Assembly (NCBI RefSeq): GCF_002494345.1
Contig: NZ_NXNI01000001.1
Span: 2,108,001-2,172,000, forward strand
Length of the DNA stretch: 64,000 nt
Reading direction: 5' to 3'
From: Natrinema ejinorense
GTDB lineage: Archaea > Halobacteriota > Halobacteria > Halobacteriales > Natrialbaceae
The notes beneath the pieces are model-generated. The model ran no database searches, was not told where the DNA came from, and saw nothing but the letters and a program-made list of their open reading frames with translations. The position numbers and the translations under genes are program-made. Shown here one piece after another: positions 1 through 64,000 of the stretch. Each line of letters starts with the position of its first letter. The stretch's first letter is position 1.

Positions 1-1
1 C

Positions 2-331
2 CTGCGATTCCCCGAACTCTACCGACAGCTGATCGACGGCGGCGTCGAACTGGTGCTCGTCCCGAGCGCGTGGCCCTACCCGCGTATCGAACACTGGATG
101 ACCCTCTCGCGAGCCCGCGCGATCGAGAATCAGGCCTACGTGGCGACGATCAACGGCTCCGGGGAGTTCGACGACGCCACGCTGCTGGGTCGCTCGAGCG
201 TCTACGACCCCTGGGGAGTCTCGCTGGCCTCGAGCGGCGACGAGCCGGCGCTGGTGACGACCGAGATCGACCCCGAAACGGTCGCCGACGTCCGCGAGGA
301 GTTCCCGGCGTTGCGGGATCGTCGGTACTGA
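2..331 (+). CDS. Carbon-nitrogen hydrolase (nitrilase family), C-terminal part
   Basis: The reading frame is open from the left edge and ends at 331. It encodes the last ~109 residues of a carbon-nitrogen hydrolase, an amidase/nitrilase-type enzyme that hydrolyses non-peptide C-N bonds with a Glu-Lys-Cys triad. The fragment opens with LRFPELYRQL, the segment that normally directly follows the catalytic Cys, so the active-site residues lie just outside the window. The family hallmarks VPSAWP and HWMTLSRARAIENQAYV (the helix and strand after the nucleophile) are present, as is the usual GRSSVYDPWG segment. The C-terminus is complete. The substrate cannot be told from this part. Confidence 0.9.
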   Translation: MRFPELYRQLIDGGVELVLVPSAWPYPRIEHWMTLSRARAIENQAYVATINGSGEFDDATLLGRSSVYDPWGVSLASSGDEPALVTTEIDPETVADVREEFPALRDRRY

Positions 332-1020
332 CTCCCCAGTGACACTGGCAGGTGAGGACGTATCACCGGGCGGTTGCGACCGCTGATTTTTTATTTCGGC
401 GCGTCTTCCCTACGGTTGCCGGCACGGACGCTTTTCACGTCTACTCCGGCATTGCGCGTCGCTCCGGCCCGTCGCGCGCTCGGTTCCCGGGAACCGAGCA
501 TCCACGCCCGCACCCGTCTCCTCGTCCCACCTTTCACGATCGCTCTCGTTGTCACTCGCGCTCTCGCTGTCACTCGCGCTCTCGCTGTAGCTGACGCGCT
601 CGCTGTAACTCGTTCGAGAGCCGTTTCGAACCTGGGATTCGCTGACCCGGATCCGGATCACACGGCCCCGTCCGCGAAGTGGAGTTCGTCCGAGCGGACT
701 GTGGCAACAGTTCGACCAGTTGTACGAATGGAACAGTCGCGGGTGTGACATGATCTCAACGGAGACGAGTGTGGTGCTCTCGTGGCAACACGGAATCGCC
801 ACACCCTCCCCAACCGATTCGCTCACGCCCGACGGCAGACGCTTTGCGTCTTCCGAACCGTCACTCGCTTCGCTCGCGACGACCTCGCGCGGCTTCGAGC
901 CGCGGCTCACAGTCGTTCACCGCGCCACGGCGCGCGCCACCGCATACCGGTTGACCATCCGTCTCGAGTAGCTGCGACCGATCGTGATGGGGCGGGCGGA
1001 ACCGTCTCGGAGTCCTCGAG
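332..1020. other. 689-bp gap without a convincing gene
   Basis: No ORF here looks like a haloarchaeal protein: the 166-codon minus-strand frame is Ser/Arg-rich and lacks acidic bias. The stretch holds an AT-rich patch near 383-400 (tttttatttcgg), a short tandem repeat at 551-604, and degenerate Ser/Arg-coding sequence typical of haloarchaeal spacer DNA. Confidence 0.6.
551..604. repeat. 18-bp tandem repeat, 2 exact copies plus one degenerate
   Basis: The unit gtcactcgcgctctcgct occurs exactly at 551-568 and 569-586. A degraded third unit (gtagctgacgcgctcgct) follows at 587-604. It lies in the gene-free spacer and has no evident function. Confidence 0.8.
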
Positions 1021-1779
1021 TCAGAACGGGAAACCGCCGTAACGGAGATAGACCATATCGAGGATCAAGAGGAGTTGGAAGACGCCCTGCACACCGCCGA
1101 GCATCGCGTTCTGCTGGCCGATGGTGGCGATGAGCGACGGATCGGGGTCGGCCGAGCGCATCTCCCGGTACATCCGAAGCTCCCCGGGCAACAGGAAGCC
1201 AAAGCCCTGGACCGAGAGGACCGTGACGATGCCGAGCGCGACGGCGACCGTGGGCTCGGTCATCGCGAACTCGTCGATCGTGAGCGCGACCCAGGCCAGC
1301 GAGCCGACCGTGGCGAGGGCGAAGGGGACCTGCCAGCGCCGGTCGCCCCACGCGTTCAATCGCCAGCCCAGCAACAGGAGGATCGGAATCAGGTTCACCG
1401 CGGTGAACAGCGCCAGCCACGATTCGGCGTGGGGGAAGATGCCGATCCGCTGGGCGAGCGTGATGCCACCCCCGATCGTGACGAACGCCAGCGACGGCAG
1501 GAGGAACGCCGTCTTGGGCGTGAGCCGCTGGAACACTGCCGAACTCTGTTCGTCGTCGAGGCCGCCGACGACCGGGCCGAGAACGGCACCCATGAAGACA
1601 TCGATCCCCGTCCAGAGGACCCCAGCCATCACGTGGACGTAGGTGTGCCCCTGTACCGTCGCGACCGTCACCGCGTAGCCGAGCGCAGCCAACGGCAGCA
1701 ATACGACGGCCACGGCGAAGGCCGGATTCGCCCGCTGTCCCATTCCCCTGATCGTTCCGCGAACAGTCGCCGTCGACAT
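1021..1779 (-). CDS. Multi-pass membrane protein, CopD/DUF2269-like
   Basis: 252 residues with about six or seven hydrophobic segments. Residues ~20-40, the HVMAGVLWTGIDVFMG stretch (~49-64), and ~90-105 carry small-residue-rich helices, and a short tail ends in YGGFPF. The His-Val-Met-Ala-Gly-x-Leu-Trp-x-Gly pattern resembles the heme or copper helix of CopD/DUF2269-type integral membrane proteins, but the substrate is unknown. The ATG at 1779 is supported by a TATA-like box at 1805-1813 (gatataaat read on the minus strand, gatttatat), about 30 bp upstream, so the transcript is probably leaderless. A perfect inverted repeat sits just upstream at 1846-1869. No operon partner is adjacent. Confidence 0.75.
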   Translation of the reverse strand: MSTATVRGTIRGMGQRANPAFAVAVVLLPLAALGYAVTVATVQGHTYVHVMAGVLWTGIDVFMGAVLGPVVGGLDDEQSSAVFQRLTPKTAFLLPSLAFVTIGGGITLAQRIGIFPHAESWLALFTAVNLIPILLLLGWRLNAWGDRRWQVPFALATVGSLAWVALTIDEFAMTEPTVAVALGIVTVLSVQGFGFLLPGELRMYREMRSADPDPSLIATIGQQNAMLGGVQGVFQLLLILDMVYLRYGGFPF

Positions 1780-1845
1780 ATCGGGAAGCTACTACAACTA
1801 ATGCGATATAAATCATGTTCCTGGAGCAACGGCTACCGGAAAAGC

Positions 1846-1869
1846 GTACACGTACCCGGTAACGTGTAC
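1846..1869. promoter_or_regulatory. Perfect 8-bp inverted repeat upstream of the 1779 gene
   Basis: GTACACGT (1846-1853) and ACGTGTAC (1862-1869) are exact reverse complements separated by an 8-bp spacer. The site lies directly upstream of the BRE/TATA region of the leftward membrane-protein gene. That placement suits an activator or a dimeric regulator operator. No binding factor can be named. Confidence 0.5.
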
Positions 1870-2005
1870 AAATCGTGAATTTGCGATCATTTCAGTACAA
1901 AAATAATTCCTGCGTTCCGGAAGACCGATCACGGAGCCGGATGGCGATGCCGCCGAGGGAGACGTTGAAACCGCCTCGAGGCGCTTTCGTCGACCGAGCC
2001 GGTAG

Positions 2006-3196
2006 TTACCGATCCCGCTCGACGGTTTCGCCGGGACGGGTAGTCGCCCCGGTCTCGAGTTTCAGGCCCGGCGTCAGACTCGTGTTGATACCGGTCTTGA
2101 CCCCGTCGCCGGCGACGACGCCGAACTTCCGTCGCCCCGTCGAGACGCGCTCGCCCTTGACCGTGAACCGGATATCGGCGTCGTCGTGTCTGAGGTTCGC
2201 CACGTTCGTCCCCGCGCCGAGGTTGACGTCTCGCCCGAGGACGCTGTCGCCGACGTAGGAGAGGTGGCTGACCGAGGTCCCGCGCGAAATCACGCTGTTC
2301 TTGATTTCGACGGCGTGACCCACTTCCGCATCGGGCTCGATCAGCGTCGCACCACGCACGTAGGCGTTGGGTCCGACCGACGCTCCCTCGCGGATCAGCG
2401 CCGGCCCTTCGATCACGACGCCGGGTTCGACCGTCGCGCCGTCCTCGACGACGACCGCCCCCTCGAGGGTCGCGTCCTCGCTCACGTCGCCGTCGATCCG
2501 CCGGTCGAGGTCGGCGAGTTTCCACTCGTTGGCCTCGAGTAACTCCCAGGGGCGGCCGACATCGAGCCACCGCTCGAGGGTGATCGGCGTCGTCTCGTAC
2601 TCGTCGATCACCCGCGCGACGACGTCGGTGATCTCGTGTTCGCCCCGCTCGCTCGCCGGAACGTCGAGCCACTCGCGGGCCGCGGCCGGGAACGCGTAGG
2701 CCCCGGCGTTGGCCAGGTTCGTCGGCGGGTCGTCGGGTTTTTCGGTGATCCCCGTTACGCAGCCCTCACCGCTTCCGTCGGTACTGAGCACGCCGTAATT
2801 GCTCGGCTCGGCGACTTCGATCGCACAGACGGCCGGGCACGCATCGAACAACCGGTCGATCGCGGCCCGGTCGTAGAGGTTGTCACCGTTCAGGACGGCG
2901 AAGGGACCCTCGAGGTGGTCTCGAGCGGCGTTGACCGCGTCGGCTGTCCCGGCCTGTTCGTCCTGGAGCGCATAGGAGACGGACACGCCTCGATACTCGG
3001 GACCGAAGTAGTCCCGGACCGTCTCGCCCTCGTAGCCGATGACGAGGACGATCTCCTCGGCCCCGGCATCGATGGCCGCGTCGACGGTGTGCGCCACGAG
3101 CGGTCGATCGGCGACCGGAAGCATCGGCTTCGGAACCGATTCCGACAGCGGTCGCATCCGTGTCCCCTGACCTGCGGCGAGAACGACTGCCTTCAT
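2006..3196 (-). CDS. Bifunctional sugar-1-phosphate nucleotidylyltransferase with left-handed beta-helix domain
   Basis: 396 residues. The N-terminal half is a nucleotidyltransferase domain: the signature LAAGQGTRMRPLSESVPKPM is at residues ~5-25, the metal-binding GDN at ~107 (FAVLNGDNLYD), and a conserved EKP at ~140. From ~245 onward the chain is a hexapeptide-repeat left-handed beta-helix (GATVEPGVVIEGPALIREG and following), as in GlmU/ST0452-type enzymes. It likely makes an NDP-sugar, with an acetyltransferase-like C-terminal domain, for surface-glycan or N-glycan precursors; the exact sugar is not determined. I chose the ATG at 3196 because the family start is MKAVVLAAG and the 37 upstream codons run into a dispersed repeat. 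The 83-bp palindromic element at 3279 sits in its promoter region. Confidence 0.9.
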   Translation of the reverse strand: MKAVVLAAGQGTRMRPLSESVPKPMLPVADRPLVAHTVDAAIDAGAEEIVLVIGYEGETVRDYFGPEYRGVSVSYALQDEQAGTADAVNAARDHLEGPFAVLNGDNLYDRAAIDRLFDACPAVCAIEVAEPSNYGVLSTDGSGEGCVTGITEKPDDPPTNLANAGAYAFPAAAREWLDVPASERGEHEITDVVARVIDEYETTPITLERWLDVGRPWELLEANEWKLADLDRRIDGDVSEDATLEGAVVVEDGATVEPGVVIEGPALIREGASVGPNAYVRGATLIEPDAEVGHAVEIKNSVISRGTSVSHLSYVGDSVLGRDVNLGAGTNVANLRHDDADIRFTVKGERVSTGRRKFGVVAGDGVKTGINTSLTPGLKLETGATTRPGETVERDR

Positions 3197-3278
3197 GTAC
3201 TCGCCCCTTCCACGAATCGTCGGATAAGCGGTTCGTTTACCAATGAACACTGAGAGCGATAGGCATTGCTTATGGTAA

Positions 3279-3362
3279 TATAGTAGCCACTGCAAGTCAC
3301 TGCACACCCGATCGCACGACAGCAGTGCGATCAGTGTGGAAATCGTTGCAGTCGTTACTATA
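3279..3362 (+). repeat. Palindromic dispersed element, copy 1
   Basis: 84 bp bounded by imperfect terminal inverted repeats: TATAGTAGCCACTGCAA on the left, and TTGCAGTCGTTACTATA on the right (its reverse complement matches 15 of 17). The core holds a second palindrome around CGATCGCAC/GTGCGATC (3310-3332). The same element occurs at 20944, 36878 and 43370. It contains no ORF and lies between the aldehyde dehydrogenase and nucleotidylyltransferase genes. Confidence 0.85.
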
Positions 3363-3451
3363 GGCGCTGGAACGATGCCAGGGCAGTGCTGACGATGCGA
3401 CAGCGATCCGCCGGAACCGTGCGTGGGTTCGCCGGGTCTCGCCGACTGGTG

Positions 3452-5029
3452 TCAGTCCTCGGACGTCTTGATGTCGGCCGAGAGTCCCTGGGCCATCTCG
3501 ATGTCCGTCGAATTGTTCATCGTCCACGCGGTGCGTTCGGTGACGGCTTCGATGGCCTCCCGAGCGCTCGGGTAGCCGTTGCCGGACTTCTTGACGCCGC
3601 CGAAGGGTAACTGCACTTCGGCACCGATACACGGCAGGTTCGCGTACGCGAGGCCGAGGTCGGCGTGGTCCCGGAAGTAGTTGATCTGGCGGTAGTCCTC
3701 CGAGATGATCGCCCCCGCCAGCCCGTAGGGGGTGTCGTTGTGGATCTCGACCGCGTTCTCGATGTCGCCCGAATATTCGATGAGCGCGACGTGGGGGCCG
3801 AAACACTCCTCGTTCAGACACCGCAGGTCGGATTCGTAGTCGATTTCGTAGACGAACGGGCCGACCCAGTGGCCGTCCGCGTAGCCGTCGGGAACCTCCT
3901 CGTCCGCGAGGTCGAACCGATCGACCAGCACGGTCGCGCCCTCCTCGCGGGCGAGGTCGTTGTACCCTCGGATCTTCTCGACGTGGTCGGCCTCGATGAC
4001 CGGCCCCATGAAGGTGTCTTCCTCGAGCGGATCGCCGACTGCGATCCCCTCGGCGATGTCGACGAAGCGGGCTTTGAACTCGTCGTAGACGTCCTCGTGG
4101 ACGATCAGGCGCTCGCTCGAGACGCAGCGCTGCCCCGTCGTCTTGAAGCTCGACATGACTGCCGAGTGGACGGCGATGTCCAGGTCCGCCTCCCCGGTGA
4201 CGACGATCCCGTTCTTGCCGCCCATCTCGCAGGCCGCGAGTTTGCCGGGCTCGCCGCCGACTTTGCCGGCGATCTCGTGGCCGACCTCCGCGGAGCCGGT
4301 AAACAGGACCGTATCGACTCGGTCGTCGTCGGTGATCGCCGCGCCGGCGTCGCCAAAGCCCTGTACCATGTTGAAGACACCCTCCGGGATTCCGGCGTCC
4401 TCGAACATCTCGGCGATGATCTGGCCACACCAGGGCGTCTGCTCGGCCGGTTTCCAGACGACGGTGTTGCCCTCGACCAGGGCGATGGCCATATGCCAGA
4501 AGGGGATCGCGACCGGGAAGTTCCAGGGCGTGATACAGCCGACGACGCCGCGGGGTTTGCGCCGCATAGAGGAGTCCTTCCCCGCGACCTCGGAGGGGAC
4601 TACGTCGCCGTGGGGATGGCGCGCGTTGCCGGCCGCCCACTCGACCATGTGCCAGGCCTCGGTGACGTCGGCTTTCCCTTCCGAAATCTCCTTGCCACAC
4701 TCCTTCGAGACGATCTCTCCTAACTCCTCGTGGCGGTCACGCAGTTCGTGGTAGATCTCCCAGAGGTACTCCGCACGGTCGATATACGACAGTGCGCGCC
4801 ACTCCTCGAAGGCGTCCGTTGCGGCCTCGAGAGCCGCGTCGACGTCGGCCGCCGTCCCGCGCTCGAACGTCGCCAGCGTCTCGCCGGTTGCGGGGTTCTC
4901 GCTCTCGAAGGAGTCGCTCTCGGCGGACTCCGTCCGACCGCTCGCGGGACGGCCGCCCGCGCTGGGCCCGTCCGTCCACTCGCCGCCGATGTAGTGGCCG
5001 TGTCGCTGTTCGGTGACGTGCTCGCTCAT
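3452..5029 (-). CDS. NAD(P)-dependent aldehyde dehydrogenase
   Basis: 525 residues of the ALDH superfamily, which oxidises an aldehyde to its carboxylic acid. Visible motifs are the N-terminal YIGGEWTDG; the cofactor-site segment PWNFPVAIPFWHMAIALVEG (~165-184) and VVWKPAEQTP (~187-196); FTGSAEVG (~243-250); the general-base Glu in CEMGGKNG (~268); and the nucleophile Cys in TTGQRCVSSERL (~300). EECFGPH and the C-terminal PFGGVKKSGNGYPS are also intact, so it should be active. It is slightly longer than the ~480-500 usual length because of a Ser/Glu-rich insert at ~17-45. It reads leftward, 92 bp after the LutB-like gene, so it may be in the same transcription unit. The substrate is unknown. 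Confidence 0.92.
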   Translation of the reverse strand: MSEHVTEQRHGHYIGGEWTDGPSAGGRPASGRTESAESDSFESENPATGETLATFERGTAADVDAALEAATDAFEEWRALSYIDRAEYLWEIYHELRDRHEELGEIVSKECGKEISEGKADVTEAWHMVEWAAGNARHPHGDVVPSEVAGKDSSMRRKPRGVVGCITPWNFPVAIPFWHMAIALVEGNTVVWKPAEQTPWCGQIIAEMFEDAGIPEGVFNMVQGFGDAGAAITDDDRVDTVLFTGSAEVGHEIAGKVGGEPGKLAACEMGGKNGIVVTGEADLDIAVHSAVMSSFKTTGQRCVSSERLIVHEDVYDEFKARFVDIAEGIAVGDPLEEDTFMGPVIEADHVEKIRGYNDLAREEGATVLVDRFDLADEEVPDGYADGHWVGPFVYEIDYESDLRCLNEECFGPHVALIEYSGDIENAVEIHNDTPYGLAGAIISEDYRQINYFRDHADLGLAYANLPCIGAEVQLPFGGVKKSGNGYPSAREAIEAVTERTAWTMNNSTDIEMAQGLSADIKTSED

Positions 5030-5121
5030 GCTCGAACGGAGGACGGGCGCAGTGAAAATCCTGGTGGTCGTTCACACAGTTCGAGTCGGCCTCGAACCCC
5101 TATCGCGTTGAAAGACGGTCG

Positions 5122-7422
5122 TTACGCCCGATAGCTACCGGGCGTGAGCAACTCGATCGGATGTGGCACGTCCCGCTCGAGCAGCGTCTCGAGCTGGTCG
5201 CCACAGGAGGTTCCGGAGGCGACGACCGTGTCCGCGCCCTCGAGTTGCCCAGCCAGTCGTTCGCCGACGTCCATACTGAGTTCGTAATACTCTCGCTTGT
5301 AACCGAAGGAGCCGGCCATGCCACAACACTCGGCGTCGGAGGTCGTGGGTGCGTAGCCACACCGCTCGAGGACGGCGACGGTCGGTGCCTCGAGATCGAG
5401 CGTGCGTTGCTGGCAGTGGGAGTGATAGGCGACCGGCTCCGCGCCGTCGCCGGTCGACAGCGCCGACGGGTCGGCACCGTTCTCGAGGAGCCCGTAGACG
5501 TACTCGCAGATCTCGTAGCTGCCCTCCCGGAGGCGCTCGGACGAGCTCTCGGGCAGCAGGCGTTCGTACTCGCGATGCATGGCCGCCAGATCCGAGGGTT
5601 CGATGACGACCACGTCCCGGCCGGCGTCGAGGTCCTCGGCCAGCGCGGCGTAGACCCGACTCGCCTGCCGGTCCGCCGTCGCGATCATCCCCTGGGAAAG
5701 AGCCGCTCGTCCGCTCTCGGGGAGGTCCGGCACGCGGACCGGGACGCCCAGCGCCTCGAGCGTGCGGACGGCTGCCTTCCCGCGCTCGGTGTCGACGTAG
5801 TTCGTGTAGACATCCGGATAGAGGACGACCTCGCGGTCGACGTCGGCCCCGCCGCCCCGAGCCGCGGCTTGGTCCGCCCGTCTGCTCGAGGCGGCGAAGC
5901 CACCTCGCTTCTCGAACCAGTCGACGAGCGATTCCCGCCGGAAGGTCGGGAGGTCGCGCCGGCGATCGATACCGAGGGTTCGCTCGAGCGCTGCGCGGAC
6001 GGGGCCGGCGTCGGCCAGCCAGTTCGAGACCGGCGCGGTCGCGCTGGCGGCCTTCGCGACGGTGCCGATGTTGCCGAAAAAGCGCTTGCCGGGGTCGAGC
6101 CCGCCCGTTTCCTCGTCGGGCGTGAGGCCGTCGACGAGGAAGTCGTAGGCCTCGGGCTCGTCGCTGCGGTTGACCCGATCCCTGACGACGGTGTTGATCC
6201 ACGGGATGTCGATCTTCACCGGGCAGGCGTCCACGCAGTTCGTACAGCCGGTACAGAGGTCGTTGAACTCGGCTGCGGAGTCCTGGCCGTGGACGCCGGC
6301 CTCCCAGCCGGTGGCGATGCCGCCCGAATAGGTCTCGCCGCCGAAGCCGTGGCCGCCGACGGACTGGAAGTTCGCACAGGAGTTCGAGCAGGCACCACAG
6401 CGAATGCAGTACAGCGTCTCCCGGAGCTGGTCGTCCTCGCGCATGTCCATGCGGCCGTTATCGAGCAAGACGAGGTGGAACTCGCGGTCCGGGTCCCCGG
6501 TTGCGCCCGCCGCTCCCCCGCCCCCGCCAGCCGTAATCGGCTCATCCGGCGAATCGAACTCCAGCGTCGGGGAGTCAGTCGGCGGCGTGAGCATCGTCAC
6601 GTACTGGGAGATCGGCTGGCCCGTCGCGCTCTTGGCGATGAGATCGACGAACGGCTTGAGGTCCGACAGCGTCGGGATCAGCTTCTCGACGCCCGCGATC
6701 GCGACGTGCGTGTCGGGCGTGACCGCACACTTGCGGGCGTTGCCCTCGTTCGTGACCAGCGTGATCGTCCCGCTGTCGGCGACGACGAAGTTCGCGCCGG
6801 TGATTCCGACGTCGGCATCCGTGATGATCTCGCCGAGGTGGTCACGCGCGAAGCGGGTCAGTTCTCCGGCCGTCTCGAAGGGCTCGTCGGGATCGAACCG
6901 CTCGTTGAACAGGTCGGCGATCTCCGCTCGAGAGAGGTGCATCGCCGGGCCGACGATGTGGGAGGGCGTGTCGTCGGCGACCTGCAGGACCCACTCGCCG
7001 AGGTCGGTCTCGGTGACCGCGATCCCGTCGGCCTCGAGCGCGTCGTTGAGATCGATCTCCTCGGTCGTCATGGACTTCGATTTGACGACCGACGGCTCGT
7101 CCACAGCGTCCGTCGGCCCGTTTTGCTCGACCACGTCGGCCACGTACGCGTTCGCGTCCGCGGCGTCGTCCGCGACGTAGACGGTACCGCCGTTTGCCTC
7201 GACCGCCTCGCGAACGGTCTCGATCAGCTCGGGGAGATCGTCGATGGCGTCTTCCTTGATCGCTCGCGCGTCGGTTCGCAACGCCTCGAGGTCGTCGGTC
7301 GCGTCGTAGACGTCACCGCGGCGCGCGTTCGAGGCACTCGTCTGCGCGTGGATCGCGTCGCCTTCGGTCTCGAGCAGGTGTCGGATGCGATCGGCCTGCT
7401 GGGAGCGCGTGCGCTGTGCCAT
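5122..7422 (-). CDS. LutB-LutA-type fusion: LUD domain, 4Fe-4S ferredoxin and CCG domains (lactate oxidation)
   Basis: 766 residues. The N-terminal ~300 residues form a LUD domain, with the family signature VVKSKSMTTEEIDLNDALE at ~107-125 and GITGANFVVADSGTI at ~213-227. A paired ferredoxin domain follows: CIRCGACSNSCANF at ~339 and CTGCTNCVDACPVKI at ~389. The C-terminal third resembles LutA/heterodisulfide-reductase CCG proteins and carries CCGMAGSFGYKREYY at ~699. In bacteria LutA, LutB and LutC jointly oxidise L-lactate to pyruvate through Fe-S clusters. Here LutB and LutA functions appear joined in one polypeptide, an inference from domain order. Its ATG directly abuts the stop codon of the upstream LutC-like gene, so the two are translationally linked. 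Confidence 0.88.
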   Translation of the reverse strand: MAQRTRSQQADRIRHLLETEGDAIHAQTSASNARRGDVYDATDDLEALRTDARAIKEDAIDDLPELIETVREAVEANGGTVYVADDAADANAYVADVVEQNGPTDAVDEPSVVKSKSMTTEEIDLNDALEADGIAVTETDLGEWVLQVADDTPSHIVGPAMHLSRAEIADLFNERFDPDEPFETAGELTRFARDHLGEIITDADVGITGANFVVADSGTITLVTNEGNARKCAVTPDTHVAIAGVEKLIPTLSDLKPFVDLIAKSATGQPISQYVTMLTPPTDSPTLEFDSPDEPITAGGGGGAAGATGDPDREFHLVLLDNGRMDMREDDQLRETLYCIRCGACSNSCANFQSVGGHGFGGETYSGGIATGWEAGVHGQDSAAEFNDLCTGCTNCVDACPVKIDIPWINTVVRDRVNRSDEPEAYDFLVDGLTPDEETGGLDPGKRFFGNIGTVAKAASATAPVSNWLADAGPVRAALERTLGIDRRRDLPTFRRESLVDWFEKRGGFAASSRRADQAAARGGGADVDREVVLYPDVYTNYVDTERGKAAVRTLEALGVPVRVPDLPESGRAALSQGMIATADRQASRVYAALAEDLDAGRDVVVIEPSDLAAMHREYERLLPESSSERLREGSYEICEYVYGLLENGADPSALSTGDGAEPVAYHSHCQQRTLDLEAPTVAVLERCGYAPTTSDAECCGMAGSFGYKREYYELSMDVGERLAGQLEGADTVVASGTSCGDQLETLLERDVPHPIELLTPGSYRA

Positions 7423-7929
7423 CTACCGATCCTCCAGGACGATCACGCGGACGGTACCCGGGCCGTGGACGCCGTGGACGAGATCGCCCATGTCGGCCGT
7501 CGCACTTCGGCCGGTCGCGAAGACGACGCTCTCCCGGCCGGCGTCGAACCCGTCGGCGAGACGGGTGAAGCCGGCACTCAGATCCGGGACGACGTCGCTT
7601 TCGGCGACGACCGCGACGTGTCGGTCCGGATAGAGACTGATCGGTTCAGCACCGTCGGCGGTCGATTCGATGGCGACCGTTCCGTACTCCGCGATCGCGA
7701 AGCCAACCGGCGTAACGCCCGTCCGGGCTGCCTCGAGTTGGGCAGTCGTCGGCCCGGTCGTCACGTCGTCGGGAAGCGAGACGCCCTCGAAGGGAAGCGG
7801 CGCACCGACGGCCGGCTCCTCGACGATCGCTTCGATCCGCTCGGTCGCATCGGCAGCCGAAACGCGCTCGAGTTCGACGTCGAGTCCCTCGAGTACGCGT
7901 TCGAACCGACCGACAGTGTCGACTGTCAT
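7423..7929 (-). CDS. LutC-like LUD-domain protein
   Basis: 168 residues consisting of a single LUD (lactate utilisation) domain. The family features GVTPVGFAIAEYGTVAIES (~88-106) and the C-terminal ATADMGDLVHGVHGPGTVRV (~142-161) are recognisable, and both match LutC/YkgG-type subunits. It is the first gene of the leftward pair with the 766-residue LutB-LutA-like gene, with no intergenic base between them. It presumably forms the lactate-dehydrogenase complex with that product in the cytoplasm. Typical LutC proteins are ~200-240 residues, so this one is short and probably lacks an N-terminal extension. Confidence 0.85.
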   Translation of the reverse strand: MTVDTVGRFERVLEGLDVELERVSAADATERIEAIVEEPAVGAPLPFEGVSLPDDVTTGPTTAQLEAARTGVTPVGFAIAEYGTVAIESTADGAEPISLYPDRHVAVVAESDVVPDLSAGFTRLADGFDAGRESVVFATGRSATADMGDLVHGVHGPGTVRVIVLEDR

Positions 7930-8070
7930 CGTCCCACAGGTAGTGGTGAACGGGCAAGATACTGACGGTCGATTCGTTCACCCATCCGTGGAACGGGACG
8001 GTCTCGAGGGATCCGTCGATCGGCACGTCGGCAGGGGAGACGGCGAGCGGTCCGGTCGTTCCCGCGACCC

Positions 8071-8712
8071 TCACTTGTCGCCGACGCCGTCGCGAGCCAG
8101 CCCATCGAGATAGTGATCGAGTTGCGTCCGAACGCCCGCGATCCACCCGTCGTCGTCGGTCGTACTGCCGAGGAGGAGCGCCCCCTCGATACAGAGGTAG
8201 AGCATCCCGGCGACAGCGTCGGGGTCGACCTCGCGAACGGTTCCCTCCTCGATACCCGCTTCGATCAGGGCGGCGAGTCGGTTCCGGGCCATCCGATCGA
8301 AGGAGTCGAAGTGATCCCGATAGGCGGGATCGTGAACCGCCTGGGTTCGCAACTCGAGGATGACGCGATCGATCGTCTCCGAGGCGTAGTCCTCGAGTCG
8401 GTCACCGTCGGCCGTCTCCCCCAGAACGGCGAGATCGAGGAGTCGGTCGAGACTCTCGAGGGCGTTTTCCCCGGTCTCGAAGATGAGTTCGTCGGCGTAC
8501 GTCACGAGCAGCGAGTTGGCGAACTCGAGTAACAGCTCGTCCTTGCTCTCGAAGTGGTGATAGATGGTCGACTTGCTCACCGACGCCTCGTCGGCGACGC
8601 GGCTGATCGAGAGGTCGGCGTAGCCGTCTTCCTCGAGCGTCCGGTAGGTAGCCGCGAAGATCGCTTCTTTCCCGCCGGCCGACTCGTCGAACAGCAGCAT
8701 TCCCTGGTCCAT
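8071..8712 (-). CDS. TetR/AcrR-family transcriptional repressor
   Basis: 213 residues. The N-terminal TetR helix-turn-helix is clear: EAIFAATYRTLEEDGYADLS, then ISRVADEASVSKSTIYHHFES (~36-56). An all-helical ligand-binding domain follows. The next gene, divergently transcribed, is an RND exporter, and two identical 14-bp palindromes lie in its promoter; a third, imperfect copy lies just in front of this gene. This suggests a repressor that controls both the pump and itself. I chose ATG 8712 (MDQGMLLF) over 8742: a TATA-like element at 8734-8743 (cttgtatcgg on the minus strand) is about 26 bp upstream of 8712, giving a leaderless start. The inducer is unknown. Confidence 0.9.
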   Translation of the reverse strand: MDQGMLLFDESAGGKEAIFAATYRTLEEDGYADLSISRVADEASVSKSTIYHHFESKDELLLEFANSLLVTYADELIFETGENALESLDRLLDLAVLGETADGDRLEDYASETIDRVILELRTQAVHDPAYRDHFDSFDRMARNRLAALIEAGIEEGTVREVDPDAVAGMLYLCIEGALLLGSTTDDDGWIAGVRTQLDHYLDGLARDGVGDK

Positions 8713-8716
8713 CCTG

Positions 8717-8730
8717 ACCGACTGTTCGGT
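8717..8730. promoter_or_regulatory. Imperfect TetR operator in front of the tetR gene
   Basis: ACCGACTGTTCGGT matches the perfect operator ACCGAACGTTCGGT at 12 of 14 positions. It lies between the proposed TATA element and the start codon of the leftward regulator, a classic position for autorepression. Confidence 0.55.
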
Positions 8731-8792
8731 CGACCGATACAAGAAGGCCGCGGGCTCGCCGCTCCGTTTCGACGCGGGAACGAACCCCCATC

Positions 8793-8842
8793 TTTTTCTA
8801 CCCGACCGAACGTTCGGTTAACTATGATACCGAACGTTCGGT
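8793..8842 (+). promoter_or_regulatory. Promoter and twin TetR operators of the RND exporter
   Basis: A TATA-like box (tttttcta, 8793-8800) is followed by two copies of the perfect 14-bp palindrome ACCGAACGTTCGGT, at 8805-8818 and 8829-8842, with centres 24 bp apart. The expected transcription start (~8824) lies between the operators, so a bound TetR dimer pair would block the promoter. An ATG at 8824 would open a 12-codon frame ending at 8862, overlapping the exporter start codon by ATGA. Confidence 0.8.
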
Positions 8843-8858
8843 TGGTGGCGTGGTCACG

Positions 8859-11720
8859 ATGAGCGCCGAGACGATTGCAGCGGCGATCACGGAGAATCGA
8901 CGGGTCGTTCTCGTCGCGATACTGTTGCTCACGGCCGGACTCGGTGCCGGAGCTACCGCGATCGAGGAAGACACTGCGATGGACGAGTTCCGGACCGAGT
9001 CCGACGAGCGCGAGACACTCGAGTACATCGACGAACACTTCGCGACGCGCGGTGGCGAGACGACGACGGCACAAGTGGTCGTCGAAGCGGACGGGGACAG
9101 CGGGAACGTCCTCGAGCGCGAGTCCCTCGTCTCCGTCCTCGAGTTCCAGCGGGCGCTCCACGACGACGACCGCGTTTCCCGGACGCTGGTCGACGACGAC
9201 CCGATCGTCAGCGTTCCGAGCGCGATCGCGACGACGGCGATCCACGAGGACCGTGCGAGGGAGCTCGAATCGCGGGCCGCCGAGTTGAACGCGACCGAAG
9301 CGAAACTCGCCGGAGCGCTCGAGCGCCTCGAAGCCGATCCGGACGCTGCCATCGAAGCCGAGTTCGAGGCCGTCGACGAACGGACGCCGGTCGAACTCAC
9401 CGACGACCACGCCGACACGTTCGAGACGGCGGCCAAGCGGCTGCGTCGAGCCGAGACGGAGTCCGAGCGCGAGACGGCGTATCGACAGGGAACGCGTGGC
9501 GTCCTCGGCGACGAGTACGATGCGCTCGCGGCGGATCGGGCGGCTCTCGACGACGGCCTCGAGCCGTCGCTCACGGCCCAGATCGATCACGTGGAGTCGA
9601 TGAGCGACGACGAACTCGCGGCGACGATCGAACGGGTACTCGGCGCGGACGAGGGTCGCGACGAACTGTTCGCGCTCATGCCGACCGCGTACGAACCCGG
9701 CGAGCCGACGGCGTCGGGAACGATCGTCGCCGTCGTCCAGGATACCGAGGGCGAGTACGTCGCGGTGGACAGCGCCCCGGCATCGATCGTCACTGGCCAG
9801 CAAGCGATCGCCGAAATCGGCGAGGCGGAACTCGAGGGATCGGCGTCCGTGTTCGGCAACGGTATGACCGCGGACGAGATCGAATCGGCGGCTCCGGACA
9901 GCCTCGCCGTCGTGGGTCCGCTGGCGTTCGCGTTCGTCCTCGTGGTCCTGTCGATCGCTTACCGGGATCCGATCGACGTCGTCGTCGGACTCGTCGGCAT
10001 CGTGCTCGTCCTCGTCTGGACGTTCGGCACGATGGGCTGGCTCGGTATCGATTTCGCCCTCGTATTCGTCCCGGTTCCCGTACTCCTGATCGCGTTGTCG
10101 ATCGACTACGCGATCCACCTCCTCATGCGGTATCGGGAGGAACGAACCGACGGCACGCTCGACGCCGACGCCGGGATGGCTGCCGGCCTCGTCGGCGTCG
10201 GTGTCGCACTCGTCACCGTGACGCTGACCACGGCGGTCGGCTTCCTCTCGAACGTCGTGGGCCCGATCGGTCCGCTTCGGGAGTTCGGCATCGTCTGCGC
10301 TATCGGGATCGTCGCCGCGCTCGCGGTGTTCGGTCTGTTCGTCCCAGCCGTAACCGTCTCGATCGACGACTTCCTCGAGACACGAGGAATCGACCGTCGC
10401 CGATCCGCTCTCGGGACGGGCGACCGGCTCCGTCCAGTACTCGTGGTCGGGAAGCGGATCGCCAATCGGGCACCGCTGGCGCTTCTCGTCGTCGCAGTCG
10501 TCCTCAGTGCGGGTGGGGCCTACGGCGGGACGCAGGTCGACACCAGCTTCGACACGGCCGCGTTCCTGCCCGACGAACCCGAGTGGACCCACGAACTCCC
10601 CGATTCGGTGGCCCCCCGTACGTACACCGCGGCTCCGACGATCGAAACCCTCAACGAGGAGTTCGTCCGTCAGGACAGGCGCGCACAGATACTCGTCGCG
10701 GGTGATATCACCGACTCGGAGACGTTACAACGGGTCGATACCGCCGGACGGGAAGCGGCGACGAGCGATACAGTCGCACGACTCCCGAACGACGCCCCCG
10801 CCATCCGGAGCCCAGTTACCGCGATGGAATCGGTCGCCGCGACGAACGAATCGTTCAACGAGACGTTCCACGATGCGGATACGGACGGCGACGGGGTTCC
10901 CAACTCGAGACTGGCACCCCTTTATGACGAGTTCTTCGCCGCCGATTCCGCGACCGCCGAGACGGTCATCCACCGGACCGACGAGGGCGAGTACGAGGCG
11001 CTTCGACTGATCGTCACGGCCGCCGGCGACGCCTCCAACGGGGCGGTGACGACGGAAACGCGAGCCGCCGCGACGGCTGTCGACGGTGACGGGGTGACTG
11101 CCACCGTCACCGGGCAGGGAACCGTACTGAACTATCAGACGGAACGGGCCATCGTCGAAACGATCGTCACGAGCCTGCTCGCTACGCTCGCCGTCGTCGG
11201 CTGTCTGCTGGTGGTCGTCTCCCGCCGGACGGCAGGATCAGCCACGCTCGGACTCGTCACACTGATTCCCGTCCTCCTGACCCTCTGTTGGGTCCTCGGG
11301 ACGATGTGGCTACTCGAGATCCCCTTCAACTACATCACCGGCATGATCGCGAGTCTCACGATCGGGCTCGGAATCGATTACAGCGTCCACGTGAGCGAAC
11401 GGTACCACCGGGAACTCGAGCGGGGCGGGACGATCGGTGACGCCCTCGAACGGACGGTGACCGGGACTGGCGGTGCGTTGCTTGGAAGCGCGGCAACCAC
11501 GGCCGGCGGGTTCGGCATCCTCGGGTTCGCCTTTCTCCCCTCGCTGCAGTACTTCGGGCTCATCGCGGCGATCTCGATCGGATACGCGCTCGTCGCGAGC
11601 GTGATCATCCTCCCGACGCTCCTCGTCTACTGGACGCGGTTCGCCGCTCCCGATCGGGGGCCGTCGGGACCCGAACGGGCGTCACAGCCCCCCGCGACGT
11701 CGACCGCGGAGGACGACTGA
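8859..11720 (+). CDS. RND/MMPL-superfamily exporter
   Basis: 953 residues with the duplicated RND layout. There is one N-terminal TM helix (~12-32), a large extracytoplasmic loop (~33-340), five TM helices (~345-500), a second N-terminal-type TM (~545), a second loop, and a final five-helix bundle (~770-930). The 12-helix total fits an MMPL/SSD-type exporter driven by ion gradients. Conserved Asp residues in TM4 (LSIDYAIHLLMRY) and TM10 (GLGIDYSVHVSERYHREL) are intact. A calcium-binding-like DTDGDGVPNS loop sits at ~672. The start could be GTG 8850 or ATG 8859; I prefer the ATG. It is divergent from, and by its operators controlled by, the TetR gene. It probably expels lipophilic or toxic compounds. 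Confidence 0.92.
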   Translation: MSAETIAAAITENRRVVLVAILLLTAGLGAGATAIEEDTAMDEFRTESDERETLEYIDEHFATRGGETTTAQVVVEADGDSGNVLERESLVSVLEFQRALHDDDRVSRTLVDDDPIVSVPSAIATTAIHEDRARELESRAAELNATEAKLAGALERLEADPDAAIEAEFEAVDERTPVELTDDHADTFETAAKRLRRAETESERETAYRQGTRGVLGDEYDALAADRAALDDGLEPSLTAQIDHVESMSDDELAATIERVLGADEGRDELFALMPTAYEPGEPTASGTIVAVVQDTEGEYVAVDSAPASIVTGQQAIAEIGEAELEGSASVFGNGMTADEIESAAPDSLAVVGPLAFAFVLVVLSIAYRDPIDVVVGLVGIVLVLVWTFGTMGWLGIDFALVFVPVPVLLIALSIDYAIHLLMRYREERTDGTLDADAGMAAGLVGVGVALVTVTLTTAVGFLSNVVGPIGPLREFGIVCAIGIVAALAVFGLFVPAVTVSIDDFLETRGIDRRRSALGTGDRLRPVLVVGKRIANRAPLALLVVAVVLSAGGAYGGTQVDTSFDTAAFLPDEPEWTHELPDSVAPRTYTAAPTIETLNEEFVRQDRRAQILVAGDITDSETLQRVDTAGREAATSDTVARLPNDAPAIRSPVTAMESVAATNESFNETFHDADTDGDGVPNSRLAPLYDEFFAADSATAETVIHRTDEGEYEALRLIVTAAGDASNGAVTTETRAAATAVDGDGVTATVTGQGTVLNYQTERAIVETIVTSLLATLAVVGCLLVVVSRRTAGSATLGLVTLIPVLLTLCWVLGTMWLLEIPFNYITGMIASLTIGLGIDYSVHVSERYHRELERGGTIGDALERTVTGTGGALLGSAATTAGGFGILGFAFLPSLQYFGLIAAISIGYALVASVIILPTLLVYWTRFAAPDRGPSGPERASQPPATSTAEDD

Positions 11721-11985
11721 CGGCACCGAACCGTTGCGACGCCCGAGACCGCTCCTGAACGAACCCATCGAACACCCATCCCGCGACGACTCGATCGTGT
11801 TTCGACGCCCGTCGCCGCCGGGAACGGCGTCTCGAGAACGATCGGTGTGAACCGTTTGGTTCGGCAGTATACCAGCGCGCGGTGGAACCATATTGCGGTC
11901 CCTCGTCGTTGTATTTACGTCTTAGATGTCTGATTATATTGTGTGAGCTACATTGAGTGGGTCGGCAAAGGTGGCGTGTGGTTTC

Positions 11986-12414
11986 ATGACGGAAACAGAA
12001 CTCGGCACTCACGAGTGGTGGGAATCGTACAAGGAGACGGTAAACAGCGATCCCGAACTGAACGTCAGGGGACACGGCAAGTTCTCCGAAAACTTCTACG
12101 TCGAGATCGGCGACGAGCGCGTCCTCCTCGAGATGGACGACGGCGAGATCGAAACCCTCGTGCCCAACCCGACGATGAACCACCAGTGGTCGTTCGGCGT
12201 CGAAGGCGACCGCGAGACCTGGGAGGAGTTCGTCCGGGAGACGCCACCCGCGTTCAACCACGAGATCATCGCGTCACACTATCGAACGACGGTTCGCAAC
12301 GAGGACGGTCACCTCGAGTTGACCGGCGACAACAAGAAGATCTTCCAGCATCTGCGCGCGTTCCAGCGAACGCTCGATCTGATGCGGGTCGCACACAACG
12401 ATGGGGGAAGCTGA
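11986..12414 (+). CDS. Small SCP2-like/haloarchaeal conserved protein
   Basis: 142 residues. The central part (GKFSENFYVEIGDERVLLEMDDGEIETL, read in pieces at ~26-53) has the alternating pattern of an SCP2 sterol-carrier-type sheet, followed by a Trp-rich segment and a helical C-terminus. The assignment to SCP2 is by resemblance only. It overlaps or abuts the next gene, an alpha/beta hydrolase whose ATG lies 1 bp after this stop codon, so the two are surely cotranscribed and probably act on the same hydrophobic ester or aromatic compound. I chose ATG 11986 because the upstream codons (MSGSAKVACGF) are unlike haloarchaeal N-termini. The promoter region at 11915-11945 is AT-rich. Confidence 0.7.
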   Translation: MTETELGTHEWWESYKETVNSDPELNVRGHGKFSENFYVEIGDERVLLEMDDGEIETLVPNPTMNHQWSFGVEGDRETWEEFVRETPPAFNHEIIASHYRTTVRNEDGHLELTGDNKKIFQHLRAFQRTLDLMRVAHNDGGS

Positions 12415-12415
12415 G

Positions 12416-13381
12416 ATGGCCGAAACCTACCAGCAGGGCGACGTCGAACCGATCGACGGGTCGTACGTCCACGTGGACGTCGAGGGCGTCGATCACCGGA
12501 TCTATTTCGAGGAGAACGGGCCCGAAGATGGCATCCCGCTGGTCTGTCAGCACACGGCCGGCAACAACTGCCAGGAGTGGCGTCACCTCCTGACGAACGA
12601 GGACATCACGGAGGAATTCCGCGTCATCGCTCACGACTTGCCGTATCACGGCAAGTCGGTCCCCCCGACCACCCAGGAGTGGTGGACCGACGACTACACC
12701 ATGACCGCCAAGCGGTTCACCGAGACGCTCGTGAACCTCGCCGACGCCCTCGAGCTCGAAGACCCGATTTACATGGGCTCGAGTATGGGCGGCAACATCG
12801 CCCTCGAGCTGGCCGACTGGTACCCCGAGCGATTCCGGGCGCTGATCGGACTCGAGTGCGGTGCCCACAGCCCCGGGTTCTACATCGACTGGCTCGACCA
12901 CCCCGAAGTGAACACGACGGAGGTCAACGCCTACGCCTGTTGGGGGTTGATGGCACCCCAGAGCCCCGAACAGACCCGCCGCGAGACGATGTATCTCTAC
13001 GAACAGGGCGCGACGGGCGTGTTCAAGGGCGACCTCTACTACTACTCCGTCGATCACGACTACCGCGACAAGCTCGATCAGGTCAACGCCGACGAGTGTC
13101 CCCTCTACATCGCCAACGGCGAGTACGACTATCTGACCACACCCGAAGACGGTCGGCAGACCGCAGCGGGGATCGGCGAGGGTGCGACCGCGATCGAGTT
13201 CGCCGAGATCGGGCACTTCCCGATGAGCGAACACCCGGAACTGTTCAACGCATACATACAGGAGGTGCTCGCCGACGTCACCGGCGACCGGGACGAGGAG
13301 CTTCCGGACGTCCTCGAGCCGGACGACGTCGGCATCGAACTCCATCAGCAGGGGCCAGCACGCGAGAAACACGCCGAATAG
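12416..13381 (+). CDS. Alpha/beta-fold hydrolase
   Basis: 321 residues with a complete alpha/beta-hydrolase fold. The oxyanion-hole strand is IPLVCQHTAGNN (~41-52), and the nucleophile elbow GSSMGG places Ser at ~120. The acid is most likely the Asp in NGEYDYLTTPED (~239), and the catalytic His is in EIGHFPMSEHP (~267). All triad elements appear intact. An insert between the nucleophile and the acid forms a lid domain. The closest recognisable relatives are esterases and meta-cleavage-product hydrolases; the substrate is not determinable. It follows the SCP2-like gene by one base and is translationally coupled to it; no catabolic genes flank the pair. Confidence 0.88.
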   Translation: MAETYQQGDVEPIDGSYVHVDVEGVDHRIYFEENGPEDGIPLVCQHTAGNNCQEWRHLLTNEDITEEFRVIAHDLPYHGKSVPPTTQEWWTDDYTMTAKRFTETLVNLADALELEDPIYMGSSMGGNIALELADWYPERFRALIGLECGAHSPGFYIDWLDHPEVNTTEVNAYACWGLMAPQSPEQTRRETMYLYEQGATGVFKGDLYYYSVDHDYRDKLDQVNADECPLYIANGEYDYLTTPEDGRQTAAGIGEGATAIEFAEIGHFPMSEHPELFNAYIQEVLADVTGDRDEELPDVLEPDDVGIELHQQGPAREKHAE

Positions 13382-13538
13382 TCGCTCCCAACCCGATTTT
13401 CGATCGGTTCCCGTCCTGGCCACCCGTCGGTGGTCTCACTTCGGGATCCGTTTTTCGACGCTATCGAACGGCGGACAGAGCAGCCGGTCGAACACAAGAC
13501 TGATACTACCTGTTGACAGTTATCATGCAACAACATTC

Positions 13539-13676
13539 ATGCCAGGAACGACATCCGAACCGGATCGGTACGCCGAGCACCAGACGGAGGAGGGAACCGT
13601 CCGCATCTTCGACCGGAGAAACGATGCAGCCTGGATCGAATCGGATACGACGCTATCGATCGCCTGGCAGACCTGA
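13539..13676 (+). CDS. 45-residue haloarchaeal small protein
   Basis: ATG at 13539 opens a 45-codon frame ending TGA at 13676. The product is acidic, and its C-terminal half ends in a strand-rich stretch (VRIFDRRNDAAWIESDTTLSI). This pattern of an acidic linker followed by 'V-x-h-Y/F-D-x-x-N-x-x-A-W-h-x-S/A-D' is seen in a widespread family of tiny haloarchaeal proteins (I recall it as DUF7331, from memory). An upstream ATG at 13525 lies in another frame. No partner gene is adjacent and the function is unknown. The stop and start are in good haloarchaeal codons, whereas the overlapping longer frame on the same strand is Arg/Ser-rich and rejected. Confidence 0.6.
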   Translation: MPGTTSEPDRYAEHQTEEGTVRIFDRRNDAAWIESDTTLSIAWQT

Positions 13677-13909
13677 GAACACGGAGCCGCGATCACAGTC
13701 GTTCCACGTCAGTGGACACGCTCGCGAACCGGTAGTCCGATGTAGTACGTCGATTCCGTTCCGTCCAGGCGAAAAAACGAGCGTGACGGAGAGGGGTTCT
13801 CACCCTCGTCCATCGATTCGTGCGTTCGTCGTCCGATACCGTTGGACTCCCATCGCCGCCAGCGAGTGTCCGTCCTACACTGTCGGTCGTGGCAGGTCCT
13901 GGGTCGACC

Positions 13910-16900
13910 TCACGGAGCGAGGCCCGATTGCGCGGTACTACCGGCGTCCGCGATCAGTTCCGCAGCGTCGGTCTCTTCACCGTCCTCGATCGTGACGGAC
14001 GCACCATCGTACTCGGCGTCGAGCATCTCGGTCCGCCACAGGTACCCATCGTCTTCGACGATGACCGACTGGACGCCCGAGGCGTCTGGCTCGAACTCGA
14101 ACGTCGCATCGTCACCGGCACCATCGACGACTTCGAATTCGGCCGTGAACGCGTCGACCGGTGTGTCGTCCTGTCGCGGTGGCGCCCAGTTCGGAGCGAT
14201 GACCAGGATCCCCTCGTTCTCGATATCGACGACCTGCCAGTGTGGTCGATCGATATCCTCGAGTTCGAGGGCGTCGGAGTCGTACCGGAGAACGAGCGTG
14301 TACGCACTGATCTTCGTCGTGTTGTCAGTTGCGGACTCGATGTCGGTGTCGACGGTGACGGTCTCGCCGACCGCAGCGCTGTCCTCGTCGACATCCGCGT
14401 CGACGATGACATCGACGTCGCTCTCGTCGTCCGTTTCGGTGAGCGTCACGTCGACGGTGACGGTCGTGTCGGCGTCGACACTCACGGTCTCGCTTGCGTC
14501 TTCGTAGCCGTCGGCGGTGATCTCGAGCGTGTACTCGCCTTCCTCGAGCTCAAGTTCGTAGCTGCCGTCGTCGGCAGTCGTCACCGTCTCATCGTCAGCG
14601 CTGATAGTCGCGTTAGCGATCGGTTCGCCGTCCTCGTCGGTGACGGTCCCCGCGACCGTTCCGACGCTCGGGGTCGGTTCGCTCCCGCCATCGTCCTCCT
14701 TGAGGGAGACGTCGACGGTCACGTTCGAGTTCGCCTCGACCGTAACGTTCTGGGTGGCGTCCTCGTAGCCCTCCGCCGAGACGGTGAGGGCGTACTCACC
14801 GCTCTCGAGTTCGAGTGCATAGCTCCCGTTGTCGTCGGTCGTCGTCTGCTCATCACCGACGCTGACAGTCGCGTTGACGACCGGCTCGCCATCCGTGTCA
14901 GTGACGGTTCCCTCGAGGGTCCCGACAGTCGGCGTCGGGTCCTCGTCCTCGAGTGCCTCGAGCTGATCGGCTGCGCCGTTCAGGTTGGGCTGGATGTCGG
15001 TTTCGACGAGGTCGGCAGCGTCGCGAAGCGACTGGGCTGCCGTCTCGGCGAGTCCGCCCTGTTCTTCGAGGTCATCCGCAACGTCGCGTGCGTCGGCCGG
15101 CGATTGGACTTCCTCGGGGTCGACATCGGCGATGCCGCCCTGGTTGATCACTGCAACGACTCGATCGAAGATGGCCGCTTCGCGGTCGTCAGCATCCGCT
15201 CGAAGGCGATCGGCTTCCGCCGTAGCTTCCGAGACGGTCTCGGCTTCGACCGGGTCGACCTGTTCGACGTTCTCGACATCGGCACCGACGAGTCCAGCCT
15301 TCTGCTGGAGCTTGTCGTTGAACGACGTGATCGCGTCGTTGGCGCTCGCGATTTCGTTGTCGTTGACGCTTTCGACTGTCTCGGCGACTTCCGAACCCTC
15401 GTCCGAGTCGTCCTCGAGAGAGATGTCGACAGTCGCAGTCGAGTTCGCCTCGACTGTAACGTTCGCCGTGGCGTCCTCGTAGCCCTCCGCCGAGACGGTG
15501 AGGGTGTACTCACCGCTCTCGATCTCGAGGGTGTAGGAGCCGTCGTCGGCGGTCGTCGTCTGCTCGTCGCCGACAGCCACGGTTGCGTTGGCGATCGGCT
15601 CACCGTCAGCATCAGTGATGGTCCCGTTGACCGTGCCGACGGTCGGTTCGCTTCCGCCATCTTCCTCGAGGGTGAGGTCGACAGTCGCAGTCGAGTTCGC
15701 CTCGACTGTAACGTTCTGGGTGGCGTCCTCGTAGCCCTCCGCCGAGACGGTGAGGGTGTACTCGCCGCTCTCGATCTCGAGGGTGTAGGAGCCGTCGTCG
15801 GCGGTCGTCGTCTGCTCGTCGCCGACAGTGACCGTCGCGTTGGCGACCGGTGCGCCGTCGGCGTCGGTGACGGTTCCCTCGAGGGTGCCGACAGTCGGCG
15901 TCGGGTCGTCGTCCTCGAGTGCCTCGAGTTGGTCGGCCGCACCGTTCAGGTTGGGCTGGATATCGGTTTCGACGATATCGGCGGCGTCGCGTAGCGACTG
16001 GGCTGCCGTCTCGGCGAGTCCGCCCTGTTCTTCGAGGTCGTCGGCGACGTCACGTGCGTCGGCCGGCGACTGGACTTCCGCAGGGTCGACGTCGGCGATG
16101 CCGCCCTGGTTGATCACCGCGACGACTCGATCGAAGATCGCAGCCTGTCGGTCGTCAGCATCCGCTCGGAGGCGATCGGCTTCCGCCTGAGCCTCCGAGA
16201 CGCTTTCGGCCTCGACCGGATCGACTTCCGAAACGTTCTCCACGTCGGCCCCGACGAGTCCAGCCTTCTGCTGGAGTTCGGCGTTGAACGAGCCGATCGC
16301 GTCGTTCGCGCTCGCGATCTCGTTTTCGTTAACGCTCTCGACCGTTTCGGCGACTTCCGAACCCTCGTCCGAGTCGTCCTCGAGGGAGACATCGACGGTC
16401 ACAGTCGAGTCAGCCTCGACCGTGACGTTTGCCGTAGCGTTCTCGTAACCGTCGGCGGTAATCTCGAGGGTGTACTCTCCTTCCTCGAGTTCGATCGCAT
16501 AGCTCCCGTTGTCGTCGGTCGTCGTCTGCTCGTCGCCGACGGTGACGGTTGCGTTCGCGATCGGTGCGCCGTCCGTATCGGTGACGGTCCCGTTGACCGT
16601 GCCGACGTCCGGGGACGGTTCGCTCCCGTCATCTTCTTCGAGGGAGACGTCGACGGTCACGGTCGAGTTCGCCTCGACCGTAACGTTCTGGGTGGCGTCC
16701 TCGTAGCCCTCCGCCGAGACGGTGAGGGCGTACTCACCGCTCTCGAGTTCGATCGCATAGCTCCCGTTGTCGTCGGTCGTCGTCTGCTCGTCGCCGACGA
16801 CGACAGTCGCGTTGGCGATCGGCTCGCTGTCGGCATCAGTGACCGTTCCGTCAATCGTTCCGACGGCCGGCGTCGGGTCGCCGTCCTCGAGTGCCTCGAG

Positions 16901-19900
16901 CTGATCAGCTGCGCCGTTCAGGTTGGGCTGGATGTCGGTTTCGACGATATCGGCAGCGTCTCGCAGCGACTGGGCTGCCGTCTCGGCGAGTCCGCCCTGT
17001 TCTTCGAGGTCATCCGCAACGTCGCGTGCGTCGGCCGGCGACTGGACTTCCGCAGGGTCGACGTCGGCGATGCCGCCCTGGTTGATCACCGCGACGACTC
17101 GATCGAAGATCGCAGCCTGTCGGTCGTCAGCGTCGGCTCGGAGGCGATCGGCTTCCGCCTGGGCCTCCGAGACGGTCTCGGCCTCGACCGGATCGACTTT
17201 CGTAACGTTCTCGACGTCGGCACCGACGAGTCCAGCTTTCTGCTGGAGCTTATCGTTGAACGAGCCGATCGAATCGTTCGCGCTCGCGATCTCGTTTTCG
17301 TTAACGCTCGCGACGACTTCGGCGACCGACTCCGATCCCTCGTCCGAGTCGTCCTCGAGAGAGACATCGACGGTCTCAGTCGAGTCAGCCTCGACCGTGA
17401 CGTTTGCCGTGGCGTTCTCGTAGCCGTCGGCGGTGATCTCGAGGGTGTAGTCCCCTTCCTCGAGCTCGATCGCATAGCTCCCGTTGTCGTCGGTCGTCGT
17501 CTGCTCGTTGCCGACGGCCACAGTGGCGTTGGCGATCGGCTCGCCATCCGTATCGGTGACGGTTCCTTCGAGGGTCCCGACGCTCGGGGCCGGGTCGTCG
17601 TCTTCGAGTGCCTCGAGCTTGTCGGCTGCGCCGTTCAGGTTGGGCTGGATGTCGGTTTCGACGAGGTCGGCAGCGTCTCGCAGCGACTGGGCTGCCGTCT
17701 CGGCGAGTCCGCCCTGTTCTTCGAGGTCGTCGGCGACGTCACGTGCGTCGGCCGGCGATTGGACTTCCGCAGGGTCGACGTCGGCGATGCCGCCCTGGTT
17801 GATCACTGCAACGACTCGATCGAAGATCGCAGCCTGTCGATCGTCAGCGTCGGCTCGGAGGCGATCGGCTTCCGCCTGGGCCTCCGAGACGGTCTCGGCT
17901 TCGACCGGGTCGACCTGTTCGACGTTCTCGACATCGGCACCGACGAGTCCAGCCTTCTGCTGGAGCTTGTCGTTGAACGAGCCGATCGCGTCGTTCGCAG
18001 CCGTAATTTCGTTGTTGTTAACGCTTTCGACGACTTCCGCAACCGACCCCGGTCCCTCATCCGAGTCGTCCTCGAGGGAGACGTCGACGGTCACGGTCGA
18101 GTCGGCCTCGACCGTGACGTTTGCCGTGGCGTTCTCGTAGCCTGCTGCCGAGACGGTGAGTTCGTACTCACCGCTCTCGAGCTCGAGGGTGTAGGAGCCG
18201 TCGTCGGCGGTCGTCGTCTGCTCGTCGCCGACGGTGACGGTCGCGTTGGCGATCGGCTCGCCATCGGCGTCGGTGACGGTTCCGTCAATCGTTCCGACGG
18301 TCGGCTCGAGTTCCTCGAGCGTCACGTCGACAGTGTTCGTCTCGTCGGCCTCGACTGTCACGACTTCGCTGACGTTCTGGTATCCCTCGGCCGAAATCGT
18401 GACCGTGTGGTTACCGGGCTCGAGTTCGAGTTCGTAGGAGCCGTCGTCGGCAGTCGTCGTCTCCTGACCCTCGGCGGTCACGGTCGCGTTGGCGACCGGC
18501 TCGCCGGCGGCGTCGGTGATGGTCCCCGCAACCGTCCCGACGGGCGGCTCGACGTCTTCCTCGTCGACGGTGATGTCGAGGACAGTCGTCTCACCGGAGA
18601 CGACGGTCACGGTTTCGCTGGTGTCTCCGTACCCCTCAGAACTGACTGCGAGGGTGTACTCGTCCAGTCCCTGTTCGAGGACGTAGCTGCCATCGTCGGC
18701 GCTCGTCGTCTGCTTGTCACCGACGGTGATTGGCACGTCGCCGACCGGCTCGCCGTCGGCGTTGGTGACAGTCCCGTCGACTGTCCCGACGGTTGGCTGG
18801 ATCTCGAACTCGTAGAAGCCGTCGTCGTCGGTCGTCGTCTGCTTGTCGTCGATACTGACGGTCGCGCCGGCGATCGGTTCGCCGTCCTCGTCGGTGACGG
18901 TTCCTTCGACTGTGCCGACAGCCGAGTCGGTATCGTCGGATCGCACCAGCGAGACGTCGACGGTCACAGTCGAGTTAGCTTCGACCGTGACGTTCTCGCT
19001 GGCGTCCTCGTAGCCCGCTGCCGAGACGGTGAGTTCGTACTCACCGCTCTCGAGTTCGAGCGCGTAGGAGCCGTCCTCGGCGGTCGTCGTCTGCTCGTCG
19101 CCGACGGCCACAGTGGCGTTGGCGACCCGCTCGCCATCCGTATCGGTGACGGTTCCCTCGAGGGTGCCGACAGTCGGCGTCGGGTCGTCGTCCTCGAGTG
19201 CCTCGAGCTGGTCGGCCGCACCGTTCAGGTTGGGCTGGATGTCGGTTTCGACGATATCGGCGGCGTCGCGTAGCGACTGGGCTGCCGTCTCGGCGAGTCC
19301 GCCCTGTTCTTCGAGGTCGTCGGCGACGTCACGTGCGTCGGCCGGCGACTGGACCTCCGCAGGGTCGACGTCGGCGATGCCGCCCTGGTTGATCACTGCA
19401 ACGACTCGATCGAAGATGGCCGCTTCGCGGTCGTCAGCATCCGCTCGAAGGCGATCGGCTTCCGCCTGTGCCTCCGAGACGCTCTCGGCCTCGACCGGAT
19501 CGACTTCCGAAACATTCTCGACGTCGGCCCCGACGAGTCCAGCCTTCTGCTGGAGTTCGGCGTTGAACGAGCCGATCGCGTCGTTGGCGCTCGCGATCTC
19601 GTTGTCGTTGACGCTCTCGACGGTCGTGGCGACCTCGTCCGATCCCTCACCCGAGTCGTCTTCGTCGCCCTCGTCCCCGTCGTCGTCCGGGGTCTCGAGG
19701 GTAACGTCGACTGTCGCGGTCGAATCGGCCTCGACCGAGACGTTCTCGCTGGCGTCCTCGTAGCCGTCGGCGGTAATCTCGAGCGTGTACTCGCCCGGCT
19801 CGAGTTCGAGCGCGTAGCTGCCGTCGTCGGCAGTCGTCGTCTGCTCGTCGCCGACGGTGACGGTCGCGTTGGCGACCGGCTCGCTGTCGGCGTCGGTGAC

Positions 19901-20758
19901 GGTCCCTTCGACCGTCCCGACCGCCGGCTCGGGCTCGCTCAGCGTCACGTCGACGGTTACAGTCGAATCGCTTTCGAGGGTGACGTTCTCGGTGGCGTCC
20001 TCGTAGCCGTCGGCGGTGATCTCGAGGGTGTACTCGCCGCCCTCGAGTTCGAGCGCATAGCTCCCGTTGTCGTCGGTCGTCGTCTGCTCGTCGCCGACGG
20101 TCACGGTCGCGCCCGCGATCGGTGCGCCGTCGGCGTCGGTGACGGTCCCTTCGACCGTCCCGACCGCCGACTCGGGCTCCTCGAGTGCCTCGAGCTGGTC
20201 GGCCGCGCTATTCAGGTTGGACTGGATGTCGGTTTCGACGATGTCGGCGGCGTCGCGCAGCGACTGGGCTGCCGTCCCGGCGAGCCCGCCCTGTTCTTCG
20301 AGGTCGTCGGCGACGTCACGTGCGTCGGCCGGCGACTGGACCTCCGCAGGGTCGACATCGGCGATGCCGCCCTGATTGATCACTGCGACGACTCGATCGA
20401 AGATCGCGGCCTGTCGGTCGTCAGCGTCGGTCCGGAGGCGATCGGCTTCCGCCTGTGCCTCCGAGACGCTCTCGGCCTCGACCGGGTCGACCTGTTCGAC
20501 GTTCTCGACGTCGGCACCGACGAGTCCAGCTTTCTGCTGGAGTTCGTCGTTGAACGACGTGATCGCGTCGTTTGTGGTCGCGATCTCGTTGTCGTTGACG
20601 CTCTCGACGACCTGTGTGGGGTCGTCGTTCTGTACTTGAATTCGTTCGGTGGCCGGTACTGCACCGCCACTCATCCCTGCGGCCCCGATGGGGGCAGCGA
20701 CGAGTGATAAAACCACCAGGGCAGCAAGTAGTGTTGCCCGGATCTGTCTGTCTGTCAT
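13910..20758 (-). CDS. Giant secreted repeat protein: six helical modules, fourteen carboxypeptidase-regulatory-like modules, cohesin-like C-terminus
   Basis: 2282 residues from ATG 20758. A Sec signal peptide (TLLAALVVLSLVAAPIGAAG, residues ~9-28) has no lipobox. Module A (~150 residues, helical, with QQKAGLVGADVENV, AIFDRVVAVINQGGIADVDP and SPADARDVADDLEEQGGLA) occurs six times. Module B (~75 residues, VGTxxGTVTDxDGEPIANAT ... SGEYTLTVSAEGYEDA ... VTVDVSL) is a carboxypeptidase-regulatory-like beta sandwich and occurs fourteen times. The order is A-BB-A-BBBBB-A-B-A-BB-A-BB-A-BB. The fourth B is cut to ~43 residues. Residues ~2113-2282 resemble a cohesin fold (GETVTVDTDI ... YTLVLRYDSDALELEDI). 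Module B is rich in N-glycosylation sequons (NAT, NVT, NST). No C-terminal TM or PGF-CTERM is present, so it is probably released or attached through partners. An alternative start is GTG 20767. Confidence 0.9.
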   Translation of the reverse strand: MTDRQIRATLLAALVVLSLVAAPIGAAGMSGGAVPATERIQVQNDDPTQVVESVNDNEIATTNDAITSFNDELQQKAGLVGADVENVEQVDPVEAESVSEAQAEADRLRTDADDRQAAIFDRVVAVINQGGIADVDPAEVQSPADARDVADDLEEQGGLAGTAAQSLRDAADIVETDIQSNLNSAADQLEALEEPESAVGTVEGTVTDADGAPIAGATVTVGDEQTTTDDNGSYALELEGGEYTLEITADGYEDATENVTLESDSTVTVDVTLSEPEPAVGTVEGTVTDADSEPVANATVTVGDEQTTTADDGSYALELEPGEYTLEITADGYEDASENVSVEADSTATVDVTLETPDDDGDEGDEDDSGEGSDEVATTVESVNDNEIASANDAIGSFNAELQQKAGLVGADVENVSEVDPVEAESVSEAQAEADRLRADADDREAAIFDRVVAVINQGGIADVDPAEVQSPADARDVADDLEEQGGLAETAAQSLRDAADIVETDIQPNLNGAADQLEALEDDDPTPTVGTLEGTVTDTDGERVANATVAVGDEQTTTAEDGSYALELESGEYELTVSAAGYEDASENVTVEANSTVTVDVSLVRSDDTDSAVGTVEGTVTDEDGEPIAGATVSIDDKQTTTDDDGFYEFEIQPTVGTVDGTVTNADGEPVGDVPITVGDKQTTSADDGSYVLEQGLDEYTLAVSSEGYGDTSETVTVVSGETTVLDITVDEEDVEPPVGTVAGTITDAAGEPVANATVTAEGQETTTADDGSYELELEPGNHTVTISAEGYQNVSEVVTVEADETNTVDVTLEELEPTVGTIDGTVTDADGEPIANATVTVGDEQTTTADDGSYTLELESGEYELTVSAAGYENATANVTVEADSTVTVDVSLEDDSDEGPGSVAEVVESVNNNEITAANDAIGSFNDKLQQKAGLVGADVENVEQVDPVEAETVSEAQAEADRLRADADDRQAAIFDRVVAVINQGGIADVDPAEVQSPADARDVADDLEEQGGLAETAAQSLRDAADLVETDIQPNLNGAADKLEALEDDDPAPSVGTLEGTVTDTDGEPIANATVAVGNEQTTTDDNGSYAIELEEGDYTLEITADGYENATANVTVEADSTETVDVSLEDDSDEGSESVAEVVASVNENEIASANDSIGSFNDKLQQKAGLVGADVENVTKVDPVEAETVSEAQAEADRLRADADDRQAAIFDRVVAVINQGGIADVDPAEVQSPADARDVADDLEEQGGLAETAAQSLRDAADIVETDIQPNLNGAADQLEALEDGDPTPAVGTIDGTVTDADSEPIANATVVVGDEQTTTDDNGSYAIELESGEYALTVSAEGYEDATQNVTVEANSTVTVDVSLEEDDGSEPSPDVGTVNGTVTDTDGAPIANATVTVGDEQTTTDDNGSYAIELEEGEYTLEITADGYENATANVTVEADSTVTVDVSLEDDSDEGSEVAETVESVNENEIASANDAIGSFNAELQQKAGLVGADVENVSEVDPVEAESVSEAQAEADRLRADADDRQAAIFDRVVAVINQGGIADVDPAEVQSPADARDVADDLEEQGGLAETAAQSLRDAADIVETDIQPNLNGAADQLEALEDDDPTPTVGTLEGTVTDADGAPVANATVTVGDEQTTTADDGSYTLEIESGEYTLTVSAEGYEDATQNVTVEANSTATVDLTLEEDGGSEPTVGTVNGTITDADGEPIANATVAVGDEQTTTADDGSYTLEIESGEYTLTVSAEGYEDATANVTVEANSTATVDISLEDDSDEGSEVAETVESVNDNEIASANDAITSFNDKLQQKAGLVGADVENVEQVDPVEAETVSEATAEADRLRADADDREAAIFDRVVAVINQGGIADVDPEEVQSPADARDVADDLEEQGGLAETAAQSLRDAADLVETDIQPNLNGAADQLEALEDEDPTPTVGTLEGTVTDTDGEPVVNATVSVGDEQTTTDDNGSYALELESGEYALTVSAEGYEDATQNVTVEANSNVTVDVSLKEDDGGSEPTPSVGTVAGTVTDEDGEPIANATISADDETVTTADDGSYELELEEGEYTLEITADGYEDASETVSVDADTTVTVDVTLTETDDESDVDVIVDADVDEDSAAVGETVTVDTDIESATDNTTKISAYTLVLRYDSDALELEDIDRPHWQVVDIENEGILVIAPNWAPPRQDDTPVDAFTAEFEVVDGAGDDATFEFEPDASGVQSVIVEDDGYLWRTEMLDAEYDGASVTIEDGEETDAAELIADAGSTAQSGLAP
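14940..20612 (-). repeat. Six in-gene copies of the ~435-bp helical-module repeat
   Basis: The module A copies lie roughly at 20181-20612, 19194-19629, 17604-18034, 16887-17314, 15915-16345 and 14946-15383, read right to left in the protein. The stretch actcgatcgaagat recurs at 20391, 19402, 17813, 17097, 16123 and 15159. Copies differ mostly at synonymous positions (for instance gtgatcactgc/gtgatcaccgc variants). That points to recent duplication or gene conversion within the ORF. Boundaries are approximate. Confidence 0.85.
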
Positions 20759-20943
20759 GGCTATCACGCCGTCTGGGGAGTCAACGACATCCTGATTGTA
20801 TTTTTGCCCGTATATGGCTGTAACTTTTAATTAGGAACGGGTTACAGGGAGTGAATCATCTCCGCGAAGGAAGCGATGCCGGCTCTAGAGGGGCTTCGAT
20901 CGAAAGCCACCGAAAACCGGATGCTGAAGCGTCTACGTACAAC

Positions 20944-21026
20944 ATAGTAGCCACCGAGAACGATTTGCATCTGACCGCAATGCCGCCATGCGGCCAGGCG
21001 TACAGTGGCTTGCAGTGGCTACTATA
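20944..21026 (-). repeat. Palindromic dispersed element, copy 2
   Basis: 83 bp. Read on the minus strand it begins TATAGTAGCCACTGCAAG and ends GTGGCTACTAT, and it matches copy 4 closely (CTGGCCG core, TTGCGGTC). The terminal inverted repeats ATAGTAGCCAC / GTGGCTACTAT are exact over 11 bp. It lies between the giant surface-protein gene and rps17e, upstream of both. Confidence 0.85.
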
Positions 21027-21181
21027 CCAGTCTCGCTGTGTCTCGGTCGTGGTCACGGGATAGCCAACGAGTTTCGAGAACTCGAGTCGAGACGGGAGAC
21101 CGTCCGAGAGGGTGCCAGCAAGGGAGGGGTCCAAGCGCCAAAGAGAAAGGGATTAAGAGCCTCTGGACGGAATCGTCTCGT

Positions 21182-21373
21182 ATGGCAATCAAACCGGCCT
21201 ACGTCAAGAAGACCGGAACGCTCCTCTTAGAGCGGTATCCGGAAGCGTTCACGACCGATTTCGAGCAGAACAAAGAAAGCGTCACGAAACTCACGAACGT
21301 CGAGTCCAAGGGCGTCCGCAACCGTATCGCGGGCTACGTAACTCGAAAGAAAGGCGCTGAAGTTCCCGCGTAA
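21182..21373 (+). CDS. rps17e: 30S ribosomal protein S17e
   Basis: 63 residues, the usual length for archaeal S17e, a small-subunit protein shared by archaea and eukaryotes. The family pattern MAIKPAYVKKTGTLLLERYP is at the N-terminus, and NKESVTKLTNVESKGVRNRIAGYVTRKK completes the helical body (given here in two parts, ~30-49 and 50-57). The ATG at 21182 was chosen from the family start; the longer frame upstream is noise. The sequence attaag ~30 bp upstream (21151-21157) may be the TATA element. It is a stand-alone gene with a dispersed palindrome about 155 bp upstream. Confidence 0.97.
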   Translation: MAIKPAYVKKTGTLLLERYPEAFTTDFEQNKESVTKLTNVESKGVRNRIAGYVTRKKGAEVPA

Positions 21374-21508
21374 GTCGTTCTTGAGGACGTCCAGCAAGTT
21401 ACTTCGGACGGACGCGAGCAACTGTCGTTAGCGCTGCGGTCGTAGCCACGGCGACGCCATCGAACGGATTCTCGAGGAGGGTGATCGTACAGAGGAGTCG
21501 GCGAGCCG

Positions 21509-21766
21509 TTATTCGTCGAAGCCGGGCTCCATGTAGAGCGCGGCGACGAACGCGACGAGAGCGATCCCGAACGCGAAGAGAAGGCCGATAAGACCCGTCA
21601 AGATGGACAGTTCCATGCCGATACCCGGCAGTGCCGAATCGTTGTAGCCCGTCCAGGCGAAGACGATTCCGAGCAGCGCCGCGACGGCACCGATGGCCGC
21701 TGCACCCACGCTAAACCGCGTCTCGAACAGTCCTCGATCGCTCGTACTCGCGGTCGAACTCGTCAT
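21509..21766 (-). CDS. Small two-TM membrane protein
   Basis: 85 residues with two predicted TM helices: ~18-38 (FSVGAAAIGAVAALLGIVFA) and ~53-75 (LSILTGLIGLLFAFGIALVA). They are joined by a short loop and end in an acidic tail (MEPGFDE). I placed the start at ATG 21766, because the upstream codons are Arg/Ser-rich noise. It is convergent with rps17e and divergent from asd; the synteny between S17e and asd looks haloarchaeal. The function is unknown. Confidence 0.7.
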   Translation of the reverse strand: MTSSTASTSDRGLFETRFSVGAAAIGAVAALLGIVFAWTGYNDSALPGIGMELSILTGLIGLLFAFGIALVAFVAALYMEPGFDE

Positions 21767-22007
21767 CGGGACCACCTCTGGCCGGCGACCTCGCGTCGAT
21801 CCTGTCGATAGTGCATCGGTCTCTAGGTGCCACTCCCGTTTCTTAATAGCTTCTATCCGTTCAGCGGACGCTGGCAGCAGCCGTCGGTGGTGGCGGACGA
21901 TGCTGTCGCCGGACCGGCGACGAGGAACGACGGCGCGGTCTCCGCCGATTGACACCTGCTACCGAAAACCCAAACGGTTTTGCGGACACAACTCGGAGTG
22001 GCGGAAA

Positions 22008-23042
22008 ATGGCAGTACGAGTAGGCGTACTCGGTGCGACTGGCGCTGTTGGACAGCGATTGATTCAGCTGCTCGATCCCCATCCGGAGTTCGAGATCGCC
22101 GCACTCACCGCGAGCGACGCCAGTGCCGGCAAGACGTATCGACAGGCCGCGAAGTGGCGCGTCGACAGCCCGATCCCGGCGGACGTTGCGGAGATGACAG
22201 TCACGGCGACCGATCCCGACGAGGTCCCCAGCGACGTCGACATGCTGTTTTCCTCGCTCCCCTCGAGCGTCGGCGCGGACGTCGAGCCTGCCTTCTGTGA
22301 GGCCGGCTACGTCGTCTCCTCGAACTCCTCGAACGGTCGGATGGACGACGACATCCCACTCGTGATTCCGGAGGTCAACGCCGACCACCTCGACCTGCTC
22401 GAGGTCCAGCGCGACGAGCGCGGCTGGGACGGCGCGATGGTCAAGAACCCCAACTGCTCGACGATCACCTTCGTCCCCACGCTCGCGGCCCTGACCGACT
22501 ACGGCCTCGAAAAAGTCCACGTCTCGACCCTGCAGGCCGTCTCCGGGGCCGGCTACGACGGCGTCACCTCGATGGAGATCATCGACAACGCGATTCCCTA
22601 CATCGGCGGCGAAGAGGACAAACTCGAGACCGAGTCCCGCAAGCTACTCGGCGAGTTCGACGGCGCCGAGCTGTCGCACAACGGCATGGACGTCGCGGCC
22701 TCCTGTAACCGCATCCCGACGATCGACGGCCACCTCGAGAACGTCTGGGTCGAGACCGAGGAGGAACTGACCACGGACGCGGCCGCCGAGGCCATGCGGG
22801 AGTACCCCTCGCTCGACCTGCGTTCCTCGCCCGACCCGCTCATCCACGTCTTCGAGGAGCCCGATCGACCACAGCCACGGATGGACCGCACGCTGGGTGA
22901 CGGGATGGCAATCGCCGCCGGCGGCCTTCAGGCATCGCCGTTCGGCCTGCAGTACAACTGTCTGGCCCACAACACGATCCGCGGTGCCGCCGGTGCGAGC
23001 GTGCTCAACGGCGAACTGCTGCTCGAGAACGGCTATCTCTGA
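22008..23042 (+). CDS. asd: Aspartate-semialdehyde dehydrogenase
   Basis: 344 residues. The enzyme reduces beta-aspartyl phosphate to aspartate semialdehyde with NADPH, the branch point to lysine/diaminopimelate, threonine and methionine. The NADP-binding loop GVLGATGAVGQRLIQLL is at ~6-22, SSLPSS at ~83, the catalytic Cys in KNPNCSTI (~149), the substrate-binding segment QAVSGAGYDG (~177) and the acid-base His-equivalent region ESRKLLGEF (~207). This is the archaeal/fungal-type subgroup. The start MAVRVGVLG (22008) is the family start; the upstream frame is antisense or noise. The last 23 bp are tandemly duplicated just beyond the stop. Confidence 0.95.
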   Translation: MAVRVGVLGATGAVGQRLIQLLDPHPEFEIAALTASDASAGKTYRQAAKWRVDSPIPADVAEMTVTATDPDEVPSDVDMLFSSLPSSVGADVEPAFCEAGYVVSSNSSNGRMDDDIPLVIPEVNADHLDLLEVQRDERGWDGAMVKNPNCSTITFVPTLAALTDYGLEKVHVSTLQAVSGAGYDGVTSMEIIDNAIPYIGGEEDKLETESRKLLGEFDGAELSHNGMDVAASCNRIPTIDGHLENVWVETEEELTTDAAAEAMREYPSLDLRSSPDPLIHVFEEPDRPQPRMDRTLGDGMAIAAGGLQASPFGLQYNCLAHNTIRGAAGASVLNGELLLENGYL

Positions 23043-23080
23043 GGACGACTGCTGCTCGAGAACGGCTATCGCTGCGGACA
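23015..23080. repeat. 33-bp tandem duplication across the asd stop codon
   Basis: 23015-23047 and 23048-23080 match at 30 of 33 positions; the first 23 bp (from actgctgctcgagaac) are identical. The first unit contains the asd C-terminus and TGA stop. The second unit has TGC at the stop position. Confidence 0.85.
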
Positions 23081-23308
23081 GCGGGCGATTTCGTCGGATC
23101 GATCGACTCTTCCGTTCGGGTCCGGTTCGAGGCCGGTACCACGCCGAGCGGTCACGGTGTCTGTTCACTTGCAAGGGGTAAGTACGTACGACCGCCGATA
23201 CTATGGGAAGTACTCGACGGACGGCAAACCACACGTTCGGTATGTATCGACTCGGCCGTCCGGACAGTCGATCAGCTATTCGGACCGTCGACAGTGCGTG
23301 AGAGTACC

Positions 23309-23953
23309 ATGGTCCTCATCGTCGAATTCGAAATCGAGACGCCGATCCTCCGAGAGACCGTCGAGACCGTCTCGAGGATCGACGTCGAAGAGATCTACCG
23401 GTCCGAAACGGGTGAAACGAAGCTCATCTGCTGGGTCTACGGGGACGACCTCGAGCGGGTCGACGGGACGCTGGCCGACGACGACACCGTACGGGGATGG
23501 ACCCTGCTCGAGGAATCGGCCGACCGGCGTCTCTACAGCGTCACGCTATCCGAACACGGCGAAAGTCATCTGACATATCCCACGGCGGCGGAGTACGATA
23601 TCGGCTACCGCGAGATCACCGTCACGGAGGAGACACGAATCCGTGCCCGCGTCCCGACGCGGGAGGCGCTGTTCGCGTATCGCGATCGCTGTCTCGAGAA
23701 GGGGATTCCGTTTCGGATCCTACGTATCTTCCAGGAATCGGACCAGGCACGGGATCGATACGGGGTCACCGATAGACAGCAGGAAGCACTCCTCATCGCA
23801 CTCGAGGAGGGGTACTTCGACGTCCCACGAGAGACGACGTTGTCCGCGGTCGCCGGACAGCTCGATATTTCGGATCAGGCACTCTCGGCGCGTCTCCGAC
23901 GGGGACAGGCCAACCTACTCCGGAACACGCTCGGAAGTTCTCCCCCCTCTTAA
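23309..23953 (+). CDS. Bat-type helix-turn-helix (HTH_10) transcriptional regulator
   Basis: 214 residues. The N-terminal ~150 residues form the mixed alpha/beta sensory domain of haloarchaeal bacterioopsin-activator-like proteins. The C-terminal HTH_10 domain is clear: YGVTDRQQEALLIALEEGYF (~148-167), then ETTLSAVAGQLDISDQALSARLRRGQANLL (~173-202, the recognition helix being around DISDQALSARLRR). I chose ATG 23309 because relatives begin with M-x-x-I-V-E-F-E-I; the longer frame adds only MREST. It is followed 44 bp later by a HalOD1 protein gene on the same strand. The target genes are unknown. Confidence 0.85.
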   Translation: MVLIVEFEIETPILRETVETVSRIDVEEIYRSETGETKLICWVYGDDLERVDGTLADDDTVRGWTLLEESADRRLYSVTLSEHGESHLTYPTAAEYDIGYREITVTEETRIRARVPTREALFAYRDRCLEKGIPFRILRIFQESDQARDRYGVTDRQQEALLIALEEGYFDVPRETTLSAVAGQLDISDQALSARLRRGQANLLRNTLGSSPPS

Positions 23954-23997
23954 ACCGTTGGCGCTCCAATCGGGGTTGTTTCCCCCGTCACACCGGT

Positions 23998-24315
23998 ATG
24001 ACGGGTATGGAAACCGACACCGCAGCCGACGGGACGCAACTGCACACCGTTGATCACACCTACCAGGCCGACCCGGACCAGCCACTCAGCGAAGCGGTCC
24101 TCGCGGCGATCGCATCGGAATCCGAACTGGACACGCTCGAACTCGCGGACGAGTTCGGCCCGCTGTACGACGTGATCGATCCGACCGCACTGGACTCGCT
24201 CTTTCAGTCGGGCCTGAAGACGGAGCGGTCCGTCGGCACCGTCACGTTCGAGTACGCCACCTATCGAGTAACGGTCGATCAGGACGGCGAAGTAGTACTC
24301 GAAGACCGAGCATAA
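23998..24315 (+). CDS. HalOD1 output-domain protein
   Basis: 105 residues. The stretch LSEAVLAAIASESELDTLELA, then PLYDVIDPTALDSLFQ (~53-68) and VTFEYATYRVTVDQDGEVVL (~81-100), matches the HalOD1 domain found alone or attached to haloarchaeal signalling proteins. No other domain is present. It lies 44 bp after the Bat-like regulator, on the same strand, and the two may act together. The start may be 23998 or the second ATG at 24007. Confidence 0.8.
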   Translation: MTGMETDTAADGTQLHTVDHTYQADPDQPLSEAVLAAIASESELDTLELADEFGPLYDVIDPTALDSLFQSGLKTERSVGTVTFEYATYRVTVDQDGEVVLEDRA

Positions 24316-24342
24316 CGGACGAAACTCGGGACGACTGCTCCG

Positions 24343-24801
24343 CTACTCCTCTTCGTTTCGCGGCAGCGCGACCACCGGAACCGAGGCGTTTTTCACCAGC
24401 CGGCGAGCCACGTCACCGGTGAGTAGTTCCACGAACCGGTTCCCGTCGCGGGGCTCGAAGACGACGGCGTCGACGTTCCGTTCGATCGCCGCCTCGGAGA
24501 TCGTCTCGACGACGTCGGTACCGAAGAGGATCGCCGTTTCGACGGCTCCGGCCCGCTCCTCGAGGGGGCCGCGGGCACGGTCGAAGATCTCCCGCGCGTA
24601 TTCCTCGCGCTGTTCGACCGAGGCCTTGTCGGGCGCGCCGCCGGCCTTCTCGATCACGTTGACGACGATCACTCGACTCGAGGGCTCGAGATACGGTGCG
24701 AGTGCCGCCGCCGTCCGCTCCCCGTCGTCGGGGTCGGCTGCGGGGACGAGGATCGTCCCGTCGAACGTTAGCGACACTGGATACCCTCCGCTCGGGCGCA
24801 T
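24343..24801 (-). CDS. Universal stress protein (UspA) family
   Basis: 152 residues with the Rossmann-like Usp fold. It opens with FDGTILVPAADPDD (strand 1 and the first helix), carries IVVNVIEKAGGAP (~47-59), and ends VDAVVFEP then RRLVKNASVPVVALPRNEEE; the last segment is the usual C-terminal strand SVPVVAL. The G-2X-G-9X-G ATP motif is not clearly present, so ATP binding is uncertain. I chose ATG 24801 because an AT-rich promoter (ctttttgatc on the minus strand, ~24850) places the transcription start near 24824, inside the longer GTG-started frame (24840). Confidence 0.8.
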   Translation of the reverse strand: MRPSGGYPVSLTFDGTILVPAADPDDGERTAAALAPYLEPSSRVIVVNVIEKAGGAPDKASVEQREEYAREIFDRARGPLEERAGAVETAILFGTDVVETISEAAIERNVDAVVFEPRDGNRFVELLTGDVARRLVKNASVPVVALPRNEEE

Positions 24802-24933
24802 CGACCGGCTAGTGAACGGTCCATACTCGTCATTCGCCACAGGGGATCAAAAAGATGGGCCGAACGGCTCGAACGGAGCGAGTTGGAACCGACCGCGGCC
24901 ATGCGGATTCCGATCGCCATTCGATCGGTTCGA

Positions 24934-25905
24934 TCAGGGCAGGACCTGATTTCTGAGTGACGGGGAGTCCCCGTCGTCGAACCGCCGGCGGTTTTCGGCA
25001 ACGATGTCGGCCAATCGATCGTAGTAGTTGGGCGTGTGGCCCGCGTTGTGGGGCGTGATCTGGACGTTCTCGAAGGTCCACAGCGGGTGCTTTTCGGGAA
25101 GCGGTTCGGGGTCGGTGACGTCCAGCGACGCGCCGCGGATCCAGTTCGATCGCAGCGCCGCCACGAGCGCGTCGGTGTCGACGACCGGGCCGCGGGCGAC
25201 GTTGACCAGTACCGCCTCGGGATCTATCGTGACGAGGGCCTCTCGATCGATCAGTCCGTGCGTCGTCTCCGTCAGTGGACACGCGAGCACGAGGTAGTCA
25301 GTCCGCGCGAGCGCGTCGTCGAACGCCTCGCCCTCGAAGCCGATCACCTCGTCCGTCGGCCCTCCCTTCTCGGGGGTGTATCGCACACCGATCGTGTCGA
25401 CGCCGAACGGCTCGAGGCGCTCACAGACCGACTGGCCGATCGCGCCGAGGCCGACGACGGTGACCGTCGACCCCTGTAGCTCGGTGGCCTTGTAGTGGCG
25501 CCACTCGCGACGGCGCTGCCGGCGCGCGCCGACGTGGAATCGTCGGGTAAATCGGAGGATCGCACCCAGGACGTGCTCGCCGATGTTCGGCCCGTGGACG
25601 CCCGAGGCGTTCGTCACCGCGACGCCGCGCTCCTCGAGTCGATCGAGGGGCAGGTGGCCGGTCCCCGCGTAGGCACACGCGAAGACCGCGAGGTTCTCGG
25701 CGGCCTCGAGCAGTTCGTCGTCGAAGGTCATGCCGGTGACGAAGCGCGCGTCCCGAATCGCGTCGCGCTCCTCGGCCGGAGTTCGTGCGAGCGCGACGGT
25801 GTGATCGGGCAGTCGTTCGCGGATCGCGTCGGCGTACCGTTCGATCGGTATCCCGTGGGTCCCCTTGCGTAACACGAGCACGTCCGGCGTGTCAACTGCA
25901 GTCAT
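24934..25905 (-). CDS. D-isomer-specific 2-hydroxyacid dehydrogenase
   Basis: 323 residues. The NAD-binding motif TVVGLGAIGQSVCERL (~144-159) and the signature NVARGPVVDTDALVAAL (~235-251) are present. The catalytic residues of the family appear intact: Arg in VARGPV, a Glu in the SLDVTDPEPLP segment (~264) and His in PHNAGHTP (~290). It reduces a 2-keto acid, or oxidises a D-2-hydroxy acid, with NAD(H); the substrate is unknown. It is leftward and 45 bp after cbiZ, so possibly read from the same transcript, though it has no known role in cobamide synthesis. ATG 25905 is preferred to 25932 (MTAVDTPDVLVLRKG). Confidence 0.9.
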   Translation of the reverse strand: MTAVDTPDVLVLRKGTHGIPIERYADAIRERLPDHTVALARTPAEERDAIRDARFVTGMTFDDELLEAAENLAVFACAYAGTGHLPLDRLEERGVAVTNASGVHGPNIGEHVLGAILRFTRRFHVGARRQRRREWRHYKATELQGSTVTVVGLGAIGQSVCERLEPFGVDTIGVRYTPEKGGPTDEVIGFEGEAFDDALARTDYLVLACPLTETTHGLIDREALVTIDPEAVLVNVARGPVVDTDALVAALRSNWIRGASLDVTDPEPLPEKHPLWTFENVQITPHNAGHTPNYYDRLADIVAENRRRFDDGDSPSLRNQVLP

Positions 25906-25950
25906 GTCCCACCCGTCGGCCGGTGTGATCAAAAGCGTTCGTCTTCGCCG

Positions 25951-26751
25951 TCAGCGCGTCGACGTTCGATCGTCGTCGACGTTCGTCTCGAGGGGCGGTC
26001 GAAAAACCGTCGCCCGCTCGTCCGTCGAAACGCCGTAGGGCGCGTCCGCGACCGATTCCGGAGCGGCCGCGTCGGCCGCCGCGTAGTGGGCACGAAGCGA
26101 TGCCAGCACGGCATCCCGGACGCAGGCACGTGTCGCCGCGCCGACCTCGGTGCCGCTTCCCGAAAACGCCGCCGACGGGCCGTCCGGATCGTGTCCGACG
26201 ATGATCGCGTCCGTCGTCGTGCCGGGAAAGCCCGTTTCGGCGAGGAGCGTCGCTGCCTTCGCCTCCGCCGTGACGGCGACCAGATTCGCCAGGGCCCCAG
26301 CCGCGAGCGCTCGCGTCGTCCCGACGACGACGTTGACCGTTCCCCGACCCTGCTCGAGTTTACCCTCACTGGACGCCGGCGTCTCGGACGCCGGTTCGCT
26401 CTCCGGTTCCACCGTCGTGGGCAACGCGGCCGGATTCGAAATACCGGCGGTCGCATACGCCGTCACGGGACCGCGGCGAGCACCGCGAGCGTCGCCGATG
26501 TCGACGCCGGTCAGCAGCGTGGGCCCGGTCGCGTTCTCCGGGGTCTCGAACCCCGCGCGCTCGAGCCGTTCGTCGACGTAGGCCTCGAGATCCGTCCGAT
26601 CCCAGCCCTCGGGGACCGAGACGTTGTACGCGCAGTCGGCGACGCGACGCCCCCCGTTCCAGCCGGTCGAGAGCCACTCCGTGTTCGGTCGCGTGATTCG
26701 AAGGACGCCGTCCCGGCGAATCGCGGCGTACGCCGGGTCGGAGTCAGTCAT
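25951..26751 (-). CDS. cbiZ: Adenosylcobinamide amidohydrolase
   Basis: 266 residues of the CbiZ family. The enzyme cleaves the aminopropanol side chain of adenosylcobinamide to give adenosylcobyric acid, so that salvaged cobinamide can re-enter the pathway. Hallmarks include WLSTGWNGGRRVADCAYNVS (~26-45), LLTGVD (~79), a strongly conserved GTVNVVVGTTRALAAGALANL (~138-158) and TVTAEAKAATLL-type segment, and TTTDAIIVG (~180). It is the last gene of the cob operon and overlaps the cobD stop by 8 bp. Archaea use CbiZ in cobinamide salvage, consistent with CobY nearby. Confidence 0.92.
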   Translation of the reverse strand: MTDSDPAYAAIRRDGVLRITRPNTEWLSTGWNGGRRVADCAYNVSVPEGWDRTDLEAYVDERLERAGFETPENATGPTLLTGVDIGDARGARRGPVTAYATAGISNPAALPTTVEPESEPASETPASSEGKLEQGRGTVNVVVGTTRALAAGALANLVAVTAEAKAATLLAETGFPGTTTDAIIVGHDPDGPSAAFSGSGTEVGAATRACVRDAVLASLRAHYAAADAAAPESVADAPYGVSTDERATVFRPPLETNVDDDRTSTR

Positions 26752-27805
26752 GTTCGGTTTCGCGATCGGCGTCGTCGCGGTTGTGGACGCCCAGCGCCGC
26801 GAGCAACCGATCGTTTGCCGTGCGGTCCTTGACCGCGACGCGGACGTGGGAATCGAGCCCGCGGAAGGTCGTTGCGTCGCGGATCGCGACGCCGGCGGCC
26901 CGCGCGTCGTCGATTACCGTCGACACGTCGCGGTCGCCGACGTCACAGAGGAGATAGGGCGCGTCCGACGAATGAACCTCGAATCGCTCCGCGAGTGCCT
27001 CGCGCATCCGCTCGCGTTCATGGGCGACGCGAGCGCGGGTCTCGCGAACGAACGCGTCCTGTCGCAGGCAGTACGCGCCGACCCGCACAGCGGGCGTCCC
27101 GACCGACCACGCGCGGCGGGCCGTCGCGAGTGCGTCCCGTCGATCGCCGGTCGCGACGGCGAAACCGGCACGGAGCCCCGGCAGGCCGAACAGTTTGGTG
27201 AGCGACCGGGCGACGACGACGTGCTCGAGGTCGAGTTCGGCGGCCGACGAGCGGTCGGTAAAGCCGAGGAACGCCTCGTCGACGAGCAGCGTCGTCCCGG
27301 CGTCCCCACATCGGGTCGCAAACGCCTCGAGCGCGTCGGGATCGATCGCGTCGCCGGTCGGATTGTTCGGCGTACAGACCACGGCGAGCGCACACGCCTC
27401 GAGCACGGCGGGGCCGATCTCACACAGTTCGTCGTAGCGAACGAACCGGGGGGTCGCACCCTGGAGGCTGACTTCACGGGCGTACTCGCCGAAGCTCGGG
27501 TACGGCACCAGCGCTTCGTCGCCGGGCTCGAGGGTACATTCCATTGCGAGTCGGATCGCGGCCAGCCCGCCGGGGGTGGGAATCACCGCGGCCGGATCGC
27601 AGTCGACGAACTCGGCTGCAGCCCTGCGGTAGGCCGGATAGTCGTCGTCCGGATAGCGCCGCGACTCCTCGAGTGCGGCCGCGTAGACGTCCCCGACGCC
27701 GTCCGGGGCTCGCGGGTTAGTGTTGGCCGAGAAATCCAGCAGGTCCGGGTCCGGTTCGCCGCCGTGGGGGACCCGGCTCCCGGTTCGGACGGCGTCAGGG
27801 TCCAC
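26744..27805 (-). CDS. cobD: Threonine-phosphate decarboxylase-like PLP enzyme (CobD/HisC family)
   Basis: 353 residues from a GTG start. It is a class-II aminotransferase-fold PLP enzyme. Substrate and cofactor motifs are DLLDFSANTNPRAPDGV (~21-37, the N-terminal start of the fold), CTPNNPTG (~145), LVDEAF (~177) and the PLP lysine in ARSLTKLFGLPGLRAGF (~200). CobD makes aminopropanol O-phosphate for the nucleotide loop. A role as histidinol-phosphate aminotransferase is less likely given the setting. The GTG at 27805 overlaps the cobT stop by 11 bp; no nearer ATG keeps DPDAVRTGSRVPHGG, so GTG is most plausible. Confidence 0.85.
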   Translation of the reverse strand: MDPDAVRTGSRVPHGGEPDPDLLDFSANTNPRAPDGVGDVYAAALEESRRYPDDDYPAYRRAAAEFVDCDPAAVIPTPGGLAAIRLAMECTLEPGDEALVPYPSFGEYAREVSLQGATPRFVRYDELCEIGPAVLEACALAVVCTPNNPTGDAIDPDALEAFATRCGDAGTTLLVDEAFLGFTDRSSAAELDLEHVVVARSLTKLFGLPGLRAGFAVATGDRRDALATARRAWSVGTPAVRVGAYCLRQDAFVRETRARVAHERERMREALAERFEVHSSDAPYLLCDVGDRDVSTVIDDARAAGVAIRDATTFRGLDSHVRVAVKDRTANDRLLAALGVHNRDDADRETEHD

Positions 27806-28847
27806 GGCCGCCCTCCGCTGGCTCGTCGGCAGTCCGTTCGGTGGTCGGGTCGTCCTCGGGCCCGCTCTCGATTCCCAGCCGAGCACAGATCGTCTCGAGT
27901 CGATCCCTGACGGCGGCCATCTCGCCGTCTGGAACGAGCGAGAGTGCGCCGCCCATGCCGACGCCTTCCTTGGCCTCGCCGGCACAGTAGCGTTGCATCG
28001 CGACGTGGTCGCGCTCGTCGAAGCCGGGATCGGTGACGGTGAGCTCGCAGTCGAACCGCTCGCAGGCCTCGGCGAGCCGATCCCCCTGCTCGTCGGCCAC
28101 GAACGAGGTGGTCGCGATCGAGAGGCCCGCATCGATGCCGGCGTGGCGCAACACGGCAGCGACGGCGACCATCTGGGTCCCACCGGCCAGCGTCACCGCA
28201 GTCCCGGCCTCGAGTGCGCCCGCCGCGATCCCGGCTACCGTCAGTTGAACGGGATCCCCGACCGCTTCGATCGCCTCGAGCGGGGCGTCCTCGCAGTCGC
28301 CGGGCTCGAGGTCGCTGGCGGCCAGGGCCTCGTCGACGACCCGTCGTTTGCGTTCGACCGGGTTGGTCGGCAGCGACGAGGAGACGCCGGCCGGTTCGCC
28401 GAGCGCGGTGAGGACGCTGAGCGCGGTCGTCGTTCCACCGGGGACCGTCTCGCCGATCATGAGCCGATCGTCCGGCAGACTCGCGCCGTAATCGTAGGCC
28501 CGGTCGAAGGCGGCGGTGGCGGCCGGCACGGCGGACGCCTCTCGGATGTCGGTGCCAGGCTCGCCGCCGAGTTCGACCGTCGGCGCGGCCGTCGACCGGG
28601 TGAGTCCTGCATCGACCACCGCCACGTCGAAGCCGACGACGTCCCGGACGGCCCGGGTCACGGCGGCGGGCGTCGGACAACCGTTCGGGCTCACCGGCGT
28701 CACCGGCGATGCGACCGGCTCCCCGTACTCGAGGATCTCGACGTCCGCCGAGGGCGTGTGTTCCATCAGCTCCGGGGCGGCCCCGGCGGCGCTGATGCCG
28801 TCGATCAGGGCCGTCTCGGTCGTTCCGGCGGGGAGGATGAGACGCAT
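27795..28847 (-). CDS. cobT: Nicotinate-nucleotide--dimethylbenzimidazole phosphoribosyltransferase family (CobT)
   Basis: 350 residues. The N-terminal and central domains carry family motifs: GGTTTALSVLTALGEPAGVSS-like segment (~139-159, here MIGETVPGGTTTALSV), a loop AGGTQMVAVAAVLRHAGID (~231-249) and SIATTSFVADEQGDRLAE (~254-271). CobT activates the lower-ligand base as its alpha-ribotide. The archaeal branch is sequence-divergent from bacterial CobT, so base specificity is open. ATG 28847 starts MRLILPAGT, in agreement with the family. It is leftward and 2 bp after the cobY stop, and its own stop overlaps the cobD start. Confidence 0.9.
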   Translation of the reverse strand: MRLILPAGTTETALIDGISAAGAAPELMEHTPSADVEILEYGEPVASPVTPVSPNGCPTPAAVTRAVRDVVGFDVAVVDAGLTRSTAAPTVELGGEPGTDIREASAVPAATAAFDRAYDYGASLPDDRLMIGETVPGGTTTALSVLTALGEPAGVSSSLPTNPVERKRRVVDEALAASDLEPGDCEDAPLEAIEAVGDPVQLTVAGIAAGALEAGTAVTLAGGTQMVAVAAVLRHAGIDAGLSIATTSFVADEQGDRLAEACERFDCELTVTDPGFDERDHVAMQRYCAGEAKEGVGMGGALSLVPDGEMAAVRDRLETICARLGIESGPEDDPTTERTADEPAEGGRGP

Positions 28848-28849
28848 CG

Positions 28850-29452
28850 CTACCGGCCCTCCGTGGGACGGTTCCGCAGTCGGTCGGCTGCGAGACGGGC
28901 GTCTTCGAGTCGGTTCACGTTCACTGCCAGTCGTGAGTCGTAGTACACGTCGGTCATCGTCGTGGATTCGTCGGTCGTGCCGACCACGTTGACCCCGGTC
29001 GGCGCGAGGTAGTCGTCGGATTCGAGTCGCGTATCGATGCTGACGCCGAGTCGCCGTTTGAGCGCCGCAGGGACACACACCGTCCGCGACGCGTCGCCGT
29101 CGCCGTGGGCGGCGAGGATTCGGTCGAGGACCGACCCCTCGAGCAGCGGCAGATCCGCGGCGACGGTCAGGATCGGCGGTGAGGGGTCGGGGTGCTCGAG
29201 GACCGCCAGCAGGTCGGCCACGTAGCCGTCGCCGGCCGTCTCGATCGTCGCGACGCCGTCAGTTCGCTCGAGGTGGGACCGCGTTGCCGGTGCGTTCGGC
29301 GAGACGGCGGCGTAGCTCGTCTCGATCCGGCTCGTCTCGAGCGCCGCGAGGACGCGATCGATCATCGCGATCCCGTCGATCGGGTGCAGGGGCTTTTCGT
29401 GAGGGCTCTCGAGGCGGGTGCCCTTCCCGCCACACATCACGACAGCGTCCAC
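28850..29452 (-). CDS. cobY: GTP:adenosylcobinamide-phosphate guanylyltransferase
   Basis: 200 residues, the archaeal non-orthologous replacement of bacterial CobU. It transfers GMP from GTP to adenosylcobinamide phosphate. The nucleotidyltransferase loop MCGGKGTRLESPHEKPLHPI is at ~6-25, and ILTVAADLPLLEGSVLDRIL follows at ~94-113 (the metal-binding ADLP). SDDYLAPTGVNVVG (~144-157) and the C-terminal NVNRLEDARLAADRL are family-like. Its start overlaps the cobS stop by 16 bp, so it is translationally coupled. Confidence 0.92.
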   Translation of the reverse strand: MDAVVMCGGKGTRLESPHEKPLHPIDGIAMIDRVLAALETSRIETSYAAVSPNAPATRSHLERTDGVATIETAGDGYVADLLAVLEHPDPSPPILTVAADLPLLEGSVLDRILAAHGDGDASRTVCVPAALKRRLGVSIDTRLESDDYLAPTGVNVVGTTDESTTMTDVYYDSRLAVNVNRLEDARLAADRLRNRPTEGR

Positions 29453-30201
29453 AGTATCACCCCCAGGTGGACGCCGGCGACGCGGCCGATCTCGTTCGCT
29501 GCGCCGAAGATGTCGCCGTTGATCCCCCCGAGATAGCGATTCGCCCAGTACCAGGGGAGCCCGATCCCGGCGACGGCCCCGCAGAGGGCGAGTACACCGG
29601 GGTGGGGCCAGACGAACGTGGCCGCTGAGAGGACGACGGCCATGGGGACGAACAACGATCCGGCGGTGGCTGCGTCGGTGAACTGTTTTCCCATTCCCTC
29701 GTAGGCCGCGTGTCCGAAGCAGGCCATCGCGGCCATCCCGAATTTCGTCCCGACTTCGGCCCCGACCGCGACGCCGATCGCCGCGGGGACGGGGAGTTCC
29801 GCCAGTCCGAGGCCCGCCAGCGCCAGCGCGGCGACGGTGATCGTCACCGCGAGCAGCGCGCCGACGCCGGTCGTCGTGTCCTTGAGCACGTCGCGACGGC
29901 GCTCGACGTCGCCGTGAACCACCAGCGCGTCGCCCAGGTCCGCGATCCCGTCGAGGTGATGGATACCGGTCACCGCGTACACCGAAAGCAGGTAGCCAAG
30001 CGCGACGGTCGGGGCCGCGAGTCGCTCGGTCCCGAGCAGCGGTATCGCCGCCAGCGCACCCGCGAACAGGCCGACGAGCGGAAACGCCGCCGGCGTCGCT
30101 CGGAAGGCCTCCCAGTCGCCGTCGCGGTACCCGATCGGGAGCCGCGTCAGAAATCCGAGCGCGCCGCGAACCGCACCGATCCAGCGCCCGATCACGGTCA
30201 T
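29437..30201 (-). CDS. cobS: Cobalamin 5'-phosphate synthase
   Basis: 254 residues, a polytopic membrane enzyme that joins adenosyl-GDP-cobinamide and alpha-ribazole phosphate. N-terminal GALGFLTRLPIG (~13-24) is the CobS start motif. The active-site segment THHLDG-like (TGIHHLDGIADLGDAL, ~77-92) supplies the conserved acidic/His residues, followed by GVGALLAVTITVAALAL (TM) and further helices to FGAANEIGRVAGV (~232). The ATG at 30201 overlaps the cbiB stop in the classic ATGA arrangement. Confidence 0.93.
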   Translation of the reverse strand: MTVIGRWIGAVRGALGFLTRLPIGYRDGDWEAFRATPAAFPLVGLFAGALAAIPLLGTERLAAPTVALGYLLSVYAVTGIHHLDGIADLGDALVVHGDVERRRDVLKDTTTGVGALLAVTITVAALALAGLGLAELPVPAAIGVAVGAEVGTKFGMAAMACFGHAAYEGMGKQFTDAATAGSLFVPMAVVLSAATFVWPHPGVLALCGAVAGIGLPWYWANRYLGGINGDIFGAANEIGRVAGVHLGVILWTLS

Positions 30202-31196
30202 TTCGGTCTCACCCTCGCAGCGTGCTCCGTGTTCAGCGTCGCCAGTGCCTGCCAGTAAGCTTCGAGGTCCCGTCCGAACTCGGAGACGACGATCGCCAGG
30301 ACGACGGCGAGGACGATCGAGACGACGGCCGCCCGGCCGACGACGGTGACGGCCCGCTGACCGTCCGCCAGCGTCGGGAGTTCGCCGCCGGGATTGAGCA
30401 CGTACACGTCCGGCTTCTCGAGGCGAACCGCCAACGCACAGGCCAGCGTCGCCATCGGCCAGCCGGAGTTGGGCGACGGCGGCACCCGTGCCCACTGCCT
30501 GGCACGAACGAGCGCGAGCGGGTCCCCCGCGGCGATCGTGATCGCGCCTGCCGCGATGCGGGCGGGGAGGTACATGACGAGATCGTCCAGACGTGCGCTC
30601 GCGGTGCCGATCGGTTTCGAGGGGTAACCCAGCATCGAGTCCAGCGTGTTGACGGCCTTGATCCAGGCTGCGATCGCCCCGGCGGCCGGCAGTGACACCG
30701 GTGCGAGCACCGCAAACGCCAGGAGGGTCGCGACCAGCCCGTCCGCGAGGTTTTCCGCCGCACTCTCGACGGCACCACTGCGAAGTTCCCCGGCCGAGAG
30801 CGTCGATGCGTCTCGGCCCACGAGCCCCCGAACGTCCTCCCGAGCCCGCTCGAGGGAGCCGTCAGTGGCTGCGACGACGCCCTCGGTGAGCTCGAGCAGC
30901 GAGCGGAGGCTCGTCGTCAGAAAGAGGAGGAGTGCGGCGACGATGCCCCCGCCGATCGGATGGAGTTCGGTCGCTGCGAGGACGGCTCCAGCGGCGACGG
31001 TAGCGGGAACGAGCGGGCAGAGGGCAGCGATCACGAGGCCCGCCAGCCGCTGCCGGCGGTCGTCCGTGCTCCAGACACGATCGAGGACGCCGACGAGCCG
31101 GCCGAACCAGGCGACGGGATGGATCGGGGTCGGCGGCTCCCCGATCAGGAGGTCGAGACTGAACGCCAGGCCGATGACTGCCAGCGTCGTCAACAC
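30198..31196 (-). CDS. cbiB: Adenosylcobinamide-phosphate synthase
   Basis: 332 residues, an integral membrane amide-bond-forming enzyme that attaches aminopropanol phosphate to adenosylcobyric acid. It opens with DLLIGEPPTPIHPVAWFGRLV (in the signature region, ~15-35), then SLRSLLELTEGVVAATDGSLERAREDVRGLVGRD, and later ESAAENLADGLVATLLAF-like motif (~147-164). The start is a GTG (31196); no in-frame ATG lies upstream before a stop. It is 39 bp downstream of the HAD gene and directly upstream of cobS. Confidence 0.92.
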   Translation of the reverse strand: MLTTLAVIGLAFSLDLLIGEPPTPIHPVAWFGRLVGVLDRVWSTDDRRQRLAGLVIAALCPLVPATVAAGAVLAATELHPIGGGIVAALLLFLTTSLRSLLELTEGVVAATDGSLERAREDVRGLVGRDASTLSAGELRSGAVESAAENLADGLVATLLAFAVLAPVSLPAAGAIAAWIKAVNTLDSMLGYPSKPIGTASARLDDLVMYLPARIAAGAITIAAGDPLALVRARQWARVPPSPNSGWPMATLACALAVRLEKPDVYVLNPGGELPTLADGQRAVTVVGRAAVVSIVLAVVLAIVVSEFGRDLEAYWQALATLNTEHAARVRPK

Positions 31197-31235
31197 TCCG
31201 TCACCGCCTCCATGCTATCCTGAGAGAATCGACGC

Positions 31236-31877
31236 TCAGTCATGACTGCTCTGTTCGGCCAGCGACGTCAGTTGCGTCGGGACGTCGGCGAGGGAACCCT
31301 CATCGAGGAGCAGCGCCGTCCCGCCGACGGCCTCGACCCCGCCGTCGGCGCGTGGATCGTCACCGACGTGAACGAGATCGGCCGGGTCGACGCCGAGTTC
31401 GTCGGCGGTCAGTTCGAAGATTTCCGGTGCGGGCTTGCGCCAGCCACAGCCGACGCTCGTCACGATCGCATCGAAGTCGTCGCGGTCGAACGCGGATCTG
31501 ACGAGCGTCCGCCCGACCAGCTCCGGAACGCTACAGTTCGAACAGATCGCGACCGGCCCCCGCTCTCGAGCAGCGGCCACCGCCTCGAGCGCGCCCGGCC
31601 TCGTCTCGACGACCGGATCGAAGGCCGCGACGACGGCCCGTCTGGCTGCGTTGTGTTCGTTGTCGACGCCACGGCTCGCGAGCGCGCGCGAGACGTGTGC
31701 CGGAAGCGGTACTTCCGCCCCGTCGGGAGCGTCGACGTGGGGCTCGGCGTACGCCTCGGCCCAGTCGTCGGGCACCGTCACGTCCCGGTTTGCTAATTCG
31801 GTTGCCACGGCCGTCGCAGGATCGTCTGGCCGGTCGGCGGTCACCAGCGTTCCGAAGAGGTCGAACGATACTCCCAC
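31236..31877 (-). CDS. HAD-superfamily hydrolase upstream of cbiB
   Basis: 213 residues with a HAD phosphohydrolase core. Motif I is FDLFGTLV (nucleophile Asp at ~6), motif II is in AICSNCSV (~108), the motif III Lys is in CGWRKPAPEIF (~144), and motif IV is VHVGDDPRADGGVEAV (~171-186, two Asp). The substrate is unclear. It is the first gene of the leftward run into the cobalamin cluster, 39 bp before cbiB. The GTG start at 31877 has a TATA-like box (attaaag on the minus strand, ~31905), about 28 bp upstream, so it is leaderless. A phosphatase for alpha-ribazole phosphate or cobalamin phosphate is an attractive but unproven idea. Confidence 0.8.
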   Translation of the reverse strand: MGVSFDLFGTLVTADRPDDPATAVATELANRDVTVPDDWAEAYAEPHVDAPDGAEVPLPAHVSRALASRGVDNEHNAARRAVVAAFDPVVETRPGALEAVAAARERGPVAICSNCSVPELVGRTLVRSAFDRDDFDAIVTSVGCGWRKPAPEIFELTADELGVDPADLVHVGDDPRADGGVEAVGGTALLLDEGSLADVPTQLTSLAEQSSHD

Positions 31878-32002
31878 GACAGTGTGACTAGGACAAACTC
31901 ACTTTAATTTCGCGATCCCCTCGTATCGGTGGGCCGTCGATCGGCGTCTCGTTACCGATCCGCCCGAGCCCGCCGCGGAAATCGACCGTTCGAATCGGCG
32001 GT

Positions 32003-32089
32003 CTCGTACGGACTCCTGTCGGTCAGTGCCGGCGCAACCGCGAACCGCCCTGGGGTTGCGCGGGACATCGAGACAGGGGGACCGCCTCA
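32003..32089. terminator. Hairpin repeat element, copy A, at the aIF2-beta 3' end
   Basis: ~86 bp related to the element at 41737. An inner stem CGCAACC/GGTTGCG encloses a loop containing CCGCCCTG. The outer arms (CGGACTCCTGTC, and at the other end gacagggggaccg) form an imperfect inverted repeat. The right edge, CTCA, contains the TGA stop of the leftward aIF2-beta gene. It probably acts as a transcription terminator or 3'-end RNA structure. No copy contains an ORF. Confidence 0.7.
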
Positions 32090-32698
32090 GTCGAGCCGAG
32101 CGAACGCCAGGTTGCCCGAGATGTTCTTGATGTAGATGTCGACGACGTCACCTTCCTCCGCGCCGGGGACGAAGATCGTGTAGTTGCCCTTCTCCGCGAC
32201 CCCGTCGCCCTTGCGACCGGTGCCGGTGATTTCGACCGTGTAGGTGTTCCCTTCCTCGACGGCGTCTTGCTGTTGTTGCTGCTGGCTGCTGGTCGAGCGC
32301 TTGGTGACCGGTCGGAACGCACCGCAGGCGTCACAGCGCAACATCGGCGTCCGGTCCTCGCGGACGAGCCGGGTGTCGGGCAGGCCACACTCCGAGCAGA
32401 GGACGTATTCGTCGACGTAGGCGTCGATAGCCGCATCGAGATCCGTCTGGGAAAAAGTCCCGTTGTACCGGCCGCGACCGTCCTCGAGTTTCCCGCTGGT
32501 CCCCAGTTCGCGCTGAATGAACCGGTGGAGATGTTCGGTGTCTCGAGAGAGGACATCGGCGATTTCGTCGAGGTTCGTCACCCGCGTGAACGCGCCGTCT
32601 TTTTGTGGTTGCGGGTCGGGGATCTGTAGCCGCTGTTCGTCGCCCCCGATATCGGGGACGTCCTCCATCGCTCGGTCGAGACTCGATTCGTAATCCAT
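32087..32698 (-). CDS. Translation initiation factor aIF-2 subunit beta with C-terminal TRAM domain
   Basis: 203 residues. The core eIF2-beta/eIF5 domain carries GAFTRVTNLDEIADVLSRD (~35-53), HLHRFIQRELGTSGKLEDGR (~57-76) and the zinc-binding knuckle CSECGLPDTRLV ... LRCDACGAFRPV (~101-127). A Gln-rich linker (SSQQQQQQDAVEEG) precedes a TRAM domain (VEITGTGRKGDGVAEKGNYT and following, ~150-199), an arrangement found in Halobacteria. It helps deliver initiator tRNA and adds an RNA-binding tail. ATG 32698 (MDYESSLDRAMEDV) was chosen because upstream codons form a separate acidic reading. The stop codon is within the hairpin repeat at 32003. Confidence 0.93.
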   Translation of the reverse strand: MDYESSLDRAMEDVPDIGGDEQRLQIPDPQPQKDGAFTRVTNLDEIADVLSRDTEHLHRFIQRELGTSGKLEDGRGRYNGTFSQTDLDAAIDAYVDEYVLCSECGLPDTRLVREDRTPMLRCDACGAFRPVTKRSTSSQQQQQQDAVEEGNTYTVEITGTGRKGDGVAEKGNYTIFVPGAEEGDVVDIYIKNISGNLAFARLD

Positions 32699-32804
32699 AC
32701 GCGAGAACAGGTGATCGGAACGTAAATCCGTTCTGCTATCACGATCCACCGGCGCTCGGCGAGAGACCACGGGACGACGCCCCCCGGGTTGACGGCCTGA
32801 TTCC

Positions 32805-32974
32805 TCAGCCCGTGCTGACCCCGCTCTCGCCGAGCGCTCCCTGTGTTTCGGCGTCGAGTTCCTCGAGGTGGCGCTCGACGTCCTCGAGGATCGATTCGGT
32901 GTGGGCTGCGCGTTCGATTTGCGTCGTTCGGACCGATCCTGAACCCGATCGCGGCTCGGTTCGTCGTCGCTCAT
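32805..32974 (-). pseudogene. Possible frameshifted small acidic gene
   Basis: On the minus strand, ATG 32974 begins MSDDEPSRDRVQD, an acidic haloarchaeal-type start, but after ~18 codons the frame turns Arg/Ser-rich. A neighbouring frame then reads like real protein (ERAAHTESILEDVERHLEEL, ending at the TGA 32805-32807), but has no start codon after its upstream TAG. One base gain or loss near 32925-32940 would restore one ~55-residue acidic, helical protein. This could be a true frameshift, a sequencing error or chance. Confidence 0.3.
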
Positions 32975-33224
32975 AGCGGGGCTAGTACCACCCCTCGAAA
33001 ACGCACCCGGCCGGCACTCGCGTGGCGCTCCGGTCCCCTCGTCGCCGTGTAAACGGTGCCTACTCCGTATAGCCTCTCGCTACCGCTCGAGTATGTGGCT
33101 CATATATAGGACGGGGAATCGGGTACCTCAATTCGATGACCAGTCCTCCCAGACGACAGTCGTCGTCACGGAACGGTCGCACGATCACGGACGTAGTAGC
33201 CACAGCGGGGTACGGAGCGTGACC

Positions 33225-34193
33225 ATGTTCGGAGCACGAACGCTTCGGGGTGTGTTGCCAGGCGGACAGCGGGCCGTCCTCGTCCTCGGGATCGGTCTGG
33301 CCGTGATCGCGAGTCTCGTCGTGGCGGGCGCTGCGGGTGCATCCACAGGCGCTGTCAGTCCCGATCCGAACGAATCCGTCTCGGAGGAAGCGTACGTCGA
33401 GCAAGCACCGGAGCCGGGAGACGCGTACTTCGAGGCAGCAGCGGACGATGGGAGCTGGATCAGCTACGAGAACCCACGTGACGAGTATCGAAGCCCGTAT
33501 CTCGGCGACGGCTCTGGGAAAGTCTGTGTCACGTTGGTCAACGAAAACGGCGACCCGGTCGTCGGCGAATCGGTACCGAACACGTCGGTAACGATTCCGA
33601 CGAACGACGTCACGAGCTGGCACTCCCACGCCGACCCGATGACCGTCCGGTTCCCCATGACCGACCACTATGATCGCCCGCTCGACGCCGACCAGTTCGG
33701 AACGAGCCCTGACATCGCACAGGGCGACGGCTACATGGACTCGCACTGCATCGAGTTACACGGACTTCCCGAAGACGCGACCGTCGAGTACGGGGAAGCG
33801 GAGGTCTCGGGAGAATACGCCGACCGAATCGACGTTGCCGGCTACATCCAGCAGGTCCCCGAGGGCGATGGCTGGGACACGGATATCGACCCGGTCGCTG
33901 CTGCAGAACCCTACGCGGACGCCGGCGGCGGCTGGACCTACCGGAACGGGTCCACCCACGGACAGGTAGACGTCATCCTCCAGCTCGACGCACCAGCCGA
34001 CGAGCGGTTCGATCCCGACGGCTCGAGTGCCTCCGATTCGGGGTCGTCCGACCAGTCCACGAACGCGACCGACGGGGACGACACCGGCGGAAACGACAGC
34101 GACGAGACCGATTCGATGCCCGGATTCGGCGCGCTCGCAGCCGTTCTCGCCCTCTCGATCGCCGTCCTCGCTCGCTCTCGAGGAGACCACTGA
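33225..34193 (+). CDS. PGF-CTERM surface glycoprotein-like exported protein
   Basis: 322 residues. A Sec-type N-terminal hydrophobic segment (VLVLGIGLAVIASLVVAGAA, ~18-37) starts the chain. A C-terminal Ser/Thr/Asp-rich linker leads to the PGF-CTERM tripartite signal: the PGF motif in DSMPGFGALAAVLALSIAVL (~297-316) and a basic end (ARSRGD). Such tails are trimmed and lipid-anchored by archaeosortase A in haloarchaea. The middle domain carries CVTLVNENGDPVVGESVPNT, HSHAD and DSHCIELHGLP, with no assignable function. I chose ATG 33225 because it heads the signal peptide; the AT-rich box at 33101-33110 would give a leader of ~90 nt. The short sequence tagtagccac (33194-33203) resembles the terminus of the dispersed palindrome. 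Confidence 0.8.
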   Translation: MFGARTLRGVLPGGQRAVLVLGIGLAVIASLVVAGAAGASTGAVSPDPNESVSEEAYVEQAPEPGDAYFEAAADDGSWISYENPRDEYRSPYLGDGSGKVCVTLVNENGDPVVGESVPNTSVTIPTNDVTSWHSHADPMTVRFPMTDHYDRPLDADQFGTSPDIAQGDGYMDSHCIELHGLPEDATVEYGEAEVSGEYADRIDVAGYIQQVPEGDGWDTDIDPVAAAEPYADAGGGWTYRNGSTHGQVDVILQLDAPADERFDPDGSSASDSGSSDQSTNATDGDDTGGNDSDETDSMPGFGALAAVLALSIAVLARSRGDH

Positions 34194-34569
34194 ACTCGAG
34201 ACCGGTCGAGACGGCGTCGGCTATCCGAGGTTGGATCCGGCCGACGGGAGTAGAACTGGCGCTCTACGCGCAGATTGGTACCACGAAAGACAGGGAACGG
34301 CTACGGATGTAGCCGGGAACCATGGAGCTCCTCGCACGTCATGACGGGGTGAACCGAACGGATGGAGCAACCCACCACCAGACTGTCGTACCCCCCGTCT
34401 ATCCGAAGATTCGACCGGATCACAATAATACTGCTGGCCGAATGCCGGCAGAATTGGCGAAAACGGGTGGGAAAACCCCACGATCGAGAGTTATGTGTTG
34501 ACATACCATGTCAGAACGAGGCGCTCCGAACCAATTAGGTTTTGACGGTCGCCGCGAGATAGCCGACAA
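34194..34569. other. 376-bp gap without a gene
   Basis: No credible ORF is seen. A near-perfect hairpin (ctgctggccgaatgccggcag, 34431-34451) lies 120-140 bp upstream of the next gene. An AT-rich aattaggttttga near 34535-34548 is about 25-30 bp before ATG 34570, so it probably is that gene's TATA region. Confidence 0.6.
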
Positions 34570-34797
34570 ATGACGAACGCAAGCGAGCCGGACGAGGAGA
34601 CGCCACGCGTCCCGGTCGTCTGTCCGGACTGCGAGACGACCTCCCGCGTTGCGCTCTCGGACGTCGCCGACGCCATCGAACGGCACAACGACCAGCTCCA
34701 CGACGGCGACGATGTCGCCGAAGTCGACCCCGATATCGCCGATCAAATCGCGGATCTCGTCGCAACCGAACTCGGCCTCCTCGAGGAAACTGACTGA
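34570..34797 (+). CDS. Small acidic CxxC protein
   Basis: 75 residues with one CPDC pair (VPVVCPDCETTSRVALSDVA, ~14-33), then an acidic helical part (DAIERHNDQLHDGD and DIADQIADLVATELGLL). A single Cys pair could bind metal only in a dimer or with other ligands. It looks like a conserved haloarchaeal small protein of unknown function. The start is supported by the AT-rich element 25-30 bp upstream, indicating a leaderless message. A hairpin directly follows the stop (34803-34831). Confidence 0.65.
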   Translation: MTNASEPDEETPRVPVVCPDCETTSRVALSDVADAIERHNDQLHDGDDVAEVDPDIADQIADLVATELGLLEETD

Positions 34798-34802
34798 ACG
34801 GA

Positions 34803-34831
34803 CACACGAGACGGGGACCGATCCCGTGTGC
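34803..34831. terminator. Hairpin after the CxxC gene
   Basis: cacac(g) ... gtgtg arms with an inner GGGA(ccga)TCCC stem, beginning six bases after the stop codon (34797). Its place and G+C stem suggest a terminator or mRNA-stabilising structure. Confidence 0.45.
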
Positions 34832-35041
34832 CCACGAAACGCCGCCGGTGCTCTCCTCGAGCCGTCGATCGGCGGGTTCGAACCGATACCAATCGACGAG
34901 GACCGCCTGCGAATGTGCAACAGCGATTCACCTGCCGTCCAAAATTTCGCGACATCGCTGCTCGAGACGTTATATTTCGTCTAATCCAACCGTTGGTTCA
35001 GTGAGAAGGCTTATACTGTGATACCCGACTGTGTCCACTAT

Positions 35042-35473
35042 ATGCCACACGAGAACGCGACAGCCGATCAGGACTCCGGACGCCCCACAGCCGAGACAGG
35101 GGAGCAGGCCCCAGCGCCGATCAGCGCCGAACGGACCGCGACGATCGCGGCGACGAGCACGGCAGCGGGTGCCGATGACGCGGACGGCGAGTTGCCGAAC
35201 ACGCTGACGATCATCGGCCAGGGAACGCCCTCGAGTTTCGAAGTTACCGTCGAGGACGACATCGAACTGGTCGACGCGGCGCAAGCGGCGGACGTGACTG
35301 TCGTTTCGGGAACGACCATCGAAGGGACGATCGGAACCGGGACGGTAGAGTTCCGATTTGCCGGTGACCTAACTGACGTCACGTTCGTCGATCGCGGGAT
35401 CACGGGCCTGGCACCGACGACCACGCCGAACGTTCACGTCGATTACGACGGCCCGGAACGATCCCAGACGTAA
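35042..35473 (+). CDS. Haloarchaeal hypothetical protein
   Basis: 143 residues. An N-terminal disordered acidic/Thr-Ala stretch is followed by a C-terminal beta-rich domain (ELPNTLTIIGQGTPSSFEVT, ~59-78, then DVTVVSGTTIEGTIGTGTVE and GLAPTTTPNVHVDYDG). No Sec signal or TM is seen. The start ATG 35042 is supported by a TATA-like cttatactg at 35010-35018, ~27 bp upstream (leaderless). I cannot assign a function. It runs in the same direction as the HTH gene 34 bp downstream. Confidence 0.65.
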   Translation: MPHENATADQDSGRPTAETGEQAPAPISAERTATIAATSTAAGADDADGELPNTLTIIGQGTPSSFEVTVEDDIELVDAAQAADVTVVSGTTIEGTIGTGTVEFRFAGDLTDVTFVDRGITGLAPTTTPNVHVDYDGPERSQT

Positions 35474-35507
35474 ACATACTCCCGGGAGGAGGACGTACCG
35501 ACCGCCA

Positions 35508-35855
35508 ATGGACGAACCGACTCCCGACGCCGACGAAGAGACCGACGCCGACGGCGCTGTCGATACTGCGGCGGAGACCGACGCCGACGACGCTGAGTCG
35601 GAGACCGACGCGGACTGGATGGAACCCGTCGACAGGCGACTCCTCGAGTTCATGCAAGCGGAGGACGCCTTCGAACCGACACAGTTCGACGACGAAGGGA
35701 TCTGTCCCGCGCGGTACGGCTCGTATCGGTGTCGCGAACTGACGAAATACGGACTGCTGAAACAGCACATCCCGGGCGTCTACGAGGTGACCGACGCGGG
35801 CGAACGCTACCTCGCGGGCGACCTCGATCCGAGCGAACTCGAGCCCGACGAGTAG
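35508..35855 (+). CDS. PhiH1 repressor-like winged-helix protein
   Basis: 115 residues. An acidic low-complexity N-terminus (~1-35) precedes a winged helix: WMEPVDRRLLEFMQAEDAFEP (~37-57), then ELTKYGLLKQHIPGVYEVTDAGERYL (~78-103; the wing is the YEVTDAGERY part). The pattern matches the PhiH1-repressor-like proteins common in haloarchaea. It binds DNA presumably through a dimer. No operator can be named. It is cotranscribed perhaps with the hypothetical gene 34 bp upstream. Confidence 0.75.
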   Translation: MDEPTPDADEETDADGAVDTAAETDADDAESETDADWMEPVDRRLLEFMQAEDAFEPTQFDDEGICPARYGSYRCRELTKYGLLKQHIPGVYEVTDAGERYLAGDLDPSELEPDE

Positions 35856-35951
35856 TCTCCCTCTCGGTGACTGCAAGGGCCACCGGACAGTGCGGGGATG
35901 GGACCGCTCGTCTCGGTTCGCGCCCGAGAGAAGGGGGATCCGGCGGTATGC

Positions 35952-36296
35952 TTACGAACTCCCGACCGCGGTCGGAACGTGTGTCGCGAGGAAGTCGGTG
36001 ACGGCATCGCCGCCCTGGAACCCCTCGGCCAGCCGTGCGATCTCCGAGCCGTCCTCGAACAGGATCAGTGTCGGAACCGATCGGATGTCGAACCGGTCGA
36101 CGAGTTCGATGTCGTTGCCGGGGTTGATCATCCCGATGTCGACTGCGGTCGCGCGGGCGACGTTCCCCAGTACCGGTTCCATCGCCTGACACAGGGTACA
36201 CCCGCTGGTATAGAACTCCACGAGTGCCACGTCGTGGCTCGCGATGAAGTCGTCGAGTTCACTGCCGCCCTCGAGTCGGCGTGGGGTGGTTGTCAT
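35952..36296 (-). CDS. Thioredoxin-fold protein (CxxC)
   Basis: 114 residues with a thioredoxin fold. The active-site region is LVEFYTSGCTLCQAMEPVLG (~25-44), with Cys at ~33 and ~36 (CTLC rather than CGPC). The cis-Pro is in SVPTLILFEDGSEI (~74-87). It therefore may be a thioredoxin or glutaredoxin-like disulfide oxidoreductase; the atypical CxxC suggests a changed redox potential. ATG 36296 (MTTTPRRLEGG) was chosen; the longer upstream frame is Arg/Ser-rich. It is convergent with the winged-helix gene. Confidence 0.85.
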   Translation of the reverse strand: MTTTPRRLEGGSELDDFIASHDVALVEFYTSGCTLCQAMEPVLGNVARATAVDIGMINPGNDIELVDRFDIRSVPTLILFEDGSEIARLAEGFQGGDAVTDFLATHVPTAVGSS

Positions 36297-36523
36297 GGTC
36301 GCACTAGGGACCGGCCCCAAATACGCCTGACGGCTGGGACGACCGGGAGTCGGCGCGATCGATCGACGACCCCGAGAATCCCGGGATCCGAACGTCCGTG
36401 CCCCTACGAACTGCGGGATCCCGCAGCCGAGGTGTGTCGCGGCGACCGGTGCCACGTCGCCGAAGCGCCGTGGTATCAACTTACAGGGGACGGCTTTATG
36501 GCTGGGGCCTGTATCCATGCTCG

Positions 36524-36859
36524 ATGACCCAGCCCGCATCCAGCCGAAGCGACGGGAGGCCGAAACGGCGGAAAGCGACGCTGTTTTGCTGGGAGTGCGA
36601 CCACTCGAGTCCCATCGATGGCGACTGGCGGCTGCAGTCACAGGACGGAGACGTCGCGTACGTCTGTCCGGCCTGTGAAACGACGCTCGTAAAACGGCCG
36701 CGTCGGCACGACCCGACACCGGATCGGACGCCTGCACCGTTTCTGACGGCCTGGCAGCGGGCCTTCCGTAGCTCGGCGACCCTCTGGCGGGCGTCCATCA
36801 CCGTCGGCTACACGAATCTGAACGCAGCGATCGGTGCCAGATCGTGGGTCGGCTCGTAG
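36524..36859 (+). CDS. Zinc-ribbon small protein
   Basis: 111 residues. A double CxxC zinc ribbon is visible: FCWECDHSSPIDGDW (~22-36) and VAYVCPACETTLVKRP (~44-59). A hydrophobic or amphipathic helix follows (FLTAWQRAFRSSATLWRASI). The start at ATG 36524 has a TATA-like box (cggctttatgg, 36491-36501) about 27 bp upstream, so it is leaderless. The function is unknown. The dispersed palindrome copy 3 lies right after its stop. Confidence 0.65.
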   Translation: MTQPASSRSDGRPKRRKATLFCWECDHSSPIDGDWRLQSQDGDVAYVCPACETTLVKRPRRHDPTPDRTPAPFLTAWQRAFRSSATLWRASITVGYTNLNAAIGARSWVGS

Positions 36860-36877
36860 CGCCGCGACCAGACCGGT

Positions 36878-36960
36878 TATAGTAACAACTGCAACGGTTT
36901 ACACCCGATCGCACAACTGTCGTGCGATCGGGTGTGCAGTGACTTGCAGCGGCTACGATA
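36878..36960 (-). repeat. Palindromic dispersed element, copy 3
   Basis: 83 bp with terminal repeats TATAGTAACAACTGCAA and TTGCAGCGGCTACGATA (its reverse complement matches 13 of 17). The core is a perfect 14-bp hairpin: ACACCCGATCGCAC, a 7-nt loop, then GTGCGATCGGGTGT (36900-36934 region). It lies 18 bp downstream of a stop codon, at the edge of a decayed membrane-protein frame. Confidence 0.85.
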
Positions 36961-36962
36961 GT

Positions 36963-37320
36963 GTCTGCGTGACTCGGGACGTACTCGCCGAGTAAGTCCG
37001 ACACCAACCCGAGACGGGCGGCGCGATACGTGCGAGCCGTCGGAGAACGCCGTACGTGCCGCCGACGAGGAGCGACTCATCGACGAGCCACGGCGTCGTG
37101 ACGAGAACTGCTGTAGTGGCGACCGAGAGGGCGACGAACGCGTCGATCGTCGGGTCGTGTAGCCGTCGCGGATGCCCCACAGCGGGATCGAATCCGACCA
37201 GTGGACTGACAGACGCTGCCAGCGAACGCGCCCACGAGCGCCACCGATACAAGCTCGGGATGGGGAGACGAGCGGCGCTGCCATCGCCAGCCCCGCCAGC
37301 GCGTCTGTCGGGAGCAACAC
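36963..37320 (-). pseudogene. Decayed membrane-protein remnant (multi-frame)
   Basis: Three minus-strand frames each carry a stretch that looks like genuine haloarchaeal membrane protein: ALAGLAMAAPLVSPS (37320 frame), ELVSVALVGAFAGSV (a second frame), and TIDAFVALSVATTAVLVTTP with DESLLVGGTYGVLRRLARI (a third frame). Two frameshifts would join them into one ~100-residue multi-TM protein. It stops at the dispersed palindrome (36878-36960). No single intact gene covers it. It may be a YdjM-like membrane hydrolase remnant, but this is weak. Confidence 0.35.
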
Positions 37321-37391
37321 GGCTGATCTCGGGGAGGAGTCACCGAATCATCCCACCGGCTTTATCCTGCGGTAGTGTCTGGAACTCCGAT

Positions 37392-38033
37392 ATGCCCGAC
37401 AACGACGGACATTCCTCCCGAGGTGACGGTTCGGATGGCTCGGCGGAACTCTTCGAGCAACTGTTCCGGAGCAGTCGGCTGAACGGACTCATCGCGTGGC
37501 TGGTCGTCGCCGTCCTCGCGACGGTCTTCATCGAGAGTGCACTCGAGTTCGACCTCCAGTGGCTCGGCTTCGTCACCAGCGTCGGTGTGATCGTACTGAT
37601 TCCGCCCGCTGCCTACGGCGACTGGCGAGTCATGCTCCCCTGGGAGTTGCTCGTCCTCGCGACGTTGCCGATCCTCGTCAGAGGGCTGTTCGGCGGCAGC
37701 GTCGGGACGTTCGCCGCGTATCTCGCGGTCGCGGGCCTGGCTTTGCTCGTCACGGTCGAGCTACACATGTTCACGTCGCTTCGCGTCACCCACTGGTTCG
37801 CCGTGGCACTGGTCGTGTTGACGACGTTGGCATCGGTCGCGGCGTGGTCCGTGCTGCGGTGGAACCTGGATCGGGCGTTCGGAACGTCGTATCTCTCGAC
37901 GAACGAGGCGCTGATGTACGAGTGGCTCTCCGTGACCGTCGCCGGGCTGGCGGCCGGAGTGTTGTTCGACGCGTACTTCAGACGACGGGACCGACGGCTC
38001 CGTCGGGCCCTCAGACGGGTGGTCCGTCGATGA
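37392..38033 (+). CDS. Multi-pass membrane protein (first of pair)
   Basis: 213 residues. After an acidic cytosolic start (MPDNDGHSSRGDG), about six TM helices follow: ~32-50, ~56-75 (GFVTSVGVIVLIPPAAYG), ~85-103, ~108-128, ~134-153 (VALVVLTTLASVAAWSVL) and ~175-192. The C-terminus is very basic (RRRDRRLRRALRRVVRR). It lies in a two-gene operon: its stop overlaps the start of the next membrane protein (ATGA). A TATA-like ctttatcc at 37358-37365, ~27 bp upstream of ATG 37392, indicates a leaderless mRNA. The function is unknown. Confidence 0.75.
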   Translation: MPDNDGHSSRGDGSDGSAELFEQLFRSSRLNGLIAWLVVAVLATVFIESALEFDLQWLGFVTSVGVIVLIPPAAYGDWRVMLPWELLVLATLPILVRGLFGGSVGTFAAYLAVAGLALLVTVELHMFTSLRVTHWFAVALVVLTTLASVAAWSVLRWNLDRAFGTSYLSTNEALMYEWLSVTVAGLAAGVLFDAYFRRRDRRLRRALRRVVRR

Positions 38034-38662
38034 CGCTCCTCCCACGGCCCTCGGTACGAAATCAGCGGCTGCTGACGGGACTGATGCAACTCGTCCTCGT
38101 CGGTCTCGTCGGCTACGGTCTCCTCGCGGGCCAGCCCAAAGCGATCGTCAACGGCGGCGTTGCACTCCTGATTACGTTCCTTCCGGCGTTGTTCGAGCGC
38201 AACTACGGCGTTCCGCTGGATCCGTGGCTCGGCCTCTGGATCACGTCCGCCGTGTTCCTCCACACGCTCGGCTCGGCGGGTCTGTACGGCCAGATCGAGT
38301 GGTGGGACCACCTCACGCACGCGCTATCGGCCTCTCTCGTCGCCGGTGCCGGCTATACGGCCGCTCGAGCGGTCGACCTCCACGTCGACGACATTCACAT
38401 CCCCAGTCGGATCGCGTTCGTCTACATCTTCGTGATCGTGATGGCCTTCGGCGTCATCTGGGAACTGTTCGAGTTCGCGCTCGATCTCGTCGCCCTCGAA
38501 ACTGGACTCACGATGCCACTGGCTCAGCACGGACTCGACGACACGATCCGCGATATCATGTTTAACTCGGTCGGCGCGCTCATCATCGCGGTGTTCGGTC
38601 AGGTCCATCTGACTGACGTCGCCGAAACGGTCCGCGAACGGTTGGTATCGGTCGACTCTTGA
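38030..38662 (+). CDS. DUF2238/YjdF-like membrane protein
   Basis: 210 residues with about six TM helices. The signature EWWDHLTHALSASLVAGAGY (~89-108), with its His pair, and VIVMAFGVIWELFEFALD (~140-157) are characteristic of DUF2238 (YjdF) integral membrane proteins. His, Asp and Glu residues in these helices may bind metal. The ATG overlaps the stop of the preceding gene (ATGA), giving translational coupling. The partner is itself a small multi-TM protein, so the two could form a complex. No substrate is assigned. Confidence 0.8.
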   Translation: MTLLPRPSVRNQRLLTGLMQLVLVGLVGYGLLAGQPKAIVNGGVALLITFLPALFERNYGVPLDPWLGLWITSAVFLHTLGSAGLYGQIEWWDHLTHALSASLVAGAGYTAARAVDLHVDDIHIPSRIAFVYIFVIVMAFGVIWELFEFALDLVALETGLTMPLAQHGLDDTIRDIMFNSVGALIIAVFGQVHLTDVAETVRERLVSVDS

Positions 38663-38707
38663 CCCCGTCGCGGGTCGTCCCGCGACCGTCGGCCAGCCGT
38701 CACTCCG

Positions 38708-39607
38708 TCACCCGCCGTCGGCAGCCGGCTCGTCCGGGAGTGCGATATGGCCCGTCGGGAACTGGCAGAGACGCGGGTCGGTGTCGGCATGTGGATCGAA
38801 CGCTGTGTAGGCAAAGGCCTGCCAGAGGACGCGTTCGGGATAGGGACGAGCGGTCAGGTCGACGGCCAGCGACTCCGCGAGGGCCTCGTGATCGAGTTCG
38901 CCGTTCACCGTCGGAACGGAAAGGGGGTTGGGCACGGACTCGAGGTCCAACCCGAACGAGGGGAACAATCGATAGTCGGCTCCGAGGGCCGGATGGTGTA
39001 GTTCTCGGTCGCCGGGGAACCGAACGACGAGTTCTGGCGTCGTGGTCGCTGGTTCACCGCCGCCGTCGACTCGAGCGACCGTCTGCTCGGCGAGCGAGAC
39101 TCGTCGTCGGGTTCCCGCCGGAACGACGAACGTGGTTCCCTCGACGCCCAGTCGAAGGCGTGATTCGGCCAGTGCTCGGACGCGAACGTCCGGAACGGCG
39201 TACGACTCGAGGAGCGTGCTCGTCGACTCGCCGGCGATCGTCGCGTCGACGGTCACCGCCGTCGCCCCGCGCCGTCGCGAAACGAGATCGATCCCGTTCG
39301 GATCGGTCGCCGTGACCGTCGAGAGCGAGTCCGTCGTCGCACAGGTCCCGTCCCAGGCTGCCGGTTCACTGGCCGCCGCCGGTAGCGACGGCCGCCAGTA
39401 AAAGACCCGATGGGTGCCCGCGCACGTGTACGGCACGGCGTCCGGAAAGAACGACTCCCCGTACTCCGTCGCCTCGAGGTCGCGGTGCTCGAGTGCGAGT
39501 TCGACGTAGGGAGAGCGCTCGACGATCGGTTCCGGATACGCCGCGTGGGACGACCGGTTCCAGCGCCTCTCCGTCGTCCGATCGACTGCCGCCATTGGTT
39601 CGCTCAT
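38708..39607 (-). CDS. Hypothetical protein, possible beta-rich domain
   Basis: 299 residues without TM segments or a signal peptide. The N-terminal ~90 residues include YVELALEHRDLEATEYGESF (~34-53) and YTCAGTHRVFYWRPSLPA (~59-76). The remainder looks beta-rich with STLLESYAVPDVRVRALAES (~131-150), and ends in a Trp/Ala-rich segment (RVLWQAFAYTAFDPHADTD). No recognisable catalytic motif is seen. It is leftward and divergent from the CopD-like gene at 39752, from which it is separated by ~140 bp. ATG 39607 or 39595 (MAAVDR) could be the start. Confidence 0.6.
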   Translation of the reverse strand: MSEPMAAVDRTTERRWNRSSHAAYPEPIVERSPYVELALEHRDLEATEYGESFFPDAVPYTCAGTHRVFYWRPSLPAAASEPAAWDGTCATTDSLSTVTATDPNGIDLVSRRRGATAVTVDATIAGESTSTLLESYAVPDVRVRALAESRLRLGVEGTTFVVPAGTRRRVSLAEQTVARVDGGGEPATTTPELVVRFPGDRELHHPALGADYRLFPSFGLDLESVPNPLSVPTVNGELDHEALAESLAVDLTARPYPERVLWQAFAYTAFDPHADTDPRLCQFPTGHIALPDEPAADGG

Positions 39608-39751
39608 CGGCCTCCACGGTACCGGTCGGATACGGACGATCGAAACGCTGTTTCCGGAGATGTTCGGGCAATCGTCGCTGACGGAATCCGAATATGTCCG
39701 TGACCGAACTTAGCCCCGGTGAGCCACAACCCTCGAGCAGGTGATTGCTCG

Positions 39752-40735
39752 ATGGCCGATTCATCGACGGGGGTCCAACCCACCGTCTCGACTGATCTCT
39801 TCGACAAGTACGTACTGCCAAAGATCGCACTCGTGGTTATTCTGACCGGCTCGCTGATCGGAACGTGGGTAACGGGACGTCTGGGCGGCCAGTCGGCAGT
39901 CGTGACGCTCGCCAAGTGGTCGTACTTGGTTTCACTCGGCGTGCTCACGGGTGGGCTCGTCTGGAAACATTGCTTCGTGCGGCCGCAGGATCTCGGGACG
40001 GCAGCCAGCGAGTACTGTGCTGAGATGTACGCCCGATTCGACAGGATCGCGACCGGAGCCGTCGTCGTCCTCGTGGCGACCGGGCCCGTCGTCCTCGCAG
40101 CGTACGTCTCGGTCCTCGGGATCGGGCCGCTCGTGATCGCCCTCGGCGCGTTGTTCGCGATGTGGATCGGAACCCTCGTCGTGACGACGCGGCGCTCGAT
40201 AGCTGTCGACGCGCAGTTCCGGAGTCCGGCCGGACTCCTCGCACTGGGCCTGGCGCTGGCCGTCGTCGTCGGCACGGGACTCGCGGAGGTGAGCCTGCGC
40301 GGGTTCGAGCCGATCGCAGCGGGCATCCGAACGGGACACCTCCTCGCGTTCGTCGCGTGGCTCGGCGGCGCGGTCTGGAACATCTTCGTCGCCGTCCCGA
40401 CGGGCCAGAAGCGACCGACCGCCGCCGTCGCCCGGGCCGCCGGCGAGCAACTCGAGCGGTTCCGCTGGGCGGTTCGGTTCATCATTCCGTTCCTGTTTCT
40501 GACCGGGCTCTTCCAGGCCGTCACCGTCCTGGGCGTCCGCGTCGAGAGCTACGTGGCGACGCCGATTGGCGTGGCCGTCCTCGCCAAGGTTGCCAGTATC
40601 GGGGTGTTGGCGGTCATTTTCAAACTCTGTCCGATGTGGCGCGCCTGCTCGCCGATCGATGGGGTTTGTGACCTCGAGGAGCGAGAGTCGGATCGGTCGG
40701 CCGAACTACGGGCGAGAGGGAACGCCGATGACTGA
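39752..40735 (+). CDS. CopD-like multi-pass membrane protein
   Basis: 327 residues with about eight TM helices. IALVVILTGSLIGTWV (~23-38), SYLVSLGVLTGGLVWKHCFV (~56-75), and the HLLAFVAWLGGAVWNIFVAV segment (~192-211, with conserved His and Trp) resemble the membrane domain of CopD/YcnJ-type copper-resistance proteins. A Cys-rich tail (CPMWRACSPIDGVCD, ~297-311) may bind metal or be redox active. The next gene (TusA-like) starts inside its last codons, and a sulfite-oxidase-like gene follows in the opposite direction, suggesting redox or sulfur work. ATG 39752 was preferred to the GTG at 39719. Confidence 0.75.
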   Translation: MADSSTGVQPTVSTDLFDKYVLPKIALVVILTGSLIGTWVTGRLGGQSAVVTLAKWSYLVSLGVLTGGLVWKHCFVRPQDLGTAASEYCAEMYARFDRIATGAVVVLVATGPVVLAAYVSVLGIGPLVIALGALFAMWIGTLVVTTRRSIAVDAQFRSPAGLLALGLALAVVVGTGLAEVSLRGFEPIAAGIRTGHLLAFVAWLGGAVWNIFVAVPTGQKRPTAAVARAAGEQLERFRWAVRFIIPFLFLTGLFQAVTVLGVRVESYVATPIGVAVLAKVASIGVLAVIFKLCPMWRACSPIDGVCDLEERESDRSAELRARGNADD

Positions 40736-41012
40736 GATCGAGATCCCCGAGACGGCACCCGACGTCGAACCCGATCTGACGGTCGACAACCGGGGACGGG
40801 GCTGTGCGAGCGGCATCGCCCGCGTCCAGCGTGCGCTCGAGGACCTGGGGCCGGGGTCGATACTGCGCATTCGAAGTACGGACCGGCGGGCAAAGCAGGA
40901 GTACGGTCGCCTGGCGGCACAGACCGATCACGACCTGCTCGCGATCGAAACGAACCGGAACGGGCTGCTCAGGAAGGAGTATACGACGTATCTCGAGATC
41001 GGAGAGCCGTAG
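40728..41012 (+). CDS. TusA-like sulfur-carrier protein lacking the CPxP motif
   Basis: 94 residues. The fold pattern (DLTVDNRGRGCASGIARVQR, ~16-35, then ALEDLGPGSILRIRSTD, and HDLLAIETNRNGLLRKEYTT) resembles TusA/SirA (IscS-partner) sulfur-transfer proteins. Their catalytic C-P-x-P is replaced by CASG (Cys at ~26). The Cys that would carry sulfur is present, but the Pro pair that orients it is not. It overlaps the CopD-like stop by 8 bp and is translationally coupled to it. The fold call is moderately sure; the function is open. Confidence 0.65.
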   Translation: MTEIEIPETAPDVEPDLTVDNRGRGCASGIARVQRALEDLGPGSILRIRSTDRRAKQEYGRLAAQTDHDLLAIETNRNGLLRKEYTTYLEIGEP

Positions 41013-41054
41013 ATCGACGACTGGTGGCCGTGAGGTGACCGTCCGGCCGCTCAC

Positions 41055-41555
41055 TCACTCGATTCGGGAGAGCGCCAGTTCTTCGGCGGTGTCATCCGCG
41101 ATCGGTTCCGTCTCCCGCAGGTCGATCCGACGTACCCACTTGATGCTCTCCCAGCAGTCGCTCTCCGACGCCGTGGGAACGAGTCGCGCCGGGCCGCCGT
41201 GTTCGACCGGGAGCCTCTCGCCGTCGAGTTCCACGGCGAGGACGGCGTCGGCAAGCCGGGCCAGCGGGAACGAACAGGCGTACTCGTCGTCCATCCCGTG
41301 GACGAGCGCGTACGTGCTCGCGTCGGTCGGCTCGGCGAGTTCGAGCACGCTCGCGACGCGAACCCCGCGCCAGGAGCAGTCCTCGGCGACCCACCCCTCG
41401 ACACACGCGAAGTCCTCGGTGTACGTCTCGAGCGGAAGCGCCCGGAGCTCGTCGATGGAGAGCGCGACGGACTGCTCGACCGTCCCCGTGACCGACAGTT
41501 GCCAGGCATCCTCGTCGACGCCTGATCGGACATCGAACTCCCTGAGATCGCTCAT
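41055..41555 (-). CDS. Sulfite-oxidase-like molybdopterin-domain protein
   Basis: 166 residues. This is the molybdopterin-binding fold of the SUOX/YedY group without the C-terminal dimerisation domain: LSVTGTVEQSVALSIDELRAL (~20-40), the Mo-ligand Cys in EDFACVEGWVAEDCSWRGVRV (~48-68; C51), and the C-terminal LVPTASESDCWESIKWVRRID (~125-145). The single-domain form is ~160-200 residues. It may catalyse a sulfoxide, sulfite or related reaction in the cytoplasm. ATG 41555 (MSDLREFDV) was chosen; upstream codons are noise. It is convergent with the TusA-like gene, only 42 bp apart. Confidence 0.85.
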   Translation of the reverse strand: MSDLREFDVRSGVDEDAWQLSVTGTVEQSVALSIDELRALPLETYTEDFACVEGWVAEDCSWRGVRVASVLELAEPTDASTYALVHGMDDEYACSFPLARLADAVLAVELDGERLPVEHGGPARLVPTASESDCWESIKWVRRIDLRETEPIADDTAEELALSRIE

Positions 41556-41736
41556 ACGGAGCGGACGGTCCCACAGGTGATAAGGGCAGATCCGAACATC
41601 TCCGGTCACGGACACCGGCAATCGCTCTCTCGAGGTCGTCCGCGAACGGAGAGCGTTACCGATATGATCGTCGGTGCGCGGAGAACGGTTCCCTCGAATC
41701 GCATCGACTTCGAGGGAGAGTCACGAGCCGTGACGG

Positions 41737-41822
41737 CTCATACGGTCTCCTGTCCGTCGGTGCCGGTGGGACCGGGACCGCCCTGCGGTCCCACCGGGAA
41801 ATCGGGACAGCAAACCGTCTCA
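41737..41822. terminator. Hairpin repeat element, copy B, at the MaoC gene 3' end
   Basis: ~86 bp homologous to the element at 32003. The inner stem is a perfect 9 bp: GGTGGGACC and GGTCCCACC around the same CCGCCCTG-containing loop, but with different bases from copy A, consistent with compensatory change. The outer arms are CGGTCTCCTGTCC and gggacagcaaaccg. The right edge CTCA carries the TGA stop of the leftward MaoC gene. It probably acts as a terminator or 3'-end structure. Confidence 0.7.
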
Positions 41823-42272
41823 GTCGCCGCCCGGATTCCGACGGGCGATCATGCCGTGGGCGATCCAGGAGATGACGACGTCGCCGTCCTGGGTGATCCC
41901 CTCGAGACGGCTGTCGACGTACCCCCGATTCGGATCGCTCTCGGAGACCTGTTTGTCGATGATTTCCGTCCGGATCGAAAGCGTATCACCGGGTCTGACG
42001 GGCTGTTTCCAGCGAAGTTCGTCGACGCCGCCGGCACCCATGCTGGCTCGGTCGTCCAGCGGACCGTCGACAAGCAGCCGCATACACATCGCGGCGGTGT
42101 GCCAGCCGGAGGCGACCAGTTCGCCGAACGCGGAGTCGCCCGCAGCCTCCTCGTCGACGTGAAACGGCTGTGGGTCGTACTGCTCGGCGAACTCGATGAT
42201 TTCTTCTTTCGTCACGTGATACTCGCCAAACTCCTGGGTGTCGCCGACCTCGATGTCCTCGTAGTACTGCAT
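41820..42272 (-). CDS. MaoC-family (R)-specific hydratase
   Basis: 150 residues with a hot-dog fold. The hydratase motif FAEQYDPQPFHVDEEAAGDS (~28-47) contains the catalytic Asp and His, followed by FGELVASGWHTAAMCMRLLVD (~49-69). WKQPVRPGDTL (~89-99) is the second family motif. It probably hydrates an enoyl thioester, or a related acyl-CoA; the substrate is unknown. ATG 42272 gives MQYYEDIEVGD, a typical MaoC start. It is divergent from the epimerase gene; the spacer holds both promoters. Confidence 0.88.
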   Translation of the reverse strand: MQYYEDIEVGDTQEFGEYHVTKEEIIEFAEQYDPQPFHVDEEAAGDSAFGELVASGWHTAAMCMRLLVDGPLDDRASMGAGGVDELRWKQPVRPGDTLSIRTEIIDKQVSESDPNRGYVDSRLEGITQDGDVVISWIAHGMIARRNPGGD

Positions 42273-42394
42273 TATCGTGTGGTGTGAGACGATTCATCAA
42301 GAACCTGTGGGACGGGGCAGGATCGACTGGCGACGGCGAGATCCGCTGTCGGGAGATGACAACACCTATGGATTGCCGAATGGGGGTTCCTGGT

Positions 42395-43324
42395 ATGACT
42401 CTCGAGGCGCAATCCGTCCTCGTCACCGGGGGTGCGGGATTTATCGGGTCGAATCTGGCGAACCAACTCGTCGAGGTCAACGACGTGACCGTCGTCGACG
42501 ACTGCTATCTGGGAACGCCGGAGAACCTCTCCGACGACGTCGAATTCGTCGATGCGAGCGTGTTGGACGACGATCTCCCGACCGACGTCGACGTGGTGTT
42601 CCATCTGGCGGCGCTGTCCTCGTACGCGATGCACGAGGAGGACCCGACGACCGGTGCCAGGGTGAACGTGGAGGGATTCGTCAACGTGGTCGAGCAGGCT
42701 CGACAGGAGGGCTGCGAGACGGTCGTCTACGCCTCGACGTCGTCGATCTACGGGAGCCGTACCGACCCGTCGCCCGAAGACATGGACGTGCACGTGAACA
42801 CCGGATACGAGGCCTCGAAACTGGCCCGGGAACGCTACGGCGAGTACTTCTCGAACCACTACGACATGTCGATGGCCGGAATGCGGTTTTTCTCGGTCTA
42901 TCAGGGCTACGGCGGTGCCGAGGAACACAAAGGCGAGTACGCCAACGTGATCGCGCAGTTCGCCGACGACATCGCCACCGGCGAGTCGCCCGTCCTCTAC
43001 GGCGACGGCACGCAGACGCGGGATTTCACACACGTCTCCGACATCGTCCGCGGGCTCGAGGGCGCTGCCGACGCCCAACTCGACGGAATCTACAATCTCG
43101 GGACGGGAGAGGCGTACGACTTCAATACGGTCGTGGAGATGCTCAACGACGAACTCGGAACGGATGTCGAGCCCGAGTACGTCGAGAACCCGATTCCCGA
43201 TTCGGTGTACGTCCACGACACCTGTGCCGATGCCTCGAAGATTCGCGAAGCGATCGGCTGGGAACCGAAGATCGATTTCGAGGACGGGATCCGTCGCGTC
43301 TGTGCGCAGTATACCGACGCGTAG
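42395..43324 (+). CDS. NAD-dependent nucleotide-sugar epimerase/dehydratase
   Basis: 309 residues of the extended short-chain dehydrogenase family (GalE/WbpP-like). NAD-binding GGAGFIGSNLANQL is at ~13-26. The catalytic triad is a Ser in ASTSSIYG (~115), Tyr and Lys in GYEASKLARERYG (~138-150). Substrate-binding RDFTHVSDIVRGLEGA (~209-224) is typical. It likely interconverts UDP-sugars (UDP-glucose/galactose or their N-acetyl forms) for surface glycans. The ATG 42395 begins MTLEAQSVLVTGG. The dispersed palindrome copy 4 lies 45 bp after its stop. Confidence 0.92.
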   Translation: MTLEAQSVLVTGGAGFIGSNLANQLVEVNDVTVVDDCYLGTPENLSDDVEFVDASVLDDDLPTDVDVVFHLAALSSYAMHEEDPTTGARVNVEGFVNVVEQARQEGCETVVYASTSSIYGSRTDPSPEDMDVHVNTGYEASKLARERYGEYFSNHYDMSMAGMRFFSVYQGYGGAEEHKGEYANVIAQFADDIATGESPVLYGDGTQTRDFTHVSDIVRGLEGAADAQLDGIYNLGTGEAYDFNTVVEMLNDELGTDVEPEYVENPIPDSVYVHDTCADASKIREAIGWEPKIDFEDGIRRVCAQYTDA

Positions 43325-43369
43325 CGCTTGTCCCTTCGATCCGGATCGACGCAGCGGGAAAACGATTTC

Positions 43370-43452
43370 TATAGTAGCCACCGAGCGTCACTGCACATCT
43401 GGCCGAATGACGGCGTTGCGGTCTGTACGGGAATCGTTGCAGTGGCTACCAT
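43370..43452 (+). repeat. Palindromic dispersed element, copy 4
   Basis: 83 bp. It begins TATAGTAGCCACCGAGCG and ends AATCGTTGCAGTGGCTACC. Reverse-complemented copy 2 aligns with it almost throughout, including the CTGGCCG and GTTGCGGTC core segments. It lies between the epimerase stop and the ppc promoter, ~160 bp upstream of ppc. Confidence 0.85.
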
Positions 43453-43614
43453 CGACGCCGTCAGACGATCTACGAACTCGAGAGCTGTCGGTCGGCCGAG
43501 CGGACGAGCCGGCAGTCAGCGGAGTGGCTCGAGCGATAACTATCACGGAAAACGATGTATGAGCCGCCAACTCTCCTGCGAGGGGTTTTTACCATGGCAC
43601 ACATATCCACAGAT

Positions 43615-46305
43615 ATGCGACTCCACAATCGGGATGTCCGGCAGGACGTCCGAGAACTCGGAGCGCTGCTGGGAGACGTCCTCGAGGATCAGACGTCCCG
43701 CAGCGCGTTCGAGACCGTCGAATCATGTCGGCGAGCGGCGATCGAGTACCGGTCCGGGGAGCGCGATTCACGAGAGCCGCTGGTCACCGAACTCGAGGGG
43801 CTCTCGCCCCACCACCAGCGGGTCGTCGCTCGCGGGTTCACGACGTACTTCGAGTTGATCAACCTCGCGGAGGAACGCGAGCGAGTCCGAACGATTCGAA
43901 CGGCCTCCCACGAGGGGACCCTCGACGACAGCCTCGAGACCGCTGCCGAAGAGCTCGGCGAGGCAGACATCGAGACCGTCCGACAGGTGCTAGACGACGT
44001 CCTGATCGAGCCGACCTTTACCGCCCACCCGACCGAAGCCCGGCGCAAGACCGTCAAATCCAAACTCAGAGAGATCTCGACCTATCTCGAGACCCTGGAC
44101 GAACGACTGCTGACGGACAAAGAGGAGAGTCAGGTCTGGCGGGACATCGACGCCGAGGTGACGAGCCTCTGGCAGACCCCACAGGTGCGCAACCGCCAGC
44201 CCGAACCCGAGGACGAAGCCCGCAACGTCCAGTGGTACCTCGAGAACACTCTGTTCGACGTCGTCGGGGAGGTCTACGACGAACTCGACGACGCGATCGA
44301 CGCCGAAATCCCCGGCGACCTCGAGATTCCGAAGCTCTTCGAGTTCCGCTCGTGGGCCGGCAGCGACCGCGACGGCAACCCCTACGTGACGCCCGACGTC
44401 ACCGCCAACACCCTCGAGCGCCAGCGCTCGGTCGTCCTCGAGCAGTATCGCGAGCAGCTCAAGCGCCTCTCGGGCGTGCTGAGCCAGGACGGCAGCCGGA
44501 TCGACGCCGGCTCCGCCTTCCAGGCGACCCTCGAGGCGGATCGCGAGCGCCTGCCAGGGAGCGCCCGCACCGCCGAGGAGCGCTACCCTGGCGAACCCTA
44601 CCGACAGAAACTCAAGCTCATGCGCGAGCGGCTCCGCCGCGTCGGCGACGTCCGCCCCGGCGGCTACGACGACGTCGACGAACTCCTCGACGATCTCGAG
44701 GTCATCGCGAAGAGCCTGCGGAACAACGGGGCCGAGAGCGTCGTCGACGCCCACGTCGATCCGATCCGCCGCCAGGTCGCCACCTTCGGCTTCTCGCTTG
44801 CGAGCCTCGACCTGCGCGAGCACCAGGCGAAACACACCGACGCGATCGCCGAGGCACTCGAGCGCGAGGGAATCGACTACCACGGGCTCTCGGAGGACGA
44901 GCGCGTCGAGTTCCTGACCGACGCCGTCCTGCAGGAGGAAACCGTCATCGACCTCGAGGACACCGCGGAGCTTTCGGACGACTCCGGTCGGGTCCTCGAA
45001 CTCTTCGACAGCCTCGCCGACTGGCAGACGGAGTACGGCAGCCACGCCATCGACACCTACGCCATCTCGATGACCGAGGAACCCAGCCACGTCCTCGAGG
45101 TGCTCTTCCTGGCCGATCAGGCGGGCGTCGTCTCCCTGCCCGAACACGCCGGGATCGACATCGTCCCGCTCTTGGAGACCGAGTACGCCCTCTCGGGAGC
45201 CCGACGGATCATGGGCACGCTGTTCGAGAACGAGGCCTACGCACAGGCTCTCGAGGCGCGCGGACGGACCCAGGAGATCATGCTGGGCTACTCGGACTCG
45301 AACAAGGAGAACGGCTTCCTCGCCGCGAACTGGTCGCTGTACAAGAACCAGCGCCGGCTCGGCGAGATCTGTGCCGACCACGACGTGACCATGCGGCTGT
45401 TCCACGGCCGGGGCGGCTCGATTTCCCGCGGTGGCGGTCCGATGAACGAGGCGCTGCTGGCGCTGCCGAACTCGACGGTCACGGGCCAGGTCAAGTTCAC
45501 CGAACAGGGCGAGGCGATCGCCGAGAAGTACGCCAACCCGCGCATCGCCGAGCGCAACATCGAACAGATGCTCAACGCCCAGCTACGGGCACGCAAGCAG
45601 GCGATGGACCAACCCGAAGAGGAGGTCCACGACGAGTGGGTCGACGCCATGGAGACCATGGCCGACGCTGCTCGCCAGGAGTACCGCGACCTCCTCGAGA
45701 GCGACGGGTTCGTCCAGTACTTCGAAGAGGCGACCCCCATTACGGTCATCGAAGACCTCGATCTGGGATCGCGGCCGGCCTCCCGGTCGGGCGAGCGGAC
45801 CGTCGAGGACCTGCGGGCGATCCCGTGGGTGTTCTCCTGGACCCAGTCGCGGTGTATCCTGCCGGGCTGGTACGCCATCGCGACGGGCGTCGAGGCCTAC
45901 CTCGAGGACGGTGGCTCGATGGAGACCCTCCAGGAGATGTACGACGAGTGGCCGTTCTTCCGGACGACGCTGGACAACGCCGCCCTCTCGCTGTCGCGAA
46001 CCGAACTCGAGATCGCCGAGCGGTACGCCGACATGGCCGAGGAAGAGCTTCGCGATCGGTTCTTCCCCCGCGTCTCCGACGAGTACGAGCGGACGGCCGA
46101 CCTGATCACCGAGATCGGCCAGCGCGACCAGCTGCATACCCGCGACTGGCTCGGTGAAAACCTCGAGCGGCGCAATCCCTACGTGGACCCGCTGAACATG
46201 CTCCAGGTCTACCTGCTCAATCGGACCCATCGGACGGACATCGAGGAACGAACCCTGCGACTGACGGTCAAGGGGATCGCGGCCGGCATGAAGAACACGG
46301 GCTGA
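43615..46305 (+). CDS. ppc: Phosphoenolpyruvate carboxylase (bacterial-type)
   Basis: 896 residues, full length for the bacterial-type enzyme, which carboxylates phosphoenolpyruvate to oxaloacetate with bicarbonate to refill the TCA cycle. Catalytic and binding motifs are intact: FTAHPTEARRKTVKSKL (His at ~138), SWAGSDRDGNPYVTPDV (~245-261), YSDSNKENGFLAANW (~559-573), FHGRGGSISRGGGPMNEALL (~599-618) and QWMGTFWPFF-equivalent (DEWPFFRTTLDN). The C-terminus reads MKNTG, near the canonical (Q)NTG end. ATG 43615 was chosen from the TATA-like gggttttta at 43583-43590, ~27 bp upstream (leaderless), and family starts (MRLHNRDVRQD); upstream ATGs at 43555 and 43594 are less likely. Confidence 0.95.
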   Translation: MRLHNRDVRQDVRELGALLGDVLEDQTSRSAFETVESCRRAAIEYRSGERDSREPLVTELEGLSPHHQRVVARGFTTYFELINLAEERERVRTIRTASHEGTLDDSLETAAEELGEADIETVRQVLDDVLIEPTFTAHPTEARRKTVKSKLREISTYLETLDERLLTDKEESQVWRDIDAEVTSLWQTPQVRNRQPEPEDEARNVQWYLENTLFDVVGEVYDELDDAIDAEIPGDLEIPKLFEFRSWAGSDRDGNPYVTPDVTANTLERQRSVVLEQYREQLKRLSGVLSQDGSRIDAGSAFQATLEADRERLPGSARTAEERYPGEPYRQKLKLMRERLRRVGDVRPGGYDDVDELLDDLEVIAKSLRNNGAESVVDAHVDPIRRQVATFGFSLASLDLREHQAKHTDAIAEALEREGIDYHGLSEDERVEFLTDAVLQEETVIDLEDTAELSDDSGRVLELFDSLADWQTEYGSHAIDTYAISMTEEPSHVLEVLFLADQAGVVSLPEHAGIDIVPLLETEYALSGARRIMGTLFENEAYAQALEARGRTQEIMLGYSDSNKENGFLAANWSLYKNQRRLGEICADHDVTMRLFHGRGGSISRGGGPMNEALLALPNSTVTGQVKFTEQGEAIAEKYANPRIAERNIEQMLNAQLRARKQAMDQPEEEVHDEWVDAMETMADAARQEYRDLLESDGFVQYFEEATPITVIEDLDLGSRPASRSGERTVEDLRAIPWVFSWTQSRCILPGWYAIATGVEAYLEDGGSMETLQEMYDEWPFFRTTLDNAALSLSRTELEIAERYADMAEEELRDRFFPRVSDEYERTADLITEIGQRDQLHTRDWLGENLERRNPYVDPLNMLQVYLLNRTHRTDIEERTLRLTVKGIAAGMKNTG

Positions 46306-46448
46306 TCGAGCGCGCCGGCCCCGCTCGGGCCGGTCCGCTCCCGCGACTCGAGCGGGGCCGAAGCTGTTGGCCGATCGCGAGAGAACGAATCACAGTGGGA
46401 GCGAAAAATCGAAACGGGTAAAAACGTCTCCCCGATATATACGAGTGA

Positions 46449-46533
46449 GCCGAGATAGCCTAGCCCGGCCAAGGCGGTAGATTCGAAATCTACTGTCCTC
46501 ACGGACTCGGGAGTTCAAATCTCCCTCTCGGCG
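46449..46533 (+). tRNA. tRNA-Ser (anticodon CGA)
   Basis: 85 nt. The acceptor stem GCCGAGA (46449-46455) pairs with TCTCGGC (46526-46532), followed by the discriminator G. The D-arm is tagcctagcccggcc..., the anticodon stem-loop is GTAGA-TTCGAAA-TCTAC (anticodon CGA), a long variable arm (tcctcacggactcgggag) marks a class-II serine tRNA, and the T-arm is ggagttcaaatctcc. There is no intron. The 3' end is duplicated 133 bp downstream (46646-46676), the usual sign of an integration site. Confidence 0.93.
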
Positions 46534-46676
46534 CTTTTGCAGCGGCCCCACCCAACGAGCGACGCGTAGCGGCGCGAGTTAGTCAGTCGCTGTAAACGGC
46601 TACGGAGATTCGAATCAGGGAGTGAAGCGGAGCGAAACGACCGTGGTTCAACTCTCCCTCTCGGCGCTTTTGCAGC
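46513..46676. repeat. Duplicated tRNA-Ser 3' end (attachment-site-like repeat)
   Basis: 46513-46543 and 46646-46676 are 31-bp direct repeats with one mismatch: gttcaa, then a/c, then the identical 24 bp from tctccctctcggcg to ttttgcagc. The first copy is the T-loop half of tRNA-Ser(CGA). The second is a free fragment. Such pairs are usually attL/attR of integrative elements; here only ~100 bp separates them, so a nested or deleted element is implied. Confidence 0.8.
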
Positions 46677-46871
46677 AGCACAAGACGGTGAGCGGAGCGT
46701 GACGCCCTCGATGGCGAAATTCGCCGGTCGAACGGGGTGTCCGTAGAACTCGTCGCACACCATCTCTCTTCGAATCGACGAACCGGTAAGTACAGACAGG
46801 AGACGTAACACTCGGTACACCGATTCTTAATCTGCACAACACCTATTGTATTAGAAGTAGAACATGAACTG
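46534..46871. other. Gap between tRNA-Ser and the AT-rich gene
   Basis: 338 bp without a convincing gene. It holds the second copy of the tRNA 3' end and then increasingly AT-rich sequence. The minus-strand frames (84 and 101 codons) are Arg/Cys/Ser-rich and not believable. The final ~40 bp (aacacctattgtattagaag) probably contain the promoter of the next gene. Confidence 0.55.
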
Positions 46872-47360
46872 ATGGATTCGGACTGGGCGATTATCCCACT
46901 CGGGTTTCTTGTCTTCGTACTTCTTGTTGGAGCGGGGATGGGTATCGTGTTCCAGATTCAGCCTGATACGCCGGGTGAGGGTGTTTCGAATGTCGAGAGT
47001 TATCCCGTTGGTCCGGAGAAACCGACCCCGTTAAACTCCTCGAATGGCGTTGACTATACTGTTACTTACGAAGAGCGCCTTTTCTATAACGACCTACTCG
47101 CAAGCAATAACCACAGGCTCGATGACGATGACAGAGTGATAGCTAACTGTACCTCTATTTCAGTCTCAAACGGTAGTACGGACGAGTTTCACGCCCAATT
47201 AGAGTGTCGTGGCGGTGTTACCGACGCATCGCAACTGGCTGCATCGGAGGAGTTTACCTACTCAGTCACCTACCGTATAACGGATAATACGACACAACAG
47301 ACTGGGCTCCAAAATTATCCCTTTGGAACGGATAGAACGTTCAATAGCGAAAGGGATTAA
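46872..47360 (+). CDS. AT-rich single-TM hypothetical protein (foreign-looking)
   Basis: 162 residues. A single N-terminal TM helix (WAIIPLGFLVFVLLVGAGMG, ~5-24) is followed by an extracytoplasmic domain with VDYTVTYEERLFYND (~61-75) and FTYSVTYRITDNTTQQTG (~136-153). Two cysteines (~101 and ~121) might form a disulfide. Base use is clearly poorer in G+C at third positions than in neighbours (AAT, TAT, TTT, ATA codons), so recent transfer is likely. It follows the duplicated tRNA 3' end. No homologue is recognised and no partner gene is adjacent; it could be cargo of a lost integrative element. Confidence 0.7.
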   Translation: MDSDWAIIPLGFLVFVLLVGAGMGIVFQIQPDTPGEGVSNVESYPVGPEKPTPLNSSNGVDYTVTYEERLFYNDLLASNNHRLDDDDRVIANCTSISVSNGSTDEFHAQLECRGGVTDASQLAASEEFTYSVTYRITDNTTQQTGLQNYPFGTDRTFNSERD

Positions 47361-47437
47361 TTAGCAGTAGTTGGTGATCCGGTTCCGTTATTCAGAGTTG
47401 GACATGAAACTCGCGCTCAGTACACACACGTATGTCT

Positions 47438-47490
47438 CGGTCAATTGACCGTAACCGTGGCTGTACTCGGAACCGAGAGAGGGCCTCTCT
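47438..47490. terminator. Two palindromes between convergent genes
   Basis: CGGTCAATTGACCG (47438-47451) is a perfect 14-bp palindrome. AGAGAGG-g-CCTCTCT (47476-47490) is a 7-bp hairpin with a one-base centre. Both lie in the 149-bp gap between the convergent AT-rich gene and the MBL-fold gene, so they may serve as terminators. Confidence 0.4.
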
Positions 47491-47509
47491 GACACTCACC
47501 GATTGACGG

Positions 47510-48244
47510 TTACTCGATCGAGACCGTTTTGAGGTCCTCGGCGAATCGGACGTCGCCGTCGTAGTGAGCGCCGATCGACTCGAGCATCTCCTCGTGTCGG
47601 CCCTCAGTGTGGGGGTAGAGGTGGGTCAGGTAGACGCGGCCGATGTCGTGGCCGGCGAGCGCGCGGCCGAGGCTCTCGGGCGTGGGGTGGTTCGAGACGT
47701 CGACGTCGTCGGGAAACGAGCAATCGTGGGCCAGGATCGCCGAGCCCTCCGCAAAGTTCGCCAGCCCGGTAAAGGCCTCACTGTCACCGCTGAAGGTAAA
47801 CAGGTCGCCGAACCGATACGCCAGACACGGCAGCGAGTGACGCGTCTCGTAGGCGGTCACGTCGAACCCCGCGACCGAGAACTCCCCGGGGACGACCTCC
47901 CGGATCTGCACCTCGAGTTTGTCCTGCATGTACTCGTGGACCGAGAGGAGGCCGTCGACCAGGCCCTTGGTTCCCTGCGGGCCGACGATCTCGAGGTGTT
48001 CCTCGCCGGCGAGCCAGCGGGCCTTCATCAGGGGGAGCAGGTCGGTGACGTGGTCGAGGTGGTGGTGTGTCAGGAGGACGCTCGAGACGTGCTCGTAGCC
48101 GACGCCGGACTGCTGGAGTCGCTGGAGCGCGCCGGCACCGCAGTCGACCAGTAGCGTTCGACCGTCGTCCTGGAGGAGAATACCAGCCTGAAAGCGTTCG
48201 CCGGTGGGCATCGCGCTGCCCGTGCCCAGAAAGGTGACACGCAT
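47510..48244 (-). CDS. Metallo-beta-lactamase-fold hydrolase (RNase Z-like)
   Basis: 244 residues. The MBL-fold metal motif LLTHHHLDHVTDLLPL (HxHxDH at ~60-65), the second His (ETRHSL, ~137), Asp in TFSGDSEAF (~155) and the terminal His in YLTHLYPHTEG (~211-214) are all there. It is close in layout to RNase Z/ElaC and to arylsulfatase-like MBLs, without the long exosite arm. It might process tRNA 3' ends or act on a small-molecule ester. The N-terminus MRVTFLGTGSAMPTGER is a family start. It is leftward, alone, and convergent with the AT-rich gene. Confidence 0.85.
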   Translation of the reverse strand: MRVTFLGTGSAMPTGERFQAGILLQDDGRTLLVDCGAGALQRLQQSGVGYEHVSSVLLTHHHLDHVTDLLPLMKARWLAGEEHLEIVGPQGTKGLVDGLLSVHEYMQDKLEVQIREVVPGEFSVAGFDVTAYETRHSLPCLAYRFGDLFTFSGDSEAFTGLANFAEGSAILAHDCSFPDDVDVSNHPTPESLGRALAGHDIGRVYLTHLYPHTEGRHEEMLESIGAHYDGDVRFAEDLKTVSIE

Positions 48245-48408
48245 ACGCGAGTGTGGAACGCCCGTCCCGAAAAGGGTGTCTCTCGGCGCCGCCGGAGCGC
48301 TGGTTGGTCACTGATCGGCGGTCGACCGCTGCACCACGCTCGTCGACAGCGCTCGAGTCGGTACAAAGATTCAAGCGGATTGACCCGTCACCCTACGGTA
48401 TCGCCTCG

Positions 48409-48525
48409 ATGGATTCACGCGCTACCGACCACGATCGAAACTCGGTTCCGAACCCTGCGGGTCGTCCCGCCGTTGACGACACAGCGGGCGCGATCCGTGA
48501 CGCCGACCGGACGGTGACGGAATGA
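48409..48525 (+). CDS. 38-residue acidic ORF coupled to the next gene
   Basis: ATG 48409 opens MDSRATDHDRNSVPNPAGRP and runs to TGA 48523-48525, whose TGA overlaps the ATG of the two-TM gene (ATGA). The codons are GC-rich and the product is polar and acidic. No family is known. It could be a leader/coupling peptide or chance. Confidence 0.4.
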   Translation: MDSRATDHDRNSVPNPAGRPAVDDTAGAIRDADRTVTE

Positions 48526-48782
48526 GCGGGCGTTTCCAGGCGTCGCTCCCGGCGTCGGTCACGAAGACGACGCTGTACCGCGCCGTCGGCTGGCTCTTTC
48601 GAGCGTACGTTGCGAGCCTGCTGGTCATCGGCGGGTACAGCCTCCTCTGGATCCTCGAGATCGCTGGTATGCTCCCCGCACACCTGCTGTCGACGGCCTG
48701 GATCGGAATGGCCGCGATGGGGGTGGTATTTCTCGTCATCTCCCTCCCGCTGTACTACGCCGCTCGAACGGCGGATCGCTGA
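48522..48782 (+). CDS. Small membrane protein with two TM helices
   Basis: 86 residues with two hydrophobic helices: ~24-46 (GWLFRAYVASLLVIGGYSLL) and ~60-78 (AWIGMAAMGVVFLVISLPLY), ending in Arg-rich text. The pattern of an Arg-containing N-terminus and two TMs is common in haloarchaeal small membrane proteins. It follows a 38-codon frame with an ATGA overlap, and is 57 bp before the Nmad3-like gene on the same strand. The function is unknown. Confidence 0.65.
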   Translation: MSGRFQASLPASVTKTTLYRAVGWLFRAYVASLLVIGGYSLLWILEIAGMLPAHLLSTAWIGMAAMGVVFLVISLPLYYAARTADR

Positions 48783-48839
48783 TGGAACGGCCGATCGGCG
48801 GTTTTATCGCCGTCTCGGCTCGAGTAGCGGGACGAACCA

Positions 48840-49622
48840 ATGACTGTCGTTCTCGCCGGCGTCGGTGCGGACAGTACGAACCTCGGTGCGCTGGCGCCGC
48901 TGTACGACGACGGCCGCTTCGAGTACGTTCCGATCCCGGAGAAAACACGTGAGACGACCGAATCCGAAACACTCGGCTCGTGGGAGCTCCGAGCCGACGA
49001 CGGCACCGCAGCGGATCTGACGACCCGTATCACCCCCCAGCCGGTCCACGAGGGGACCGAAACCGTGGCCGGCGACGAACTCGCGTCCTGGCCGCTCCAC
49101 CACGATCCGAACTTCGAGGCGCTGACGTACGGCGAACACCGAACCAGCGGCTACGTCTCGCGGCTCCGTGCGCTCGAGTCGGGCGATGTCGTCGGCTTCT
49201 ACGCCGGCCTGCGACGGCCCAGCGGGGACCGCGCCCACAGGTACCTGATCGGTTACTTCACCGTCGACGAGGTGCTCGTCGTCGGCCCCGACACACCGCC
49301 CGGCGAACGGCAGGCCATCCTCGCTGCCCATCCGGACAACGCACACGCGAAACGCGCCCAGAACGGTGACCTCTACCTCGAGAAACCGGTCGTGATCGTC
49401 GACGGCCGCGAGCCGGGTGGGCTCTTCGAACGGGAGCCGATTCGTCTCAGCGAGTACTACGTCAGGGACGGAAACGAACGCCCGCAGTATTACTTGCGCG
49501 AGGAGATTGCGGACGAGTGGAACGTACGGGCCGGCGGCGCGAACATGATGTTCAAGCCGGCCTACCGCTGTGCGCTCTCGGGCGCTGCGTTCCGGGAGCT
49601 GGTCGGGACTCCCGACGCGTGA
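48840..49622 (+). CDS. Nmad3-like (nucleotide-modification-associated) protein
   Basis: 260 residues. The N-terminus VVLAGVGADSTNLGALAPLY (~3-22) and the FEYVPIPEKT segment (~27-36) resemble the start of Nmad3 domains, named after association with DNA-base-modification genes. The rest has LASWPLHHDPNFEALTYGEH (~81-100), RYLIGYFTVDEVLVVGPD (~134-151), and AKRAQNGDLYLEKPVVIVDG (~169-188). I recognise this from memory at moderate confidence and no catalytic residues can be pinned. The gene stands alone among unrelated genes, with no modification enzyme in the window. Confidence 0.55.
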   Translation: MTVVLAGVGADSTNLGALAPLYDDGRFEYVPIPEKTRETTESETLGSWELRADDGTAADLTTRITPQPVHEGTETVAGDELASWPLHHDPNFEALTYGEHRTSGYVSRLRALESGDVVGFYAGLRRPSGDRAHRYLIGYFTVDEVLVVGPDTPPGERQAILAAHPDNAHAKRAQNGDLYLEKPVVIVDGREPGGLFEREPIRLSEYYVRDGNERPQYYLREEIADEWNVRAGGANMMFKPAYRCALSGAAFRELVGTPDA

Positions 49623-49787
49623 CAGCGAACACGAGGGTGGCCGGGTGGGGCAGTGAGGGAGAGAGCGACGATCGGCGGGCCCGACAGCGATCGTTCCTAC
49701 ACGCGAACGGTATCTGAGCGACGGCGAAACGGGAGCCGTTTCCGCATCGATCGGATTGATGTACCAACACGTCGAACGGGACAGCCA

Positions 49788-50333
49788 GTGACGGCTTCCG
49801 ACGATACGACACCCCGACACGACCGCGTCGAGCGCCACGCAACGCCCGGCCCGCGAAACTCGCTGGCCCACTGGACCACCGCTCGCAACCCGTTCCGGAT
49901 CGCGATCAACTACGTCGTGGTCTGGCTCGTTCGGATCTCGCCGAGCCTGCGGCTCAAGCGCTGGCTCCTGACCGCCATCGGTGTCACGGTCGGTGACGGC
50001 GTCTCCTGGGGACTCGAGGCCACGCCGGACGTCTTCTGGCCGGAGCTGATCACCGTCGAGGCAGACGCGATCGTCGGCTACGACGCGACGATTCTCTGTC
50101 ACGAGTTCCTCCAGGACGAGTACCGGACGGGCGAGGTCGTCGTCGGCGAACGGGCGATGATCGGTGCCGGTGCGATCCTCCTTCCCGGCGTCGAAATCGG
50201 TTCGGGGGCTCGCGTCGCGGCGAATTCGCTGGTGACCCGTGACGTGCCGCCGGACACGACGGTTGCGGGCGTCCCGGCCCGACCGATGGGCGGCGATAGC
50301 GACGCGGAGGCCGATTCCACTCGAGCCGAATAA
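49788..50333 (+). CDS. Hexapeptide-repeat acyltransferase-like protein
   Basis: 181 residues. The C-terminal half has left-handed beta-helix hexapeptide repeats (GEVVVGERAMIGAGAILLPG, ~109-128, then VEIGSGARVAANSLVTRDVP, ~129-148), ending in the VAGVPARPMGG cap typical of LbH acetyltransferases. The N-terminal ~60 residues hold a hydrophobic region (INYVVVWLVRISPSLRLKRW). It likely transfers an acyl group to a sugar or small molecule. The GTG 49788 is my start: no in-frame ATG is near. A 10-codon ATG frame (49759) overlaps it by a GTGA junction. Confidence 0.75.
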   Translation: MTASDDTTPRHDRVERHATPGPRNSLAHWTTARNPFRIAINYVVVWLVRISPSLRLKRWLLTAIGVTVGDGVSWGLEATPDVFWPELITVEADAIVGYDATILCHEFLQDEYRTGEVVVGERAMIGAGAILLPGVEIGSGARVAANSLVTRDVPPDTTVAGVPARPMGGDSDAEADSTRAE

Positions 50334-50442
50334 CCGATCTATCAAATCGCTGTTGTTCGCCCACTCCGTATCCTCTCCTTCGTTTTACCCCGATCGTATC
50401 CGAAAGCAGAACACATATACAGCCGTGAACGAATCCTCGGCT

Positions 50443-51417
50443 ATGTCGTATTGTCACGACTGTGATGAGGAGTTCGAAACGGGGACGATTCTCTGTCCCA
50501 ACTGTGGGGGGAAACTGGCAGAGGGGGACGTCGGAGACGCATCGGCCGGGTGGTCAGACGGCAGTTCGGACGGGAGCGACGCAACGTCCGGGTGGTCAAC
50601 TGACGATTCGGGGATCGACGATTCGACGGCAGGCTGGTCGACCGATCGGAACCGGGATCCGGCAGCGGCATCGGGTCCAGGATCGCCCGATCCGTCAGAG
50701 CCGAAATACCACAGTATTGATATTTTTACCTTCTCGTTCAAATACCCCCTCGGGAAAGGCGGGAAACCGTTGGTGATCGATTCCGTCTTCACGTTCTTTT
50801 GGTTTCTCCTCTTGATACCGCTGATCGTCTCGTATGGCTACTCCTATCGAGTCGGTCGTGCCGCCGCACGCGGCGACGAGGAAGTCCCGTCGTTCGACGA
50901 CTGGCCCGGTATGGGAAGGGACGGCCTGATTCTCGTGGCGGTCTATCTCGCTGTAGTGATCGCACTCGCGGCCGTGACAGCGGTCATTTCCCTGGCGGTC
51001 AGCGCAGTCGGGGAGTCGTCGACGCTTGCGCTCCCGATCATCGGGATCGGAACGATCGCCGTACTGGCTGGCAGCTATATCGCAGGCGCGATCGTACCGG
51101 TGTTGATCGGGACGGGAAGCCTCAGTAAGACGTTTTCCGACCGTCGAATTCTCGAGTTCGCACTCTCGATGCACTATCTCAAGGGGATCCTATTGCTGTT
51201 CGTGATATCCATCGGCCTGTATATTGCGTTCGCGATCGGTGCGTTCATACTCGCGATCACGATCATCGGCATCCCCCTGGTGCTCGTACTGTACATCGTG
51301 TTCCCGGTGTATCTCGTGAACCTGTCGTTTGCCTTGTGGGGCTACATTTACAACGAGGCAGCAAAAGCGGGCGACGTCGAACCCGTCGAGCCGGACGCAT
51401 CACTCGGATTCGAGTGA
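50443..51417 (+). CDS. DUF4013 membrane protein with N-terminal zinc ribbon
   Basis: 324 residues. A zinc ribbon opens the protein (MSYCHDCDEEFETGTILCPN, C4-x2-C7 and C18-x2-C21). A Ser/Asp-rich, repetitive linker follows (GWSDGS, GWSTDDS and GWSTDR recurring, ~43-75). The membrane domain has about six TM helices with LGKGGKPLVIDSVFTFFWFL (~104-123) and EEVPSFDDWPGMGRDGLILV (the DUF4013 signature, ~147-166). ATG 50443 lies ~27 bp after a TATA-like acacatatac (50411-50420), so the transcript is leaderless. The function of DUF4013 proteins is unknown. Confidence 0.85.
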   Translation: MSYCHDCDEEFETGTILCPNCGGKLAEGDVGDASAGWSDGSSDGSDATSGWSTDDSGIDDSTAGWSTDRNRDPAAASGPGSPDPSEPKYHSIDIFTFSFKYPLGKGGKPLVIDSVFTFFWFLLLIPLIVSYGYSYRVGRAAARGDEEVPSFDDWPGMGRDGLILVAVYLAVVIALAAVTAVISLAVSAVGESSTLALPIIGIGTIAVLAGSYIAGAIVPVLIGTGSLSKTFSDRRILEFALSMHYLKGILLLFVISIGLYIAFAIGAFILAITIIGIPLVLVLYIVFPVYLVNLSFALWGYIYNEAAKAGDVEPVEPDASLGFE

Positions 51418-51578
51418 CGGCCGACGACCCGTTTCAGACATCGAGGATACACTGACGGGAGCCCCGTTGGGCCGCTTGGAGCCACCCCCTCGAGTACCGA
51501 TTTTGCGGCCCACGCCATCGAACACAGCGTCGTCATCGTAGAGCATCGAGACAAAAACGACGTCGAGACAAAACCGAG

Positions 51579-52748
51579 TTACAGCGACGACCAGGACCGT
51601 CGGGCTTCGTTCCAGGAGGTAATGTCGGCGATCCAGCGGGCGGCGATCATCTTCTTCAGGTTCTGGGCCGGGAAGCCGCCGAAGGTATCGACGGGAAGGG
51701 AGATGCCGAACGCGGGTTTGACGTCGTGGGCAACGGCTTCCTCCCCGACGGAGATGACGGTCCCCTTATCGTCGTACTCCCAGGTTTTCAGCGGGCGGTT
51801 CTGGATCGCACGAACGATGTTCTCGCCGGCGACCTCCGCGGCCTGCCAGGCGGCCTGTGCCGTCGGTGGCGCGGGCTGGTCGCCCTGATCGATGATCGCC
51901 GAGTCACCGATCGCGAAGACGCGCTCGTCGGAGGTCTGGAAGTTCGCACCGGTGTTGATTCGGTTGTGCTCGTTTTCGAGGTCGACATCGTCAATCGCGT
52001 CGCGGCCGGTGATCCCGCCGGTCCAGACCAACACGTCGTATTCGAGCGGCTCGCCTTCGTCGAACTCGATGGCGTCGTCGGTCGCCTCGGTGATCGGGTC
52101 GTCCGTGTGGATGTGGACGCCAGCCTCCTCGAGCAGGTCGCGCAGGGCCTGTTGGATCTCCGGATCGTTGCCGGGGAAGATCTCCTCGAGGGCTTCGACG
52201 AGGTGGATCTCGATCGGCGCACGGTGGTTGTCGCGGAACTCCGCGATCTCGCCGGCGGTCTGGATGCCCGAGAGGCCGGCACCGCCGATGACGACCTGTG
52301 CGGGGTCGCCGCGGGTCGCCGCCTGGCTGGCGTCGTTGACCGCGTCGTGGATCTCGAGGGCGTCGTCGAGGCTCTTCAGGGTCAGGGACTGCTCCTCGAG
52401 GCCGGGAATGCCGTAGTAGGCGGTCTGGCTGCCGAGTCCGACGAGGACGTAATCGTACTCGACGTCGTCGCTGTCTTCGAGTTTGACGACCTGTTCGTCG
52501 ACGTCGAGGCCGGTAACCTCGTCCTGGATGAACCGCGTCGACGGGTCCGCGATCTGATCGATCGGGAACGTGATGTCAGGGCGGACGTTCGGATCGCGAA
52601 TCACGCGGTGGGATTCGTGGAGAACGAGGTGGTAGTCGACGTCAGCGATCCAGGTTAGCCGCACGTTGCCCCCGAGCTCCGATTGCAGCTTGTTGATCGT
52701 ACCGGTTCCGGCATATCCGGCTCCGAGCACGACGACGTTCTCAGTCAT
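51579..52748 (-). CDS. NAD(P)/FAD-dependent oxidoreductase (NDH-2-like)
   Basis: 389 residues. Two dinucleotide-binding motifs are visible: FAD-binding VVVLGAGYAGTGTINKL (~5-21) and NAD-binding VVIGGAGLSGIQTAGEIAEF (~157-176). Later FAIGDSAIIDQG (~286-297) contacts FAD, and PPTAQAAWQAAEVAGENI (~302-319) is a family helix. The layout fits a type-II NADH dehydrogenase or a sulfide:quinone-like enzyme, though a Cys pair typical of SQR is not visible, so NADH:quinone oxidoreductase is more likely. It is probably peripheral on the inner membrane face. ATG 52748 starts MTENVVVLGAG. It is leftward; arginase is also leftward, 105 bp upstream. Confidence 0.88.
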   Translation of the reverse strand: MTENVVVLGAGYAGTGTINKLQSELGGNVRLTWIADVDYHLVLHESHRVIRDPNVRPDITFPIDQIADPSTRFIQDEVTGLDVDEQVVKLEDSDDVEYDYVLVGLGSQTAYYGIPGLEEQSLTLKSLDDALEIHDAVNDASQAATRGDPAQVVIGGAGLSGIQTAGEIAEFRDNHRAPIEIHLVEALEEIFPGNDPEIQQALRDLLEEAGVHIHTDDPITEATDDAIEFDEGEPLEYDVLVWTGGITGRDAIDDVDLENEHNRINTGANFQTSDERVFAIGDSAIIDQGDQPAPPTAQAAWQAAEVAGENIVRAIQNRPLKTWEYDDKGTVISVGEEAVAHDVKPAFGISLPVDTFGGFPAQNLKKMIAARWIADITSWNEARRSWSSL

Positions 52749-52852
52749 ACCCCACACTGAGAATCACTATGATACAAAGGTGTTGAAACGCGAGTGAGTG
52801 TGCTCACCGTTCTCGTGCCACGATGGTGTGGCACACACTGTATGCAACGGGT

Positions 52853-53773
52853 TCAGAGGATGCGCTTGCCGAACGTACTCGCGGTCAGTTCGGCCGCCAG
52901 CGTCGCAGTCTCGTTTGCTTCGTCCAGAATCGGGTTTACCTCGACGACGTCCATCGATCGGAGCACCCCGTCGGCGTCGTGACGCCGAGAGAGGCTCTCG
53001 AGGGCGGCGTGGGCCTCCCGGTAGGTGACGCCGCCGCGGACGGGGGTACCGACACCGGGTGCCGCCTTCGGATCGAGCCAGTCGAGGTCGAGGCTGACGT
53101 GGACGCCGTCGGTTCCATCGGTCGCGACCGCGAGGGCGTCGTCGACGACTGCGGAGATGCCCCGTTGGTCGATGTCGGACATCGTAAAGGCGGTCATATC
53201 GCTCTCCCGGATCAGTTCGCGCTCGCGGTCGTCGATGCTCCGGAGCCCGACGTAGGCGATCGAAGACTCTCGCAATCGGGGAGCAGGTGCCCACTCCGTC
53301 TCGCCGAACGCACCCCGACCCAGCGCCGCAGCCAGGGGCATTCCGTGGACGTTACCGCTGGGAGAGGTTTCCGGCGTGTTGAGGTCGGCGTGGGCGTCGA
53401 ACCAGATGGCACCGAGGTCGGCCTCATGTGCCGAGCCGTTGAGCGAGCCGATCGCGACCGAGTGGTCCCCGCCCAAGACGAGCGGGAACTCGCCGTCCGC
53501 GAGCGTCGCCGCGACCCGATCGCTCACTCGCCGGCAGACATCCTCGACTTCCCGGAGGAACTTCGCGTTCCCGCCGGTAGGTTGGTCGGCGTCCGGATCG
53601 CGCTCTTCCGCCCGCGGCATCGACAAATCGCCGTCGTCGACCGGTTCGACGCCAGCGCGTTCGAGGCCGTCCGCGAGGTCGGCATAGCGGATCGCGGACG
53701 GTCCCATGTCGACGCCGCGGCGGTTCGCCCCGTAGTCCATCGGGGCACCGATGATTCTGACGGTTCGTTCCAT
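52853..53773 (-). CDS. Arginase/agmatinase-family ureohydrolase
   Basis: 306 residues of the ureohydrolase superfamily with a binuclear Mn site. Ligand motifs are GGDHSVAIGSL (~99-109), IWFDAHADLNTPETSPSGNVHGMPLAAALG (first part at ~122-135), SLDLDWLDPKAAPGVGTPVRGG (~228-237 for the first half) and the Glu of DVVEVNP (~275-281). The substrate-loop sequence NTPETSPSGNVHGM is arginase-like. It most likely hydrolyses arginine to ornithine and urea. The ATG 53773 (MERTVRIIGAP) was chosen over an upstream Arg-rich extension. It is leftward and divergent from the DtxR-type gene, and 105 bp ahead of the NDH-2-like gene. Confidence 0.9.
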   Translation of the reverse strand: MERTVRIIGAPMDYGANRRGVDMGPSAIRYADLADGLERAGVEPVDDGDLSMPRAEERDPDADQPTGGNAKFLREVEDVCRRVSDRVAATLADGEFPLVLGGDHSVAIGSLNGSAHEADLGAIWFDAHADLNTPETSPSGNVHGMPLAAALGRGAFGETEWAPAPRLRESSIAYVGLRSIDDRERELIRESDMTAFTMSDIDQRGISAVVDDALAVATDGTDGVHVSLDLDWLDPKAAPGVGTPVRGGVTYREAHAALESLSRRHDADGVLRSMDVVEVNPILDEANETATLAAELTASTFGKRIL

Positions 53774-53842
53774 ACCCCTGGTACGCCGTCGGCTGGTTTG
53801 ATCGTGACGATCCACGCCGATTCGCTGGCGACAGCTTTAGGG

Positions 53843-53856
53843 TTAGACCGATCTAA
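53843..53856. promoter_or_regulatory. Perfect inverted repeat TTAGA-CCGA-TCTAA before the DtxR-type gene
   Basis: Five-bp arms separated by four bases, ending 12 bp before ATG 53869, and next to another ctttagg half. It would overlap the core promoter or transcription start, so it could be the autoregulatory metal-dependent operator. Confidence 0.5.
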
Positions 53857-53868
53857 TTTCGCTACAGC

Positions 53869-54549
53869 ATGATGCTGAGCGACGTGATGGAGGACTACCT
53901 GAAAGCGATCTATCAGCTCCAGCGCGAGACCGACGAGCGGATCAAAACCTCCGAAATCGCCGGAGAGCTGGACGTCACGTCGCCGACGGTCACCAGCATG
54001 CTCGACAAACTCGAGGAGCGCGAACTCGTCGACCGCGAGAAGTACCGCGGGGTGACCCTGACCGACGAAGGCGAAACGGTCGCCCTCGAGATCGTCCGTC
54101 ACCACCGGCTGCTCGAGGCCTACCTCACCGAGCACCTCGACTACGACTGGTCGGAAGTCCACGCCGAGGCCGACCGGCTCGAACACCACATCAGCGAGGA
54201 CTTCGAGGATCGCGTCGCCGATGCCCTCGGTGAGCCGACGGTCGATCCGCACGGTTCCCCGATCCCCGGTGCCGACCTCGAGCCGCCGGAACGACCCGAG
54301 GGCGAGGCCATCACCGAGTTCGAGGCAGGCACCGTCGTAACCGTCGCCGAGGTCGCCGACCGCGATCCGGAGGTCCTCTCCTATCTCGCCGAGCACGGCG
54401 TCGAACCCGGCGTCGAACTCGAGATACTCGAAATCGCGCCCTTCGGAATGGTGACGGCTCGCTCGAGCGAGGCTGCAGAACCCGTTTCGCTGCCCGAATC
54501 CGTCGCACACCACGTCCGAGTCGCACAACCCGTCGAACCCGAACCGTAG
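53869..54549 (+). CDS. DtxR/MntR-family metal-dependent transcriptional regulator
   Basis: 226 residues. The N-terminal winged helix (MEDYLKAIYQLQRETDERIK, ~5-24; SEIAGELDVTSPTVTSMLDK, ~27-46) matches DtxR/SirR/MntR repressors. The iron/manganese-binding dimerisation domain follows (HHRLLEAYLTEHLDYDWSEVHAEADRLEHHISE, quoted in part at ~78-95). A C-terminal FeoA/SH3-like domain (GTVVTVAEVADRDPEVLSYL, ~155-174) is also there, as in IdeR/SirR. It binds Fe or Mn and represses metal uptake. The start may be M1 or M2 (53872). The adjacent inverted repeat suggests autoregulation. It is divergent from arginase, a Mn enzyme. Confidence 0.9.
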   Translation: MMLSDVMEDYLKAIYQLQRETDERIKTSEIAGELDVTSPTVTSMLDKLEERELVDREKYRGVTLTDEGETVALEIVRHHRLLEAYLTEHLDYDWSEVHAEADRLEHHISEDFEDRVADALGEPTVDPHGSPIPGADLEPPERPEGEAITEFEAGTVVTVAEVADRDPEVLSYLAEHGVEPGVELEILEIAPFGMVTARSSEAAEPVSLPESVAHHVRVAQPVEPEP

Positions 54550-54762
54550 CCGGTGGCGTTGTACGCGGGACCCGTCTCGAGTCCATCGGTCGCTCCCGGA
54601 TTAAATCCGAAACGACACCTGTCGTTAATTACCGACGGACGCCGCTTTCCCTCCGAAACCGGAAAAGAAACACCTTCCCGTGCCCGCTTCGAAGGCCAGG
54701 ATCCCACCACCCGGCCGGGTCTACCCGTCGGGTTTAAGGAAACCAAATACGAATAAATACCT

Positions 54763-55296
54763 ATGTCATCCATCGAACTCACCCCGAGCCAGAAGAAAAT
54801 TCTACGTGCACTGACGAATCTTCACAAAGAAACCGAAGACGCGATTAAAGGCGAGGATATCGCCGAGCAGGTCGATCGCAATCCGGGGACGATTCGTAAC
54901 CAAATGCAGAGTCTCAAAGCCCTCCAACTAGTAGAGGGTGTACCCGGACCCAAAGGGGGCTACAAACCCACGGCCGCTGCCTACGAAGCGCTCGAGATCC
55001 AGCAGATGGACGAGCCAGCGGCCGTTCCGATGCAACACGAAGGTGAACCCGTCGACGATACGATTATCGAAGAGATCGACCTCTCGAGCGTCCATCACCC
55101 GGAACTCTGTCGCGCGGAGATCCACATTCAGGGCACGCTCGGCGACATTCACGAGAACGACGCCGTCACCGTCGGCCCGACGCCGCTCTCGAAACTCGTC
55201 ATCGAGGGCACCGTCGACGGGAAAGACGACACGAACAACATCCTCATCCTACGGATCGACGACATGGTTGCGCCCGCCGAAGAACCGGCCCACTGA
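54763..55296 (+). CDS. Winged-helix (Rrf2/TrmB-like) transcriptional regulator
   Basis: 177 residues. The N-terminal winged HTH covers SQKKILRALTNLHKETEDAI (~9-28), GEDIAEQVDRNPGTIRNQMQSL (recognition helix ~37-50), and VEGVPGPKGGYKPTAAAYEAL (wing). The C-terminal ~90 residues are a beta-rich domain (AEIHIQGTLGDIHENDAVTV), with no ligand motif recognised. It looks conserved in haloarchaea. The TATA-like ggtttaagg (54731-54739), ~28 bp before ATG 54763, indicates a leaderless transcript. It is convergent with gyrA and may control redox or metal functions, but this is not shown. Confidence 0.8.
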   Translation: MSSIELTPSQKKILRALTNLHKETEDAIKGEDIAEQVDRNPGTIRNQMQSLKALQLVEGVPGPKGGYKPTAAAYEALEIQQMDEPAAVPMQHEGEPVDDTIIEEIDLSSVHHPELCRAEIHIQGTLGDIHENDAVTVGPTPLSKLVIEGTVDGKDDTNNILILRIDDMVAPAEEPAH

Positions 55297-55395
55297 GGGA
55301 CGGTCGCCGCGTTTGCTTCGATTCTCTCTAGTGACTGCCCTCCCGATCGACGAACGAATCCGCTTCGAGCCGAGGCCGTGCCGAAGCCGACCGGC

Positions 55396-57876
55396 TCAGT
55401 TCGCGTCGTCGGCTGCGTCGGCGGTCGCCGACGCCGGAAGGTCGTCGACTGCGGCGACCGCGTCGCCGTCTTCGACGTCCATGACGATCACGCCCATCGT
55501 GTTCCGCCCGACGGTCGAGATCTCGTCGACGCGGGTCCGGACGATCTGTCCGCGCTCGCTCATCATCACGAGCTGATCGTCGTCGGAGACCGCCTTGACG
55601 GCCGTCACGGGACCGTTTCGCTCGCCGGTCTTGATGTCGATCAATCCCTTCCCGTAGCGGGACTGCGTGTTGTACTCCGAGAGGGGAGTCCGCTTGCCGT
55701 AGCCGTTCTTCGTGACCGTCAGCAGCGCCTGCTCGTCGCCCTCGTCGGTCGCGACCAGTCCTGCGACGGCGTCGCCCTCTTGAAGTTTGATGCCGTTGAC
55801 GCCGCGGGCGTTCCGGCCCATCGCACGGACTTCGTCCTCGTCGAAGCGGATCGTCATCCCGCCCTCGGTCGCGATGACCAGGTCCTGCGAGCCGTCGGTG
55901 ACCTCGACGTCGACGAGTTCGTCGCCTTCTTCTAGGTCCGCGGCGATGATCCCCGTCGAGAGGATGTTGTCGAACTCCTCGCCGGCGGTGCGCTTGACGT
56001 AGCCGTTCCGAGTCGCCATCGTCACGAACTCGTCGTCGCCGAACGCGTCGGTGTCGACGATGGCCGTGATGTCCTCGCCGGGGTCGAGATCGAGGATGTT
56101 GACCGCGGATTTACCACGCGCGGTCCGGCCCATCTCCGGGATCTCGTAGGTCTTGAGTCGGTAGACCTCGCCCTGATTCGTAAAGCAGAGTAGATAGTCG
56201 TGGGTGTTCGCCCGGAAGACCGCCGAGACGCGGTCGTCTTCCTTGACGTCCGCGCCGATGATCCCCTTCCCACCGCGACCCTGGGGGTCGAACTGCTCGA
56301 TCGGCATTCGCTTGACGTAGTCGTCTTCCGTCATGACGACGAACACCTCCTCCTCGGGAATGAGGTCCTCGTGGGTAACCGTCCCTTCGTCCTCGACGAT
56401 CGAGGTGCGGCGGTCGTCGGCGTACTCGTCTTTGATCTCGCGGAGCTCGTCTTTGATGACCGAGAGCAGTTCCGACTCGCTCTCGAGGATCGTGGTCAGG
56501 CGTTCGATCTCGGCCTGGACCTCCTCGTACTCGTCTTCGATTTCGGCGGCCTCCATCGAGGTGAGGCTGCCGAGTTGCATCCGAACGATGTGGGTGGCCT
56601 GCTCCTCGGAGAAGTCGTAGGACTGCTGTAGCGCCGCTTTCGCTGCCGACCGATCCTCGCTGTTGCGGATCAGCTCGACGACGTCTTCGGCGTTCTCGAC
56701 GGCCGTCAGCCGTCCCTCGAGGATGTGTGCCCGATCCTCGGCCGCCGCGAGGTCGTACTCGCTGCGTCGGCGAACGACCTCGCGGCGGTGGGAGATGTAC
56801 TCCTCGAGCGTCTCCGTGAGCGAGAGCACGCGCGGTTGGCCGTCGACCAGCGCGAGGTTGATGACGCCGAAGGTTCGTTCGAGGTGATTCTCGAGCAGTT
56901 TGTTCTTGACGACGTCGGCGTTCGCGCCGCGTTTGAGTTCGATGACGACGCGGACGCCGTCGCGGTCGGACTCGTCGCGCAGGTCGGAAACTCCCTCGAT
57001 CTCGCCCTCGTTGACGTCCTCGGCGATGCGTTCGACCAGTCGAGCCTTGTTGGCCTGGAAGGGCAGTTCCGTGACGACGATCCGTTCGCGACCCGACTTC
57101 CACTCTTCGACCTCGAACTCGGCGCGGACGCGGATGCGCCCGCGGCCGGTCTTGTACGCCGAGTAGATCGCGTCTCGGCCGACGATGTTCGCACCCGTCG
57201 GGAAGTCCGGGCCTTTGACGTGCGCCATCAGGTCGTCGACGGTCGCGTCGGGGTCGTCGATCAGCTCGATCGTCGCGTCGATTACCTCGCCCAAATTGTG
57301 GGGCGGGATGTTCGTCGACATCCCGACCGCGATCCCCGAGGAGCCGTTGACCAGCAGGTTGGGAAACGCCGCCGGAAGCACGTCGGGCTCTTGGAGGCGG
57401 TCGTCGTAGTTCGCCGAGAAGTCGACCGTCTCCTTGTCGATGTCCTCGAGCAGTTCCTCGGCGACGGAGGCCATCCGAGCCTCCGTGTATCGGGGCGCGG
57501 CGGCGGGGTCGCCGTCCATCGAGCCGAAGTTCCCCTGGCCGTCGACCAGCGGATACCGCATCGAGAAGTCCTGGGCCATCCGGACCAGGGTATCGTAGAT
57601 CGCGCTGTCGCCGTGGGGATGGTAGTCACCCATCGTCTCCCCGACGATCGAGGAGGACTTGCGGTGGCTGCTCCCCGAGGAGACGCCCATCTCGTGCATC
57701 GCATAGAGGATGCGCCGGTGGACGGGTTTGAGTCCGTCGCGGGCGTCGGGGAGTGCGCGACCGGCGATGACGCTCATCGCGTAGTCGATGTAACTCTGCT
57801 CCATCTCGTCTTCGATACGGACGTTTTCGACCGCTCTGGCCTCTATGTCCGTCGGATCGGGTACGTCTGAACTCAT
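55396..57876 (-). CDS. gyrA: DNA gyrase subunit A
   Basis: 826 residues, the breakage-reunion subunit of a bacterial-type gyrase, which halophilic archaea have acquired. The N-terminal [20 protein letters not shown] (~46-65) is the quinolone-resistance region; the catalytic Tyr lies in [10 protein letters not shown] (~123). The GyrA-box-like motif QGRGGKGI (~533) and the six-bladed beta-pinwheel C-terminal domain, with repeated NGYVKRT/NGYGKRT strands, support negative supercoiling activity. It is the downstream gene of a leftward gyrB-gyrA pair, 196 bp after gyrB. An acidic C-terminal tail ([12 protein letters not shown]) ends it. Confidence 0.97.
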
Positions 57877-58021
57877 ATTCTCAGCTGATTGGTGGGGTGG
57901 TTATCTGCAAAGTGTTGCATCCGTGAGAGCGTCCGCTCTGGGGACGCTCGAGCGGGCCGACGACCGACCCGGAACGCGGCGTGCCCGCACGGAGGGGAAG
58001 GGGGAGTCCTTTTCATCGAAT

Positions 58022-58064
58022 TTTCACCGAGTGCGGTCGCTTCGCGACCGTACGCAGGGTGAAA
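58022..58064. terminator. Hairpin between gyrB and gyrA
   Basis: Outer arms TTTCACC (58022-58028) and GGTGAAA (58058-58064) enclose a perfect stem CGGTCGC-ttc-GCGACCG (58034-58050). It starts eight bases after the gyrB stop (58073, leftward). The structure could attenuate or process the gyrB-gyrA transcript. Confidence 0.5.
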
Positions 58065-58072
58065 GTCCGTTC

Positions 58073-60004
58073 TTAGATGTCGATCCACTCCGCCTCCGGC
58101 GCGTGATCCTTGATGAACTGCTTGCGGGGTTCGACGGCGTCGCCCATCAGGACGGAGAACATCTTGTCCGCCGCGGCCGCGTCCTCGATCGTGATCTGTT
58201 TGAGAATGCGGTTGTCGGGATTCATCGTCGTCTCCCAGAGCTGTTCGGGGTTCATCTCGCCGAGCCCCTTGAACCGCTGGACCTGCGAGGGATTGCCGTC
58301 GCACTTCTCTTCGACGATCCGATCGCGTTCGGCGTCGGTCATCGCGTCGTAGGTCTCGCCGCGATAGCGGATGCGGTACAGCGGCGGCTGGGTCGCGTAG
58401 ACGTAGCCGCCCTCGAGCAGCGGGCGCATGTGCCGGTAGAAGAACGTCAACAGGAGCGTCCGGATGTGTGCCCCGTCGACATCGGCGTCCGTCGCCATGA
58501 TGATCTTCTTGTAGCGGACGTCCTCGACGTCGAACTCGTCGCCGATCCCCGCGCCGATCGCGGTGATCATGTTCCGGATCTCGTCGTTCTCGAGGATGCG
58601 GTCGAGTCGGTGTTTCTCGACGTTCAGAATCTTCCCCTTGATTGGCAGGATGGCCTGGAAATCCGGATTCCGAGCCTGTTTCGCGCTCCCCCCCGCGGAG
58701 TCACCCTCCGCGATGAACAGTTCGGCCTCCTCGGGATCTTTGGTCTGGCAGTCGGCCAGTTTCCCGGGCAGCGAGGTGGACTCGAGGGCGGATTTCCGCC
58801 GGGTCAGCTCTTCGGCCTTCTGGGCGGCCATGCGTGCCTTCGCGGCTTCGACCGCTTTGTTGACGATCGCCTCGGCGGTGTCGGGGTGTTCCTCGAAGTA
58901 GGTTCCGAGCCCCTCGTGCATGGCGCTCTCGACGATGCCCCGTACTTCCGAGTTGCCGAGTTTCGTCTTCGTCTGACCCTCGAACTGGGGATCGGGGTGT
59001 TTGATCGAGATGACTGCGGTCAGCCCCTCGCGGATGTCCTCGCCCGTGAGGTTGTCGTCGAGATCCGAGAGGAGGTCGTTGTCGTTGGCGTAATCGTTGA
59101 CACACCGCGTCAGCGCGGTCTTGAACCCGGTGAGGTGGGTCCCCCCCTCGCGTGTGTTGATGTTGTTCGCGAAGGCGTGGATCGACCCCTGCAGTTCCTG
59201 GGTGGCCTGCATCGCGACTTCGATCTGGATGTTCTGTGCTTCGTCCTCGAAGTAGATGACGTCCTCGTGCATCGCCGAGCGCGTCTCGTTGAGGTAGTCG
59301 ACGAACTCGCGGATGCCACCGTCGTACTCGTAGGTCTCGGTAACGGCCTCGCCCTCGTCGTCGTCCGCGCGCTCGTCACGGAGCGTGATGCGGACGCCCG
59401 AGTTGAGGAAGGCCAGTTCCCGAAGCCGGTTCGATAGCGTCGAGAACGAGACGTCGCCCGTCTCGAAGATACCCGTATCGGGCCAGAACCGGATCCGGCT
59501 CCCTGTCTCCTCGTCGGGCTGCATCTCGCGAACGCGTTCCATGTCACCGATAGGTTCGCCACCCTCGAACGCGTGGCGGAAGACGCCGCCGTCGCGTTTG
59601 ACCTCGGCCTCGAGACGCTCGGAGAGGGCGTTGACCACGCTCACGCCGACGCCGTGGAGGCCGCCGGAGACCTGGTAGGACTTGTTGTCGAACTTGCCGC
59701 CGGCGTGGAGGACGGTCAGAATGACCTCGAGTGCAGGGCGGTCGTACTCCTCGTGTGTGTCGACGGGGATACCACGGCCGTCGTCAGCGACGCTCACCGA
59801 CTCGTCCTCGTGGATAGTGACGGTGATGTCGTCGCAGTGGCCGGCCAGTGCCTCGTCGATCGAGTTGTCCACCACTTCGTAGACCAGATGGTGGAGTCCT
59901 CGAGAATCGGTAGAGCCGATGTACATCGCCGGTCGCTTTCGGACGGCTTCCAGGCCCTCGAGGACCTGAATCTGCCCGGCTCCGTACTCGCTTTCCTGGG
60001 ACAT
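58073..60004 (-). CDS. gyrB: DNA gyrase subunit B
   Basis: 643 residues, the ATPase subunit. GHKL ATPase motifs are visible: VDNSIDEALAGHCDD (~46-60), DDGRGIPVDTHEEYDRPALE (~72-91) and GLHGVGVSVVNALS (~117-130). The Toprim domain carries LFIAEGDSAGGSAKQARN (~424-441) and MATDADVDGAHIRTLLLTFF (~494-513). It ends with the archaeal/bacterial gyrB tail (APEAEWIDI). ATG 60004 (MSQESEYGAG) was chosen because upstream codons run into the promoter: an AT-rich cttttatta (60037-60045) is ~35-40 bp upstream. Confidence 0.97.
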   Translation of the reverse strand: MSQESEYGAGQIQVLEGLEAVRKRPAMYIGSTDSRGLHHLVYEVVDNSIDEALAGHCDDITVTIHEDESVSVADDGRGIPVDTHEEYDRPALEVILTVLHAGGKFDNKSYQVSGGLHGVGVSVVNALSERLEAEVKRDGGVFRHAFEGGEPIGDMERVREMQPDEETGSRIRFWPDTGIFETGDVSFSTLSNRLRELAFLNSGVRITLRDERADDDEGEAVTETYEYDGGIREFVDYLNETRSAMHEDVIYFEDEAQNIQIEVAMQATQELQGSIHAFANNINTREGGTHLTGFKTALTRCVNDYANDNDLLSDLDDNLTGEDIREGLTAVISIKHPDPQFEGQTKTKLGNSEVRGIVESAMHEGLGTYFEEHPDTAEAIVNKAVEAAKARMAAQKAEELTRRKSALESTSLPGKLADCQTKDPEEAELFIAEGDSAGGSAKQARNPDFQAILPIKGKILNVEKHRLDRILENDEIRNMITAIGAGIGDEFDVEDVRYKKIIMATDADVDGAHIRTLLLTFFYRHMRPLLEGGYVYATQPPLYRIRYRGETYDAMTDAERDRIVEEKCDGNPSQVQRFKGLGEMNPEQLWETTMNPDNRILKQITIEDAAAADKMFSVLMGDAVEPRKQFIKDHAPEAEWIDI

Positions 60005-60119
60005 GTAAAACCTGCTTTCGGATAGCAGTCCGGCCCTAATAAAAGTCACGTGTACGCGCGCGAGCGCGAGCCGGATGGCCCCAATAAACGGCCTGCCCCG
60101 ATAAACGACCAACCGCGGC

Positions 60120-60836
60120 CTAGATGACCGCGTCGAACTCGTTGTGGCCCTGAATGTCGACGCCCTCGTCGGTCACTTCCGCGAGGAAGACGCCGTTCCC
60201 GGAGCCGGTGTCGCGCTCGACGGCACTTTTGATGGCGCGAGCCGCGACCGACTTGGCGTCCTCGAGCGAGAGGTCGTCCTCGTGCTCCTGTTCGAGGAGG
60301 CCGTAGGCGAGTTGCATCCCGCTGCCAGTGACGGTGTAGTCGTCGGCCATGACCCCGCCAGCGGGGTCGATACTGTAGACGTGGCTCCCCTCGGCGTCGA
60401 CGCCACCGAGGATGGGGTTGATCGCTCGGAACGGCCCGCCGCGGGCGAAGTTACCCGCCAGCGTCGCCAGTGCCTCGATGGGCATCGGCTCGCCGCGACG
60501 GGATTCATAGAGGTTAACTTCGGCCCGCAGCGTTCGGATGAACGACTGCGCGCCGCCGACCGAACCGACGAGCGTGAGCGCGCCGGTCGGGTGGATCTGC
60601 TCGACCTTTTGGACGTCCTTGTTCGAGACGAACCGGCCGCCCAGACTGGCGCGCATGTCCGTCGCGATGACGACGCCCTCGTCGGTCGTGATGCCGATGG
60701 TCGTCGTCCCCGTGGAGTTGACGTTCTCGCCGTAGTCGTCGCCCCCGTTCCCGTCGGGAAGCGAGCCCAGTTCGGGCTCGTAGGGCGAGGGATCGCCGTT
60801 CCCCTGGGGCGTCGACGGCTGGCTCCAGTTATTCAT
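60120..60836 (-). CDS. psmB: 20S proteasome beta subunit
   Basis: 238 residues. A 43-residue propeptide ends at G|T: the mature N-terminal nucleophile is Thr44 in STGTTTIGITT, with Asp60 and Lys77 completing the catalytic set. The remaining fold (SVGGAQSFIRTLRAEVNLYE, SIDPAGGVMADDYTVTGSGM) is typical. It forms the proteolytic beta rings of the archaeal proteasome. Its start codon overlaps the psmA stop by 8 bp, so psmA-psmB is one operon. Sequence quality is typical of a functional gene. Confidence 0.97.
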   Translation of the reverse strand: MNNWSQPSTPQGNGDPSPYEPELGSLPDGNGGDDYGENVNSTGTTTIGITTDEGVVIATDMRASLGGRFVSNKDVQKVEQIHPTGALTLVGSVGGAQSFIRTLRAEVNLYESRRGEPMPIEALATLAGNFARGGPFRAINPILGGVDAEGSHVYSIDPAGGVMADDYTVTGSGMQLAYGLLEQEHEDDLSLEDAKSVAARAIKSAVERDTGSGNGVFLAEVTDEGVDIQGHNEFDAVI

Positions 60837-61569
60837 CGGTCTCCTCCGTGTCGATTTCCGCGAGGATCGACTCGAGTCGGCTCTCCTCGACCGAGTGGAA
60901 CGATTCGTCGTCGGTCGTGATCGTGGCGACGTCGACCGCTTCGGCGTCGACGACCTCCTCCTCGGGCTCGCTGAGTGCGCTCACGGCGAGTTCGATGCCA
61001 CCGTCGACGTCGAGATCCTCACGATAGTGGTCCTCGAGGTAGCCCTGAATGGTGTCGCGATCGCCGCCGATGGCGGCTGCCTTCCACTCGTAGTCCGTCC
61101 CCGACGGGTCGGTTTCGAACAGCTTCGGTTCGCCCTCGTCGATGCCGCCGACGAGGAGCGCGACGCCGAAGGGGCGCGCGCCACCGGTCTGGGTGTACTC
61201 CTGAATGTGGTCCGTGATCGATCGCGTCAGGGTTTCGACGCCGACCTCCTGACCGTATCGGAGCTGTTCGCCCTGTGCGCGGCGACGCGCGAGGTCGACG
61301 AGCTGGCGGGCGTCGGCGACGTGCCCGGCGCTTGCGACGCCGATGTGCTCGTCGGCCTTGTGGATTTTCTCCACGCTCGAGCGCTCCATGAGCGGCGAAC
61401 TGACCTGTCGGTTGGCGGCGAGGACGACGCCATCGGGCGTCCGGAGCCCGACGCTCGCGGTCCCACGCTTGACGGCCTCGCGTGCATATTCGACCTGGTA
61501 GAGGCGTCCGTCCGGGGAGAAGATCGTGATCCCCCGATCGTAGGCCTGCTGTTGGGATTGTCCTTGCAT
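60829..61569 (-). CDS. psmA: 20S proteasome alpha subunit
   Basis: 246 residues. The alpha-ring signature YDRGITIFSPDGRLYQVEYA (~10-29) with REAVKRGTASVGLRTPDGVV (~30-49) is intact, as is KIHKADEHIGVASAGHVADA (~69-88). The alpha subunits form the outer gates of the proteasome. The C-terminus is acidic and divergent. A TATA-like box (61598-61606) lies ~30-37 bp upstream of the ATG. A 6-bp inverted repeat (61607-61622) adjoins that box on its upstream side. It is cotranscribed with psmB, overlapping by 8 bp. Confidence 0.97.
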   Translation of the reverse strand: MQGQSQQQAYDRGITIFSPDGRLYQVEYAREAVKRGTASVGLRTPDGVVLAANRQVSSPLMERSSVEKIHKADEHIGVASAGHVADARQLVDLARRRAQGEQLRYGQEVGVETLTRSITDHIQEYTQTGGARPFGVALLVGGIDEGEPKLFETDPSGTDYEWKAAAIGGDRDTIQGYLEDHYREDLDVDGGIELAVSALSEPEEEVVDAEAVDVATITTDDESFHSVEESRLESILAEIDTEETDE

Positions 61570-61962
61570 TTGGTCTTCACCTTGGGTAAGGGATAGAAAT
61601 ATATATGCCTTCTTCTGAAGGCAACTTCCTCTCCATCGGTGCGTTCGCCCTGGAGTAGTAAGAGCGTACTGCCGGCAGCCTCCCGAGTGCGTCCGCTCTC
61701 AGTGACCACTCAGTATTCGTCGCCACTCGAGTTCGCTCGTCGCTCTCGTACCGTACTCGCGTCAATTCCATCTTACTCGATCCAGCTATCTGCAGGGTAG
61801 GCTGCTATCTCAAGCTTTCCGCTGAAACGAATCCCGTTCCTTGGGTCAGTACGGGATTTCGGACTCCAGTAAACAGCATACCGGTGGCAGTCCCCCAGTC
61901 CTCGCGGTCGGTCGCGGGCTCGAGGGGCTGAGACGCCCGAGCTTTTCAGGGCACGATTACAT
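61570..61962. other. Intergenic region psmA / Nramp-like gene
   Basis: 393 bp with no accepted gene. It contains the psmA promoter (TATA 61598-61606, with the inverted repeat GCCTTC-ttct-GAAGGC at 61607-61622) and the promoter of the rightward transporter. A 72-codon minus-strand frame (61773-61991) has no credible protein character. Confidence 0.6.
61607..61622. promoter_or_regulatory. Inverted repeat upstream of psmA
   Basis: GCCTTC-ttct-GAAGGC is a perfect 6-bp inverted repeat directly upstream of the psmA TATA-like box. It may be a regulator site for proteasome expression. Confidence 0.4.
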
Positions 61963-63201
61963 ATGGAAGAACACAGTACCGCGGTCGACATTCCTGTCGA
62001 AAAGGCAAAAGAAACAATTCACCAATACGGGCTCGGGCTCCTTTTTGCGGCGAATATTTTCGGAGCTGGGTCCGTCTATATCCTGACGCAGGCCGGAACT
62101 AGTTTCGGCTTCGGACTCCTGTGGGTCTTGCCGCTGACGCTCGGCGTCGGTCTGACGATGCACGAGATGTCCGCTCGATTGGCAGCGAAGAACGAACCGC
62201 TGATGGACTACATCAGGGACGTGATCGGACCGGGGGCCGCGAAACCGTTCGCGTTCGGCATCGCATTCATTATGCAGTTCTGGAGTGTTGCCAACTACGC
62301 ACTCGCGGGAGCTGCGCTGGTCTTTCTCACTCCGGTTTCGAATCTGTACGTGGGTATTATCATCACGGCCGCACTCGGTATCTCGCTCGTCGAACTTCGC
62401 GTCTATAGCCGTATCGAGGGAGTCATCGCAACGCTCGTGCTGGCGATCTTCGCCTCCTATCTGGTCATCGTCGCGAACCTCCAGCCGTCGCTCGGCGGCG
62501 TCGCCCTCGGGTTCGTTCCGACGATCTCCGCCGACCTCAACTACCTGACGATGATTATCGCACTGCTGGGGACGACGGTCTACTACCCGAACTTCTTCAT
62601 TCAGACGAGCATGCAACACGAGAAGGACTGGACGGACGTCTCCCGATATCGGAAAGACCACACGGTCGGACTGGCCGCCGTCGTCGCCCTCAGTGCGACG
62701 GTTATTATCGCGGCCGCGATGGCCGTCCCTGACGAGACGCTCACGCTGACCGCACCCGCAGAACCGCTCACCGATATGATCGGCCCGTGGGTGCTGGGCG
62801 TGTTCGTCCTCGCCGTCGGCGCTGCGTCGTTCACGAGCGCGACCGGGACGCTGTTCGCTGCCGGCTTCATGGTGCCACAATCCTACGAACTGACGACCCA
62901 CTTCGGCGACATGTACTTCCGGCGGACCGTCCACTTCCTGATCGGACTGTCGGTCCTTCTCGTCATCCCGATCCTCGCCTTCACCGACTTTACGCCAGTG
63001 AGGCTGGCTCTACTGATGCCCGCGGTCAATGGCGTCATCGGCCTGCCGATCACGGCGCTTGCACTGTTCGCCGCGATCAACCGGTACTTCGAGCCGACTC
63101 GACTCGAGCGCGCGCTCTTCCTCGCGGTCGTCGTCTTGATATTCCTCACGTCGCTCGTGACGGCCGAATCGCTGACTCGTTCGATCCTCGAACTCCTCTG
63201 A
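61963..63201 (+). CDS. Nramp-related divalent-metal transporter-like membrane protein
   Basis: 412 residues with ~11 TM helices. The fold is Nramp/LeuT-like: TM1 GLGLLFAANIFGAGSVYILT (~24-43), with the canonical DPGN replaced by ANIFGAGS; TM3 HEMSARLAAKNEPLMDYIRD (~67-86) keeps the Nramp -EMxARL- pattern. TM6 (ALLGTTVYYPNFFIQTSMQH, ~201-220) lacks the MPH metal motif. Without the Asp/Met ligands it probably does not move Mn or Fe in the classical way; it may be an NrMT-like or amino-acid-type relative. It stands alone, with an unrelated TauE gene 68 bp downstream. Confidence 0.75.
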   Translation: MEEHSTAVDIPVEKAKETIHQYGLGLLFAANIFGAGSVYILTQAGTSFGFGLLWVLPLTLGVGLTMHEMSARLAAKNEPLMDYIRDVIGPGAAKPFAFGIAFIMQFWSVANYALAGAALVFLTPVSNLYVGIIITAALGISLVELRVYSRIEGVIATLVLAIFASYLVIVANLQPSLGGVALGFVPTISADLNYLTMIIALLGTTVYYPNFFIQTSMQHEKDWTDVSRYRKDHTVGLAAVVALSATVIIAAAMAVPDETLTLTAPAEPLTDMIGPWVLGVFVLAVGAASFTSATGTLFAAGFMVPQSYELTTHFGDMYFRRTVHFLIGLSVLLVIPILAFTDFTPVRLALLMPAVNGVIGLPITALALFAAINRYFEPTRLERALFLAVVVLIFLTSLVTAESLTRSILELL

Positions 63202-63269
63202 GACTGGACCGGGTCCGACCGGAAGAGTCAGGCGCGCTGGGACGGACACGTGAATAACACCGCCCCTCC

Positions 63270-64000
63270 ATGTTCGAACTGCCCTTCCAACTCTCACTGG
63301 TGCTGTTGCTCGTTTCGATCGCCTTCTTCTCGGGCATCGGAATCACGACCATCGGTCCCGGCGGTATCTTCGTGACGATCGCCCTCTACTCGCTGACGCC
63401 GCTGGCCTCGAGTCAGGTCGCCGGAACCGCTCACGCGACGTTCATCGTCACCGGTCTCGTCGGGAGCGCCGCCTACGTCTACTCCGGCGAGATGGACACC
63501 GGGGAGGGCCGTGCCATCGCGATCATCCTCAGCGCGACGAGCGTCTTCGGCGCGCTCGTCGGCGCGTACGTGAACTCCTTCGTTTCGCGCTCCCTGTTCG
63601 GACTCCTGCTCGGCGGCGTCGCGATGGCCGTCGGCGGTATCATTCTCTACCGCGAGCGTCGGGGCTTTCGACCGAGCTACGACCTCGAACCGCTGACCCG
63701 GTCCGGCCGGATCGTTCTGGGAGCGCTGGGGTTCGTCCTCGGAGCCTGTAGCGGCCTGCTCGGGATCGGTGGCCCGGTGCTGGCCGTCCCCGCCCTGGTG
63801 CTCGTCGGGGTGCCGATGCTGCTCGCCGTCGCCGCGGCACAGGTCCAGTCGATCTTCATCGCGACGTTCGCGGCGTCGGGCTACTTCCTGCAGGGGAACG
63901 TCTCCGTTCCGCTCGCGGTCGTCATCGGTACGCCGCTCCTGCTCGGCGTCGTCATCGGCTGGCGGGTCGCCCACGCCATCGACCCAGAGCGGCTGAAAGT
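63270..64000 (+). CDS. TauE/SafE-family sulfite/organosulfonate exporter, truncated at the window edge
   Basis: At least 243 residues, running off the right edge. TauE hallmarks: ITTIGPGGIFVTIALYSLTP (~25-44), SQVAGTAHATFIVTGLVGSA (~48-67), and LGACSGLLGIGGPVLAVPAL (~157-176), each a conserved hairpin helix. About seven TM helices are seen. It transports sulfite, sulfonates or related anions in characterised relatives; the specificity here is not known. The start is ATG 63270 (MFELPFQLSL). It begins 68 bp after the Nramp-like gene. Confidence 0.88.
   Translation, partial: MFELPFQLSLVLLLVSIAFFSGIGITTIGPGGIFVTIALYSLTPLASSQVAGTAHATFIVTGLVGSAAYVYSGEMDTGEGRAIAIILSATSVFGALVGAYVNSFVSRSLFGLLLGGVAMAVGGIILYRERRGFRPSYDLEPLTRSGRIVLGALGFVLGACSGLLGIGGPVLAVPALVLVGVPMLLAVAAAQVQSIFIATFAASGYFLQGNVSVPLAVVIGTPLLLGVVIGWRVAHAIDPERLK

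Follow-up and report, generated by a model that had tools for sequence, protein, structure and literature searches.

A 2282-residue protein built from alternating copies of two modules, a helical domain (A) and a beta-sandwich domain (B), is encoded in the window, the stretch of 64,000 nucleotides of Natrinema ejinorense DNA that was analysed. Our analysis suggests that it is, on balance, probably an extended, extracellular, Sec-secreted A-B stalk which holds out a cohesin domain and whose length is set by recombination. Repetitive secreted stalks are a known kind of protein, while domain A, which is absent from the family libraries searched, is the new part.

The open frame lies on the minus strand, from 20767 to 13910, and comprises 2285 codons from a GTG, or 2282 from an in-frame ATG at 20758, in agreement with the coordinates and length given in the original prediction made from the letters of the window, which did not specify the strand. 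An HMM scan of the protein yielded the order ABB-ABBBBB-AB-ABB-ABB-ABB (6 A and 14 B), exactly reproducing the mosaic A-BB-A-BBBBB-A-B-A-BB-A-BB-A-BB proposed there. The features, in window positions, are:

13910..20758, minus strand, whole gene, 2282 aa from the ATG (GTG frame start at 20767), with orthologues in six other genomes
20669..20758, minus strand, Sec-type signal peptide, no twin arginine, TIGR04207 below cut-off
20180..20611, minus strand, A module 1 (144 aa)
19691..20164, minus strand, B modules 1-2, CarboxypepD_reg profile match
19193..19624, minus strand, A module 2
18065..19171, minus strand, B modules 3-7, the second one truncated, CarboxypepD_reg match
17603..18034, minus strand, A module 3
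17348..17581, minus strand, B module 8, CarboxypepD_reg match
16886..17317, minus strand, A module 4
16373..16864, minus strand, B modules 9-10, CarboxypepD_reg match
15914..16345, minus strand, A module 5
15407..15892, minus strand, B modules 11-12, CarboxypepD_reg match
14948..15379, minus strand, A module 6, fold also predicted
14435..14926, minus strand, B modules 13-14, CarboxypepD_reg match, included in the structure model
13982..14416, minus strand, probable cohesin domain, Pfam PF00963 and Foldseek matches to cohesins

The N-terminal signal peptide is of the Sec type, as had been predicted, and hydropathy analysis reveals no other strongly hydrophobic stretch in the protein. The match to the haloarchaeal surface-glycoprotein signal TIGR04207 (14.3 bits) is below the cut-off of 24.6. 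A C-terminal anchor is not recognisable in the window's protein (C-terminal hydropathy maximum 0.27), and no PGF-CTERM match is among those listed in the profile scans, so that it does not classify as an archaeosortase substrate. The protein may therefore be released instead of being bound to the surface. Its identity as a haloarchaeal S-layer glycoprotein was rejected because of the sub-threshold TIGR04207 match and the absent C-terminal anchor.

The six A modules have 130-142 of their 144 residues in common (90-99% identical; 88-96% in DNA), and the differences among the copies are mostly located at third codon positions. The dN/dS between the copies (means 0.10-0.19) indicates that the A sequence is constrained; residues invariant across 23 A domains include N6, N14, A46, E55, L59, I78, N79, A97, R98 and A122. 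The fold of A is confidently predicted (pLDDT 94.9, pTM 0.87) to be a compact helical bundle of three long helices and one short helix (residues 2-31, 49-80, 94-107 and 110-141), in line with the six near-identical helical modules noticed earlier. No Pfam family matches A above any curated cut-off, the NCBIfam scan assigned nothing to the A region, and the best match in PHROGs (E 0.0022) covers 33 residues only and belongs to a family without function. Searches of the PDB gave a best E of 0.29 with the sequence and 0.12 with the model, no solved structure being found at E < 0.001. Domain A is thus new to the family libraries searched (Pfam, NCBIfam, PHROGs), a point that goes beyond the original prediction.

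The B modules, described in the original prediction as carboxypeptidase-regulatory-like, belong to CarboxypepD_reg (PF13620), which matches 14 stretches with 797.6 bits against a cut-off of 32.3. One of them, the second of B modules 3-7, is truncated to about 41 aa. B is a transthyretin-like (TTR-like) beta sandwich, a fold which is also supported by prediction, and the modelled C-terminal end of the protein matches solved stalk, pilin and S-layer proteins that use TTR-type domains (Foldseek). Matches of PEGA, Dioxygenase_C and other Pfam families to the B modules were taken as cross-matches within the same fold class, and NCBIfam S-layer protein matches, also located on B, are below cut-off. 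N-glycosylation sequons number 38 in B against 9.6 in shuffled sequences, a count in which the B copies are related and hence not independent, and 4 in A against 3.6.

The last 176 residues match the Cohesin family PF00963 with 27.6 bits (cut-off 24.1), over profile positions 3-50 only. Among the orthologues, the same family scores 26.5 bits in G010 and 19.3, below cut-off, in G019, and has no match in G016 and G018. A chain model of A6-B13-B14-cohesin is of low overall confidence (pTM 0.35), with moderate confidence in the cohesin region, and matches several cohesins in Foldseek (E about 1e-7, TM-score 0.62-0.71 by target length). Pfam and the fold comparison together support the C-terminal domain being a cohesin, as had been suspected. 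The orthologues in G003 and G006 are without cohesin, which indicates that this domain is not essential to the stalk. In these two genomes (L024:7881-8735, L025:9407-10234), a short hydrophobic helix ends the protein after a Pro/Asp/Glu-rich or Pro/Gly-rich linker. Membership in the cellulosomal scaffoldins, which requires several cohesins and a CBM, was rejected since the chain contains a single cohesin and no CBM.

Matches to the A profile are limited to the family (19 of the 391 genomes of the class). A contig search with the A alignment found one halobacterial MAG contig, and the same search with a single A module as query found no relative. Plasmids, phages and viral contigs contain no match to the A profile, which leaves a viral or plasmid origin of the A-B gene without support. 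The single-A homologues of other genera are Tat lipoproteins consisting of A alone (L040, L041, L043), A-B proteins with a PGF-CTERM surface anchor (L042 in G043) or another C-terminal anchor (L047), and A-B proteins with several membrane helices (L044, L045); a further homologue with a partial A has the order A-B-cohesin-B-B (L039). The anchored A-B relatives and the A-only Tat lipoproteins are all extracytoplasmic. The single-A homologues suggest that A-B is the ancestral unit, which became repeated in this genus. Some genomes without the A-B gene encode secreted proteins of the Tat type in which three repeats weakly resemble A (L088:8202-9782, L092:7505-9088).

Within the genus, the A-module gene is present in 7 of 29 genomes, and for six of the seven holders it is shown to lie at one syntenic locus. 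The LutC-like and LUD/ferredoxin genes that adjoin the gene in the window also adjoin the orthologues in G003, G006, G016, G018 and G019, and the conspecific G010 has its immediate neighbours in common with the window at 93.5-94.7% identity. In G019, the A-B gene is located between alpha/beta-hydrolase and NmrA-like genes; in G002 and G022 these two genes lie ~430 bases apart with no A-B gene, forming an empty site. On the neighbour-gene tree, presence of the gene requires at least five changes, and well supported branches force two of these; rows G012 and G025 of this tree are mis-oriented, and only the grouping of the other rows was used. An MMPL-family gene (window 8850-11720) separates the hydrolase gene from the LutC-like gene in G000 (the window's genome), G010 and G012 and is absent in several relatives, and a gene with a nucleotide-modification-associated domain (Nmad3) is present at window 48840-49622.

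Comparison of related genomes reveals that the number of modules ranges from 2 to 6 A and from 2 to 14 B, with proteins of 582 to 2282 aa:

G000: ABB-AB5-AB-ABB-ABB-ABB, 6 A and 14 B, 2282 aa
G010 (same species as G000): AB-AB-AB5-AB-ABB-ABB, 6 A and 12 B
G016: AB-AB-AB3-ABB, 4 A and 7 B
G018: AB-AB9-ABB, 3 A and 12 B
G019: AB-AB-AB9-ABB, 4 A and 13 B
G003 and G006: AB-AB, 2 A and 2 B each, shortest form 582 aa

Whole A-B units differ between G000 and G010, and exactly one such unit separates the sister species G018 and G019, which adjoin each other on the tree. The A copies group by genome or species and not by position, except that in G016, G018 and G019 the last A is divergent. When a Sawyer-type test was applied to the 12 A copies found in G000 and G010 together, the summed fragments scored 26723, whereas permutations scored 19066 +/- 661 and none of the 300 was as high. 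This clustering by genome, together with the mosaic tracts, points to homogenisation of A by recombination. For B, similarity is only slightly higher within the genome (0.69 within G000 against 0.64 to G018). These results indicate that modules are gained or lost as whole units and that A is homogenised, B not, which supports the proposal of ongoing length variation by recombination. The counter-case named with that proposal, orthologues of single copy number and no variation, does not hold: single-copy forms occur as homologues in other genera, and the orthologues within the genus vary in number. In Haloferax volcanii, a polyploid haloarchaeon, chromosome copies undergo efficient intermolecular gene conversion (PMC11276520), and by analogy the same mechanism might plausibly act on the A-B gene.

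According to the reading that we favour, the protein would be exported through Sec and would form a long, mostly rigid stalk of alternating A and B beads with the cohesin at its far end. Such a stalk would most likely place a partner bound to the cohesin, or its own surface, beyond the S-layer of the cell. Given the cohesin, the assembly with partner proteins that was originally proposed is plausible, but G010 retains this domain with no dockerin detected and G003 and G006 are without it. Unequal recombination between the A-B repeats would set its length, while gene conversion and purifying selection would keep the A copies alike. An extracellular stalk is suggested by a signal peptide in a protein otherwise free of strongly hydrophobic stretches, by the anchored and lipoprotein relatives, by the TTR-type B modules and by the cohesin. 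These features and the predicted domains support the extracellular, extended protein of the original prediction, although we infer the extended shape, as well as location, partner binding and a selective value of length, and the chain model, at a pTM of 0.35, is too uncertain to establish a straight form. Typical domain dimensions would give a rough length of ~80 nm for the window's form and under 20 nm for that of G003, a range that could be relevant to whether the protein extends beyond the S-layer.

A rather unlikely alternative is that the A-B stalk is the scaffold of a cellulosome-like anchor, in which the cohesin captures dockerin-bearing GH5 cellulases and a rhamnogalacturonan lyase. 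Seven dockerin matches, with C-terminal dockerins, are indeed present in a single cluster of the window's genome (G000 C1:3195160-3210333; L084, L085), made up mostly of such Tat-secreted GH5 enzymes along with the lyase and an fn3/PKD protein, and comparable clusters of GH5 and dockerin genes have been reported from haloarchaea that degrade cellulose and mannan (PMC10963439). Four or more dockerins were found in 4 of the 5 genomes with the cohesin form, as against 1 of the 24 others. However, the neighbour-gene tree reduces this to only three independent pairs, too few for a test of the association. Moreover, the cluster is absent from G010, which has kept the cohesin form with no dockerin detected in its genome, and a dockerin link as the sole function of the A-B protein was rejected for this reason. 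The chain also carries one cohesin, unlike a multi-cohesin scaffoldin, and a second, separate cohesin protein (G000 C1:1110246-1110602; L086:5968-6966) could be the anchor instead. It has a hydrophobic C-terminal segment in G000, and each of the 29 genomes of the genus yields a cohesin match of similar size.

It is also unlikely that the protein acts mainly as an adhesin or biofilm-matrix protein, in which A (or B) binds surfaces, cells or itself, copy number tunes avidity and the cohesin is secondary. Repetitive stalks of variable copy number are typical of adhesins, and the strong homogenisation of A but not B suggests that the sequence of A matters more; yet no known adhesive domain was found in the protein, and binding by A is putative. 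Association of A with A would be in keeping with the spacing of A-domain genes in other genera: in five genomes (L091, L040, L043, L090, L039) they are a few kb apart, and often a lipoprotein gene adjoins one for a secreted protein with one or two A. We consider it quite unlikely that A founds a new haloarchaeal family of extracytoplasmic association domains, whereby A would bind A, lipoprotein A and multi-A stalks would form a variable-length coat or intercellular link, and gene conversion would keep A compatible while the B spacers drift. The patchiness of the gene, with its empty sites, and the coexistence of the 582-aa and 2282-aa orthologues could reflect neutral expansion of the repeats in a protein that is released or displayed on the surface, the module number drifting without consequence; but the open frame is kept in every orthologue and the A copies are constrained, which makes this very improbable. 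Short-read assemblies are error-prone at long near-identical repeats, and the exact copy number in G000 could still be off by one unit. However, the copies differ at 4-12% of bases, the G000 genome is in three contigs, and the same modules recur independently, with other copy numbers, in orthologues of six other genomes; the repeats are thus neither due to chance nor to a collapsed or duplicated assembly, and an artefact of assembly has a negligible probability.

The favoured Sec-secreted stalk resembles the archaeal adhesin-like proteins of Methanobrevibacter and Methanosphaera, which are thought to extend from the cell and a few of which carry a carboxypeptidase regulatory-like domain (PMC11532034), in being a long secreted protein with a variable number of beta-sandwich repeats. 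In contrast to these proteins, its beta repeats are interspersed with a helical domain that the family libraries searched do not contain, it has no recognisable membrane anchor and it ends in a probable cohesin. The B modules are of the same CarboxypepD_reg/TTR-like fold class as SlaB of Sulfolobus and Gram-positive pilins, but here the link is Pfam membership by sequence, and an S-layer or pilus assembly motif was not found. Through the A-B-PGF-CTERM homologue of G043, it is comparable to haloarchaeal PGF-CTERM surface proteins, whose anchor motif is missing from the window's protein, either through loss or because it was never there. Cohesin and dockerin proteins of a non-cellulosomal kind are known from ANME archaea and Archaeoglobus (PMC9012536), and as there, an extracellular protein carries a cohesin in an archaeon whose genome also encodes dockerin proteins. 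However, ANME scaffoldin-like proteins contain up to five cohesins (PMC9012536), whereas the single cohesin of the window's protein is carried on an A-B stalk of variable length.

Within a single genus, the orthologues at this locus form a natural series, with 2 to 6 copies of A and 2 to 14 of B, in which genomes of one species and of sister species differ by whole units. They offer an archaeal testbed for the generation of module number, for the selective homogenisation of repeats and for the relation of stalk length to cell-surface behaviour, and the cohesin end bears on the role of cohesins in archaea that lack scaffoldins.
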